Both the position numbers and the translations under genes were made by a program. From positions 1 through 47,060 of the forward strand of contig JARGPH010000012.1 in NCBI GenBank assembly GCA_029213065.1: DNA of 47,060 bases, read 5' to 3'. The DNA comes from Verrucomicrobiales bacterium. Lineage in GTDB: Bacteria; Verrucomicrobiota; Verrucomicrobiia; Verrucomicrobiales; DEV007. The notes under the pieces are model-generated. The model was given only the letters and a program-made list of their open reading frames with translations. It had not been told where the DNA came from and searched no databases. Position 1 is the stretch's first letter; every line of letters starts with the position of its first letter. Shown one piece after another: positions 1 to 47,060 of this stretch.

Positions 1-370
1 CCTCTTCAACCTCGTCGACAGCAGGCGCTTCCTCAACTTTCTCAGGTTTGTCTTCGACGTCAAAGCCTCCAATATCGAGAGCTTTCTTAGGAGCCGGCTT
101 CGCCTTTTTGACCTTCTTCTCAGGCTCGGGCGGGGCCGATTTCCGCGAAGACTTAATTTCAGCAATCTTCTTGGAAGGGTCCTCTTTGCCGAGATGACCG
201 AACACAGATCCCTGATCCTTTGCAGGAACTGAGGTCTTAGCTTTGCGGCCGCTCTTTTTCTCATCTTGCTCAAAGAGATTGAGAGCTTCCGCTTTTTTTG
301 TATCCAAGGATTTCGGTGCTGACTCTTCAGAGTCAGATTTCCCGGATTCGTTGCTGTTCTTTCGAGGCAT
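1..370 (-). CDS. infB: Translation initiation factor IF-2, N-terminal part (runs off the window)
   Basis: Only the first 123 codons are present, read from an ATG at 370 toward position 1. The product begins MPRKNSNESGKSDSEES and is rich in Lys, Glu, Ala and Pro, typical of the long disordered N-terminal region of bacterial IF-2. The GTPase domain would lie beyond the edge, so the call rests on composition and on nusA lying 128 bp upstream on the same strand, as in the common nusA-infB order. IF-2 is the GTPase that brings fMet-tRNA to the 30S subunit. No ylxR-type gene lies between nusA and this gene. Another lysine-rich protein is possible but less likely. Confidence 0.8.
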   Translation of the reverse strand, partial: MPRKNSNESGKSDSEESAPKSLDTKKAEALNLFEQDEKKSGRKAKTSVPAKDQGSVFGHLGKEDPSKKIAEIKSSRKSAPPEPEKKVKKAKPAPKKALDIGGFDVEDKPEKVEEAPAVDEVEE

Positions 371-449
371 ATTTAGAAGGTGGGCGGCAGTTCCCTTACG
401 CATCAGACACGTTCTGATGGAGTTTGTATTCTGTAATTATTAAAAGCTT

Positions 450-486
450 TGTCAAATTGAGAAACGAGCGGCTCACCGCTTCGTTC
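450..486 (-). promoter_or_regulatory. Hairpin after nusA followed by a TTGACA -35-like element before infB
   Basis: Just after the nusA stop the minus strand holds a hairpin (461-486, GAACGAAGCGG against CCGCTCGTTTC with one bulge, loop TGAG) without a long U tract. It is followed by a perfect TTGACA at 450-455. The -10 at the right distance (GAATAC or AGAATA) is poor. It may be a weak terminator followed by an internal infB promoter. Confidence 0.3.
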
Positions 487-498
487 GGCGAAAGTATC

Positions 499-1839
499 TT
501 ACGACGCCTCTTCGGTTTCCGGAGTTGCCTCTTCAGAAACAGCTTCGGTCGCAGGAGCAGCCTCAGCGACAGGAGCCGCCTCTTCAGCGTCATCCCCGGC
601 AGCATCGGTAACCTTTTTCAAAATCGCCCGTGCGTCTTCCACATCGATCTCGAGAACATCGGCAATATCGACCTCGTCGACACCGCTGGCGATCATCTCA
701 ATGCTGTTGAGGCCACCACGAACCAGCCCTTCGGCTACTTCGGCCTCAATTCCCGCACCCTCTGCAATCGCAGAAGCAGCGCCGGCCACCTGAGCCTCAA
801 AGGCTTCGTGAGCAGACTCATCTTTCTTCACCTGAACGTCCCAACCAACGAGGCGCGCAGTGAGTCGTGCATTCTGGCCACGACGACCGATTGCTTTGGA
901 AAGCTCCTCCTCATCAACCCGCACCGTAAGAGACTGATTCTCTTCATCGATTGCGATTGATTTGATTTCAGCAGGTTTGAGAGCCTCCTGAACAAATGCT
1001 TTGATGTCGTCACTCCAGCGAATGATATCGACTTTCTCGTTGTTCAGTTCACGAACAATGTTTTTCACCCGTGCGCCGCGGAGGCCGACACAGGCACCGA
1101 CAGGATCCACTTTCTCATCAGCACTGTAGACCGCGATCTTGGTGCGATACCCCGCTTCACGGGCCAATGAACGAATCTCAACGGTGCGATCAGCAATTTC
1201 GCTGACTTCCGATTCAAAGAGACGGCGAACAAAATTGGGATGACTGCGTGAAAGAACGATCTCAGGACCGCGAGCGCCGTTTTCGACAGCAACGACATAA
1301 GCCCTGACACGATCACCAACATTGTATTCCTCAGTGGAAACGCGCTCACGCTGGTGCATGACGCCTTCAAACTTCCCGAGGTCGACAAAGACATCACCAC
1401 GCTCGAAACGGCGAACCGTTCCACTCACGATGTCACCGGCACGATCCTTGAACTCGTCGTAGATCATTTCCTTCTCCGCCTGACGGAGACGCTGCATCAT
1501 GGTCTGCTTAGCTGTCTGAGCAGCAATACGACCGAAGTTGGCCGGAGTGATGTCCACTTCCAGCTCCTCGTCGACATCGATACCGGGCTTGAGACGGCGA
1601 GCCGTAAAAATATCAATCTCATCGTAAGGATCCTCAACACGGTCCTTAACAACCAGTGTGGCAAGCGCACGAATGTCACCCTTTTCCGGATCGATATGAA
1701 TCCGCATTTCCCTGGCCGGGCCAATGCTTTTTCGAGATGCAGAAAGCAAGGCAGTCTCAAGCGCTTCAACCATTGTATGGCGCTTGATACCTTTTTCTTT
1801 CTCGTAATATTCGAAAAGTGCTAACAGTTCGTTTGTCAT
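499..1839 (-). CDS. nusA: Transcription termination/antitermination factor NusA
   Basis: 446 residues, close to the usual family length. The N-terminal RNA-polymerase-binding domain spans about 1-125 (starts MTNELLALFEYYEKEKGI). It is followed by an S1 domain (about 133-190, GDIVSGTVRRFERGDVFVDL), two KH domains (GACVGLRGARVKNI near 245 and KAIGRRGQNARL near 315) and a C-terminal helix-hairpin-helix region. It ends in an acidic Ala/Glu tail. NusA binds RNA polymerase and nascent RNA and modulates pausing and intrinsic termination. The start at 1839 follows GAAGAAA. No rimP lies upstream; the next gene is divergent. The leader carries its own terminator (see 1870-1892), which suggests autoregulation. 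Confidence 0.97.
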   Translation of the reverse strand: MTNELLALFEYYEKEKGIKRHTMVEALETALLSASRKSIGPAREMRIHIDPEKGDIRALATLVVKDRVEDPYDEIDIFTARRLKPGIDVDEELEVDITPANFGRIAAQTAKQTMMQRLRQAEKEMIYDEFKDRAGDIVSGTVRRFERGDVFVDLGKFEGVMHQRERVSTEEYNVGDRVRAYVVAVENGARGPEIVLSRSHPNFVRRLFESEVSEIADRTVEIRSLAREAGYRTKIAVYSADEKVDPVGACVGLRGARVKNIVRELNNEKVDIIRWSDDIKAFVQEALKPAEIKSIAIDEENQSLTVRVDEEELSKAIGRRGQNARLTARLVGWDVQVKKDESAHEAFEAQVAGAASAIAEGAGIEAEVAEGLVRGGLNSIEMIASGVDEVDIADVLEIDVEDARAILKKVTDAAGDDAEEAAPVAEAAPATEAVSEEATPETEEAS

Positions 1840-1869
1840 TTTCTTCAGCTGGTCCTCGGTCTATGAGAC

Positions 1870-1892
1870 AAAAAAAAGCGGGCTATGCCCAC
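1870..1892 (-). terminator. Intrinsic terminator in the nusA leader
   Basis: On the minus strand GTGGGC-ATA-GCCCGC is followed by eight T (plus-strand A run 1870-1877). It ends about 30 nt before the nusA start, and no gene on that strand lies between it and the promoter at 1942-1970. It therefore looks like an attenuator in the nusA leader rather than the end of another gene. Confidence 0.65.
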
Positions 1893-1897
1893 TTTGA

Positions 1898-1932
1898 ACA
1901 ATCCGGAACACAAAATTCCTTCTCACGATTGT
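1898..1932 (-). promoter_or_regulatory. Leader RNA hairpin upstream of the nusA terminator
   Basis: ACAATC and GATTGT (1898-1903 and 1927-1932) can pair, with an inner GGAA/TTCC stem (1905-1908 and 1916-1919). It lies between the predicted transcription start and the leader terminator. It could influence folding of that terminator; this is inference. Confidence 0.35.
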
Positions 1933-1941
1933 CGGAAGCCG

Positions 1942-1970
1942 AACATATCCGCTTCACATCACGAAGGCAA
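1942..1970 (-). promoter_or_regulatory. Predicted sigma-70-type promoter for nusA
   Basis: TTGCCT (1965-1970) and TATGTT (1942-1947) are separated by 17 bp on the minus strand. They lie about 100 bp upstream of the nusA start and just before the leader hairpin and terminator. Confidence 0.45.
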
Positions 1971-2027
1971 GGTGTAAATGGCTCAAATACGCGTAGCCCC
2001 GATCGACCTCATCTACCGCACCCTTTC

Positions 2028-2738
2028 ATGTCGCAATCCAAGTCTCATTCCCCCATCCTCGCGATCACCTTTGACGCCGCAGGAACGCTCATCCATCTCG
2101 CAGAACCGGTCGGGGTCTCCTACGCACGCGTCGCCGCTGAGCATGGAATAGAATCAACTCCCGACGATCTCGGAAAAGCGTTCGGGTCGGTCTGGAAACG
2201 CACCCCGCTCCCTTTTGCTCACCCCAACCGCGCCACCGACACCGACGAAAAGTCCTGGTGGCGCCGGCTCGTTCGAGAAGTGTTCGAGGAAGCAGGAGCT
2301 ACGTTGCCTGATGAAGAACGCTTCGATACCTTCTTCGAAGCGCTCTACCTCCATTTTGAATCACCGGGGACCTGGCTTGCCGATCCCGGGGCAGTCTCGA
2401 CACTTGAACAGTTGAGTTCCCGCTACCGGTGCATCGTTCTTTCCAACTTTGACGGACGGCTTAGAAGAATCCTCGACGACCTCGGACTGCTGAACTTTTT
2501 CGAAACCTGTCTTCTCTCCTGCGAGCTCGGCGCCTCAAAGCCGGATCCGGCTGTCTTCCGTGCTGCTGCAAAATGGCTTCAACTCGCTCCCCACCAGATC
2601 CTTCATGTCGGTGATGATCCGCTCTGCGACGGGGAAGGAGCAAGGGCTGCAGGCTTCGCTCATTTCCGTGTGGAGAAGGGCCGAAATGAATTAGGTAAAA
2701 TATTAGATGTTTTTCACTTGCATGACCCTAATTCGTGA
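2028..2738 (+). CDS. HAD-superfamily hydrolase (HDHD3-like phosphatase)
   Basis: 236 residues from the ATG at 2028. The reading frame is open further upstream, but that part has no HAD homology and overlaps the nusA promoter, so this start is preferred. Motifs in order: I, ITFDAAGTL (catalytic Asp; the second Asp is replaced by Ala); II, LSNFD; III, Lys in SKPDP; IV, HVGDDPLCDGEGA. The cap region between I and II is helical, as in the HDHD3/haloacid-dehalogenase group. Such enzymes hydrolyse small phosphorylated or halogenated metabolites; the substrate cannot be told. The missing second Asp of the usual DxD motif hints at a non-phosphatase or altered activity. Terminator follows at 2752. Confidence 0.85.
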   Translation: MSQSKSHSPILAITFDAAGTLIHLAEPVGVSYARVAAEHGIESTPDDLGKAFGSVWKRTPLPFAHPNRATDTDEKSWWRRLVREVFEEAGATLPDEERFDTFFEALYLHFESPGTWLADPGAVSTLEQLSSRYRCIVLSNFDGRLRRILDDLGLLNFFETCLLSCELGASKPDPAVFRAAAKWLQLAPHQILHVGDDPLCDGEGARAAGFAHFRVEKGRNELGKILDVFHLHDPNS

Positions 2739-2751
2739 ATACATTCGCGCT

Positions 2752-2777
2752 CCCCAATCCCACCTGATTGGGGTTTT
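2752..2777 (+). terminator. Rho-independent terminator after the HAD gene
   Basis: CCCCAATC (2752-2759) pairs perfectly with GATTGGGG (2766-2773), loop of six, followed by TTTT. It ends the HAD transcript just before the tRNA gene. Confidence 0.75.
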
Positions 2778-2783
2778 ACCAAT

Positions 2784-2856
2784 GGACAGGTAGCTCAGTT
2801 GGTAGAGCAGTTGGCTTTTAACCAATTGGTCCTGGGTTCGAATCCCAGTCTGTCCA
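2784..2856 (+). tRNA. tRNA-Lys, anticodon TTT
   Basis: 73 nt folding as a complete cloverleaf. Acceptor GGACAGG pairs with TCTGTCC (one G-U); D arm GCTCAGTTGGTAGAGC; anticodon loop CTTTTAA with TTT at 34-36; T arm CTGGG-TTCGAAT-CCCAG; discriminator A. The layout matches bacterial tRNA-Lys closely. CCA is not encoded and must be added after transcription. Confidence 0.97.
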
Positions 2857-2910
2857 CTCTTTCTTCATCACTCCCCCCTTCGGGGAAACTCAGGTGCCCC
2901 TAACAAACGC

Positions 2911-4131
2911 TCAGGAAACCGCGTGCCCGGTCGGCTCACTGACTTGTTGCTGCCTGTTTTTCGCAGCGCGCTCTTTGGCTTCCTCGTTAGTGTGATCGGC
3001 GTTTTCTCCGATCGCGATCTTTGACTTCAACTTCCTCGCGAGCCGCATTGCCTTCGCCGCAGGGCTGGTGCCGTATTCGATGACCTGATAAGTCTGCTCC
3101 AAACACGTCATCCAGAATTTCTTGTAGTCGAGACAGCTCGGACCGTAGTCGAGAATCTTGTCTCCCAGTGCATAACTGTCTTCGATCAACCGCGTCCAGA
3201 GAACATTCCCCGGAGCAAACTTAGCGAGAGAGGGATCAAAACCGACGCGCATCAAATCAAGATAGCCTTGAAAATAATAGCCGTAGGTAAAGGCTACGGG
3301 CCGACCATCGAGCATCAGCAATGTCAGATCACTACACCCTTCTTTGACCGCCGCTTCGTGCACATCGCGCAGGAAAGGTTTCACTTCCTCGTGGTGCAGC
3401 GTGTTCCCATCGACAAGGCCATCCTGCCAACTCATCGAGGCGAGCTTCTCGCACGCTTCGTAATGCGACCAGTCCGGAGTCGAACCAGCCTCGGGACGTG
3501 AGCGAAGGTAGGTGACCTCCCCCAACTCAGACAGCCTTCGCGCGCAGCGTTCAACATTGCGACGCCGGTTTTTCTGCGCTTTGCGCGATTCCCAGTAACT
3601 GTCCCAGGTGCCTTCCATATACAGCATCGCCACCTCGGAACACTTCGACACTTCACTTCGCCCCGTTGGCATACCGGACAGAATCGGCTCCGGCGAAGAG
3701 GACGGGACACCACCCTGAGCCCGGTAGTCGGGAAGATTCGTAAACTCAATCAGGTCAAATCCATCCGCCCCTTTGTTCTGTGCGTTGCGGAAATAGTTCG
3801 CCGCCTCGGACATAATCATCTCGGGATCCAAACCAAGAGCGCCGTAAAAACTGCACCAGTTCTCGACGGGGAATCGGAGCTTTCTGATACTGCCGAGAGC
3901 GGTGGGCTTTCGCTGAACCATCAGTGGCACGATACCGATGAGTCGATCATCCGCTTTGACCACGAACACTTTCAAAGACTCATCCGTCTCAAGGCGGTGT
4001 TTCCATCTCATTTCAAACCAGGAGAAGGATTGAAACCAGGAGGCGTGGGGAGTGACCGAGAGGAGACGCCCCCACTCGACCCGATACCGCTCAAGGTCTT
4101 CGATGCGGGTGATGACTTCGTAATTGATCAT
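2911..4131 (-). CDS. GNAT-fold acyltransferase, FemAB/CelD (BioF2-like) type
   Basis: 406 residues. The N-terminal part (HASWFQSFSWFEMRW, then a V-KADDRLIGIVPLM strand pair) and the C-terminal part (PVAFTYGYYFQGYLDLMRVGF, then a conserved LDYGPSCLDYKKFW) are the two halves of the FemAB-like double-GNAT fold. The family transfers acyl or aminoacyl groups to polysaccharides or peptidoglycan precursors in the cytoplasm. It starts 12 nt after the methyltransferase gene on the same strand and is probably co-transcribed. A second member of the family sits just beyond (5121-6287). Substrate unknown. The last 40 residues are charged and probably disordered. Confidence 0.75.
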   Translation of the reverse strand: MINYEVITRIEDLERYRVEWGRLLSVTPHASWFQSFSWFEMRWKHRLETDESLKVFVVKADDRLIGIVPLMVQRKPTALGSIRKLRFPVENWCSFYGALGLDPEMIMSEAANYFRNAQNKGADGFDLIEFTNLPDYRAQGGVPSSSPEPILSGMPTGRSEVSKCSEVAMLYMEGTWDSYWESRKAQKNRRRNVERCARRLSELGEVTYLRSRPEAGSTPDWSHYEACEKLASMSWQDGLVDGNTLHHEEVKPFLRDVHEAAVKEGCSDLTLLMLDGRPVAFTYGYYFQGYLDLMRVGFDPSLAKFAPGNVLWTRLIEDSYALGDKILDYGPSCLDYKKFWMTCLEQTYQVIEYGTSPAAKAMRLARKLKSKIAIGENADHTNEEAKERAAKNRQQQVSEPTGHAVS

Positions 4132-4143
4132 ACCGTTAGTGAA

Positions 4144-5058
4144 TTAGGAGTGGGAAACCTCAGGGACGGGCGCAGCGGGCGTTGAAGAGACCGAAGGCAC
4201 CGGCGCTTCCGCGGGAACTTTGCCAAGCGGACGTTTCGCGACCGACCAACCGAACCAGGTTTGACCCCGTTCGGCAGCGGTGAGCCCGGCTTCCGATAGC
4301 TCAATGTCTAAATTGGCCCGGCTGTAATGATGATGCAAAAGCGGGACCTTGGGATCGAGGTGATCCCCGGTCTCAATGCGTCGTTTCCGCCCTCCCCTGA
4401 GAATGCGCAACAGGTTGGCGACCGGGGGCTGCAGCGTAAACAGGAGCGAAGCGGGGACCGTCTCACTTTCAGGCCTCGTGAAGTAATCAAATGCAATCAC
4501 CCCGCCCTCCTTCAAGCGCTCTGAGCACGCCTTGAGAAACCGGACTCGTTCAGGGCGCCCCTGAACGAAAGACGTGTAGAACCGGGGAACGATCACCACG
4601 TCAAAGTCGGTCCTTTCGCTCTCAAGATTAAACCTCTCAGCGTGACGCAAAGTAATGCCGCCACCGTCTGCGGATCTCAGCAGCATGGTAGACGTCTCCG
4701 CGAACAACGACTGATCGAACTCGATCCCCACCACCGAACATCCCGTTTCGCGGAGCTTAATAAGTTCCTTTCCCCCGCCGGCTCCAACGACCAGGACCCG
4801 GGAAGAGCGGGTTACATGCGAGGCAATAAAAGCATCCAGCCAATCCGCAACGCCTTTCACATCACCGGAAACCGGAGCCGCGTCCTTCCAGTCGCCATAG
4901 GGGTAGGTATCATATTCCTGCAGGACCTCGTCATCGATCACTCCCATGAAAACAGCGGAGTGGATACTTTCCATCGAACGGTTGATGAATCCGTTCATCC
5001 TCCCGATCAATCGGAAGGCATTCAGGCGATGCAAAGATCTATGATTTAATTGACTCAT
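4144..5058 (-). CDS. Class I SAM-dependent methyltransferase
   Basis: 304 residues. Motif I is VLVVGAGGGKELIKL (about residue 105) and the acidic end of the next strand is VVGIEFD, both for SAM binding; FDVVIVPRFY is the later conserved strand. The N-terminal region (YDTYPYGDW) may recognise substrate. The C-terminal 25 residues are Pro/Ala/Val-rich. It lies in a two-gene unit with the GNAT gene downstream and diverges from a second GNAT gene, suggesting a joint role in modifying a small molecule or glycan. The substrate cannot be told. The start at 5058 lies only 7 nt from a TATAAT box, so the real start may be further in, for example the Met at 4998. Confidence 0.75.
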   Translation of the reverse strand: MSQLNHRSLHRLNAFRLIGRMNGFINRSMESIHSAVFMGVIDDEVLQEYDTYPYGDWKDAAPVSGDVKGVADWLDAFIASHVTRSSRVLVVGAGGGKELIKLRETGCSVVGIEFDQSLFAETSTMLLRSADGGGITLRHAERFNLESERTDFDVVIVPRFYTSFVQGRPERVRFLKACSERLKEGGVIAFDYFTRPESETVPASLLFTLQPPVANLLRILRGGRKRRIETGDHLDPKVPLLHHHYSRANLDIELSEAGLTAAERGQTWFGWSVAKRPLGKVPAEAPVPSVSSTPAAPVPEVSHS

Positions 5059-5065
5059 TATGATA

Positions 5066-5094
5066 ATTATATTACAATTTAATATTTATTGAAA
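5066..5094 (-). promoter_or_regulatory. Promoter candidate for the methyltransferase-GNAT unit
   Basis: A perfect TATAAT lies at 5066-5071 on the minus strand, with a poor -35 (TTCAAT) 16 bp upstream, in the AT-rich 62-bp divergent gap. The first annotated ATG would be almost at the transcription start. Confidence 0.4.
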
Positions 5095-5120
5095 GTCGGT
5101 TTTAAAACTATTTTCTGAGA

Positions 5121-6287
5121 ATGGCATCATCACATCCAGCGTCAGACCCTCCCATTGCGCATGAAACTCGCTCCTCACCGTTGTCTTCACGTCAACCGGA
5201 TCGATTTGAATTCTCATGCATCACCGCACTGGGTGAGCTCGAAGAGATCCGCACGGACTGGCTGATTCTCACCGGGGGAAAGCCCGCGATCTTCCAGTCC
5301 TTCGGATGGAACCGAACCTGGTATGAGGCCTACTCCGACACATTCGACGAAGTCCAAATTTTCGTCCTGAAAAGGAACGGGCAGATCGTTGCCTTGCTCC
5401 CCTGCTACCGGAAAGGCAATCGAATTCGTCTCGCCGGGGATTCCCTCTGTGACTTTCAGGACCTCATCGCCCTGACTCCTGAAGATGCCGAGCAATTCAT
5501 CGTTGAGTTATTCTCACACGCCCGGGAGAAGAACTTTCACTTTCACTTTCATCAGCTCTCCGACCGCGGCAATCTCTGGCCGTTGATCAAACGCTATGCC
5601 GCCAATACCGGCTTCGATTACTACGAAAAGGTGTTGGGGCCCTGTCCCTGGTTTGAACTCTCAGAGGACGGCGAGTCGTTCCTTGTCGCCGCCAAAGCAA
5701 AGCTCCGCAAGCGAATCCGCCGAGCCCTGCGCCGCCTCGAGGATCTTGCCCCCGGACACGAATACAGGCTCCTCGGGCACTCACAGATCACCGCGTCGAC
5801 AATTGATGATATCGCTGCACTGCACGAGAGAAATCAGCATCGAAAGGAAGGCAACTCCATCTTTGCGAATGAGACCTATCGGAACTTCATTCTCAACGCC
5901 GCACAGGAACCGGACACTGGCATCCATATCGTTGAAGTCCGCGCAAAAACAGGAGAACTGATCGCATTTGATCTGGGCTTCCACTCGGACTCCCGCTTCT
6001 ACGCCTACATCGGTTCCTACGACGCGCCCTTTTCAGGAGGATCCCCCGGAGTCTGCCTTCTACACTGGCAGATGGACCGTCTCCCCTTAATGGGAATCAG
6101 GGAGTATGACTTCCTTTGCGGGAGCGAAGCCTACAAGTTTGACTACGCTGAGAACACTTACAAAATTATGTCAGTCAAAGTCTACACCCGCGGGTTTATG
6201 AACTCGCTGAGACTGATGGCCTATCGCAACGCGCGGAAGCTCAAGGTGGCCCTCAAGCCAATCTTCATGCGCGTTGGGCTCCTTTAG
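5121..6287 (+). CDS. GNAT-fold acyltransferase, FemAB/CelD (BioF2-like) type, second copy
   Basis: 388 residues. The layout matches the 2911-4131 product: GKPAIFQSFGWNRTWYEAY near residue 55, then a strand pair ending IVALLPCYRKGN; a basic helix (KLRKRIRRALRRLEDL) in the middle; then GELIAFDLGFHSDSRFYAYIGSYD and DFLCGSEAYKFDYAENTYK, the conserved C-terminal GNAT half. The sequences are clearly diverged, so this is an old duplication. It is divergent from the methyltransferase and convergent with ftsW, whose stop is about 30 bp away. A role in acylating a surface polysaccharide or peptidoglycan precursor is inferred from the family. Confidence 0.75.
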   Translation: MASSHPASDPPIAHETRSSPLSSRQPDRFEFSCITALGELEEIRTDWLILTGGKPAIFQSFGWNRTWYEAYSDTFDEVQIFVLKRNGQIVALLPCYRKGNRIRLAGDSLCDFQDLIALTPEDAEQFIVELFSHAREKNFHFHFHQLSDRGNLWPLIKRYAANTGFDYYEKVLGPCPWFELSEDGESFLVAAKAKLRKRIRRALRRLEDLAPGHEYRLLGHSQITASTIDDIAALHERNQHRKEGNSIFANETYRNFILNAAQEPDTGIHIVEVRAKTGELIAFDLGFHSDSRFYAYIGSYDAPFSGGSPGVCLLHWQMDRLPLMGIREYDFLCGSEAYKFDYAENTYKIMSVKVYTRGFMNSLRLMAYRNARKLKVALKPIFMRVGLL

Positions 6288-6319
6288 CAGGGAGAGAGGC
6301 GAAACCTCGCCGACTGCCG

Positions 6320-7465
6320 CTAGACACGCGGGGTGATCCGTCTGCGGTGCACCCATTCCGACTTCTGGTCATCACTGATCTTACCCTGCCGGTAAACATT
6401 CACGAGTATTCCGATAGCGAGGAAACCGATCAAAAGAGAGGATCCCCCGTAGCTCACAAACGGAAGCGTCAGACCCGTGTTCGGAATAATCGACGTGGTC
6501 ACGCCGATATTCAAAAACGCCTGAAAAGAAAGGAATCCGACGAGCCCGATTGAGAGAATCGTTCCGAAGCGGTCCGGTGAATGAAATGCAATCACAAAGC
6601 CACAAACGGCGATAGTGATGAAGGCGATCACAATCGCCACGGTCACCGCCAATCCCATTTCCTCGCCGATCATGGGGAAAATAAAGTCAGTGTGAGCGAA
6701 AGGCATGTAGAGCATCTTGAGACGCCCTTCCCCGACACCACGGCCGGTCATACCACCCGATCCGATCGCCATCAATGAGATCCATTGCTGAAACCCCGCT
6801 CCGAGACGGTATTTTTCAGGATCAAGGAAAGCCATGACACGCTCCATCCGGTCCGGCGCGTAGCTCAGCATCGCGAGGAATCCGGCAACACCTGTCATGC
6901 CGAGACCGGTAAGAAACTTCCAGTTCACTCCCACAACGAAGAGAACGAGGAGCGTCGTAGCGGAAAGAACCGCAGTGGTGCCGATATCGACCTCAAAGAG
7001 AATCAAGGCGATGGGAACACCTGCAATCGCGAGAGGGTAAACGAACCCGCGCAGAAAGCGGGAGCCGCAGTCAGGATAACGCGAAAACCAATAGGCCAGA
7101 AAAACAACAACAGAAATCTTTCCCAGCTCAGAGGGCTGAATTTGAAACGAGCCCACCCCGATCCAACGACGCTCGCCGTTAATTTCCTGCCCGATACCCG
7201 GGACAAAGCATAACAAGAGCAGAAAGCAGACGCCGCCGAAAAGAAGCCAGACATTTCGCTTCCAAAAACGGTAGTCCAACATCGCGGCACCCCAACAGGT
7301 CGCGATACCGAGAACAAGCCAGACACCCTGACGCTTTGCTTCACGATAACCGTCACCCGCATCAGCATGAGCACTGAATACGCAGGTGCTGATCAACATG
7401 ACACACCCAATAATGATCAGGAATGAGACAGCTGAAAGCAGGAATGTTAGGCTTTTCCGGTGCAT
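6320..7465 (-). CDS. ftsW: Septal peptidoglycan polymerase FtsW (SEDS family)
   Basis: 381 residues, about ten membrane segments. The SEDS signature near the C-terminus is LNIGVTTSIIPNTGLTLPFVSYGGSSLL, present here in the form that usually marks FtsW rather than RodA. FtsW polymerises lipid II at the division site with the transpeptidase FtsI. It is the last gene of the dcw operon here; the murG and murC genes that often follow are absent, and the next gene is convergent. It starts 27 nt after the LysM gene. Confidence 0.93.
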   Translation of the reverse strand: MHRKSLTFLLSAVSFLIIIGCVMLISTCVFSAHADAGDGYREAKRQGVWLVLGIATCWGAAMLDYRFWKRNVWLLFGGVCFLLLLCFVPGIGQEINGERRWIGVGSFQIQPSELGKISVVVFLAYWFSRYPDCGSRFLRGFVYPLAIAGVPIALILFEVDIGTTAVLSATTLLVLFVVGVNWKFLTGLGMTGVAGFLAMLSYAPDRMERVMAFLDPEKYRLGAGFQQWISLMAIGSGGMTGRGVGEGRLKMLYMPFAHTDFIFPMIGEEMGLAVTVAIVIAFITIAVCGFVIAFHSPDRFGTILSIGLVGFLSFQAFLNIGVTTSIIPNTGLTLPFVSYGGSSLLIGFLAIGILVNVYRQGKISDDQKSEWVHRRRITPRV

Positions 7466-7492
7466 CTTTCTAAGGCGACGTAAAATGGAAAC

Positions 7493-8233
7493 CTAGTTCG
7501 AAGCGGGAATCTTCAAAGTCTGTCCGATCTGCAATGACTCAGGCTTGTTGATGCCATTCGCCTTCATGAGAGAACCGAAAGAAACGTTGAACTGCCTCGC
7601 AATCCCCCACGCGGTGTCACCCTTCTTTACCGAATAGGTGCTTGCGGCACTGGCAGGAGCGCTCTTAGCCGGTGCAGGCTGAGCGACAACCGGAGGCGCG
7701 GCTTTCAACTCGTCTCCTGAAGGGATATCAAGCCAGCGCCCGGGATAGAGTTCGTTGTCAGAAATGATCGCATTCTTCTCGCGAAGCGCCTGCGCCGGCA
7801 CACCGAGTTGTTTGGCAATCTCAGGAAGATTGTCACCGGCCTGGACACGATACTGATCGTCACGTGTCGGGTCGTTACGAAGTGGCGCGGCAACCGGCTT
7901 GGGCTTTGCTACAGCGGGTGCATCGGTGACGCGACTCGCCACTTCTGCATTCTTTTGAACGACATCCTTCACCTCAGTCTTCGAGGAAATCGTGATACCA
8001 CTGACATCGGAAGCCTTGTCGATCATTTTGAAAGCAATGATCCCGCCAATCGCCACCGCGTGAAGCAGCAGGACGACTGTAAAAATTCTTGTTAGACGAA
8101 TGTCAGGAGAATCCAGGTACCAGCCCTGCTCCTCGGTAACATTGGCGGAAAGACGGGTCTTCGCCCGGGCTCTTCCCATTACCCCGTGTCGGGATGTTTT
8201 CGCGGTTCTACGATTTCTTCTCTTGTTGCTCAT
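7493..8233 (-). CDS. Membrane-anchored protein with two LysM domains
   Basis: 246 residues. A basic N-terminus (NKRRNRRTAKTSRHG) precedes one membrane segment at about 50-70 (IFTVVLLLHAVAIGGIIAF), giving an inside-N topology. A linker follows, then LysM 1 (YRVQAGDNLPEIAKQLGV, about 130-175) and LysM 2 (YSVKKGDTAWGIARQFNV, about 200-245). LysM domains bind GlcNAc-containing glycans such as peptidoglycan. No catalytic domain is present, so it may tether the division machinery to the wall. The gene lies between murD and ftsW, where standard dcw clusters have none. Its leader is a CAA-type repeat (8234-8260). Confidence 0.88.
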   Translation of the reverse strand: MSNKRRNRRTAKTSRHGVMGRARAKTRLSANVTEEQGWYLDSPDIRLTRIFTVVLLLHAVAIGGIIAFKMIDKASDVSGITISSKTEVKDVVQKNAEVASRVTDAPAVAKPKPVAAPLRNDPTRDDQYRVQAGDNLPEIAKQLGVPAQALREKNAIISDNELYPGRWLDIPSGDELKAAPPVVAQPAPAKSAPASAASTYSVKKGDTAWGIARQFNVSFGSLMKANGINKPESLQIGQTLKIPASN

Positions 8234-8260
8234 GGTTGTTGTTGTTGGTTGTTGTTGAAG
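8234..8260 (-). repeat. CAA trinucleotide tract in the leader of the LysM gene
   Basis: On the minus strand the 27 bases before the LysM start consist almost entirely of CAA and CCAA units. There is no Shine-Dalgarno sequence in them. Such unstructured CA-rich leaders can favour ribosome access. Confidence 0.7.
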
Positions 8261-8264
8261 AAAG

Positions 8265-9581
8265 TTACAAATTGGCTACGGCATCGCGAAAGGCCTCACC
8301 ACGCGCCTCGTATCCGCAAAACATGTCGAAGCTCGACGTTCCCGGCGAAAAGAGGACCACATCCCCTTCAGCGGCTGCGGCAAATGCCTTGCCGGTCGCT
8401 GCGGGAAGGCTCTCAGCGCACTCACAGGGAACGGTCCCGCCCCAGAGTTCCGAAATAGAGGAGGCAATCTCCCCCATGCAAACGGCGTGCTTTACCTTCG
8501 CTGAAACGAGTCCGGTTAAACTGGAGAAATCGAGACCTTTGTCCTTTCCCCCGACGATCAAAACGACAGGCTCGTCCTGCCCCGAGAGAGCACTTTCAAG
8601 TGAGTGGAGATTAGTGGACTTCGAATCGTTCACAAAGATGACCCCGTCTCTCTTCCCCACCTTCTCGCATCGATGCGCCGGTGGTAAAAAAGATTTCAAG
8701 GCAGGCAAAACCGCTTTCCGGTCGAGGGAAAGATGATCGGCAACGGCAAGAGCAACCATCATGTTCTCAGCGTTGTGTCTTCCCTGTAGTTCGCAGGAAG
8801 AGAAATCAAAGGTCTCACTCGATCCCGAATGACCAATCGCCCCTTCAGTATAGAAATAGTCAGTCCCGTCCTGAAACGCCGAAAACTCGATACGCGGCCA
8901 CCCGTCAGCCACCGCTTCGCCCTTGCGGACAATCGCAACCGCACCGTCGGATCGGTTCATGAAAATGCGCTCTTTGGCGGCACGGTAGTCTTCGACCGCG
9001 TCGTAGCGATCCATGTGGTCGGGAGCAAAATTCAACCAGATCGCTATCGGAGACGAAAAGCTCGAAATCGTCTCGAGCTGAAACGAGCTGAGCTCCAACA
9101 CGATCCAATCGTAACGCTTGCCGGAAAGCACCACCTCACTGAAGGGCAAGCCGATGTTCCCCGCCGCTACCGCCTGAAGTCCGGAACCCTTCAACATTTC
9201 AGTGATGAGTGAAGTCGTCGTTGTCTTCCCGTTAGTCCCTGTGATCGCAATCACCGGCGCCGTGTTGGCACGAAACGCGAACTCGATCTCTCCGACCAAT
9301 TCCGTCGAAATGTGGGCAAACACCCTCGCAATCGGCCATGAGAGAGCGATCCCCGGGCTCATTACCGTAAGATCAAATGTTCCTTCGGGAGCAAGCGCCG
9401 CGTCCCCGGTCGTCAGTGTAACACCGGCTTCCTCAAAACGGGCAACCGCAGGACTGAGCTTGTCGCTGTCTCCGCTGTCAAAGGCCTCAACGCGGGCACC
9501 ACACGCCAGAGCGAGAGCCGCCGCAGCGAGCCCGCTTCCTCCAGCGCCAAGAATGGCGACACGTTGTCCTTTCAAATCCAT
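8265..9581 (-). CDS. murD: UDP-N-acetylmuramoylalanine--D-glutamate ligase
   Basis: 438 residues, normal length. The N-terminal Rossmann motif is VAILGAGGSGLAAA; the ATP-binding P-loop is AITGTNGKTTTTSLI (about 110-125); the ligase signature NDSKSTN occurs near residue 320. The enzyme adds D-Glu to UDP-MurNAc-L-Ala in the cytoplasm, using ATP. It begins 1 nt from the mraY stop, so the two are translationally coupled, and is followed 31 nt later by the LysM gene. Confidence 0.96.
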   Translation of the reverse strand: MDLKGQRVAILGAGGSGLAAAALALACGARVEAFDSGDSDKLSPAVARFEEAGVTLTTGDAALAPEGTFDLTVMSPGIALSWPIARVFAHISTELVGEIEFAFRANTAPVIAITGTNGKTTTTSLITEMLKGSGLQAVAAGNIGLPFSEVVLSGKRYDWIVLELSSFQLETISSFSSPIAIWLNFAPDHMDRYDAVEDYRAAKERIFMNRSDGAVAIVRKGEAVADGWPRIEFSAFQDGTDYFYTEGAIGHSGSSETFDFSSCELQGRHNAENMMVALAVADHLSLDRKAVLPALKSFLPPAHRCEKVGKRDGVIFVNDSKSTNLHSLESALSGQDEPVVLIVGGKDKGLDFSSLTGLVSAKVKHAVCMGEIASSISELWGGTVPCECAESLPAATGKAFAAAAEGDVVLFSPGTSSFDMFCGYEARGEAFRDAVANL

Positions 9582-9582
9582 A

Positions 9583-10695
9583 CTAACGAAGCTTCAAGGT
9601 CATCAGTCCGATCATTGCCGCAATGATCGAAATAATCCAAAAGCGGTTGATCACCTTACTCTCCTCCCAACCCGACAGCTCGAAGTGGTGGTGAATCGGG
9701 GACATCTTGAAAATGCGCTTACCCGTCGTTTTAAAACTGGCTACCAGGAGAATAACGGACATCGCCTCCATCACGAAAACGAATCCGACGATGACGAGAA
9801 GCAGCTCCTGCTTGCAACAGATGGCGACCATCCCCAGCATTCCCCCGATCGAAAGTGACCCCGTATCACCCATGAAAACACGGGCAGGATGGCAGTTAAA
9901 CCAGAGAAAGCCCAGCCCCGCGCCGGCCAGAGCCGCACAGAAAATCGATACTTCGCCAGCGTGCTTGTTATAAGGCACAAGGAGGTAATCCTCAGCGATG
10001 ACCTGATGGCCTGCCACATACGTAAAAATCGCAAAGGTCGCCGCAGTCGTCACCGTGCACCCCGCTGCCAAACCATCGAGACCATCGGTCAGGTTGACCG
10101 CATTTGAACAGCCGATAATCACGAGCGGAAGAAAGACGAAGGTAAAGATGCCCATGTCCTCAATCACCGGATACTTCACCGATGGCAGATACAGTTTCCG
10201 GATATACTCCCCTGTGTCCGGATGGAGATAGAGGAATCCGACAGCAACCAGAGAAATCGCGAGTTGGACGACCAGCTTTACCTTTCCCCGCACCCCGACG
10301 GAATTCTTTTTCGTGACCTTCAGATAGTCATCGAAGAAACCGAGAAGTCCCGTTCCGATCGTCACAAACACAAGAACCTGAATAAATGGATTGGTGATAC
10401 GGGCCCAGAGCAGCGCCGAAATCAAGACAGCTCCGACAATCAGAATTCCACCCATCGTCGGGGTTCCCGTCTTCCCGCCATGGAGTTCGGCAAGCTTGTT
10501 CACTTCCTCCTTCGTCCTCACCGGCTGACCGATCTTGAGCGCAGTGAGTTTGAGAATAACCCGGTTGCCCAGTAAGAGGCATAACAGGAAAGCGGTCAGT
10601 GCCGCACCGGCGGCGCGGAAAGTCTGATACTGAAAAACATTCAGCACTTCGAGATGCTCATAGGCATCTTTAAGTTGGTGCAAATAATACAACAT
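9583..10695 (-). CDS. mraY: Phospho-N-acetylmuramoyl-pentapeptide-transferase
   Basis: 370 residues with about ten membrane segments. Family motifs are GKTGTPTMGGI (about 75-85), the catalytic DDYLKV, NAVNLTDGLDGLA and MSPIHHHFELSGWEE near the C-terminus. It transfers phospho-MurNAc-pentapeptide to undecaprenyl phosphate, making lipid I at the inner face of the membrane. It lies 8 nt after murF and is part of the dcw operon. Confidence 0.97.
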   Translation of the reverse strand: MLYYLHQLKDAYEHLEVLNVFQYQTFRAAGAALTAFLLCLLLGNRVILKLTALKIGQPVRTKEEVNKLAELHGGKTGTPTMGGILIVGAVLISALLWARITNPFIQVLVFVTIGTGLLGFFDDYLKVTKKNSVGVRGKVKLVVQLAISLVAVGFLYLHPDTGEYIRKLYLPSVKYPVIEDMGIFTFVFLPLVIIGCSNAVNLTDGLDGLAAGCTVTTAATFAIFTYVAGHQVIAEDYLLVPYNKHAGEVSIFCAALAGAGLGFLWFNCHPARVFMGDTGSLSIGGMLGMVAICCKQELLLVIVGFVFVMEAMSVILLVASFKTTGKRIFKMSPIHHHFELSGWEESKVINRFWIISIIAAMIGLMTLKLR

Positions 10696-10703
10696 AACAA
10701 AAA

Positions 10704-12074
10704 TCAGTTAAAAAGCGTGATGACCTGCTCCATTGCCGCAGCCCGGCTCCCCTTCACAAGAAGAAGATCTCCTGCCTCAGCATGGCCTCGCAGATACTCG
10801 GCAGCCGCGCCGTGATCTTTAAAATTCAAATTCTCACCCGTCAGAGTCGCGGCCCCCTCATTGATCAGAGCAGCCCTTTCACCGACAGTGACGAGGGTAT
10901 CAATCCCCATTTCGACGACACGCTCTCCGAGAAGGCGGTGTTCACTTTCCTCGTGCTTACCGAGCTCCCCCATGAAGCCGAGCACGGCAATCTTTCGGCC
11001 GCTAACAGTCTCTTCGCTTACGGCCCGAAGCGCAGCGAGCATGGAGTCAGGGTTGGCATTGTAACTGTCATCCAGAAAAGTCATCCCGTTGATAACCCGT
11101 TCCTGGAGACGCCCACCAGTCATCTCGACATTGGAAAGGCGCTCACTGATATCGGCGGCGCTGATTCCCCGTTTGAAACCAACTGCCGCTGCGAGAAGTC
11201 CATTCATGACCATGTGGCGGCCCCGAACCGGAAGACTCACCTTAACATCGTCACCAAAATCGGAATGGAGAAGAAACTCGGTTCGCCCTCCGGGCACGGA
11301 AACGACCTCGCGGGCCTGAACGGTACCTTCCTCAAAGCCCACCCCGACCATCTCACAGCGAACCATATCCCTGACAAACCCGAAAAACGCATCCGCCTGA
11401 GGCATCGCACAGAACCCATCTGCCGGAACCGCAGCCGCCAATGACGCCTTTTCAGCGGCAATCGCCTCACGCGTTTTCATGAACTCGATGTGAGCCGTTC
11501 CAATATGAGTAATCACCGCGGCATCGGGTTGCGCGATCTCGGCGAGCACTTCGATCTCTCCGGGATGATTCATCCCCATTTCCCAAACCCCGTAGCGATC
11601 CGTGTCTGATCCTGACAAAATAGTCAAAGGGAGCCCGATGTGATTATTCAGGTTCCCGCTCGTTTTATTGACTGCGCCGTCAGCCTCGAGAACAGCACTG
11701 ATAAAATCTTTAGAGGAGGTCTTTCCGTTACTCCCTGTCACCCCGACCACAAACTGATCGCGGTTTGACCGCCTGTGATTCGTCGCCATTGCCTGAAGGC
11801 CCGCAAGAGTGTCCTTTACGCGGATAATCCCGCCACCAAAGGACTCGGTTGACTCGGGAAGCTCACTGACAAGGATCGCCGAAGCCCCCTGTGCGGCGAC
11901 GTCATTGAGAAAATGATGCGCATCGAACTTCTCCCCTTTCAACGCCACAAAAATCTGACTTTGACTCACTTTTCGCGAATCGGTTGAAACCGATTCAATC
12001 ATCGAAGCCGGACGCCCCTGGATGAGAGCGCCGTCGACCCATTCAGCGATTTGTAACTGAGAAGCGGGAATCAT
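10704..12074 (-). CDS. murF: UDP-N-acetylmuramoyl-tripeptide--D-alanyl-D-alanine ligase
   Basis: 456 residues. The N-terminal substrate-binding part includes STDSRKVSQSQIFVALKGEKFD; the ATP site is VGVTGSNGKTSSKDF (about 110-125); the ligase motif DDSYNANPDSM lies near 315. It adds D-Ala-D-Ala to complete the stem peptide. Its start overlaps the murE stop by 4 nt. Confidence 0.96.
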   Translation of the reverse strand: MIPASQLQIAEWVDGALIQGRPASMIESVSTDSRKVSQSQIFVALKGEKFDAHHFLNDVAAQGASAILVSELPESTESFGGGIIRVKDTLAGLQAMATNHRRSNRDQFVVGVTGSNGKTSSKDFISAVLEADGAVNKTSGNLNNHIGLPLTILSGSDTDRYGVWEMGMNHPGEIEVLAEIAQPDAAVITHIGTAHIEFMKTREAIAAEKASLAAAVPADGFCAMPQADAFFGFVRDMVRCEMVGVGFEEGTVQAREVVSVPGGRTEFLLHSDFGDDVKVSLPVRGRHMVMNGLLAAAVGFKRGISAADISERLSNVEMTGGRLQERVINGMTFLDDSYNANPDSMLAALRAVSEETVSGRKIAVLGFMGELGKHEESEHRLLGERVVEMGIDTLVTVGERAALINEGAATLTGENLNFKDHGAAAEYLRGHAEAGDLLLVKGSRAAAMEQVITLFN

Positions 12075-13558
12075 CCTTCCCCCCTTTCAGCTCTCAGGTT
12101 GATCTGGCGCTTAGCCTCTTTGCGATCATCAAATTCGTGACGGACACCATTGATCTCCTGGTAGGTCTCATGCCCTTTTCCGGCGATGAGAACAATGTCC
12201 CGCTCACCCGCAATCTCGATCGCGTGCTTAATCGCCATGCGGCGGTCAGCAATGACTTCATACTCAGAATCGAGAAAACCTTTTTCAGCGTCGGCCAAAA
12301 TCTGCTTGGGATCCTCCGTTCTCGGATTGTCCGAAGTCAGAATACAGAAATCACTTCCCTCCTCTGCCGCAAGCGACATTTGAGGCCGCTTCAAAACGTC
12401 CCTGTCACCACCACAACCGAACACGGTGATAATACGATTCGGCGACAAACCACGGAGGGATCCAAGCACATTCACGAGCGCGTCCGGAGTGTGGGCATAG
12501 TCGACGAAGACACGGTAATTAATCTGCCTTCCACTGACCGCTTCAAGGCGCCCCGGAACCTGCGGCGCATCAGCCATTTTGCTGATGACCTCACGTAAAT
12601 TCAGACCGACCGCATTGGCGGAAGCAATCGCCGCGACCGTGTTGTAGACATTGAAATCACCAATCAGCGGCGTCCGCACGAGGAAGGAACGCTCTTTGTA
12701 TTTCAAGGTAAACTGAGTCCCGTTGAAATCAGACCGGATATCACCAATGAGGAAATCAGAACCGGCGGAACGTCCGTAACTGAGCTTTTTGATACGCTCG
12801 AACGGCATCTTTAAAAGCCGATCGCCATATGTGTCATCAGCATTGATCAATGCGACCCCGTCTTTGGCCTGTTCTCTTTCCATTTGGGCAAAGAGGAGTC
12901 CCTTCGCCGTAAAATACTCATCCATGTTGGAATGATAATCGAGGTGATCCTGAGACAGGTTCGTGAACACACCGACATTGAATGCGACGCCTTCGACACG
13001 CTTCTGAGCAAGCCCGTGTGAAGAAACCTCCATGGCAACACCGCGGCAGTCAGCATCACGCATCTCGCGCAGAAGCTTGTGCAGATCCGGTGCCTCCGGA
13101 GTGGTATGAGGGGCATCGTAAAATTCAGCGCCGGTCGCATAGTGAACCGTCCCGATCATACCCGCGCGATGCAGGATCGCCTGAAGCAGATAGTGAACGA
13201 GAAAAGCTGTCGTCGTCTTGCCGTTTGTCCCCGTGATCCCCACAACGGGGAATTCCAGAGACGGATTCCCTTCGAGATTGGCAGCGATACGACCCATCGC
13301 ACCCCGCGCGTCAGAGACATGCAGCCAGGTTCCGGAGAACTCGGCTGGATAAGGCTGATCGCTCACCACTGCGACAGCACCGCTTTCGATGGCAGCATCA
13401 ATGAAATCATGTCCATCACTGCCAACACCTTTCAACGCACAGAAGATGCCTCCTGCGCTAACTTTTCGTGAGTCATAGTGAACTCCCGACACTTCAATAT
13501 CGATCGGTCCGGAAACCGACTTCACATGAACTGACTCAATAACTTCTTCTAATTTCAT
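12071..13558 (-). CDS. murE: UDP-N-acetylmuramoyl-tripeptide synthetase, meso-diaminopimelate type
   Basis: 495 residues. Motifs are YDSRKVSAGGIFCALKGVGSDG at the N-terminus, the P-loop GITGTNGKTTTAFL (about 107-120), and TSDNPRTEDP near residue 405. The DNPR form of this last motif marks enzymes that add meso-diaminopimelate rather than L-Lys, so the organism's stem peptide should carry mDAP, as in Gram-negatives. It overlaps ftsI upstream and murF downstream by 4 nt each. Confidence 0.97.
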   Translation of the reverse strand: MKLEEVIESVHVKSVSGPIDIEVSGVHYDSRKVSAGGIFCALKGVGSDGHDFIDAAIESGAVAVVSDQPYPAEFSGTWLHVSDARGAMGRIAANLEGNPSLEFPVVGITGTNGKTTTAFLVHYLLQAILHRAGMIGTVHYATGAEFYDAPHTTPEAPDLHKLLREMRDADCRGVAMEVSSHGLAQKRVEGVAFNVGVFTNLSQDHLDYHSNMDEYFTAKGLLFAQMEREQAKDGVALINADDTYGDRLLKMPFERIKKLSYGRSAGSDFLIGDIRSDFNGTQFTLKYKERSFLVRTPLIGDFNVYNTVAAIASANAVGLNLREVISKMADAPQVPGRLEAVSGRQINYRVFVDYAHTPDALVNVLGSLRGLSPNRIITVFGCGGDRDVLKRPQMSLAAEEGSDFCILTSDNPRTEDPKQILADAEKGFLDSEYEVIADRRMAIKHAIEIAGERDIVLIAGKGHETYQEINGVRHEFDDRKEAKRQINLRAERGEG

Positions 13559-15420
13559 TCCCCTGTAATCGCTGCAAGCGTCGCTTCATCCTCACCCTGA
13601 AGCTCCTCCGGTTTATCGGGATCAATATTCAGGATCTTCACGGCGTCTTCGGAGATAGCCTTGAAGACGGGGGCCGCGACTGAACCCCCGTAGACTTCCT
13701 TACCGTCAACACGGGGATCATCAATCACAATTAATCCAACCAGCTCAGGATTTTCAGCAGGAAGAAATCCCATAAAAGAAACAATGTAGCGACCTTTCAC
13801 ATAACCGACGTTCTCAATGTGCTTTCTCGCTGTTCCCGTTTTGCCGGCGACAGTGTAACCGGCGACGCGACCGTTCGCTCCCGTTCCGGAATCCAGCATC
13901 GCATCCATCATGCAGGAACGGACCTGATCAGCCGCCTTTTCACTGATAACCCGGCGGCGAGCCCGCAGATCGCTCTTTACCAGAGTAGCGTCCCTGTCGT
14001 GCCCCTTCGTCCCGGAGATCACGGTGGGAGGCAGGTAGACGCCCTTATTCGCAATGACGCTGCAGGCCATTGCCATTTGAATCGGTGTAACCGCCACCTC
14101 ATAGCCCATGACCTGACTCGAAAAGGAAGTCCGCGACCACTTGCTGACCGGAAAGACCCGGCCGCTCGCCTCTGCGGTCAGTTCGATCCCCGTCTTACTG
14201 CCAAAGCCGAACTGCCCCATGTAGTAATGGAAAATGTGCTTGTTCAGCGGCCTTGCAATGAGATAAGCCCCGATGTTCGAGGACTTTGCAAACGCCTGAC
14301 GCGCGGTGAGATTCCCGTAGGGGTGGTGATCCTTCAACGGAAAGCCATCGAGAGTGTAATTTCCCTGGTGACAATCAACGAGACTGGAGGGAGTCGCAAT
14401 CCCACGATCAAAAGCACCTCCGTAACCCACCACCTTGAAGGTGGAGCCGGGCTGGTAAAGATCCGTCACCGCCGGGTTTCTTCGAATCGGGTCCATCCCC
14501 CGAATCCCCTCACGCGTTGAAAGATCAAAGTGAGGCCGACTCGCCATCGCAAGGATTTCGCCGGTTTTCGGATCCATCCAGACAGTGCTGACTTTGGCAG
14601 GACGATACTTATCAATAACAGCGTCCAATTCACGCTCCACCGTGGCCTGCAGCGCCATATCGATAGTGAGGTAAACGTCCTTCCCCGGGATAGGCTCCAC
14701 CTGAAGGCCGCGATACGCCATAATCTCACGGCGCTTGCGATCCCGCTCACAGTATCGGTAACCGGGAGTTCCCAGCATCTCATCATTGAAGGTCTTTTCG
14801 ACTCCGGAGACGCCATTACCATCCTGATCGACATACCCGATCACCTGAGTCAGCGAAAGCGGGCTCGGGTAGTAGCGGCGTTCCCCCCGCTTGAGGTAAA
14901 GCCCGCGAAGATTCCTGCGATCGAGCACCTTTTCAATCTGACGCGCGAAATCATCTTCAATGTTCCGTGCCAGCACGACAGGACCACCGTCGCTCTCTTT
15001 TATCGATCGTGAAATCTCATGAGCAGGCATACGCAATACCTTGCCGATCGACTCAGCAACGTAACCGCGATATTCGCTCAGAACTTCCGCAGGCAGGTAG
15101 CGCTTCCTGACCGCCTGAGGGCTGTCACCATCACGGGTCGCCAGACCGATGCAGGCCTGACCGGGATCCTGAAGGTGATAAGGGTCCGCCACCAGCGAAA
15201 ACACCGTCTGACTGCGGGCAAGCAACTCACCGGAGCGGTCAAAAATACGTCCACGCTGCGCATGAAGTGTTTCTTTATACTCGTAGTGAGACCGGGCCTC
15301 AGCACTGAGCGTTTCGCCATGAAACGCCTCGAGCTGAAAGAGCCGAACACTCAATAACGAAAGAAGACACACCAGAAGGGCGCATCCGATCGTCAGTCGT
15401 CTTTTGATACCTTTGTCCAA
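13555..15420 (-). CDS. ftsI: Septal peptidoglycan transpeptidase FtsI (class B penicillin-binding protein)
   Basis: 621 residues. There is one N-terminal membrane segment (about 8-28), then the dimerisation domain with RGRIFDRSGELLARS near 57. The transpeptidase domain has the active-site serine in YQPGSTFKVV (about 330), the SxN motif in AKSSNIGA and the KTG motif in VAGKTGTARKH (about 525). No PASTA domain is seen. It cross-links new septal peptidoglycan together with FtsW. Its stop overlaps murE by 4 nt, and the small FtsL-like gene lies 9 nt upstream. Confidence 0.96.
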   Translation of the reverse strand: MDKGIKRRLTIGCALLVCLLSLLSVRLFQLEAFHGETLSAEARSHYEYKETLHAQRGRIFDRSGELLARSQTVFSLVADPYHLQDPGQACIGLATRDGDSPQAVRKRYLPAEVLSEYRGYVAESIGKVLRMPAHEISRSIKESDGGPVVLARNIEDDFARQIEKVLDRRNLRGLYLKRGERRYYPSPLSLTQVIGYVDQDGNGVSGVEKTFNDEMLGTPGYRYCERDRKRREIMAYRGLQVEPIPGKDVYLTIDMALQATVERELDAVIDKYRPAKVSTVWMDPKTGEILAMASRPHFDLSTREGIRGMDPIRRNPAVTDLYQPGSTFKVVGYGGAFDRGIATPSSLVDCHQGNYTLDGFPLKDHHPYGNLTARQAFAKSSNIGAYLIARPLNKHIFHYYMGQFGFGSKTGIELTAEASGRVFPVSKWSRTSFSSQVMGYEVAVTPIQMAMACSVIANKGVYLPPTVISGTKGHDRDATLVKSDLRARRRVISEKAADQVRSCMMDAMLDSGTGANGRVAGYTVAGKTGTARKHIENVGYVKGRYIVSFMGFLPAENPELVGLIVIDDPRVDGKEVYGGSVAAPVFKAISEDAVKILNIDPDKPEELQGEDEATLAAITGE

Positions 15421-15429
15421 AACGCAAAA

Positions 15430-15777
15430 TTAGTAAGCACTGGCAACGGGGACACTGCTGTCATCAACCACACCGGGCGCCATCTCTATTACCTTCCTCG
15501 TATCGACTTCTTTCAAATCACTTTGAACCCAGCGAAGCCTCCTCGACAATTCCTGACGATCACGAACCGCCGCGATACGCAACTCCCAAAGCTCAATCTC
15601 CTGATCAAGTGCTTCAATCTCCTCCTCGGCCGCACGGATCCCGTCCCCCTGAATAACATGCTGATTGCGAACGAGCACAAAGCCAACGCCGGTCGCCAGC
15701 AACAGAACAGCGCCGAGAACGAGGCGCGAGATCGTGAGCCAGTGAATGCGGTTTCTATATCGGTTCTTCTTTTCCAT
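15430..15777 (-). CDS. FtsL-like cell-division protein
   Basis: 115 residues: a basic N-terminus (MEKKNRYRNRIHW), a single membrane helix at about 16-36 (LVLGAVLLLATGVGFVLV), then a heptad-rich coiled coil (AAEEEIEALDQEIELWELRI). Size, topology and position between rsmH and ftsI match FtsL, which bridges FtsB/FtsQ and activates FtsWI. Sequence conservation in FtsL is low, so the call rests mainly on layout and context. Confidence 0.75.
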   Translation of the reverse strand: MEKKNRYRNRIHWLTISRLVLGAVLLLATGVGFVLVRNQHVIQGDGIRAAEEEIEALDQEIELWELRIAAVRDRQELSRRLRWVQSDLKEVDTRKVIEMAPGVVDDSSVPVASAY

Positions 15778-15781
15778 GACG

Positions 15782-16699
15782 TTACAGCTTTACAGCGACA
15801 CGAAGCTTTGCACTCCGGGCCCTTGGGTTACTTTCGACCTCCTCTTTTGATGGAACAATCGCTCTCCGGTGAGGCAGCTGGAGGCAATACTCAGGGTTCT
15901 CACGCGGCTCAGGCCATTCCGGACGATCCAGAAACGGGGTGCTGCGCCGACGCATGAAGTGTTTAACAATGCGATCCTCCAGCGAGTGGAAGGTGATAAT
16001 TGAAAGCACGCCGCCCGGAGCGAGGTGATTGATCGATTTCTCAAGTGTGTTCTCGAGCACCTCAAGCTCACGGTTCACCGCGATGCGAATCGCCTGAAAA
16101 ACCCGTGTCGCAGGATTCTTCTTCGAAACCTTGGGAATGACAGCGGAAACAATATCAACCAACTCGGAAGTCCGGTTGATTGCCCCCTTCTCGCGAGCCT
16201 TCTCAATTGCCTTGGCCGCGCGGAAAGCGTGGCGCTCTTCCCCATACTCACGAAAAATTCGGGTCATCTCATCCACCGACCAGTCATTCACGAGATCGCG
16301 GGCCGAAAACTCAGCCCTGTCGTCCATTCTCATATCGAGAGGACCGTCGAAACGGAAAGAGAAACCGCGCTCCGGATTGTCGAGTTGCTTGGAGGAAACA
16401 CCGAGATCAAGAAGAATCCCATCCACCTCCTCGACTCCGACCCGGGCGAGTAGTGAGTCCATTGATTCAAAATTGCCGCGCACCGTCAGAAACTGATCAC
16501 CGTACGATTCGAGACGCGCCTTGGCGTGCTTGAGAGCATCGCCGTCCTGATCACACCCGATGACATGCGCTCCCTCACTGAGTAACAACTCCGAGTGCCC
16601 GCCGCCACCGAGGGTTCCGTCAAAAATCTGCTTTCCGCGAACCGGAGCCATGGCCATGAGAATCTCGGCCGACATGATAGGTTGATGATAGAATTCCAT
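15782..16699 (-). CDS. rsmH: 16S rRNA (cytosine1402-N4)-methyltransferase
   Basis: 305 residues from the ATG at 16699, the normal family size. The product starts MEFYHQPIMSAEIL, the usual beginning of RsmH, and this ATG is preceded by AAGG at about 8 nt. The frame stays open 63 codons further up, but that part has no family similarity. Motifs: QIFDGTLGGGGHSELLL (SAM binding), DGILLDLGVSS, and the C-terminal NPRARSAKLRVAVKL. It is the first gene of the dcw operon; no mraZ lies upstream. Confidence 0.95.
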   Translation of the reverse strand: MEFYHQPIMSAEILMAMAPVRGKQIFDGTLGGGGHSELLLSEGAHVIGCDQDGDALKHAKARLESYGDQFLTVRGNFESMDSLLARVGVEEVDGILLDLGVSSKQLDNPERGFSFRFDGPLDMRMDDRAEFSARDLVNDWSVDEMTRIFREYGEERHAFRAAKAIEKAREKGAINRTSELVDIVSAVIPKVSKKNPATRVFQAIRIAVNRELEVLENTLEKSINHLAPGGVLSIITFHSLEDRIVKHFMRRRSTPFLDRPEWPEPRENPEYCLQLPHRRAIVPSKEEVESNPRARSAKLRVAVKL

Positions 16700-16987
16700 G
16701 CGTTTACCTTGTTCAAGTCCGTTATTTGAGGCGGACGGCCCATAACTGCGATAGCTCATGCGAAATTCGTCTAACTCCGCGTCGGATGAAAGCTCCAACC
16801 CTGCGAACGACTCCCCTACCCGCATCAACGACTGCGTCAAATCCGGCTTCTGCTCGAGTTCTAACCAGGGCTTGATCGATATAATCATAATTATGAAAAT
16901 CAGGGAGAACGGAACAAAAACAGTTTGTGGGAGGGCTCAGAATTGATGCCTTGTAATTTTCATAAAAAATCAAACTAGGCATAAGTC
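16700..16987 (-). other. Long leader of the dcw operon
   Basis: About 280 bp between the predicted promoter and the rsmH start. Short open frames occur (one in frame with rsmH from 16888), but none resembles a known protein and none looks like mraZ. The stretch may be an untranslated leader. Confidence 0.4.
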
Positions 16988-17017
16988 ACTATATTGTCTC
17001 AAACTACTGTTAATCAA
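16988..17017 (-). promoter_or_regulatory. Predicted promoter of the dcw operon
   Basis: TTGATT (17012-17017) and TATAGT (16988-16993), 18 bp apart on the minus strand, in an AT-rich patch. This is the best promoter-like match upstream of rsmH. Confidence 0.5.
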
Positions 17018-17221
17018 GCCTAAATATTAAGTTTTCTAAATAAAACAGCGCTTTCTGGAGAGGTCTCCGGGAAACGCCGCGGAACGTTTCTGAAGGGAAA
17101 AAAAGCGAGCCCGAGAGACCTTTCCGGGACTTCAGCAATGAGCCTGAGGACTCGAATGCACTCCGCCCCCCGTTGAGTAGAGACTCGAATACCGAATCCG
17201 CCGCGATTTATCAGCGGACAC
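17018..17221. other. Intergenic stretch with no recognised feature
   Basis: About 200 bp between the dcw promoter and the terminator of the next gene. No convincing gene or RNA was recognised on either strand. Confidence 0.5.
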
Positions 17222-17251
17222 AAAAAAAGCTGCCCCGCGTCGCCGGGCAGC
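17222..17251 (-). terminator. Rho-independent terminator
   Basis: GCTGCCC (17229-17235) pairs with GGGCAGC (17245-17251). On the minus strand it is followed by seven T. It closes the transcript of the 17305-18093 gene. Confidence 0.8.
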
Positions 17252-17304
17252 CATTGAGAAAGAAAATGAAGCAGAGTGAGAACTCCGCTTCATCGCGAAT
17301 AAGT

Positions 17305-18093
17305 TCACTCGCTGTCGGGGCGCTCCCTTCCGTCCTTCCCTCCGGGGCGACCGGGCCCCTTACCACCCTCACGAGGACCACCCTCACGAGGACCACCTTC
17401 ACGGGGACCACCTTCACGGGGACCACCTTCAGGGCGCAACTTCGCAACCAACTCCTCCACTTTCGGGTCAATCTTCACCATTTCGGCCAGCACCGTTTTG
17501 CGGAGCTTCCGATAGAGATCGAGCTTACCCATCCGCGCCGCTTCGTCTCTTTCACGACTGGCTTCCAATTCCGCAATCACCTCTTTGACCGCAGAAGACT
17601 TCTTCGCCTCACTTTCGACTTCGCGGAAACGGGATCGCTCCTCCTCGCTGAAATCGGCAAGCCCTGCGGGAAACCCCATACTTTCCCCGATCGAGCGCTC
17701 GCCGCGATTGGAGAAACGATGGCCGGGTCCACGGCGCTCCCCCTTGCGATCCGGAAGCCCACTGCCCAGTGAGTGCAGTTTACCCAACACCTTCGCCGCG
17801 GACGGATCAGCGCGATTGATCGCCGCCTTGACCGCCTTGTGATAAGCGTCACTGGCCTGCTGCACCTCTGCACGTGCACTGATCACAGCAGGGTCAGACC
17901 ACACTTCACGCAGGGCCTGCTTCAGCTTATCCCTCTCTTCATCAGAAAGCGACTCCCATAATCTGGCCTTCTCTCCGTCTAAAGCTTCAGGGGGTCCCTT
18001 CGGTGGCCCCTGAGCAGCCACCTCGGAGACCGAAGCCACCAGAAGAGAGCCCATCAAAGGCAAAAGATAGAGGAATCGGGGAAAATCTTTCAT
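17305..18093 (-). CDS. Exported helical protein with duplicated domain and GGPRE repeats (unknown)
   Basis: 262 residues from the ATG at 18093, chosen because it gives a clean signal peptide (MKDFPRFLYLLPLMGSLLVA, then cleavage near VAAQG). Two similar helical blocks follow: LSDEERDKLKQALREVWSDP at about 45 and FSEEERSRFREVESEAKKSS at about 140, each followed by a long helix and ending in a KVLGKL or EELVAKL motif. This looks like an internal duplication and recalls periplasmic helical sensors such as CpxP, but no family is recognised. The C-terminus is five copies of GGPRE encoded by a 15-bp repeat. It is divergent from the 18115 gene, with only about 20 bp between starts. Confidence 0.65.
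   Translation of the reverse strand: MKDFPRFLYLLPLMGSLLVASVSEVAAQGPPKGPPEALDGEKARLWESLSDEERDKLKQALREVWSDPAVISARAEVQQASDAYHKAVKAAINRADPSAAKVLGKLHSLGSGLPDRKGERRGPGHRFSNRGERSIGESMGFPAGLADFSEEERSRFREVESEAKKSSAVKEVIAELEASRERDEAARMGKLDLYRKLRKTVLAEMVKIDPKVEELVAKLRPEGGPREGGPREGGPREGGPREGGKGPGRPGGKDGRERPDSE
17362..17434 (-). repeat. 15-bp tandem repeat encoding GGPRE
   Basis: Nearly five copies of a 15-bp unit (accaccctcacgagg and variants). The first two copies are identical, as are the next two, pointing to recent slippage. The reading frame is kept because the unit is a multiple of three. Confidence 0.9.
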
Positions 18094-18114
18094 CTCAAAC
18101 ATTTTGTTCAACCC

Positions 18115-18843
18115 ATGAGTAAACAACCATCCATAGGAGAAGTTTCGATCATTTCCAAACTATTCCTCAAGTTTTGTCCTCAAGCCGCGTTCCCCCCTTT
18201 CCTCGCCGCACTGCTTACCATTCTCGCGATCGACACGGAGGCAGGTGCCGCAGAACCCGCCTCCCTTCCCACCCGAATCGAAACACTCGATCAACGCCGT
18301 TTCGACGACTGCGAACTCGTCAGGGCCGAACCGGACGCGCTGCTGATCCGACACAGCAAGGGCATCGCCCGCCTCTCCTTCACGATACTCAACAGCTCCC
18401 TTCAAGAGGCGTTCAACTACAATCCTGACGAAGCCTACAAGTCAGCCTATGCCAACTACGAAAAAGAGCAGCAATTGCGAAAATGGAAGTTCCGCGAAGA
18501 GGAGACGGTGCGGGCGATGCGAAAAATGGAAGTGCTCTCGGAAACCATTAAATCGACCTGGATTCCCGTTGAAGCCACCGTGATACGCAGCACAAACAGG
18601 GGGATCTATGTAGCGCCCCTCGAAATTGCCTGCAACGCTCCCTCCGGCAGGATTCTGAGACCATTTGGAGCAGGATTGCTCTTTTTGCCGGAAAACAGCC
18701 TCGATCTTCGGCCCGGAAGCCTCTGGATGGGCTATATTTGTCCCCGTCCCGATGATACAGTGCTTGACCTCAACGGGGAAATGTTCACCGTTCCTTTTCA
18801 CCAGGCCATTACCGTCGGTTGCCAAAACACCGGAGGGAAATAG
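18115..18843 (+). CDS. Exported protein of unknown function
   Basis: 242 residues. The N-terminus has a hydrophobic stretch (about 25-40, FPPFLAALLTILAI) ending at AGAAE, consistent with a signal peptide. A short beta region follows (RRFDDCELVRAEPDALLIRHSKGIARL), which recalls small domains repeatedly seen in Verrucomicrobial exported proteins. Then comes a charged helix (YEKEQQLRKWKFREEETVRA) and a C-terminal beta-rich part. No family recognised. It is followed 15 bp later by a DUF2314 gene in the same direction and may be co-transcribed with it. Confidence 0.6.
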   Translation: MSKQPSIGEVSIISKLFLKFCPQAAFPPFLAALLTILAIDTEAGAAEPASLPTRIETLDQRRFDDCELVRAEPDALLIRHSKGIARLSFTILNSSLQEAFNYNPDEAYKSAYANYEKEQQLRKWKFREEETVRAMRKMEVLSETIKSTWIPVEATVIRSTNRGIYVAPLEIACNAPSGRILRPFGAGLLFLPENSLDLRPGSLWMGYICPRPDDTVLDLNGEMFTVPFHQAITVGCQNTGGK

Positions 18844-18858
18844 CCGCTATGAACTCGC

Positions 18859-19983
18859 ATGCGCCGCCAACTGAGAAACTTTCCCTTCTTTTCCGCCGTT
18901 ATCCTTCTGGCGCTGGTTATCCGTCTCACCACGTCCGGATTGAGCTGGGTCGGGATCGTCGCACTCGTCATCGCCCTTTTCTGGTTCGGTTTTGAATTGA
19001 TCCGCTGGCTCATACCCGAGGAAAAATCCGGAAAGAAGCCTTCAGACAAGTCAGGAAAGCCAAGCCCAAAGCCAAACGACAATCTCGTCTCGCTCGTTTA
19101 CTTCCTCTCCGACCCGAAAAAGGCCGACGAAGATACGGTGCGATCATGCGTCGAGAGCGCACTCGGATTCAAATTCGAATCAGACAATCCCGAGGCCGAA
19201 CATTTCGTGATGCCGTTCCGTGCACCGGACTCCGGCAACGACGAGGACGCCATCCAGCACTTCATGGTGAAGGTTCCCCAGGGGCTCTACGCCGTTCTCG
19301 TCGCAACGAAACCCTACATCGATGACCCGGTCGCCTTTGCGAAAGAATCGATCAAAGACAAGCGACTCCGCAACGCCGTTCAGGAACATCAGGCCTGGCT
19401 CTCAGTGGACCTCATGGACGACACCACTGATCCGGACAAAGTAAACACCGCCTACTCCGTCATCGGCAAAATCCTCGCCTCGATGGCCGGACCGGACTGC
19501 CTCGCGATCTATTGCCCCGAATTACAGCGCTGCAACGAATTCGACCTCGGTCTCATCGAAGTGCTCTCGAGCACCAATCCCCTCGCTCTCTTTGAAGAGC
19601 CCACCTTCGAACCGGTCATCGAGATCGCCGACAACGATCCGAGAATGGCTGCCGCCGTCGAGACCGCAGTGAACCGCTGGCCGGAATTTCGCGAAGCCTA
19701 CGAAAACTGCAGTCCCGACGAGGCGAGCCAGTACATCGTCAAAGCCGAGTTCATCGAAGGCCGCCGCTCTGAATTCATGTGGATCACGGTGACCGAAATC
19801 ACCGACGACGAGATCTGCGGTGTCCTCATGAACGACCCGCACGAGCTCATGGAAGTCCATCGCGGCGTCGACGTCCGCATCCCCATGAACCTCCTCAACG
19901 ACTGGCTCTATCCCGGTAAAGACGGCGACCACATCGGAGGCTTCACCCTCGACGTCCTCGCCGACAGCGCGGGTGATGAGTGA
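18859..19983 (+). CDS. Membrane-anchored DUF2314 domain protein
   Basis: 374 residues. Two hydrophobic segments lie at the N-terminus (about 8-22 and 27-50), followed by a Lys/Ser/Pro linker (EKSGKKPSDKSGKPSPK). The middle region is acidic. The C-terminal about 90 residues (FMWITVTEITDDEICGVLMN, then HRGVDVRIPMNLLNDW and GGFTLDVL) match the DUF2314 pattern of a short beta-barrel-like domain seen in YegJ-type proteins. Function unknown. The membrane anchor with a long acidic middle section is larger than the usual stand-alone DUF2314 protein. Confidence 0.7.
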   Translation: MRRQLRNFPFFSAVILLALVIRLTTSGLSWVGIVALVIALFWFGFELIRWLIPEEKSGKKPSDKSGKPSPKPNDNLVSLVYFLSDPKKADEDTVRSCVESALGFKFESDNPEAEHFVMPFRAPDSGNDEDAIQHFMVKVPQGLYAVLVATKPYIDDPVAFAKESIKDKRLRNAVQEHQAWLSVDLMDDTTDPDKVNTAYSVIGKILASMAGPDCLAIYCPELQRCNEFDLGLIEVLSSTNPLALFEEPTFEPVIEIADNDPRMAAAVETAVNRWPEFREAYENCSPDEASQYIVKAEFIEGRRSEFMWITVTEITDDEICGVLMNDPHELMEVHRGVDVRIPMNLLNDWLYPGKDGDHIGGFTLDVLADSAGDE

Positions 19984-20076
19984 GGAGAATTACGATATCC
20001 CAAGCTCGTAAATTGCCGGCAAGCCAAGTGGCTGCGAACGCCTCGAGACGGTGTGATAATCAGTCGAAGCCCGGCA

Positions 20077-20191
20077 GATCCGTGTAAATCTGATTTCATC
20101 TGTGAGAGCGAAGCGAATCTGTGCATTAAAATGGCAGTGCTCCTGGATTTCGCACAGATGGACCACAGATTTCAGCTGATTTACACTGATC
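20077..20191. repeat. Imperfect inverted intergenic repeat (CTGTG/TAAATC type)
   Basis: The arm at 20077-20104 (GATCCGTGTAAATCTGATTT and on) is matched in reverse by 20153-20191, which contains CACAGATG and GATTTACACTGATC. Similar ATCTGTGTAAATCTGTG-like repeats are known from intergenic regions of many environmental genomes. The two arms can fold into a long hairpin. The rest of the 370-bp gap holds no gene that I can support. Confidence 0.6.
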
Positions 20192-20298
20192 TATTTTTTA
20201 TCACCCAATCTCGCCCGGCGAGCGCATTGCACTGACTGACTCCGCCGCCACTCGTTGGCACTCGCCGCCACATCCCCGATCCGCCGGAGCCACAACGC

Positions 20299-20330
20299 AA
20301 AACGGCTCCGAAATTTGGAGCCGCTTTTTA
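20299..20330. terminator. Rho-independent terminator, possibly bidirectional
   Basis: CGGCTCC (20303-20309) pairs with GGAGCCG (20317-20323), loop GAAATTT. T runs follow on the plus strand (CTTTTTAT) and, more weakly, on the minus strand (GTTTTGC). It most likely closes the Gfo/Idh gene on the minus strand. Confidence 0.7.
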
Positions 20331-20353
20331 TAAGTCTTTAGAGAAAACTCAGA

Positions 20354-21700
20354 CTAGAGAGCCCAGCCGTCACGGTAATTGTGATGCACGAGCTTATCAG
20401 CCTCAGCGTTGCCGGTCTTCATCGTCTTCGGATCCCAGGTCAACTCAGTGCCTTCGCCGATCAGGGTGCCGATCGCGCCGAGCAACAAGGTCTCAGTCAG
20501 TGGAACCGCAACATCGAAATTCGACTTCGCGAGAGACGGGTCGTTTTTCTGAATCGCATTGATCCACTCGACGTAATGGCCGGGTGAACGCTCTTCGGTT
20601 TCAGCAGGCTTCTTGAAGGACGCGAAATTGGCATCGATGATCTCCGGCTTTCCACCGTGACTTCCGTGCATCATGTCGTGCTCGCTACCGAGGTAAACAC
20701 AGCCGTTATCAGGTGTCTCTTTATCGGCACGCATTCCCTTGGTGCGCGGGATCTTGTACTGGCCGTCGCGCCACTGAAGCTTCACCGGTCCGCGACCGTT
20801 AGCGGCAGCGAACTCGAAATTAATGATGCAGGAAGATGGATGGGAATCCTTCTCCGCGCCCGGAGTGTTGCGATCAGCCTTTTCAATCGACACTTTTGTC
20901 GGAAGACCGAGGCCGAGAGCCCACATCGGGTGATCAATGATGTGCGCACCCATGTCACCGAGGGCGCCGGTTCCGTAGTCGATGAAACCACGCCATTTGA
21001 AAGGAGCGATCTTGCTGCTGTATGGCTTGTTCGCCGCAGGCCCGAGCCAGAGATCCCAGTCCATCGTATCGGGGACCGGCTCAGCTTCCGGACGAATCAA
21101 ATCCTGAGGCCAGACCGGACGGTTTGTGCGGCAATAGATCTGCTCGATCTCGCCGAGTGATCCGGACTGAACAAACTCATTGGTGAGACGGGCACCCTCT
21201 GCAGCGTGTCCCGTGTTACCCATCTGTGTGCAAACGCCGGCCTCTTTCGCCGCCTCATGAAGCGCACGCGCTTCGGAAATCGTAAGGGTGAGAGGCTTCT
21301 CTACATAGACGTGTTTGCCCATCTTGATGGCCGCCATCGCAGCCACCGCGTGAAGGTGATCCGGAGTGGAAATAACCACGGCATCGATCTTGTCCCCTTC
21401 CTTCTCCAGCATCTCACGCCAGTCCGTGAAAACTTTGGCATCGGGGAACTTCTTGAAAGTACCTCCGGCGCGTGCCGCATCGACATCACAGAGCGCGTAG
21501 ATATTCTGCCCCGCCTTGTGACATCCGTCGATATTGGCGGAAGCACGTCCTCCCGCTCCGATCGCCGCGATATTGAGCTTCCCGTTCGCCTCAGTTCCCT
21601 GCCCCTGGACAAAGCCCGAGAGAATGTTGAGCGAGGCGGCCCCTGCAGCCGTGCCGAGAAAGTGCCGGCGCGAGGGAGAAATGGATGTCGTTTTCTTCAT
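20354..21700 (-). CDS. Tat-exported Gfo/Idh/MocA family oxidoreductase
   Basis: 448 residues. The N-terminus carries a twin-arginine signal (SPSRRHFLGTAAGAASLNIL). The Rossmann motif NIAAIGAGGRASANIDG (about 42-58) binds NAD(P), and EKPLTLTISEARAL (about 135) is the family's catalytic-site lysine motif. The C-terminal beta-sheet domain contains DMGAHIIDHPMWAL. Proteins of this kind are greatly expanded in Planctomycetes and Verrucomicrobia and act on sugars, probably in the periplasm with the cofactor bound before export. Substrate unknown. It stands alone. Confidence 0.9.
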   Translation of the reverse strand: MKKTTSISPSRRHFLGTAAGAASLNILSGFVQGQGTEANGKLNIAAIGAGGRASANIDGCHKAGQNIYALCDVDAARAGGTFKKFPDAKVFTDWREMLEKEGDKIDAVVISTPDHLHAVAAMAAIKMGKHVYVEKPLTLTISEARALHEAAKEAGVCTQMGNTGHAAEGARLTNEFVQSGSLGEIEQIYCRTNRPVWPQDLIRPEAEPVPDTMDWDLWLGPAANKPYSSKIAPFKWRGFIDYGTGALGDMGAHIIDHPMWALGLGLPTKVSIEKADRNTPGAEKDSHPSSCIINFEFAAANGRGPVKLQWRDGQYKIPRTKGMRADKETPDNGCVYLGSEHDMMHGSHGGKPEIIDANFASFKKPAETEERSPGHYVEWINAIQKNDPSLAKSNFDVAVPLTETLLLGAIGTLIGEGTELTWDPKTMKTGNAEADKLVHHNYRDGWAL

Positions 21701-21708
21701 AGGCGGGG

Positions 21709-21737
21709 AATTTCCCTTGCTAGAGGGAGCACGTCAA
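21709..21737 (-). promoter_or_regulatory. Possible promoter of the Gfo/Idh gene
   Basis: TTGACG (21732-21737) with a weak GAAATT -10 (21709-21714), 17 bp apart on the minus strand. The leader would be very short. Confidence 0.25.
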
Positions 21738-21803
21738 CCCGGATCACCCTCGCAATGACGCCTTTCCGGGAAAAAAAATGCAGGACTTCCCGTTTTTCCT
21801 CAC

Positions 21804-21832
21804 TTGCAAAGTAAATAGTCATGCTCTAAAGT
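21804..21832 (+). promoter_or_regulatory. Predicted promoter of the small basic protein gene
   Basis: TTGCAA (21804-21809) and TAAAGT (21827-21832) are separated by 17 bp, about 36 bp before the ATG at 21869. Confidence 0.5.
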
Positions 21833-21868
21833 CGGCGCTCCACCAACAATACACCTTTTTTTTCAGTC

Positions 21869-22024
21869 ATGTCACAACACGCCAGCCTCAAAAAGTCCAG
21901 CAGCATCGGAGCCAAGCGCAGCGTTCTCAAACGTTTTGAGCGTGTTAAATTGCTTCAGAAGCGCGGTGAATGGGAAAAGGGAATGAGCCCACTCGGCCTC
22001 CCCAAGACTGAGCCTGAAGCTTAA
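21869..22024 (+). CDS. Small basic protein, Chlamydiae/Verrucomicrobia/Planctomycetes type
   Basis: 51 residues (MSQHASLKKSSSIGAKRSVL and on), ending in LGLPKTEPEA. It has many Lys and Arg (KRSVLKRFERVKLLQKRGEW). The pattern S-L-K-x(4-6)-G-x-(K/R)-R-x-VLKR-x-ER followed by LGLPK matches the short basic protein family described only in the PVC group (TIGR04137, 'Chlam_Ver_rRNA', from memory). Its role is not established; a link to the ribosome or rRNA has been suggested by the family name. It has its own promoter and terminator. It is one of the best phylum markers in the window. Confidence 0.85.
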   Translation: MSQHASLKKSSSIGAKRSVLKRFERVKLLQKRGEWEKGMSPLGLPKTEPEA

Positions 22025-22056
22025 GTCTTACTTTTCCCTCAGGAAAACTACTGAAT

Positions 22057-22080
22057 GCGGTCCCTTCAGCGGGCCGCTTT
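22057..22080 (+). terminator. Hairpin terminator after the small basic protein
   Basis: GCGGTCCC (22057-22064) pairs with GGGCCGC (22071-22077), with one bulged T, followed by TTT. The U tract is short. Confidence 0.45.
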
Positions 22081-22095
22081 CCACACCCTGCTCTC

Positions 22096-22815
22096 ATGGC
22101 ATCTCCGGCGGACAAAGGCGTTCGCCTCAATAAATTTCTCGCTTCGAGCGGAGTCGGGTCTCGTCGCGGCTGCGAAGAATTCATCAGGCAGGGCCGCGTC
22201 GAAATTAACGGGAAGATCGTCATCGATCTCAGCTCCCGCGTTCGCGAAGGGGATCACGTCAAGCTCGACGGCAAGATGCTCCGTCAGGATCCACCTCTCA
22301 CCCTGATCCTGAACAAGCCGAAAGGCTATCTCTGCACCAAGAACGACCCTCAGGGTCGCAAGACGATCTACGAACTGATCCCAAGACGTTTCAGCAAATT
22401 GCACTACGTCGGGCGTCTTGACATGGAGAGCTCAGGCCTCCTGTTGATGACAAGTTCCGGTGAGCTCACCGAAAAACTCACCCACCCGCGCTATCACGTT
22501 GAGAAGGAATACGAAGTCCACCTCGACCGCGCCCTCGAGCCCGAGCACACCCAAAAGCTTCTCGACGGAATCCACCTCTCGGAAGGTCTCGCGAAGATAG
22601 ATTCAATCCACTTTGAGTCACGCCGCCGCCTCCGCGTCGTTCTCACTCAGGGAATCAACCGGCAGATTCGCCGAATGTTCCCCAAAGTCGGCTGCAACGT
22701 GAAGCGCCTCGAGCGCATCCGCATCGGCAATTTCCGCGCCCCCGCCCTTTCCACCGGCGAATATCAGATTCTGAATCACAAGCAGATCGAAGAGGCGTCC
22801 CAAAAAGCCAAATAG
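22096..22815 (+). CDS. Pseudouridine synthase, RsuA/RluB/RluE/RluF family
   Basis: 239 residues. The N-terminal S4 RNA-binding domain (VRLNKFLASSGVGSRRGCEEFI, about 8-65) precedes the catalytic domain. The catalytic Asp lies in GRLDMESSGLLLMTSSGEL (about 110-128), and the late motif is QGINRQIRRMFPKVG. It converts a uridine in rRNA to pseudouridine. RluB-like activity (23S rRNA) is most likely from length and context, but RsuA-like cannot be excluded. A second member of the family lies at 37465-38163. Confidence 0.9.
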   Translation: MASPADKGVRLNKFLASSGVGSRRGCEEFIRQGRVEINGKIVIDLSSRVREGDHVKLDGKMLRQDPPLTLILNKPKGYLCTKNDPQGRKTIYELIPRRFSKLHYVGRLDMESSGLLLMTSSGELTEKLTHPRYHVEKEYEVHLDRALEPEHTQKLLDGIHLSEGLAKIDSIHFESRRRLRVVLTQGINRQIRRMFPKVGCNVKRLERIRIGNFRAPALSTGEYQILNHKQIEEASQKAK

Positions 22816-22844
22816 GCTGCCATTCAAACAGGGTCCAGTGAGAG

Positions 22845-22910
22845 ACCCGACCCTCTCACCTCACGGACCTGACCAGGTTGAATACCTGACTCGACCCTGT
22901 TGAGTCCTTC
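22845..22910. repeat. Three 22-bp tandem units (ACCTGACC...GTTGAATAC type)
   Basis: Units begin at 22845, 22867 and 22889, exactly 22 bp apart. The second is ACCTGACCAGGTTGAATACC plus TG; the third begins ACTCGACCCTGTTGAGTCC; the first is more diverged. The same unit occurs twice in tandem at 38949-38992. Nothing else was recognised in the 318-bp gap to 23134. Confidence 0.6.
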
Positions 22911-23133
22911 CCCGGGGAAACAAAGGCCCTGACCGGCTCCTCTCTTTGCGCCCCGAAAAAACTATACACGCGGCTGTCCAGCCCTCATCCTCGGGGAACG
23001 GCCTTTCCACGGGAGAAAAAACAGCCTGAAAACGGCAGAAATATTGCTCCTGAGAGACCTTATCCATTCGTCAAAAACAGGAGCACCGGTTTTCATGAGA
23101 CAGCCGGCTCCAGATACACGTAGAGATTGACCC

Positions 23134-23820
23134 ATGACCGCATTTTCCACCACTCGAACGCCCCGCCAATCGAACCGCCTCCGCCTCGGAACAGCGCTGG
23201 TTTTACTTCTCAGTTTTTTCGCAACGGTTCCCGAATCCGAAGCCGGACTTTTTGATAAAATCCGCGCCAGGCAGGCCGCCAAACGCGCCGCGGCTAAGAA
23301 GGCAGCGGAACCCGTCAAAAGAACGCCCGTCCCGCGCCATCGATCATGGTATCGCGACGAACACAAGGACGCCTACATCAATCAGGAACTGCTCGACGGG
23401 GAAAAGGATGCCGAGCGCAAAGTGATTATCGATATCGGGCGCCAGCGGGCTTATCTGGTGGTGAAAGGACTCGTTGCAATCGACTCTGCCGTATCCACGG
23501 CAAGACGCGGCAAATACACACCGCGCGGAACCTTCGCCATTACCGAGAAGATCAAATCGGGCAAGGTTTCGACACTCTATCATGTCTACATGCCCAACTG
23601 GATGCGACTCAGCAATTCCGCCGTCGGGATGCACACCGGAGACCTCCCCGGATACCCTGCGTCCGCCGGCTGTATTCGCCTGCCGCAAAGCGTCGCCCCC
23701 ATCATGTATGAGCACACCCGGCGCGGCGTTCCCGTGGAAGTCGTCGACTCCTGGGACGAATCCGAGCTCGTGCTTCCCTACACGATGCCGCAGCCGTATT
23801 TAATGGCTTCTGCCTACTGA
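23134..23820 (+). CDS. L,D-transpeptidase (YkuD/ErfK family)
   Basis: 228 residues. A membrane or signal segment lies at about 20-32 ([14 protein letters not shown]). A basic Ala/Lys stretch follows, then the YkuD domain (about 85-210) with the catalytic His167 in [11 protein letters not shown] and the catalytic Cys180 in SAGCIRLP. The family cleaves D-Ala from tetrapeptide stems and joins mDAP to mDAP or anchors proteins; it acts in the periplasm. That fits the mDAP-type MurE in this window. The enzyme has no peptidoglycan-binding domain. Confidence 0.92.
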
Positions 23821-23854
23821 GCTTTCCTGAAGACTCCATTGCCGGAAGTCCTTG

Positions 23855-23870
23855 CGGAGAACGTTCTCCG
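23855..23870. promoter_or_regulatory. Perfect 16-bp palindrome upstream of moaC
   Basis: CGGAGAACGTTCTCCG is a perfect palindrome 16 bp before the moaC ATG. It could bind a dimeric regulator or form a hairpin in the leader. Confidence 0.4.
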
Positions 23871-23885
23871 ATTCCACCTTGGGGA

Positions 23886-24356
23886 ATGTCAGATCTTTCC
23901 TCATCACTCACTCATCTGCGCGAAGACGGCAGCGCCGCCATGGTCGATGTCGGTGATAAGCCTGTGGTGCGACGCGAAGCAACTGCGACGGGCTTCATCT
24001 CTCTCGCTCCCGGGACGGTGGCAGCGATCAGTGACGGGGAGCTCCCCAAAGGCGACGTTCTCGCGGTAGCCCGCATCGCCGGAATCCAGGCTGCGAAAAA
24101 AACGGCCGAGTTAATTCCGCTTTGCCATCAACTCCCCCTCACGAAAGTGGCGGTCGATTTTGAGATTGAGCCCAAGGGCGTGAAGATTTTAGCAAGCGTC
24201 CGAACCGACGCCAAAACCGGCGTCGAAATGGAAGCACTCACCGCCGTCAGTATCGCCGCGATGACGATCTACGACATGTGCAAAGCGATCGACAAGGCGA
24301 TGGTCGTTTCTGAGATTACCCTGGTGGAGAAAACGAAGAGTCCGGTTTCGAACTGA
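23886..24356 (+). CDS. moaC: Cyclic pyranopterin monophosphate synthase accessory protein MoaC
   Basis: 156 residues, full length. Family motifs are [32 protein letters not shown] (active-site Cys and His) and [20 protein letters not shown]. MoaC converts the MoaA product to cyclic pyranopterin monophosphate, the second half-step of molybdenum cofactor synthesis. moaA is not in the window. The modAB genes at 38160-39680 supply the molybdate. The ATG is preceded by GGGG. Confidence 0.97.
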
Positions 24357-24392
24357 AACGCCCGGGACAGAACGAAACGCCGACGTCTGAAT

Positions 24393-24743
24393 TTACTCCG
24401 ACCAGAAGGCGAATTCACTTCCGCCGGGTTCAGCAAATTGAAAACGACGTCCCCCGGGAAAGGAGAAGATCTCTTGGGTTATTCTGCCACCGAGCTCACT
24501 GCCTCTCGCGTGCGTCACTTCCCGCTGGGTGTGATATAAAACGACGACAGGAGCCCCCTGATCGGCAGAGGAAACCGCCTTCGAAAGGTAAAAGCCACCG
24601 GTGGCTTTGCCATCATCAAAAGCGGTGTATTCCGGTCCGTAATCCTGAAAGCGCCAACCGGCGAGCGCGGTGAAAAATGTCTTCGTTGCCTCAAGATCCT
24701 TCGAAGGGAACTCCAGGTAGTCGATCGCGTTATCAGGTTTCAT
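24393..24743 (-). CDS. VOC/glyoxalase-like protein
   Basis: 116 residues from the ATG at 24743 (MKPDNAIDYLEFPSKDLEAT); the frame is open further up but without similarity. The pattern DYLEFPSKDLEATKTFFTALAGWRFQDYGPEY is typical of the vicinal oxygen chelate superfamily, in the VOC group near bleomycin-resistance proteins and glyoxalase I. Substrate unknown. It follows the FAH-type gene on the same strand by 73 bp and may share its transcript. The usual second His/Glu metal pair cannot be assigned safely. Confidence 0.75.
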   Translation of the reverse strand: MKPDNAIDYLEFPSKDLEATKTFFTALAGWRFQDYGPEYTAFDDGKATGGFYLSKAVSSADQGAPVVVLYHTQREVTHARGSELGGRITQEIFSFPGGRRFQFAEPGGSEFAFWSE

Positions 24744-24816
24744 AGCAGACGGGAGATGCCCGACATCGGAAACCGGAGAGCGCACGCTCCCCGATCTCTC
24801 ACCGGAAAACACTTAC

Positions 24817-25674
24817 CTACGACCAGGCAACCGCCACCTGGCTCGACGAACCGAGGCCATCGATTCCGAGTTCGACGACATCGCCGGGCTTCATGAATTG
24901 TGGCGGCTTGAATCCCATTCCCACACCCGGAGGCGTCCCTGTCGAAACAATATCACCGGGCTCAAGAGTCATGAACTGACTGAGGTAGCTCACGAGGTGA
25001 GCGATCCCGAAAATGAGCTTGTTGGAATTTCCATTCTGCTTTGTTTCACCATTGACCTTGAGCCACATGCCGAGGTTCTCCGGATCAGCGATTTCATCAC
25101 TCGTTGCCATGAAGGGTCCGATCGGAGCAAAGCTGTCGCAGCTCTTTCCTTTGACCCACTGACCACCGCGCTCGATCTGAAATTCGCGCTCGCTGTAGTC
25201 GTTGTGAAGAACGTACCCCGCAACGTGATCAAGTGCCTCTTCTTCAGTGACGTAACTTGCTTTTTTACCCACAACGAAAGCCAACTCCACCTCCCAGTCG
25301 GTCTTTTGACTGTTGCGCGGGATCGTGACCTTGTCATTCGGTCCCACGATCGCACTGGTCGCCTTCATGAAAACGATGGGCTCGGCCGGGATATCCATTC
25401 CCGCTTCAGCGGCATGGTCGGAAAAGTTCAGTCCGATACAGATCAATTTCCCGGGGCGAGCCACGGCGGGACCGAGGCGATCATCGAGGTTGATTCGGGG
25501 AGCCGTTCCCGCATTCACATCGATCCAACTTTTCAGCTTATCGAGGTTCGCCGGATCAGCGAAAAAGTCATGATTCCAATCCATCCCGAAGCCGGATGCA
25601 TCAATTCGGGTTTCATCATCGAGTTGTAGGCCGGGCTTTTCTTCACCAACAGGGCCAAAACGGAGCAATTTCAT
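24817..25674 (-). CDS. Fumarylacetoacetate hydrolase family protein
   Basis: 285 residues. The core FAH domain spans about 70-280, with KLICIGLNFSDHAAEAGM, the metal-site segment DWEVELAFVVGKKA, YSEREFQIERGGQWVKGKS and SFAPIGP, and GDIVSTGTPPGVGMG near the end. Members hydrolyse or decarboxylate 2-oxo acids; this arrangement resembles 2-keto-3-deoxy-acid hydrolases and ureidoglycolate lyase, so the exact reaction is open. It begins about 34 bp after the transglutaminase-like gene and may be in an operon with it and the VOC gene. Confidence 0.85.
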   Translation of the reverse strand: MKLLRFGPVGEEKPGLQLDDETRIDASGFGMDWNHDFFADPANLDKLKSWIDVNAGTAPRINLDDRLGPAVARPGKLICIGLNFSDHAAEAGMDIPAEPIVFMKATSAIVGPNDKVTIPRNSQKTDWEVELAFVVGKKASYVTEEEALDHVAGYVLHNDYSEREFQIERGGQWVKGKSCDSFAPIGPFMATSDEIADPENLGMWLKVNGETKQNGNSNKLIFGIAHLVSYLSQFMTLEPGDIVSTGTPPGVGMGFKPPQFMKPGDVVELGIDGLGSSSQVAVAWS

Positions 25675-25708
25675 AGTGCCGCGACAGTAGCGAAGCGACT
25701 GCCGCTCG

Positions 25709-27031
25709 TCAATTAGCCGAAACGCCGTATTGACGATTTTCGAAGGTTCCGCTCACCGCCCGCTTTTCGGCAGCCTTCCCGTTTTCGGAAGATGAGGTCA
25801 CCGAACTCTCTACCATCCCCTTGGGAATCAACTTCCAGAGCGAATCGGAGAAATAGTCTTTCGTAAAGTTATCGGGCTTCGCCGTCGTATAATAAAGATG
25901 CTCCTGATCGAAGAGCTGCTCAGGCTGATAAAAGGCCGATGCAACCTTCACATCGACAAGGTCCTCCATCCCAAGCTCCTTCTGCAAGGTTGACTCGAGA
26001 ATATACTCGCCGTTTTTGGTCTTCACGGCGACCCAGGCGTGCTGCCCGATATTACCATTCCAACCGATCGCAACCCGTGCCGCAAATCCAGCAGTGATGA
26101 GCGCATCCGTCAGTAGAATAGCGGTGTCTTCACAATCACCGGCCTGTTCCGTCCACGTCTCGCTGGGGCGCTTCCAGACTTCTCGAACATCACCAAGTTC
26201 CTGGTCGAGCTGGTATTCGCACTGATCAGCCACTTTCCTCCAGATGCTTAAAATACGCTCTTCGTCGGACAATGAAGTCAGGGCAGGATTGCCGCGCTCA
26301 AGGTCGAAGCCCTCAAAAAAGTCAGTGGCACGGTAAATCGTATTTCCCGTATCGGAGGCGAGGACATCAAACGGCAAATCGCAGTAGGGACAGGAAAGAA
26401 TAATCGTCCGGGAATCACGGTCCAGCTCCAGCGCATGAATCTCATTGCAATGAGGGCACTCATTGTAAAAACGCCCTCCATCCCGATTCGCCGCCTTCAG
26501 TGAAAAACGGGGAATCCTGCGCGAAAGCACACTGAGAGCACCGATGCCCCGCTTCGACTTGAATACGGCGGTGTTGACGACATTAAAATCGGGATTACCA
26601 ATCGCAGTCCATCCGGAAATCCGGCTCACGAGATCGTCACGTCCGGATGCAGTCACGAGATTCGCAGCGAGATACTGGGCACCGGGAAAGCGTTCCTGCA
26701 CCGTGTTGAAAATCATTTCGAGAGACAGATTCTCAGGATCACTGTGCTGAGAAACAATCTCGTTCACAAAGGCCTGAAGTGGCTCGTCACCCCGCAGTGT
26801 CTCCGCCCCAATCGGTCCCCGCACCGCATTGATCCTGGCCATGACATCAGAGCGAAACCCGCGCTGAAAGGCATCGTCGATCGGCGGGATCGGATTAAAA
26901 ACAGAAGCCACGTCGATTCGACCTGTCTTCTGCAAGCCGATCAATAGCGCAACTCCAGCGACGAGCATAAACCCGCCGAAGCATAGTATGCCTCGAATCA
27001 TTCGTTTCTGTTTGTGTTGTGTTTTATTCAC
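25709..27031 (-). CDS. Transglutaminase-like protein with a zinc-ribbon insert
   Basis: 440 residues read from a GTG at 27031; an ATG at 27001 is also possible. One membrane segment at about 12-32 anchors it. A CPHC/CPYC pair (about 192 and 215) looks like a zinc ribbon. A transglutaminase-like domain follows with Cys in EQAGDCEDTAILLTDAL (about 300) and His in GQHAWVAVK, the Cys-His part of the triad. Such proteins act as peptidases or peptide cross-linkers outside the membrane. The gene lies first in a probable three-gene minus-strand unit. No closer family assignment. Confidence 0.7.
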   Translation of the reverse strand: MNKTQHKQKRMIRGILCFGGFMLVAGVALLIGLQKTGRIDVASVFNPIPPIDDAFQRGFRSDVMARINAVRGPIGAETLRGDEPLQAFVNEIVSQHSDPENLSLEMIFNTVQERFPGAQYLAANLVTASGRDDLVSRISGWTAIGNPDFNVVNTAVFKSKRGIGALSVLSRRIPRFSLKAANRDGGRFYNECPHCNEIHALELDRDSRTIILSCPYCDLPFDVLASDTGNTIYRATDFFEGFDLERGNPALTSLSDEERILSIWRKVADQCEYQLDQELGDVREVWKRPSETWTEQAGDCEDTAILLTDALITAGFAARVAIGWNGNIGQHAWVAVKTKNGEYILESTLQKELGMEDLVDVKVASAFYQPEQLFDQEHLYYTTAKPDNFTKDYFSDSLWKLIPKGMVESSVTSSSENGKAAEKRAVSGTFENRQYGVSAN

Positions 27032-27056
27032 TGAAGTCGTGACTCTCCAGCAAATG

Positions 27057-27082
27057 ATCTCCGGGTCGTGACTCCCGGAGAT
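27057..27082 (-). promoter_or_regulatory. Stem-loop in the leader of the transglutaminase-like gene
   Basis: ATCTCCGGG (27057-27065) and CCCGGAGAT (27074-27082) form a perfect 9-bp stem with an 8-base loop. GTCGTGACTC occurs both here (27065-27074) and at 27036-27045. The pair lies between the promoter and the start codon, so a regulatory RNA role is possible. Confidence 0.45.
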
Positions 27083-27097
27083 TGTTCTGTTATGGTA

Positions 27098-27126
27098 ATT
27101 ATAAGACTACCCTCATAGAACCACAA
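27098..27126 (-). promoter_or_regulatory. Predicted promoter of the transglutaminase-like gene
   Basis: TTGTGG (27121-27126) and a perfect TATAAT (27098-27103), 17 bp apart on the minus strand. Together with the downstream stem-loop this is one of the clearest promoters in the window. Confidence 0.6.
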
Positions 27127-27259
27127 CAAATTATTTCAAAAGGTCGCTTAATGAAAGCTTTAATTTAAAACTTCTTAATCGTTCCTCTTCGCGCAGTAAT
27201 ACGCTCCGATTCCCACCACGACTCAACGCGCGGCGCGACGGCTCTCAAGCCCCCGTTAA

Positions 27260-28168
27260 TTACCGTAGCAAGACTTCTTCCAAATTTTTAATATTTTGCC
27301 TCATCACCTCCAGCCAGTCACCTTCTTCGGGACGATTTGCGGCCGGTGAAAAGACCAGGGATGAGAGACCGAGCTGAGCAAGTGCTTCGACATTTTCCTT
27401 GGTTGGCTCGCCTTCCCAGATCATCCACTGAGGCTTTGATTTGCTGATCACAGCCTTGAGATCAGCGATTTCTTTTTCTCCCAGTTTCATTTCCGGCTCC
27501 CACTCGAGAGAATCAATCTTGATCCCGTAAGCTCGCGACCAATACTGATAGATAGGATGGGAAACGACGAAAGATTGACCTTTGAGCTTCTTCCCGAGTG
27601 ATTTCATCTCCTCGTCCAGTTCACCCAAATCCGCTTTCAGCCCCGCCAGGTTCTCTCCGATCTGTTTCGCTTCAGACGGGGCATTACGCGTCATCCGTTT
27701 CGCAATCGCTTCGGCTTGCATCGCCGCCTGCGAGAAATCGATCCACGTCGTGAAGGCGGTCCCGGCATGAGAATGAACCGCCCCGTCTCCATGACTGTGC
27801 GCGCCCCCTTCCACTTTGATGAGCCTGTCCGAAAAGGCGCGCGAGGTATCCACTTTTGTCGTCGAGGGCAGAGTCACCACGTTCATCCACTTGGCGTAGT
27901 CGGCCCCGTTGCGAATCACGATGTCCGCCTTTTGAAAAGCCATGAGCGCTTCGTCGCCCGGCTCCCAGAAAGCGGGATCCAAATCAAGTGCTACGAGATA
28001 GTCGATCGAGAAAGAATCCGTTCCGATGCGTTCAGCGAAATAGTGAAGCGGATAATTGACCGAGACGACTTTCACCTTTTCCGCTCCCTGAACTGGCGCG
28101 GGGACTGAAAGCCAACCGGTAAGAAGTGCCGCCGCAGTGAGTTGAATGGCAAGGTTTGTCTTTCTCAT
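27260..28168 (-). CDS. Zinc/manganese-type ABC transporter substrate-binding protein (ZnuA-like)
   Basis: 302 residues from the ATG at 28168, preceded by AAGGTTGG; the signal peptide is MRKTNLAIQLTAAALLTGWL, then cleavage near VQGAEK. A cluster A-1 fold is suggested by VVSVNYPLHYFAERIG (first metal-binding His), a His-rich loop (GGAHSHGDGAVHSHAG, about 145), SHPIYQYWSRAYG (third His) and IWEGEPTKENVEAL near the end. The His-rich loop is typical of zinc-binding ZnuA proteins. No permease or ATPase gene adjoins it, which is unusual for an ABC system. Confidence 0.85.
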   Translation of the reverse strand: MRKTNLAIQLTAAALLTGWLSVPAPVQGAEKVKVVSVNYPLHYFAERIGTDSFSIDYLVALDLDPAFWEPGDEALMAFQKADIVIRNGADYAKWMNVVTLPSTTKVDTSRAFSDRLIKVEGGAHSHGDGAVHSHAGTAFTTWIDFSQAAMQAEAIAKRMTRNAPSEAKQIGENLAGLKADLGELDEEMKSLGKKLKGQSFVVSHPIYQYWSRAYGIKIDSLEWEPEMKLGEKEIADLKAVISKSKPQWMIWEGEPTKENVEALAQLGLSSLVFSPAANRPEEGDWLEVMRQNIKNLEEVLLR

Positions 28169-28198
28169 TATCTGACAATCCAACCTTTTGCACCCTCT

Positions 28199-28579
28199 TC
28201 AATCGGCACGATTGCGCATGAAATCGGCGACCTGAGCAAAGAAGGCCTTGAGCGTTTCGTGTGCTTCCCCCTCGAGGCCGACCTCGGTCATCGCCTCCCC
28301 CATCAATTGAAGCCAGCGATCGCGCTCCGCTTCCCCGATCGAAAAAGGCATGTGGCGCATCCGGAGCCGTGGATGACCGCGCTTATGAGTGTATTCATCT
28401 GAAACGCCGAATCGAAAGAGAAGAAAATCAGCGAGGCGCTCCTCGGAACCTTCCCAATCGTCAGAGGGATACATCGGCCCGATCAAGTCGTCATTCGGCA
28501 CCCTGCGGTAAAAAGCGGCAACCATCTCGCGAATCCCTTTCTCGCCCAACGCGTCGACTATCACTGTTTCCATACTCAT
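28199..28579 (-). CDS. Group II truncated hemoglobin
   Basis: 126 residues from the ATG at 28579, the usual truncated-globin size. An ATG at 28573 and an upstream TTG at 28672 are alternatives, and the reading frame has no clear Shine-Dalgarno before either. LGEKGIREMVAAFYRRVPND, the DWEGSEERLADFLLFRFG segment and GHPRLRMRHMPFSIGEAERD (with the proximal His in LRMRHMPF) match the TrHb2/YjbI-type fold. These heme proteins bind oxygen or nitric oxide and protect against reactive nitrogen. It lies about 30 bp upstream of the ZnuA-like gene on the same strand. Confidence 0.85.
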   Translation of the reverse strand: MSMETVIVDALGEKGIREMVAAFYRRVPNDDLIGPMYPSDDWEGSEERLADFLLFRFGVSDEYTHKRGHPRLRMRHMPFSIGEAERDRWLQLMGEAMTEVGLEGEAHETLKAFFAQVADFMRNRAD

Positions 28580-28760
28580 CAGCGCCACAATTCTCTGGAA
28601 AGCGATCTCCCGCAACTCCGCATCGCCCCGACTGCGGTCCGGCGGCTTCACCGCACCCTTAACCTTATACAAAAACTAGTCACGATGTAAAAGTACATGA
28701 ACAAAACATAAACAAAATGAATCCAAAGATGAAGAGGTCTCGTAACTTCCCATGACAGCG

Positions 28761-28774
28761 GCTCTCACGAGTTG
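28761..28774 (+). promoter_or_regulatory. 14-bp motif GCTCTCACGAGTTG upstream of the fasciclin gene
   Basis: The same 14 bases occur at 32612-32625, upstream of the phosphofructokinase gene. It lies 30 bp before the fasciclin ATG. It may be a shared operator; this is inference. Confidence 0.35.
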
Positions 28775-28803
28775 AGGTCAAAGCAAACAACCAAACATAC
28801 CAA

Positions 28804-29286
28804 ATGAAAAAACTCCTTCTTGCAACCACCGCAACTATTGCCATCTCCCTCACAGCTTTGAATGCGTCCCCCAAAGCGGAAAACGACATCGTCGCCGTTG
28901 CCGCCGGGTCTGAAGATTTCTCAACCCTCGTTGCTGCAGTGAAAGCGGCAGGACTTGTTGAGACCCTCCAGGGCGATGGCCCTTTCACCATCTTTGCCCC
29001 CACCAACGAGGCGTTTGCAAAGCTTCCCGAAGGAACGGTCGAAATGCTTCTGAAACCTGAAAACAAGGATCAACTCACCGCAATTCTAACCTACCACGTT
29101 GTGCCGGCCAAAGTAATGGCCGCCGATGTGAAAGCCGGAAATGCTAAAACAGTAAACGGTTCTGAAATCACGATCAAAACCGACGGCGGTAAGGTCATGG
29201 TAGACAAGGCCAATGTGGTCAAAACCGACCTCGGTGCTTCCAACGGTGTCATCCACGTGATCGATTCGGTGATCCTTCCTGAGTAA
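28804..29286 (+). CDS. Fasciclin domain protein, exported
   Basis: 160 residues. A signal peptide ([20 protein letters not shown], cleavage near ASPKA) precedes one fasciclin (FAS1) domain covering the rest: [20 protein letters not shown], then [20 protein letters not shown] and [11 protein letters not shown], with [11 protein letters not shown] at the end. These domains mediate adhesion in exported proteins. A single domain without a membrane anchor suggests a periplasmic or secreted role. A strong terminator follows. Confidence 0.95.
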
Positions 29287-29374
29287 GAGCTCCCCCCTCT
29301 CTTCAACGAATACTGGACTTCCTCCTCCAGTTGGACTTCCCCCCAACACTGCTCTAGCGGAGAGCAGAACGAAA

Positions 29375-29403
29375 GGCGGACCGGCAACGGTCCGCCTTTT
29401 TAT
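29375..29403 (+). terminator. Rho-independent terminator after the fasciclin gene
   Basis: GGCGGACC pairs perfectly with GGTCCGCC around a GGCAAC loop, followed by TTTTT. It overlaps the end of the convergent DoxX-like gene. Confidence 0.9.
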
Positions 29404-29771
29404 TGTGTAGCAAAGAGAGCCACAAACAAGGACAGGCCGAGCATGGCCAATGCCGGCAGGGAGCGCTTCAGTGGATCCTTTACCTTCAGGTGCATCACAA
29501 CGGCCCCCATCATGAGAAATGCCATCCCCGCTGCGGCCGGGCGGGTAACTTCCGGAAACCACAGTCCGGCGATCAGAGCGGTTGCGAGAATCAGTTTCAA
29601 ACCTCCGATGGTCAGCATAAACCAGACCGGCAAACCGTAGGCTTCGAACTCCTCCTTCATGTTCTTCGCGCCTCCTCCACGAAACGGGGTGCTTTTATTA
29701 AACCGCAAAATCCAAATATTGAAAATAGCGAGAGCAATAAGGATTTGAACAACGGTGACAGCGATTTCCAT
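29400..29771 (-). CDS. DoxX-like small membrane protein
   Basis: 123 residues with four predicted membrane helices (about 4-24, 50-70, 76-93 and 104-121). The pattern FRGGGAKNMKEEFEAYGLPVWFM, then GGLKLILATALIAGLWFP matches the DoxX_2-like group. The family is linked to redox or respiratory functions but has no fixed role. It is read opposite to the HEAT-like gene. Confidence 0.75.
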   Translation of the reverse strand: MEIAVTVVQILIALAIFNIWILRFNKSTPFRGGGAKNMKEEFEAYGLPVWFMLTIGGLKLILATALIAGLWFPEVTRPAAAGMAFLMMGAVVMHLKVKDPLKRSLPALAMLGLSLFVALFATQ

Positions 29772-29932
29772 GCGAAGAGAATGCTGAAATTTTTCGTTGC
29801 CGTAAAGGTATTCATTTCACAGCATGAAATCCGTCGACGAGTGAAACCCCGCCGAACCCGGCACCGACGGACCGGTTCCACTTCGATTTTGAAAGCCGCG
29901 CCGAAGCCGGAAATCCACTCCTTCGCGAAACC

Positions 29933-30457
29933 ATGAACATCAGAGAAGCGCTCCTCGAGGAACATTCGAGAAGTCAGTCGGATCTCATTTCCGCCTACAT
30001 CGGCAATCACCGTCATCGATTTGCCGAGCTGATCTCGCTGGTATACACCAATGAGGACCCCCTTGCCCGGCGCGCCGCCTGGACGATGGGACATTGCTGC
30101 AGAGAGCACCCCGAATTGATCGTCCCGCATCTCGACAGGCTGATCGAGTTCCTCGCCGAGCCCGGGATTCATCCGGCAATCGTTCGAAACGCATTTTTGG
30201 TCCTCCAAACCGTGGATATTCCCGCAGCGCTACAGGGTAGGATTTTCAATCTCTGCTACGAATGCATCGATGCCTGCGAACAAACCATCGCCACCCGGGT
30301 CTACGCGATGACGATCCTCGCCGGAATCTGCCGCTCGGAGCCCGAACTGGCGGGCGAAGTGGAACTGCTTATCACCCAACACTTTCGCGACGGCTCCCCC
30401 GGCTTCAAATCCCGGGCACGCCATATTCGCAGGGAACTGAAAAAGTTACGCGTCTGA
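29933..30457 (+). CDS. HEAT-repeat-like protein
   Basis: 174 residues made of alternating helices, with repeats such as DPLARRAAWTMGHCCREHPELI, HPAIVRNAFLVLQTVDIPAAL and TRVYAMTILAGICRSEPEL. This is a helical HEAT-like solenoid, as in DNA-alkylation-repeat or adaptor proteins. No signal peptide, so it is cytoplasmic and likely binds another protein. The partner is unknown. Its start overlaps no other gene. Confidence 0.65.
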   Translation: MNIREALLEEHSRSQSDLISAYIGNHRHRFAELISLVYTNEDPLARRAAWTMGHCCREHPELIVPHLDRLIEFLAEPGIHPAIVRNAFLVLQTVDIPAALQGRIFNLCYECIDACEQTIATRVYAMTILAGICRSEPELAGEVELLITQHFRDGSPGFKSRARHIRRELKKLRV

Positions 30458-30486
30458 ACAGACCAGATCGCGTACCTGTTTGGGGC

Positions 30487-30515
30487 TTGATTTCTTTCGC
30501 TCTGATCCAGATACT
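30487..30515 (+). promoter_or_regulatory. Possible promoter of the cytochrome-LRR gene
   Basis: TTGATT (30487-30492) and GATACT (30510-30515), 17 bp apart, about 30 bp before the ATG at 30546. Confidence 0.35.
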
Positions 30516-30545
30516 TTGGTCGAATTATAAGAAATTCCATCTTTT

Positions 30546-31943
30546 ATGAAACGCATTCCCCTATCAATCGCTCTGTCACTGGTCACCGGTTTTTCCGTGT
30601 CACTGAAGGCTGACGCCAACACAAAGCAGCTCTACTCCGATCTCGTCGCTCCGGTTTTGATGGCAAAATGCGCAGGCTGCCACGGCGAGGAGAAACAGAA
30701 AGGAAAACTCCGCATCGATAGTTTCGAAGCCATTCTCAAAGGAGGAAGCGAAGGCGAATCTGTTATTGCAGGTAAGGTCGATGAGAGTTCATTAATCCAG
30801 CGTGTCTACCTTCCCCTCGATGACGATGAGCACATGCCACCGGAAGGCAAAGACCAGCTTTCCGATCAGGAGACCGCGATGATTGCCTTCTGGATCAAAT
30901 CCGGAGCCAAAGAAAAAGGAACCGTCGCAGAACTTAAACCCGACGCAGAAGCCGCAAAAGCAATCGCCCACGTCGCTGACAATCTTCCTGAAATGGAGGT
31001 CAAAGTCGCCAAGGCGGACCGGCCGAAAGCCGACCCCGAAAAGTTGAAGCTCATCGCCGATACCATCGCGAGCGTGGAAAAATCCGGCGCCTCGCTCATG
31101 GCGATCGCGCAGGACACACCGGAGCTCCGCTTCAGTGCCCTCAACGTGAGCAAGGAATACTCCGATGATCAGATCGCGCTTTTGAAGCCGGTCGCCGAAG
31201 ACATCAAATGGATCGACCTCGCGCGCACCAAAGTAACGGACAAAGGACTCGCGCATCTTACGGGAATGAAAAACCTCGCGCGCCTTCACCTCGAGAATAC
31301 CGCGATCACCGATGCCGGCCTCGATTCTCTGAAGGGACTCACCAATCTCGAATACCTCAATCTCTACAACACCGGCATCACCGATGCAGGTCTCGCCAAA
31401 CTGGGCGGATTGAAAAAGCTGAAGAAAGTTTTCGTCTGGCAGAGCAAAGTCACCGACGCCGGCGCAGCCAAATTTGCCGCGGCGATTCCGGGGGTCGATG
31501 TGAACACCGGCTGGAAAGAACCCAAGGCGGAACCTGTGAAACTCGCAGCAGCCGCTCCGGCAAAACCAACGACACCGGCCCCAACCGCTCCAGCCAAGCC
31601 CGCTGCAAAACCCGCTCCGAAGCCAACCACTCCGGCTCCGAAGCCGGCGCCAAAACCAGCACCTAAGCCGACCACACCCGCTCCAAAGCCGGCGCCAAAG
31701 CCAGCCCCAGCAGGAAGAGACATGTTCAACAAAGCGCTCGCAGAACTTCAGGGAGCTGCCGCGGAATCAGCGAAGAAGGCTGCGGCCTCAAAAGCTGAGT
31801 TCGATGCGGCAATCAAAGAAGTCGCCGCGGCAACGAAGAAAGCAGAAGCGCTGAAGGCCTCGTCAGAAAAGGCCGCCAAAGTCGCCGCTGAAACGAAAGC
31901 GGCCCTGACCCAGCTTGAAAAAGCGATCGAGGCCAGTAAGTGA
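30546..31943 (+). CDS. Exported Planctomycete-type cytochrome c with leucine-rich repeats
   Basis: 465 residues. A signal peptide (to about ADA at 23) precedes a PSCyt1 domain with the heme motif CAGCH (Cys42, Cys45, His46) and HMPPEGKDQLSDQE. Around 220-325 there are at least four leucine-rich repeats (LARLHLENTAITDAGLDSLK, then LEYLNLYNTGITDAGLAKLG). A Pro/Ala/Lys stretch (about 335-390, repeats of APKPAPKP) and a C-terminal Lys/Ala coiled coil end the protein. PSCyt1 occurs in PVC proteins of unknown catabolic role. The combination suggests a periplasmic redox scaffold; this is inference. Confidence 0.85.
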   Translation: MKRIPLSIALSLVTGFSVSLKADANTKQLYSDLVAPVLMAKCAGCHGEEKQKGKLRIDSFEAILKGGSEGESVIAGKVDESSLIQRVYLPLDDDEHMPPEGKDQLSDQETAMIAFWIKSGAKEKGTVAELKPDAEAAKAIAHVADNLPEMEVKVAKADRPKADPEKLKLIADTIASVEKSGASLMAIAQDTPELRFSALNVSKEYSDDQIALLKPVAEDIKWIDLARTKVTDKGLAHLTGMKNLARLHLENTAITDAGLDSLKGLTNLEYLNLYNTGITDAGLAKLGGLKKLKKVFVWQSKVTDAGAAKFAAAIPGVDVNTGWKEPKAEPVKLAAAAPAKPTTPAPTAPAKPAAKPAPKPTTPAPKPAPKPAPKPTTPAPKPAPKPAPAGRDMFNKALAELQGAAAESAKKAAASKAEFDAAIKEVAAATKKAEALKASSEKAAKVAAETKAALTQLEKAIEASK

Positions 31944-31975
31944 TTCTGCGGCTCCAGCTTACCTTAAATGGTATA

Positions 31976-32001
31976 TCCTGTCGGCATCAGAGCCGGCAGG
32001 A
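31976..32001. other. 10-bp stem-loop between convergent genes
   Basis: TCCTGTCGGC pairs with GCCGGCAGGA (one G-U), loop ATCAGA. No T run follows on either strand, so it is not a standard terminator. Confidence 0.5.
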
Positions 32002-32068
32002 AAATCGCTGACTGATTTCACTCAGCCCGATCCGCAAAGTCCGACTCTAGGCGAGACGGCTCGCCGAA

Positions 32069-32084
32069 AGCTCCAAAAGAGCTA
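32069..32084 (-). terminator. Small hairpin at the end of the coiled-coil gene
   Basis: AGCTC-TTTTG-GAGCT on the minus strand followed by TTTC, overlapping the stop codon at 32082. A weak terminator. Confidence 0.3.
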
Positions 32085-32534
32085 AGCCTGCTCCCGGACT
32101 GCTCTGCGCATCCGCGCAACACTCTCGTCGAGAGCAATGAGATGATCCTTCGTCGCTGCGAGCGTGCTGTTGAGCTCGTTCATCGCGTCGCGCGCATTCT
32201 TCGCGTGGAGATGATGCAGCGCCTTGTCACCGGAAGGAGCGCCAAACTCGATCACTTTGCCATTCGACTTGGCAACTGAATTGCTTTCCTCTTCGATGAA
32301 AGGCTCCATGGCGCGCTCGACGCGGGAACGTATCCGATCGACCCGCTCCGTGACCTGAGCAGTAAGCTCCTCAGCATGAACCACCAGCTTCACTTCCAAC
32401 GCCGAAAGCTTCTCCTCGAGATTCTTCGATCTATCCTTCCCCAACAGTGGTCTGCTTTTTGACGGCGCATGGACAAATTGATTTGAAGCTCCAGGTTGGG
32501 CCTCACCGGGTGAAGTGAACGGAATGCGAATCAT
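32082..32534 (-). CDS. Coiled-coil protein of unknown function
   Basis: 150 residues, highly charged. A disordered N-terminus (about 1-35) precedes a long helix (KNLEEKLSALEVKLVVHAEELTAQVTERVD and on to about 85). A short linker with HHLHAKN is followed by a second helix (NELNSTLAATKDHLIALDES). No signal peptide or membrane segment. It is divergent from the phosphofructokinase gene. No family recognised. Confidence 0.6.
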   Translation of the reverse strand: MIRIPFTSPGEAQPGASNQFVHAPSKSRPLLGKDRSKNLEEKLSALEVKLVVHAEELTAQVTERVDRIRSRVERAMEPFIEEESNSVAKSNGKVIEFGAPSGDKALHHLHAKNARDAMNELNSTLAATKDHLIALDESVARMRRAVREQA

Positions 32535-32611
32535 CAGGTTAAGTCGATTTAGAACATTTTATCAAAAATTTCATAATTATCAATAGTTAAAACATCTTAA
32601 GTAAATTGAGA

Positions 32612-32625
32612 GCTCTCACGAGTTG
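32612..32625 (+). promoter_or_regulatory. 14-bp motif GCTCTCACGAGTTG upstream of PPi-PFK
   Basis: An exact copy of the motif at 28761-28774, here directly overlapping the upstream edge of the predicted promoter. Candidate operator. Confidence 0.35.
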
Positions 32626-32626
32626 G

Positions 32627-32654
32627 TTGACTTCTCTCTCTTTCGTAAGATTAT
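32627..32654 (+). promoter_or_regulatory. Predicted promoter of PPi-PFK
   Basis: TTGACT (32627-32632) and GATTAT (32649-32654), 16 bp apart, 40 bp before the ATG. Confidence 0.45.
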
Positions 32655-32693
32655 TCGCCGGAATTTGTTAGTAAACACGACCCAGGAAATCTC

Positions 32694-33908
32694 ATGAGAA
32701 TTGCTTTTTTGACCGCCGGGGGCATTGCTCCCTGTCTTTCTGCCTCCATCGGTGGCTTGATTGAACAATACAATAAGTTGGCACCCGAGGCTGATTTGAT
32801 GGGATATCTGAATGGCTACCAGGGCCTTCTCCTCGGGAAATCCTACCACTTTCCACCTGAAGTGCGTAAAAACGCTGAAGTCTTTTACAACTTCGGAGGA
32901 AGCCCGATCGGCAACAGCCGCGTTAAGCTCACAAACGTAGCCGATTGCACCAAGCGCGGACTCGTTAAGCCCGGTGAAGAACCTCTCAAAGTGGCCGCTG
33001 ACCGGCTCATCGCAGACGGCGTCAACATCCTCCACACCATCGGTGGCGATGACACCAACACAACCGCAGCCGACCTCGCTGCCTATTTGAAGGAAAACAA
33101 CTACGACCTCACCGTGGTGGGCCTTCCCAAAACGATCGACAACGACGTTTTTCCGATCAAACAAACCCTCGGTGCCTGGACCGCAGCTCATCAGAGCGCC
33201 CGTTTCTTCCGCAACGTCGCGAACGAAAACACTACCAGTGCCCGCCAGCTCATTATTCACGAAGTGATGGGTCGTCACTGCGGATGGCTCACCGGTCGCG
33301 CTGCCTACGAGTATCACGAGAGCCTTCACCAGTATGACTGGATGCCTGAAGCACTCCTCCACCAGTTGCGCTGGGATGTCGATGCCGTCTGGGTTCCGGA
33401 AATGGAAATCGATCTCGAGTCCGAGATTGAACGTCTCAACGACAAAATGGATGAGCACGACAGCGTTAACATTTTCCTCAGTGAAGGAGCCGGCCTCGAC
33501 AACGTCGTCGCTGAACTCAAAGCACAGGGCAAAGAGCCTGAAAAGGACGCCTTCGGTCACTACCGTCTTGACGATGTCAACGTCGGCAACTGGTTCTCCA
33601 ACCAGTTGAAAGAGAGACTGGGAGCTGAGAAAGTGCTTATTCAGAAGAGCGGTTATTTCGCACGAAGTGCTGCACCGAACGCCGATGATCTCGAACTCAT
33701 CAAAGCGAGTTGCGCACAGGCCGCCAAGTCGGCACTTGAAGGTGTCAGCGGTGTCGCCGGTCTCGACGAAGACAACAACGACGAGATGAGCACAATCGCC
33801 TTCCCCCGCATCAAAGGCGGCAAGCCGTTCGACATCGACGAGAGCTGGTTCACCAACCTCCTCGTGGAAATCGGCCAGCCCAAGGGCAAGCGAATCGAAG
33901 CGCATTGA
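32694..33908 (+). CDS. pfp: Pyrophosphate-dependent 6-phosphofructokinase
   Basis: 404 residues. The N-terminus has IAFLTAGGIAPCLSASIGG. At residues 117-120 the loop is GGDD; in ATP-dependent enzymes the corresponding sequence is GGDGS, and Asp at this point is the accepted mark of PPi use. PKTIDND (145-151) has the catalytic Asp and the Lys that favours PPi. HEVMGRHCGW (about 185) binds fructose 6-phosphate. The enzyme phosphorylates fructose 6-phosphate reversibly with PPi. It is followed by the PPDK gene, which also handles PPi. It ends in a clear terminator. Confidence 0.95.
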   Translation: MRIAFLTAGGIAPCLSASIGGLIEQYNKLAPEADLMGYLNGYQGLLLGKSYHFPPEVRKNAEVFYNFGGSPIGNSRVKLTNVADCTKRGLVKPGEEPLKVAADRLIADGVNILHTIGGDDTNTTAADLAAYLKENNYDLTVVGLPKTIDNDVFPIKQTLGAWTAAHQSARFFRNVANENTTSARQLIIHEVMGRHCGWLTGRAAYEYHESLHQYDWMPEALLHQLRWDVDAVWVPEMEIDLESEIERLNDKMDEHDSVNIFLSEGAGLDNVVAELKAQGKEPEKDAFGHYRLDDVNVGNWFSNQLKERLGAEKVLIQKSGYFARSAAPNADDLELIKASCAQAAKSALEGVSGVAGLDEDNNDEMSTIAFPRIKGGKPFDIDESWFTNLLVEIGQPKGKRIEAH

Positions 33909-33912
33909 TCCT

Positions 33913-33950
33913 TATGGGTCGCACTGCGGCCCATACCCTTTTTCTTTTTC
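33913..33950 (+). terminator. Rho-independent terminator after PPi-PFK
   Basis: TATGGGTCG pairs with CGGCCCATA (one G-U), loop CACTG, followed by CCCTTTTTCTTTTT. Confidence 0.8.
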
Positions 33951-34023
33951 ATAATTTTAATCTCCCTCGAAGACTCCCGGCAGGCAGACTCTGAAGAGAT
34001 TAAGAAAAAGAAAAAGAGTTAAC

Positions 34024-34051
34024 CGAATCGGGGCACTTCGCTCCCGATTCG
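34024..34051. other. 9-bp stem-loop before the PPDK promoter
   Basis: CGAATCGGG (34024-34032) and CCCGATTCG (34043-34051) form a perfect stem with a 10-base loop. No U run. It lies between the PFK terminator and the PPDK promoter; an operator or a relic are both possible. Confidence 0.4.
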
Positions 34052-34068
34052 CTTAGCAAACCTAAAAT

Positions 34069-34096
34069 TTGACAGGATCGCAGTCGCGCTTAAAGT
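34069..34096 (+). promoter_or_regulatory. Predicted promoter of PPDK
   Basis: A perfect TTGACA (34069-34074) and TAAAGT (34091-34096), 16 bp apart. The leader to the ATG at 34252 would be about 150 nt. Confidence 0.55.
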
Positions 34097-34251
34097 TGCG
34101 CCGATTCGATTTTGAGGATGTTTCGGCCGCATCTCCCCCTCCGCGCTGCGTCAATACAACGGCTCTCCAATCCTGTCACCCCGACTCCTTCACAGGGAGT
34201 CCCCCTATTCCCTTTCTTAAATACAAAACCCAAGGAAGCATCCAAAGAGAT

Positions 34252-37098
34252 ATGGCGACCAAAAAAACTGCAAAGAAAGCTGCCTCAAAAAAGGCAACCA
34301 AGAAAGCACCTGCCCGTGCTAAAAAACTCGTTTACTACTTCGGGGCTGGAAAGTCCGATGGTAACGGCACACAGAAAGCCCTCCTCGGCGGTAAAGGTGC
34401 AAACCTTGCTGAGATGGCAAGCATCGGGCTCCCCGTGCCTGCTGGAATGACGATCACCACAGAGGTTTGCAACCACTACTACGACAATGGTTGTAAATGG
34501 CCTGCTGATCTGAAGAGACAAGTTGAAGCCAACATCGCCAAGATCGAAAAGGCGATGGGTAAGAAGTTCAACAACCTCGACAACCCGCTTCTCCTCTCGG
34601 TTCGTTCCGGTGCTCGTGAGTCGATGCCCGGTATGATGGACACGATTTTGAACCTCGGTATCAACGATGAAGTTGCTGAGGCTCTCGCCAAGAAAACAGG
34701 CAACCCGACTTTCGCATGGGACAGCTACCGTCGCTTTCTCCAGATGTATGGAGAAGTCGTCATGGGCGTGGAAGAGCACGAAGGTGAGCACCACGATCCA
34801 TTCGAAGTGATCCTCGACGCAGCTAAAGCCAAGCGTGGCGTGGCTAATGATTCCGACCTGAGCGAAGACGAACTCAAGTGGGTTGTTGCCGAATTCAAAA
34901 AGCTCATCAAAGAGCGTACCGGTAATGACTTCCCAACTGATCCAATGGAGCAGTTGATTGGTTCCGTGAACGCCGTTTTCAATTCATGGCAGAACGACCG
35001 CGCTAAAGTTTACCGCCAGAAATACGGGATCCCTGCTGCATGGGGAACCGCTGTAAACGTTCAGGCGATGGTATTCGGTAACACCGGTAAAAAATCAGGA
35101 ACAGGTGTGGCCTTCACACGTGACCCTGCTACCGGTGAAAACGTTTTCTACGGTGAGTATCTCATCGACGCCCAGGGCGAAGACGTTGTTGCCGGTGTTC
35201 GCACACCTAAGCAGGTTGCGGAAATGGCGAAGGACCTTCCCAAGTCACACAAAGAGCTGCTCAAAGTTCGCAACATTCTTGAAAAGCACTTCCGTGACGT
35301 TCAGGACGTTGAGTTCACGATCGAAGACGGGAAACTCTGGATGCTCCAGACCCGTAACGGTAAGCGCACCGGTTTCGCTGCGGTTAACATCGCAATCGAC
35401 ATGGTTCGCGAGAAACTCATCAGCAAGGAAGAGGCAATTATGCGCATTCCTGCTGATGACCTCAGCCACCTCCTCGCTCCAATCTTCGACGCCGCTGACG
35501 AGAAGCAGGCTAAGAAAATGGGATCCGGCCTTCCTGCTGGACCAGGTGCAGCTTCAGGTAAGATCTACTTCTCTGCTGAAGAGTCAGTAGCGGCTGAAGC
35601 TCGTGGTGAGAAAGTCATGCTCGTTCGCATGGCGACTTCTCCTGAAGATCTTCGCGGAATGATCGCTGCTGAGGGTATCCTCACAACCGAAGGTGGTGCT
35701 TCATCACACGCGGCACTCGTTGCCCGTCAGATGGGTAAAATCTGCGTTTGTGGTGCTCACGGCATGACAATCGATTACAAGAAGAAGACGCTCTCCGGCA
35801 ACGGAATCACTTTGAAAGAAGGCGATGAGCTCTCCCTCAACGGATTCGTTGGAAACGTCTATGCCGGTGCGATCAAGTCGTCACCATCACAGGTTATCCA
35901 GGGTCTTATCGAAGGCAAAGCAGCTGCGAAGAAGTCTGACACTTACAAGAAGTTCGTCGAGCTCATGGAGTGGACCGACACTCACCGCAAGCTTGGTGTT
36001 CGCACCAACTCGGACACACCCGAGCAGGTTCGCCAGGCGATCCTCTTCGGCGGTGAAGGCATCGGCCTGACTCGTTCAGAGCACATGTTCTTCGAAGGCA
36101 ACCGCATCGACGCCGTTCGTGAGATGATTCTCGCTAACGACGACGAAGGTCGCGCCAAGGCTCTCAAAAAGATCAAAGCGTTCCAGAAGAAAGACTTCAT
36201 CGGTATCTTCGAAGCTCTCGAAGGCCGCCCTGCTACGATCCGTCTTCTCGATCCACCACTTCACGAGTTCATCGGCACCATGGACGCCGCTCAGAAGAAA
36301 GATCTCTCCAAGAAGATCGGCATGAGCGCTGCAGCGATCACCAAGCGAATCAATTCTCTTCACGAAGAGAACCCGATGCTTGGTCACCGTGGTTGCCGTC
36401 TCGGTATCAGCTACCCTGCAGTGACTGCAGCACAGGTTGAAGCGATCCTCGAAGCCGCTGCTGAAGTGCAGGCCAAAGGCACCAAAGTTCTCCCTGAGAT
36501 CATGGTTCCTCTCGTTGCCTACGCACGTGAGCTTGAGCTCCAGAAGGAAGTCATCGACGAAGCCGCTGCCGGTGTTCGTAAGAAATACGGTCTTAAGAAG
36601 TCCGAGTTGAAATACACCGTCGGAACCATGATCGAGATTCCACGCGCTGCCCTCACCGCTGATGAAGTGGCGAAGCACGCTGAGTTCTTCTCATTCGGAA
36701 CCAACGACCTCACGCAGACCGGCCTCGGTCTTTCACGTGATGACTCCTCTTCATTCCTTCCTACCTACCAGGACGCTGAAGTGCTTAACAACAACCCATT
36801 CGCCGGTCTCGACCAGGAAGGTGTTGGCCAGCTCGTTGAGATGGGTGTTAAGAAAGGTCGCGAGACGAAGAGAAGCCTCAAAATCGGTATCTGCGGCGAG
36901 CACGGCGGAGATCCTGATTCTGTGAAGTTCTTCCACCGCACCGGACTCAACTATGTTTCCTGCTCACCTTTCCGCATCCCAATCGCACGCCTTGCAGCAG
37001 CACAGGCAGCGCTCGAAGAGAAGCCTCTCAAGGCAGCTCCCAAGAGGAAGGCAGCGAAAAAGAAAGCCGCTAAGAAAAAGACTGCTTCGAAGAAGTAA
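34252..37098 (+). CDS. ppdK: Pyruvate, phosphate dikinase with lysine-rich tails
   Basis: 948 residues from the ATG at 34252, preceded by AAGGAAGCATCCAAAGAG; the reading frame opens earlier but would start inside the promoter. Nucleotide-binding N-terminal domain: [20 protein letters not shown] and [17 protein letters not shown]. Phosphohistidine domain: [13 protein letters not shown] with His486. The C-terminal PEP/pyruvate barrel includes [22 protein letters not shown] and catalytic Cys in [10 protein letters not shown]. Converts PEP, AMP and PPi to pyruvate, ATP and Pi, reversibly. Lys/Ala tails occur at both ends ([19 protein letters not shown] and [18 protein letters not shown]), unlike typical PPDK. 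Codons end in T more often than in neighbouring genes (GCT, GGT, GTT, CGT), the mark of high expression. Confidence 0.96.
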
Positions 37099-37130
37099 TC
37101 TGACTCTTAACGCGTGATTCACGCTTTTCG

Positions 37131-37163
37131 AAAAGGCAGTCCGGAAACGGGCTGCCTTTTTTC
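37131..37163 (+). terminator. Rho-independent terminator after PPDK
   Basis: AAGGCAGTCCG pairs with CGGGCTGCCTT (one G-U) around GAAA, followed by a T run. Confidence 0.9.
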
Positions 37164-37195
37164 GTGTCTACGCGTTGCGTGGCTTTTGAAAAAGT

Positions 37196-37253
37196 CTCAC
37201 GCAGAGGCGCGAAGCTGCGGAGATTTTTCTTAGTCATTGCGACTCTGCGTGAG
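37196..37253. repeat. Inverted intergenic repeat with CTCACGCAGAG arms
   Basis: CTCACGCAGAG (37196-37206) has a perfect 11-bp inverted copy, CTCTGCGTGAG, at 37243-37253. The interior GGCGCGAAGCTGCGGAG resembles the 'CACGCAAAGGCGCAAAG' type of intergenic repeats of environmental bacteria. The rest of the 366-bp gap, ending in a CTTTTACTTTTTACTTTTCC stretch at 37420-37439, holds no gene I can support. Confidence 0.6.
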
Positions 37254-37464
37254 GTCTTCTTAGGCGACGCCAGAGGAGTGACAGGGTTGAATTCTATCTT
37301 ATCGGACCACGACGGCTCATCGGGACGATTCGCCCTGCCCCAAGCCGTTTTTACGCTCGCGCTTGAATTGGTCAGACCATCACTCCCCGTCTGCCCGTCG
37401 CCAACAGAAGACAAGCAACCTTTTACTTTTTACTTTTCCCCTTTTACGGTGCTGAAAGCACCCC

Positions 37465-38163
37465 ATGCGCCTTGACCGTTTTATCGCCAAACAACGCACC
37501 GTGAGCGAGCGCAGTGCTCGCGAGTGGATTATTGCGAAGCGGGTTGCTATCAACGGAACGCCAACACGCCAACACGGTGAAGAAGTCAGCCGCTTTGATA
37601 GAATCACATTTGATGGAAGGGTTCTCCAGCCGGGAACGGAGCGACTTTACTTCATGCTCAACAAACCGAAGGGCATCCTCAGCGCGACGAAAGACAATCA
37701 ACATACCACCGTGATTGACCTTCTCGACCACCCTGACAAAACGTCACTTCATCTTGCGGGTCGACTTGATCGAAGCTCCACGGGACTCATGATTCTCACC
37801 AACGACGGGAGCTGGTCGGATCGGCTCACGCAGCCGGATTCCAAAGTCGCAAAATCCTACCTTGTCGAAACGGATCGCCCCATCCCCGAAGAAGCCGTCG
37901 CGCTTTTTGAATCCGGATTCGAGTTCCCCACCGAAGGAATCACCACCCGTCCCGCTCAGCTCAGCCTGCTTGGCCCCTGCCTCGCCCGTGTCGTCATACA
38001 TGAAGGCCGCTACCACCAGATCAAACGCATGTTCCACCGCATCAATGAAATCCGGCTCGTGAGCCTTCACCGCGAGAGCATCGGGGAAATTCGACTGCCC
38101 GATGAGCTCGCCGCCGGAGCTTACCGCGCCCTGACAAGCGCTGAAAGGGAAAGCATCTTATGA
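37465..38163 (+). CDS. Pseudouridine synthase, RsuA-type
   Basis: 232 residues. The S4 domain (MRLDRFIAKQRTVSERSARE) starts directly at the N-terminus; the catalytic Asp is in AGRLDRSSTGLMILTNDGSW (about 98-115); the late motif is EGRYHQIKRMFHRINE. Length and order match 16S-rRNA (U516) synthase RsuA. It is the second family member in the window. Its stop overlaps the modA start by 4 nt (ATGA), so the two are coupled, an unusual pairing. Confidence 0.9.
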   Translation: MRLDRFIAKQRTVSERSAREWIIAKRVAINGTPTRQHGEEVSRFDRITFDGRVLQPGTERLYFMLNKPKGILSATKDNQHTTVIDLLDHPDKTSLHLAGRLDRSSTGLMILTNDGSWSDRLTQPDSKVAKSYLVETDRPIPEEAVALFESGFEFPTEGITTRPAQLSLLGPCLARVVIHEGRYHQIKRMFHRINEIRLVSLHRESIGEIRLPDELAAGAYRALTSAERESIL

Positions 38164-38918
38164 GTCGTCTTCCGATCATCGCCGCGGCAGCACTCCTCGC
38201 CATCGCCGCCATTCTCCTGTTTCTCCGGAAACCCGGACAAGGCGCCGACGTCGCCATCGCCGTGGCAAGCAACTTTGACGCTCCCGCCAAAGCGATCGCC
38301 GCAGCCTTTGAAAAAGAGACGGGATTCACCGTGAGCCTCTCAACGGGTTCGACCGGAAAGCATTACGCCCAGATCAAACGAGGCGCGCCGTTTGATATAT
38401 TCCTCGCCGCTGATACGAAACGTCCCGAGTTGCTGGAGCAGGAAGGCTTCGGGATCGAAAATACCCTTATCGTCTACGCGATGGGACGCCTCGTTTTGTG
38501 GAGTCCCGATTCGACCGCCTTCACCGATGGCATTCAATTCCTGAGGGAAAACAGCTTCCGGTATATCGCCCTCGCCAATCCCGAACTGGCCCCCTACGGC
38601 TCCGCCGCTGTCGAAGTTCTCAATTCACTTGGTGTTTCGTCAGAATCAAAATGGGTCCGGGGCGAGAACATTTCTCAAACCTTCCACTTTGTCAAAAGCG
38701 AAGCCGCAGATGCCGGTTTCGTCGCGCTTTCACAGGTTCGCTCATTGAATGAAACCGAAAAAGGATCGCAGTGGATCGTCCCCGCGGAAAGGCATCCCCC
38801 CATTGAACAGGCCGCGATTCTCTTAAACGACACTCCCGCGGCCCGCGAGTTCGTCAGCTACCTGGAAAGTGCCGAAGCGAAAGCGATCATTCACAATTTC
38901 GGCTACGATCTGCCCTAG
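38160..38918 (+). CDS. modA: Molybdate ABC transporter substrate-binding protein
   Basis: 252 residues. A hydrophobic N-terminus (IIAAAALLAIAAILLFL, about 5-22) acts as signal or anchor. The mature start DVAIAVASNFDAPAKAIAAAFE, the STGSTGKHYAQI segment and GAPFDIFLAADTKRPE match ModA, which binds molybdate or tungstate in the periplasm. modB follows after 81 bp that hold two 22-bp repeats. The start codon overlaps the upstream pseudouridine-synthase stop. Confidence 0.94.
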   Translation: MSRLPIIAAAALLAIAAILLFLRKPGQGADVAIAVASNFDAPAKAIAAAFEKETGFTVSLSTGSTGKHYAQIKRGAPFDIFLAADTKRPELLEQEGFGIENTLIVYAMGRLVLWSPDSTAFTDGIQFLRENSFRYIALANPELAPYGSAAVEVLNSLGVSSESKWVRGENISQTFHFVKSEAADAGFVALSQVRSLNETEKGSQWIVPAERHPPIEQAAILLNDTPAAREFVSYLESAEAKAIIHNFGYDLP

Positions 38919-38948
38919 CCGGCACCCTGCCATTTTACGTCCCTGCGC

Positions 38949-38992
38949 ACCTAACCCTGTTGAATCATCGACCTAACCCTGTTAGATCTGGG
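38949..38992. repeat. Two 22-bp tandem units (ACCTAACCCTGTT type) between modA and modB
   Basis: ACCTAACCCTGTTGAATCAT plus CG is followed directly by ACCTAACCCTGTTAGATCTG plus GG. The first 13 bases are identical, with a period of exactly 22 bp. The same unit, more diverged, is found at 22845-22910. Confidence 0.75.
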
Positions 38993-38999
38993 TTCGCCC

Positions 39000-39680
39000 A
39001 TGCTGACTCAGCCTGAAATCAACGCCCTCTGGCTCACCTTTCGCCTCGCCCTCGTCACGACGACGATTCTGGTGCTGCTCGGCGCGCCCCTCGCCTGGTG
39101 GCTCGCGCGGACGAAATGGCGGTTTCAGTTCGTAATCGATGCGATCATCGCCCTGCCCCTCGTGCTTCCTCCAACGGTGTTGGGATTCTATCTCCTCCTC
39201 GCTTTCGCACCCGACGGTCCGCTTGGAAAGATTACCAGCGCCCTCGGTATCGAGCCGCTCGCCTTCACCTTTCAGGGACTTGTGATCGGCTCGGTTCTCT
39301 ACTCACTGCCGTTCGTGGTGCAGCCGATCCAGACGGCCTTTCTTTCCATAAAACAGGAACAACTTGAAGTCGCGGCGACCCTCGGGTCCTCCCCCGTCTC
39401 ACGCTTTTTCTCAGTGGTGCTGCCAATGGCCCGTCCCGGAATTATCACCGGCGCGGTTCTCGGATTTGCTCACACCCTCGGGGAATTCGGAGTTGTGCTC
39501 ATGATAGGTGGCAACATCCCCGACTCCACCCGTGTCGTTTCCATTGCGATCTACGATCAAGTCGAGTCGCTCAACTACGCGGGGGCCCACCGACTCTCGG
39601 CCGTCCTCCTCGTGATCTCGTTTCTGCTCCTCGTCATCGTCTACGGAACCAATCGCGGCTTTCGCATTTCATCGAGCTGA
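39000..39680 (+). CDS. modB: Molybdate ABC transporter permease
   Basis: 226 residues with about five membrane helices. The permease loop motif that contacts the ATPase is EVAATLGSSPVSRFFSVVLP (about 120-140), and LGEFGVVLMIGGNIPDSTRVVS is the ModB-type segment near the end. ModB is the channel of the molybdate importer. The ATPase ModC is missing: the next gene encodes a VOC protein. A ModC gene must lie elsewhere or a shared ATPase be used. Confidence 0.94.
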   Translation: MLTQPEINALWLTFRLALVTTTILVLLGAPLAWWLARTKWRFQFVIDAIIALPLVLPPTVLGFYLLLAFAPDGPLGKITSALGIEPLAFTFQGLVIGSVLYSLPFVVQPIQTAFLSIKQEQLEVAATLGSSPVSRFFSVVLPMARPGIITGAVLGFAHTLGEFGVVLMIGGNIPDSTRVVSIAIYDQVESLNYAGAHRLSAVLLVISFLLLVIVYGTNRGFRISSS

Positions 39681-39726
39681 TTCGAATTTTCTAGCCGCAT
39701 TTCTGCCGCTGGCCTAATCTCCGTGA

Positions 39727-40107
39727 ATGAGCACGGCATCATCTTTGATCGGGTCTCTCAGTGAGATTATTCTCTACGCCTCCGATATGAACGCCCAGGT
39801 TGCGTTCTATCGCGACACGCTCGGCTTGTCGGTTTCCTATCCTGCCGGTCTCGATGACTATTCCGACCAATTCTGGGTCACTTTTGAAACAGGCGCATGT
39901 GTTCTCGCACTTCATGGCGGAGGAGAAAAGGAAATGGGCAAAGATGCTCCGAAATTTGTCTTTCACTCCGATCAGATTGAGGCCGCTCGAAAACACCTCC
40001 AAAAGCAGAAAGTTCCAGTGAGCGAGATCGATTCCCCCGCCCCCGGAGTTCAGGTTTTTGATGCGAGAGATCCCGAGGGCAACCTGTTTTCGGTGGAAGC
40101 GCGTTGA
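39727..40107 (+). CDS. VOC/glyoxalase family protein
   Basis: 126 residues. LSEIILYASDMNAQVAFYRDTLGLSVSYPAGL at the N-terminus and PGVQVFDARDPEGNLFSVEA at the C-terminus are the paired beta-alpha-beta-beta-beta halves of the VOC fold. The final Glu is the metal-binding position of the family. The substrate is unknown. A second VOC protein is at 24393. Confidence 0.8.
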   Translation: MSTASSLIGSLSEIILYASDMNAQVAFYRDTLGLSVSYPAGLDDYSDQFWVTFETGACVLALHGGGEKEMGKDAPKFVFHSDQIEAARKHLQKQKVPVSEIDSPAPGVQVFDARDPEGNLFSVEAR

Positions 40108-40187
40108 GGGAAACGACAATTAAGAGAACGCGTAGTGCCTTCAACACGACGTTGACGCCAGTTCGGAACTCGCCATCGTATCCTCAC

Positions 40188-40559
40188 ATGAAAAACCTCA
40201 CTTTTATCTGCTCGATCATTCTCATCGCCCTCGGTCTCGTTGGCTACTTTGCCTGGGAAGCGCTTGGAGCGACCAAGCAATCCTTCACCGCTCTCATCCC
40301 CGCCATCGTTGGCGGGCTTATGCTCATCGGTGGGCTCATCGCCCTCAAAAAGAACATGCTCGGAATGCATATCGCGGTGACATTTTCCCTTCTTGGCGGT
40401 CTCGCCGGCCTCGGTCGCATCATTCCCGGCCTCATCAAAGGAAGCCTCGACTGGTCTGCAGCAGCGCCAAAACTCATTCTCGTGATGACAGTGGTCTGCA
40501 TCTTCTTCACGGTCATGGCAGTGCGCTCATTCATCGCGGCACGTCGTGCCCGCGGCTAA
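40188..40559 (+). CDS. Small four-helix membrane protein (unknown)
   Basis: 123 residues from the ATG at 40188; earlier in-frame codons are not likely to be used. Four hydrophobic segments lie at about 5-25, 35-53, 60-78 and 92-115 (LTFICSIILIALGLVGYF; LIPAIVGGLMLIGGLIAL; IAVTFSLLGGLAGLG; LILVMTVVCIFFTVMAV). The C-terminus is basic (ARRARG). No family recognised. Confidence 0.7.
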   Translation: MKNLTFICSIILIALGLVGYFAWEALGATKQSFTALIPAIVGGLMLIGGLIALKKNMLGMHIAVTFSLLGGLAGLGRIIPGLIKGSLDWSAAAPKLILVMTVVCIFFTVMAVRSFIAARRARG

Positions 40560-40602
40560 ATAGACCCGAAAATCTGTGAGCGGTCAGCTCTACAGTGCTC
40601 CG

Positions 40603-40638
40603 ACCTGATTTTGCCACGGCGGTAAAATCAGGTTTTTT
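40603..40638 (+). terminator. Rho-independent terminator
   Basis: ACCTGATTTT pairs perfectly with AAAATCAGGT (10 bp) around an 11-base loop, followed by TTTTT. It closes the small membrane protein gene. Confidence 0.92.
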
Positions 40639-40741
40639 GTGACCTCGCCAATACCCCGAAAAGCCCGCTGTTAAAGGGCTCCGAAGGCGCTACGATCTCA
40701 ACATCGAGAGAATTACGTAAAAATTCTAAATTTCACCTTGA

Positions 40742-40762
40742 TACTGAGACCTTGTCTCATTA
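40742..40762 (+). promoter_or_regulatory. Palindromic operator upstream of the TonB-dependent receptor
   Basis: TGAGAC-CTT-GTCTCA lies in the context TTGATACTGAGAC to GTCTCATTAGTGAT. It is nearly identical to the site at 43512-43532. It is 18 bp before the ATG at 40780 and overlaps a TTGATA/GATACT promoter-like stretch. Fur-family repression by iron is the likely reading; the exact regulator is inferred. Confidence 0.6.
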
Positions 40763-40779
40763 GTGATGGGGTTCAAATT

Positions 40780-43275
40780 ATGAACCGCTTGACCATCAAC
40801 TCGCTAATTGAACAGATCAAACTCGCTTCGGCTGGTGTGACCGTCGTGACCCTGACTTTTCTCAGTGGGGCTGCAACCGCTCAGGAAACGGAGACCGCTG
40901 TTGAGTCTGCCGCCTCTGCTACGGAAGCCACTGCTTCAGAATCGAATCTCGGTCCGGTCATTGATGATCAAACCGGACAGCTCGACGCGACCGTCGTCAG
41001 CTCCAGTCCTGAACCGGCCCGCGCACCGGCTCCCACTCAGACGGTCCGCCGCGCTACTGCGTCCCGCCCCGTCGAGGTTACTGTCTATGACACAATCGAA
41101 CCTGAAGTGCTCACCGGCGGAGCCGAAGAGACATTCGAACTGCCGGGCTCCGGCTTCTTTGTCACGGAAGGCGATATTCGCGATCAGAGCTACGTCAACG
41201 TGAACCGCGTTCTCGCGAAAGTTCCCGGTGTCTACACTCGCGAAGAGGATGGCGCAGGACTTTTCCCTAACATCTCCATTCGCGGGGTCGACGGAACCCG
41301 TTCCGAGAAGATCACGATCATGGAAGACGGAATCCTTCAGGCTCCCGCTCCATACGCCGCCCCGAGCGCTTACTACTCCCCTAACGTTGGTCGCATGGCC
41401 GGATTGGAAATCCTCAAAGGTTCCAGCCAGATCAAACACGGCCCGAACACCACCGGCGGCGTCATCAACTACCTCTCCACTCCGATCCCTGAGCACGAGC
41501 AATTCTACCTCCGCTCCATCTACGGATCGAACAACATGTTCCAGGCGCATTCGCACTACGGAAACACCATTCAAACTGACATCGGTAAAATCGGCTACCT
41601 CGCGGAAATCTACTACAAGCGCTCCGACGGATTCCGCACCATCGATCCGGGTCTCGGAATCCCCCGCTCCAACAACACCGGTTACACCGTGATCGAGCCT
41701 ATGATCAAATTCTCATGGGAGCCTGACACCGTCCTCGAACAGAAGTTTGAGTTCAAATACGGTTACTCTGAGAGCGATGCCGATGAAACCTACCTCGGTC
41801 TCACCGATGCCGATTTTCGTGCCGATCCCTACCGCCGCTATGCCGGTTCATTTCTCGACAACATCGCCACGGAGCAGCACCGCACCTACCTCAAATACAA
41901 CGCGGCCGTGACCGACGATCTCGATATTCAGGTGGCCGGTTATTACAATCAGTTCGAACGGGACTGGTTCAAACTCCGCCAGGTCAACGGCAGCGCACTC
42001 CACACCACGCTCGGGCCAACAGGAAATGCAGGCGACCTCGCCACTCTCAAGGGACTCGCACCCGGTATGCTCGGCTACCGCCACAACGCACGGAGCTACG
42101 AGTCATACGGAGTGCAGTTTTCAGCTGACTACCGCGTCGATACCGATGTGATCGACCACACCTTCAGCGTCGGAGTGCGCGAGCACACCGACAGCATTCG
42201 CCGCTTCCAGGAGAACACCAATGTAACGATTGGAGGCCCGACCCCGATCATCGCTGATCAGGGCCCCGGCACAGGAGGCAACCGCTACCAGGAATCCAAC
42301 GCCACCTCGGTCTGGTTTCAGGACACCATGGAAGTGGGTCGTCTCTCCGTGACACCCGGAGTTCGCTACGAGAAGGTTCGCCTTCACGCCACTGACTACG
42401 CAAGTGATGCCACCAACACGGTAACCGATACCTTCAACGGAGAGACCGAATGGTGGGTCGCCGGAGTCGGAGTGAACTACGAGCTCAGTGATACCCATTC
42501 CATCTTTGGTGGCGTTCACGAAGGCGTCGCGATTCCCAGCCCCCGCTCCATCCTCAAGAGCAACGTCGATCTCGAGCGCAGCACTTCCTACGAACTCGGC
42601 CTCAGACATCGCAGCGAAAACTTCAATGCAGAGCTCGTCGGGTTTGCCTCCGAGTTTGAAAACATCATCAGCACCTCCGCAGGTCTTGGCCTCGGTGGAC
42701 TTGCGACAAGCAATGCCGGGACCGGTTCCGTTCAGGGAATCGAGGCTCTCGCTAGCTATGATCCTTTTCAGGATCGTGCCGTTCGCATGCCTCTTTTCGT
42801 GAGCATGACCTGGACCAACACTGAGCTCGACCAGGCACTCAACTCAGGTGGTGGAGAAGACATCTACGGTGACGGAGCAGGTGGCGCGGGAATCGCCGGT
42901 GCCAATCTCCCCTACATCCCCGAGTGGAAACTCACTGCCGGCGTCGGACTCGAAACCGATGTATGGGGAATGGACCTCACCGCGACCTACGTCAGTGACA
43001 CCTTCGGAACCGCACTGAATTCACCTGTTCCGGTGACATCCTCACGTCAGGGTCTCATCGATGGCGGGGTTCTCGTGGACCTCTCCGGTTACTATCAAAT
43101 CAACGACCGCACCCGCCTCATCGGTGGCGTTCACAACGTCTTCGAAGAAGTCATGGTCACGAGCCGCATTCCTGAAGGCGCCCGTGGCAACGCACCACGC
43201 GAATTCTACATCGGATTTGAAATGCTCTGGGAGCCACGTGGATTCACTTCCGCGAAGTCACCCGTTTACAAATAA
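40780..43275 (+). CDS. TonB-dependent receptor (ferric-siderophore/FecA-like)
   Basis: 831 residues from the ATG at 40780 (MNRLTINSLIEQIKLAS), which gives a signal peptide ending near ATAQE; an upstream in-frame start would add 14 residues. An Ala/Glu-rich linker (to about 95) precedes a possible TonB box (EVTVYDTI) and the plug domain (VNVNRVLAKVPGVYTREEDG, then PNISIRGVDGTRSEKITIMEDGI). The barrel follows (GRMAGLEILKGSSQIKHGPN to the C-terminus). Resembles ferric-dicitrate FecA-type receptors; the ligand is not certain. The chain runs past the last barrel strand (EFYIGFEMLWEP) by about 14 residues and lacks a terminal aromatic. Its operator is shared with the TonB operon downstream. Confidence 0.9.
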   Translation: MNRLTINSLIEQIKLASAGVTVVTLTFLSGAATAQETETAVESAASATEATASESNLGPVIDDQTGQLDATVVSSSPEPARAPAPTQTVRRATASRPVEVTVYDTIEPEVLTGGAEETFELPGSGFFVTEGDIRDQSYVNVNRVLAKVPGVYTREEDGAGLFPNISIRGVDGTRSEKITIMEDGILQAPAPYAAPSAYYSPNVGRMAGLEILKGSSQIKHGPNTTGGVINYLSTPIPEHEQFYLRSIYGSNNMFQAHSHYGNTIQTDIGKIGYLAEIYYKRSDGFRTIDPGLGIPRSNNTGYTVIEPMIKFSWEPDTVLEQKFEFKYGYSESDADETYLGLTDADFRADPYRRYAGSFLDNIATEQHRTYLKYNAAVTDDLDIQVAGYYNQFERDWFKLRQVNGSALHTTLGPTGNAGDLATLKGLAPGMLGYRHNARSYESYGVQFSADYRVDTDVIDHTFSVGVREHTDSIRRFQENTNVTIGGPTPIIADQGPGTGGNRYQESNATSVWFQDTMEVGRLSVTPGVRYEKVRLHATDYASDATNTVTDTFNGETEWWVAGVGVNYELSDTHSIFGGVHEGVAIPSPRSILKSNVDLERSTSYELGLRHRSENFNAELVGFASEFENIISTSAGLGLGGLATSNAGTGSVQGIEALASYDPFQDRAVRMPLFVSMTWTNTELDQALNSGGGEDIYGDGAGGAGIAGANLPYIPEWKLTAGVGLETDVWGMDLTATYVSDTFGTALNSPVPVTSSRQGLIDGGVLVDLSGYYQINDRTRLIGGVHNVFEEVMVTSRIPEGARGNAPREFYIGFEMLWEPRGFTSAKSPVYK

Positions 43276-43425
43276 ACCCCTAACAGCACTTCAAAAGCGC
43301 CGTTCACCAATGACATTTGACCGTATTTTCTCCTTCGCGATGGAAGTACGGTGCGTCACCAGGGCACGCTGCCCACAGTGCTGATTCAAAGCGGGGCTTA
43401 AAAACCCTGTCATTGCATTCTACAC

Positions 43426-43464
43426 GCGACCTCAGTAAGGCCTCATCCGCCGAACTGAGGTCGC
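43426..43464 (+). terminator. Stem-loop, possible terminator after the receptor
   Basis: GCGACCTCAG (43426-43435) and CTGAGGTCGC (43455-43464) form a perfect 10-bp stem with a 19-base loop. Only a weak U stretch (TGCATTTTA) follows. Confidence 0.5.
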
Positions 43465-43511
43465 TGCATTTTAGCGCTAACTGACCTGATTCTTTCTTAA
43501 TTTTCGCTTGA

Positions 43512-43532
43512 TAATGAGACTATGTCTCATTA
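43512..43532 (+). promoter_or_regulatory. Palindromic operator upstream of the TonB energising operon
   Basis: TAATGAGAC-TAT-GTCTCATTA is a perfect 9-3-9 palindrome. It shares all but two or three bases of a 31-bp stretch with the site before the receptor. The pattern of the promoter-like TTGATA/GATAAT around it suggests repression. Probably an iron-responsive (Fur-type) operator. Confidence 0.65.
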
Positions 43533-43553
43533 GTGATTAGGAGGTCGAGATTA

Positions 43554-43591
43554 CGGGAGCAGTTCCGTCATTTCCAGTGGCAAGGCTCCCG
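43554..43591 (+). other. Stem-loop in the leader of the TonB operon
   Basis: CGGGAGC (43554-43560) and GCTCCCG (43585-43591), loop of 24, lie between the operator and the DUF3450 start. An AGGAGG at 43539 has no standard start codon at the right distance. Confidence 0.35.
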
Positions 43592-43662
43592 AAGAGAGGA
43601 ACAGCACCCCGGCCATTCTTAACACAATCAGCTCACGCCAAAGCACCGCCATCGGCAGTTTC

Positions 43663-44460
43663 ATGCACCCAACCTTTCTACCTTCCATTCACCTCACCGT
43701 TTCAGGGATTTGCCTGGTGGCATTTCTCATTGCCGGCAGTCTGAGCGCGTCCGCTCAGGATCGCAAAAAAGCAGCCCCTGAGGTGATCCAAACCAAACTG
43801 CAGGAATGGGTTAAAACGAAGCAGATCCTCGGAGAGGAAAAAGCAGCGTGGGAAGAGGAGAACGCAACCCTTTCCCAATTGAACGAGATTCGTAATCGCG
43901 AACTCGAGCAGCTCAAAGAATTCACCGAAGCCGCCCGCACCCGTGCTGCTGAGCTCGACAAGCAACTCTCGGGATTCACCGAAGAGCGCGAATCGCTGAA
44001 GGAGTGGCGTCGCAAACTGCAGAGCCTCGTCAATGGATGGGAAGAGCAAATTCAGACAAGCAGCCATCTCTTTCCCGCCCCCCTTCGCAACAAAGTTGAG
44101 GAATCACTCCTTCGCATCGAGGAAGCGGATCCTGAGCGCCCCCTCCAACAACGCACCCGCGACGTCCTTCTCATCTCGCAGGCCTACCTCGACTTCCAGA
44201 ACGTTTTCACGATCGATTCTGAAGTGCGCCAAATCAATGGTGAAGCTCGCTCCGTCGACGTGCTTTACCTGGGAATGAGCAAGGCCTGGTTCGTCGACGC
44301 CTCCGGTCGCTACGGAGGAAGTGGTGCCCCCACTCCTGAAGGCTGGCAGTGGACCGAAAACAACAAACTCGCCGCCACCATTCGCGAAGCCATTGAGGTT
44401 CAGGCCCGCCGCACTCCTCCCGTTCTTGTAACACTTCCCCTTTCCCAGCAGGCGAAATGA
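43663..44460 (+). CDS. DUF3450 protein of a TonB system
   Basis: 265 residues. A signal peptide (ends near SASAQ) precedes a long coiled coil (about 40-130, EEKAAWEEENATLSQLNEIRNRELEQLKEF and on) and a compact C-terminal part with VDVLYLGMSKAWFVDASGRYGG. Proteobacterial DUF3450 proteins sit first in operons with TtpC, ExbB, ExbD and TonB, and this gene has the same neighbours in the same order. It is periplasmic, probably a structural partner of the TtpC-like protein. Its stop overlaps the next start by 4 nt. Confidence 0.8.
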   Translation: MHPTFLPSIHLTVSGICLVAFLIAGSLSASAQDRKKAAPEVIQTKLQEWVKTKQILGEEKAAWEEENATLSQLNEIRNRELEQLKEFTEAARTRAAELDKQLSGFTEERESLKEWRRKLQSLVNGWEEQIQTSSHLFPAPLRNKVEESLLRIEEADPERPLQQRTRDVLLISQAYLDFQNVFTIDSEVRQINGEARSVDVLYLGMSKAWFVDASGRYGGSGAPTPEGWQWTENNKLAATIREAIEVQARRTPPVLVTLPLSQQAK

Positions 44461-45833
44461 AATTGATTCTCACCACTCTTTTGATCATTCTCACTTCGTG
44501 TGATGTCTTGATCGCTCAGGAGCCTGCCAAGGCGGCCCCTGACCTGGACAAAGTCCTCGTCGGGATCAACGCCGATCTGAATGCCGCTTTAAAGGAACTC
44601 GCCGATCAGCGGGCTGCGATCGCGAAGGAGAAAATTCCTCTCGCCAAGACCACCAACCAGCTCTCCGCAGACCTCCGGGAAACACGTCGTCTCGCCGATC
44701 TCGCAAAGGTCAGTCGCGAAGCCGCTGCTGAGGAAGTCGCCAAACACGAGGGCGAACTCAAAGCCTGGCGCGATGAGAAAAACTACCTCGAAAGCCTCTT
44801 TCTCGACTTCCGCAAAAGCTACGAAGCGGTCAACAGCCTTCCCCGCGTCGAAGCGAGCCGCGAGACACTGAACCAGGCCGATTTTGAAGGACGCTCCAAG
44901 CTCATTACCGAAACACTCAACCGGCTCAACGCCGCTGAAGCGGTTTCACCGATTCCCGGTTCGGCCCTTTCCGAAGAAGGCGTCCTCGTCGAAGGAACCT
45001 TTGCCGAGGTCGGTCCGATCAGCTGGTTCGTTTCCGCTGACAAAAAGCTCGCCGGACTCGTCACAACCGGGGATCAACTTCAGCCGGAAGTTGTCACCGC
45101 CGGAAACTCAGCCGAATCGATCGAGGCCCTCTTGAACGGCGAAGAGGCCGGTCTCACTTTTGACCCCACTCTCGGCTCTGCGCTGGCCATGGTTGAGACA
45201 AAACCATCGCTCATCGAGCACATTGGAAAGGGCGGCTTCTGGATTTACCCGATTTTGTTCCTCGGCCTTATCGCGCTCCTCGTTGCAATTGGGAAGTGGC
45301 TCCAACTTTCGCGAATTCGCGAGGTTCGCCCTGCGGCTGTACAATCGGTAATCGACGCGCTGAACAGGGATAAAGTTGAAGAGGCCCGCGAACAGGTCAG
45401 TGCCATGAAGCACCCCTCCCGAAAAATCCTCACCCGGGGCATTGATGCCTACAGCGAGGACAAGTCGGTTTCCCGTGAAGATCTTGAGGAGCAACTCTTC
45501 GAACGTTTCCTCGAATCCCAGCCCCCGCTGCAAAGCTGGCTTCCACTCATTGCGATTGCCTCCGCGACCGCCCCGCTTCTCGGTTTGTTAGGGACCGTTA
45601 CCGGAATGATCGAAACATTCCGCATGATCAACATCTTCGGAACCGGTGATGCCAAATCGCTCGCCTCGGGTATTTCGGAGGCACTCGTGACCACTGAGTT
45701 CGGTCTCGTCGTCGCGATTCCCGCTCTGATTCTCCACGCGCTGCTTTCCCGCAAGGTTTCCGCGGTCAAAGCGAATATGGAAATGACAAGCCTCGCCTTT
45801 CTCAACGGAATTGATTCCAGCGAAACAAAGTAA
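44457..45833 (+). CDS. TtpC-like ExbB/TolQ/MotA-type proton-channel protein with a long N-terminal extension
   Basis: 458 residues. A signal-like N-terminus is followed by a periplasmic helical extension of about 240 residues (LADQRAAIAKEKIPLAKTTNQL and on), then the ExbB domain: a membrane helix at about 265-285 (WIYPILFLGLIALLVAIGKW), a cytoplasmic region, and two further helices (APLLGLLGTVTGMIETFRMI and LVTTEFGLVVAIPALILHAL). The GLLGTVTGM signature is conserved. In Vibrio, TtpC has this build and is required by the TonB2 system. It is coupled to DUF3450 (4 nt overlap) and to ExbB (2 nt gap). Confidence 0.85.
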   Translation: MKLILTTLLIILTSCDVLIAQEPAKAAPDLDKVLVGINADLNAALKELADQRAAIAKEKIPLAKTTNQLSADLRETRRLADLAKVSREAAAEEVAKHEGELKAWRDEKNYLESLFLDFRKSYEAVNSLPRVEASRETLNQADFEGRSKLITETLNRLNAAEAVSPIPGSALSEEGVLVEGTFAEVGPISWFVSADKKLAGLVTTGDQLQPEVVTAGNSAESIEALLNGEEAGLTFDPTLGSALAMVETKPSLIEHIGKGGFWIYPILFLGLIALLVAIGKWLQLSRIREVRPAAVQSVIDALNRDKVEEAREQVSAMKHPSRKILTRGIDAYSEDKSVSREDLEEQLFERFLESQPPLQSWLPLIAIASATAPLLGLLGTVTGMIETFRMINIFGTGDAKSLASGISEALVTTEFGLVVAIPALILHALLSRKVSAVKANMEMTSLAFLNGIDSSETK

Positions 45834-45835
45834 TC

Positions 45836-46417
45836 ATGCCGGACCTGCAAGCCATCCTTAATGACATCAGAGCCCTCATTCATGAGGGAGGATGGGTCTT
45901 TGTCTCCCTCGTAATACTCGCGTTCGCGATCGCCTTTGCTCTGGTCTCACTCTGGACCGCGATGCGTCTCCCCGACGCCCCTTTCATCTCATCACGAGAC
46001 TGGCTTTCCCTCCTTAAGCAAACCTCAGAAAGCGAAGCGCTCAAAAAGAAACTCAACGATCGCCTTCCTGCCAATGCAGACCGTTCGCGCCAGCTTCAGG
46101 AAATTGCTCAACGCCTCTTTTCCAAACAGGAGCGCCGCTTCGCCTTTATCCTCATCAGTTCGGCCCCGTTGATCGGCCTCCTCGGAACCGTCTCCGGGAT
46201 GTTCACGACCTTTCACGGAATGTCGAGCAGCTCCGCCGGAGCTCCTATCGACGTGATCTCTCGCGGCATTTCGGAAGCGCTCATCACCACGCAAACGGGC
46301 CTCGTTATCGGAGTTCCGACCTACATCGTCTGCGCCTGGCTCAAGAGTCGCTACGACGAACTGGTCCTGCATTTCAGCCAGCTCGAATCTCAACTTTTAC
46401 AGGATCACTCCAGCTAA
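45836..46417 (+). CDS. exbB: ExbB proton-channel subunit
   Basis: 193 residues, a typical stand-alone ExbB. One membrane helix lies at about 18-40 (WVFVSLVILAFAIAFALVSLW) and two more follow a cytoplasmic stretch: LISSAPLIGLLGTVSGMFTTF and LITTQTGLVIGVPTYIVCAW. The LLGTVSGM motif and the TT in LITTQTG are family marks. ExbB with ExbD uses the proton gradient to drive TonB. A second ExbB-type protein, the TtpC-like one, precedes it. Confidence 0.93.
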   Translation: MPDLQAILNDIRALIHEGGWVFVSLVILAFAIAFALVSLWTAMRLPDAPFISSRDWLSLLKQTSESEALKKKLNDRLPANADRSRQLQEIAQRLFSKQERRFAFILISSAPLIGLLGTVSGMFTTFHGMSSSSAGAPIDVISRGISEALITTQTGLVIGVPTYIVCAWLKSRYDELVLHFSQLESQLLQDHSS

Positions 46418-46420
46418 CCA

Positions 46421-46834
46421 ATGGCACGACGATTTCAGCGCTTCGGGGAACCCTCCGCAGATTCGACCGGGGAAATCAATATCTCCCCCCTCATCGATGT
46501 GGTTTTCATTCTCCTCATCTTTTTCATTGTCACGACGGTGTTTGTCGAAGAAACCGGCGTGGAGATTTCGAAACCGCGTGCCGCCACTCAACAGGATCTG
46601 GAAAAGGAAAGCATTCTCATCGGTATCACCCCTGCCGGGCAGGTCTTCTACGGTGGACGTGAAATCGGAGTCAGCGGCGTGCGTGGTGTCGTCGGCCGCT
46701 TGCTCAAAGAAGATTCTTCCCCCGTCATCATTCAAGCCGATCGAGCGACCCCTACCGAGTCCACCGTAGCGGTTCTCGACGAGGCAAAACTCGCAGGAGC
46801 CAAACAGGTTTTCGTATCCACCGTCGATGAATAA
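46421..46834 (+). CDS. exbD: ExbD subunit
   Basis: 137 residues. One membrane helix lies at about 25-45 ([21 protein letters not shown]); the Asp in LIDVVF is the essential protonated residue of ExbD/TolR. The periplasmic part follows ([19 protein letters not shown]). It forms the proton channel with ExbB. The stop overlaps the tonB start by 8 nt. Confidence 0.94.
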
Positions 46835-47060
46835 AGCACTCCATATCGCGGGACACCCCGTTTTGAGAATTCTCCTCGCGCTCATCGCGACGGTCGGATT
46901 GCTCATCTTCCTTTCCGTGATCCGCCTCTACAAAAATGAGCCCACCGAGACGCTTTCTCTGAGGACGCTGAACACAATGCCGCCGGCGAGTCTCCCCGCG
47001 CCTCCGCCCCCACCGGTCGAGCAGCCGCCGCCGCCTCCCGAAATGAAGGAGCTGCCAAAA
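46827..47060 (+). CDS. tonB: TonB, N-terminal part (runs off the window)
   Basis: The first 78 codons only. A basic N-terminus leads into one membrane helix (about 13-33, [20 protein letters not shown]). A Pro-rich periplasmic linker begins at about 51 ([20 protein letters not shown]). The C-terminal receptor-binding domain lies beyond the edge. The start overlaps exbD by 8 nt (ATGAATAA). Identity rests on position, topology and the proline stretch. Confidence 0.8.

Follow-up and report, generated by a model that had tools for sequence, protein, structure and literature searches.

Introduction

Pyruvate,phosphate dikinase (PPDK) is a known enzyme, and tails like those of histone H1 are already known on bacterial DNA proteins. 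The PPDKs of trypanosomes and plants have organelle targeting signals instead of such tails, and the best-matching solved chain, 1KBL from Clostridium symbiosum, covers the core only. Basic extensions do occur on other proteins. The appended N-terminal domain of eukaryotic lysyl-tRNA synthetase, for example, is basic. This disordered extension of the enzyme becomes ordered upon tRNA binding (PMC6213541); it belongs to a different enzyme of another kingdom, and is likened to the PPDK tail by description.

Among bacterial proteins, PAKK/KAAK-type repeats are appended to the folded domains of actinobacterial HupB, Ku and topoisomerase I, and the excerpts of the source state that they strengthen the DNA binding of HupB (PMC5676037). 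These are DNA proteins with C-terminal tails, whereas PPDK is a metabolic enzyme, and its tail can sit at the N end or the C end. AlgP and PhaF of Pseudomonas have disordered K/A/P-rich tails of the histone H1 type and are associated with granules or DNA, and KPAA peptides of AlgP bind DNA, as described in the excerpts of PMC9239181. Their tails are, however, far longer (the median for the N-terminal tail of PPDK is 26.5 residues) and sit on a small helical protein that is not an enzyme.

Here, we describe a PPDK with lysine- and alanine-rich tails at both ends, encoded in a window of 47,060 nucleotides (contig JARGPH010000012.1 of the Verrucomicrobiales assembly GCA_029213065.1, called the source genome below). 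We compare it with its relatives, and also with other tailed proteins of the source genome. We will argue that the tails possibly tether the enzyme to a polyanion, and that the rival explanations are less probable.

Results and Discussion

The PPDK gene (34252-37098, + strand) encodes 948 residues, with an ATG at 34252 and the stop codon at 37096-37098. The longer frame that a TTG opens at 34069 is unlikely to be the gene, because the frames of the relatives start at the position equivalent to the ATG. The NCBI equivalog model TIGR01828 identifies the product as pyruvate,phosphate dikinase with 1251.4 bits (cut-off 843.45), the model being matched over positions 1-865 of 865. As this whole model is accommodated by residues 24 to 921, both tails fall outside the family model. 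The catalytic core, residues 26-922 (34327..37017, + strand), starts at residue 24-27 and ends near 921-924, and has the PPDK_N, PEP-utilizers and PEP-utilizers_C domains (PF01326, PF00391, PF02896) in the three-domain order of PPDK, that is, nucleotide-binding domain, phosphohistidine domain and PEP/pyruvate barrel. Homology to 1KBL extends over residues 35 to 924 (1041 bits), with the same domain order and with conserved regions around the catalytic His and Cys. H486 and C881 are invariant in a 34-row alignment; after the C. symbiosum enzyme, we take them to be the catalytic His of the mobile domain and the Cys of the barrel. The AlphaFold2 model calculated with the 34-row alignment is confident for the core (mean pLDDT 89). 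Judged by its sequence, the part of the protein that carries the tails is a canonical, otherwise ordinary PPDK core.

The N-terminal tail comprises residues 1-25 (34252..34326, + strand), with ten K, one R and no D or E, and is predicted to be disordered (pLDDT <50 for residues 1-21). The C-terminal tail, residues 923-948 (37018..37095, + strand), was delimited from the sequence and the AlphaFold2 model, in which it is a low-confidence helix that prolongs the last core helix; the last 25 residues contain 13 K+R and again no D or E. Compared to the 1KBL chain and TIGR01828, which are core only, the window's enzyme thus adds ca 25 and 26 basic residues, and this confirms the Lys/Ala tails that the original prediction had placed at the two ends. 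Their composition is of the histone H1 type (K/A/P-rich, disordered), with the helix modelled at low confidence for the C-terminal one. The Lys codons are mixed (seven AAA and three AAG in the N-terminal tail, three AAA and nine AAG in the C-terminal one), as are those for Ala, which shows that the tails are not a simple repeat at the DNA level. The HC2 profile of histone H1-like bacterial proteins (PF07382), run against the source genome at E values up to 10, matched contigs C66, C44 and C65 and nothing at PPDK, and a protein search with the tails as query returned PPDK only, probably due to their low complexity.

The suggestion that the protein is abundant, originally drawn from the codon pattern, receives indirect support, as the effective number of codons of PPDK, 38.9, is the third lowest among the 385 ORFs of the sample. 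The second strongest codon bias of the same 385 ORFs belongs to a DUF2314 protein, also located in the window (18859-19983).

We now turn to the conservation of the tails. At the default threshold, the PPDK query has a match in 71 of the 74 genomes of the window's family, many of the matches being related PEP-utilizing enzymes only. The family sample consists of 60 loci that contain a PPDK gene or part of one, and a few of these are pieces from the same genome; 17 rows are unreadable at one end and 43 are readable at both. For the class, 245 of 286 genomes, including the source genome, match at E values up to 1e-150, and beyond the family one gene per genus was taken for 128 further genera, of which 119 are readable at both ends. 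The first 80 of these class rows were the top ones among the matches listed for a query that included the tails. Then, 40 genomes absent from that list (39 new genera) were searched with the core alone, and eight further listed genera were added. Left out of the class count were the nine rows unreadable at one end, a second row of one genus (L303), eight of the nine rows of genus g19, all tailless, and two parts of split genes (L337 and L348), which served only to supply the C-tail states of L336 and L334.

In each gene, the ATG closest to the conserved VYxF, but separated from it by at least a few residues, served as the start codon, a rule that tends toward the shortest tail. To be scored as a tail, an end needed at least 12 residues at the N-terminus or at least 6 at the C-terminus, at least four of them K or R, with a net charge per residue of 0.2. 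These cut-offs were chosen after the sequences had been viewed, and three genes with borderline basic C ends (L300, L319, L172) were scored as tailless.

With this definition, at least one basic tail is found in 40/43 genes of the family (13 with both tails, 26 N only, 1 C only, 3 neither) and in 111/119 of the other class genera (31 both, 56 N only, 24 C only, 8 neither). The original prediction had named absence from all relatives as an outcome that would refute it; instead, most PPDKs of the class carry a tail, and tails confined to the source genome are ruled out by the tailed enzymes of family and class. That prediction had also known of no described PPDK with both tails. We likewise found no description of lysine tails on PPDK among the listed titles and abstract beginnings of the open-licence literature, but as forms of the enzyme those with two tails are common here, as the counts above show. 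What seems new, within the scope of these titles and abstract beginnings, is that a glycolytic enzyme has histone H1-like tails throughout a bacterial class.

The tails vary considerably. Among the PPDKs read, between 4 and 114 residues precede the conserved VYxF, and the 144 N-terminal extensions of at least 12 residues (g19 left out) have lengths of 12-114 with a median of 26.5. They consist of 33% K, 24% A, 10% S, 7.5% T, 6.5% P and 4% R, and D and E together amount to only 0.8%. On this sequence evidence, the tail is conserved as a composition (K/A/S/T/P), while its length and sequence vary. It is important to point out that tailless enzymes also exist. All nine genomes read of genus g19 have a PPDK without tails, and this genus either lost the tail or never had one; besides g19, three genes of the family and seven other genera have a tailless enzyme.

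The N- and C-terminal tails tend toward mutual exclusion over the 119 genera (Fisher p 1.7e-4; Spearman -0.48, on raw counts). A summed net tail charge below 4 is found in four genes, as compared to 13.0 expected when the C tails are shuffled, and none of 5000 shuffles was as low. On a FastTree tree of 173 core sequences, 160 of them with both traits, the minimum number of changes by parsimony is 24 for the N tail, 33 for the C tail and 9 for the trait "any tail". However, the independent-pairs test on this tree does not yield a significant reciprocity (median p 0.45 and 0.38). Within the family alone, Fisher's test gives p 1 and the shuffles no charge deficit, with a Spearman coefficient of -0.34 (p 0.03). 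A reciprocity of the two ends is therefore not established as an evolutionary rule. Since related genes share tails and the independent pairs are not significant, the sequences only suggest that the tail is independent of position, at the N or the C end.

In addition, we considered 64 named relatives, sorted by us into Verrucomicrobiota and others according to the title of the record. The 35 placed outside have mostly neither tail (26), with three C only, two N only and four unreadable at one end. The 29 placed inside comprise 11 N only, 4 C only, 4 both, 4 neither and 6 unreadable at one end; they include two records titled only "bacterium" (L064 and L084), a Kiritimatiellales MAG (L075), and a gene titled Klebsiella pneumoniae (L107), which was grouped here because of its 61% identity. 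Two of the C-tailed outsiders (L082, L120) have only a short basic end, and that of the third (L089, titled Hydrogenedentota) is long. L072 and L098, the two outsiders with an N tail, share 60-61% identity with the window's PPDK and may be misbinned or transferred. More generally, the PPDKs titled Klebsiella pneumoniae (L107), Vicinamibacterales (L072) and Kuenenia (L098) are Verrucomicrobiota-like at 60-61% identity, and the titles or bins of these records may be wrong.

Next, the rarity of such tails was estimated in the source genome. In 310,733 bases (244 ORFs; the window plus 20 contig-start stretches), a basic-end filter was passed by three N ends and two C ends, and by both ends in PPDK only. 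With 704,841 bases (570 ORFs) the numbers are five and four, and PPDK is again the only protein with both. This enlarged set is not random, as several of its 20 added stretches were chosen for matches to RpoD, the dehydrogenase discussed below or pyruvate kinase, and others for PEP-utilizing enzymes or polyphosphate kinase. One end only passes in RNase R (C end), RpoD, the dehydrogenase and a few others of the 570 ORFs.

A search for the DNA pattern of KK[ATPS][ATPS]KK gave 19 hits in the source genome, as compared to 10 in the reversed control; four of the 19 sit in chance-like frames (25, 53, 64 and 197 codons), and since tails with other spacing are missed, the tally of carriers is a minimum. 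PPDK itself accounts for three hits. The other carriers are RpoD, with a long K/A/S/T/P-rich N tail (L353:8804-10699, on the same contig ca 12 kb beyond the end of the window), a DksA-like protein (N tail), a topoisomerase III-like protein (C tail), MutS (near the C end), a protein like subunit A of gyrase/topoisomerase IV (C tail, at a contig end), a K/A-repeat ORF at the start of another contig, an ORF without family match, and a β-hydroxyacid dehydrogenase with tails at both ends (L369:8388-9386, corresponding to C16:63388-64383 of the source genome). Basic tails are accordingly rare in this genome and their other carriers are mostly DNA or RNA proteins, and the pattern counts together with the scarcity of filter passes rule out a proteome-wide habit.

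A few further observations were made along the way. The end of contig C65 and the start of C66 have a similar K/A repeat, and are perhaps the two halves of one gyrase/topoisomerase IV subunit A gene split by the assembly. A long ORF at C2:223.8k (L133), for which a search for NCBIfam matches at 1e-10 found none, combines extended, acidic E/A stretches with one short KKSAKKAAKKK segment. In the window, a PSCyt1 cytochrome with leucine-rich repeats (30546-31943) has a long proline/lysine linker of the PAPKPTTPAPK type, and a LysM protein (7493-8233, - strand) has a basic N-terminus ahead of a probable membrane segment.

The dehydrogenase fits PF03446/PF14833 and scores below the cut-off of every specific model listed. 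It is matched in 64 of 74 family genomes. Among the 30 copies that match best, the N extension is basic in 28 and the C end in 29, the exceptions being L281 and L283, with only MSKKR before the core, and L264, whose frame ends otherwise. Many of the remaining matches have ca 300 codons and are core only, and are hence probably without tails. A precedent for a dehydrogenase fold tied to chromatin, although not for PPDK, is GLYR1/N-PAC, a nucleosome-associated β-hydroxyacid dehydrogenase that uses other DNA-binding modules. In a complete genome from another family of the class (G293), the pattern marks PPDK, a K/A frame of 88 codons, a frame of 183 codons whose C end is K/A, one doubtful frame, and a CTP synthase with a C-terminal Lys/Ala tail (L294, C1 near 3794340). 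The presence of such tails on the dehydrogenase and on CTP synthase means that the tail is not specific to PPi chemistry.

The adjoining PPi-dependent phosphofructokinase (32694..33908, + strand; NF005121, 642.7 bits), whose gene neighbours that of PPDK in 14 of 60 family loci including the window's, many other loci ending early, is tailless. So is the full-length pyruvate kinase at C21, which likewise makes pyruvate from PEP and is the copy whose ends were read; the source genome has partial matches at C47 and C44 in addition. As a pyruvate kinase match is present in 36 of 37 genomes, including the source genome, there is no support for PPDK as the substitute of an absent pyruvate kinase.

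What, then, could the tails do? The reading we prefer, to which we assign a probability of roughly 0.45, is that they are disordered electrostatic tails, usable at either end, that tether PPDK to a polyanion, most likely nucleic acid. An intrinsically disordered, basic tail at the N or C end of a probably abundant PPDK would hold the enzyme to nucleoid DNA, nascent RNA, tRNA or ribosomes. The originally proposed binding to an anionic polymer is supported indirectly by the composition, by a charge that is kept as the sequence varies, by the placement of tails at the N or the C end and by the other tailed proteins of the source genome. That most class relatives keep a histone-like tail at one end or the other indicates that PPDK is probably tied to a polyanion, and since most of the named carriers in the source genome work on DNA, RNA or RNA polymerase, a nucleic-acid tether is the simplest reading; we infer nucleic-acid binding by the PPDK tails from their sequence and from these other tailed proteins. 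What counts against the tether is the existence of the tailless PPDKs in g19, the family and the other genera.

A more specific version holds that selection throughout the class keeps at least one histone H1-like tail and that the abundant PPDK turns the AMP and PPi from tRNA charging and polymerases into ATP at the nucleoid or at translating RNA. Held near RNA or DNA, the enzyme would clear the AMP and PPi made there and return ATP. We regard this version as doubtful. According to the excerpts of a study on Clostridium thermocellum (PMC7657619), the AMP and PPi released when tRNA is charged can serve as substrates of PPDK, but biosynthetic PPi is too little to sustain a large glycolytic flux, and deletion of PPDK changed little in batch culture. 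By analogy, this PPi shortfall and the dispensable PPDK count against the recycling idea.

Another explanation is that the tails have no binding partner, and are either an aid to expression or solubility, through Lys codons after the start and charged ends, or near-neutral low-complexity ends that are gained and lost over time. The high plasticity of tail length and sequence (4 to 114 residues before VYxF), the strong codon bias of PPDK, similar to that of highly expressed genes, the at least 24 N-tail and at least 33 C-tail state changes by parsimony, and the occurrence of tailless enzymes are all in line with this. However, a start-codon effect cannot account for the C-only tails of 24/119 genera, and neutral ends would hardly contain as little as 0.8% acidic residues throughout the sample, or spare pyruvate kinase and PPi-dependent phosphofructokinase; nor would one then expect PPDK to be alone, among 570 ORFs, in having both ends basic by the filter. 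The existence of C-only tails and the scarcity of D and E thus weaken the case for an origin through neutrality or expression alone, which we consider unlikely.

The tails might instead bind inorganic polyphosphate, seat PPDK on polyphosphate granules and link PPi metabolism to the polyphosphate store. AlgP, with its histone H1-like KPAA tail, sits on such granules in Pseudomonas aeruginosa (excerpts of PMC9239181), and the lysine-rich regions of two E. coli proteins, YihI and RNase R, bind polyphosphate (excerpts of PMC12345225). The source genome has a polyphosphate kinase, and the sole genome of 37 without a match to this kinase (G197) has a tailless PPDK. On the other hand, the kinase is found in the other 36 whether PPDK is tailed or not, and in 7/7 checked genomes of the tailless genus g19. 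It does not track the tail, and its presence is ruled out as the explanation for the tails. Furthermore, PASK-type polyphosphate-binding motifs are acidic, serine- and lysine-rich, and the PPDK tails, with no D or E in the first and last 25 residues, lack the acidic residues of such motifs. Taken together, a polyphosphate tether seems rather improbable.

Finally, binding to acidic proteins or anionic membrane lipids, or condensation with acidic partners, with nucleic acid being incidental, is quite improbable, since similar tails elsewhere are described as DNA or polyphosphate binders in the excerpts of PMC9239181 and PMC5676037, although the ORF with long acidic stretches at C2:223.8k would be a conceivable partner class.

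Conclusion

Should the tether to a polyanion be real, bacteria of a large environmental group would localize a core step of glycolysis by a charge tail of the type that packs chromosomes, and this would be a simple case of bacterial metabolism organized around nucleic acid or polyphosphate. Constructs or annotations that trim the ends of PPDK may then cut off a functional part. If, in addition, the on-site recycling of AMP and PPi is true, glycolysis would be spatially coupled to information processing in these organisms, through a tail type that PPDK has in common with RpoD, MutS, the topoisomerases and the DksA-like protein.
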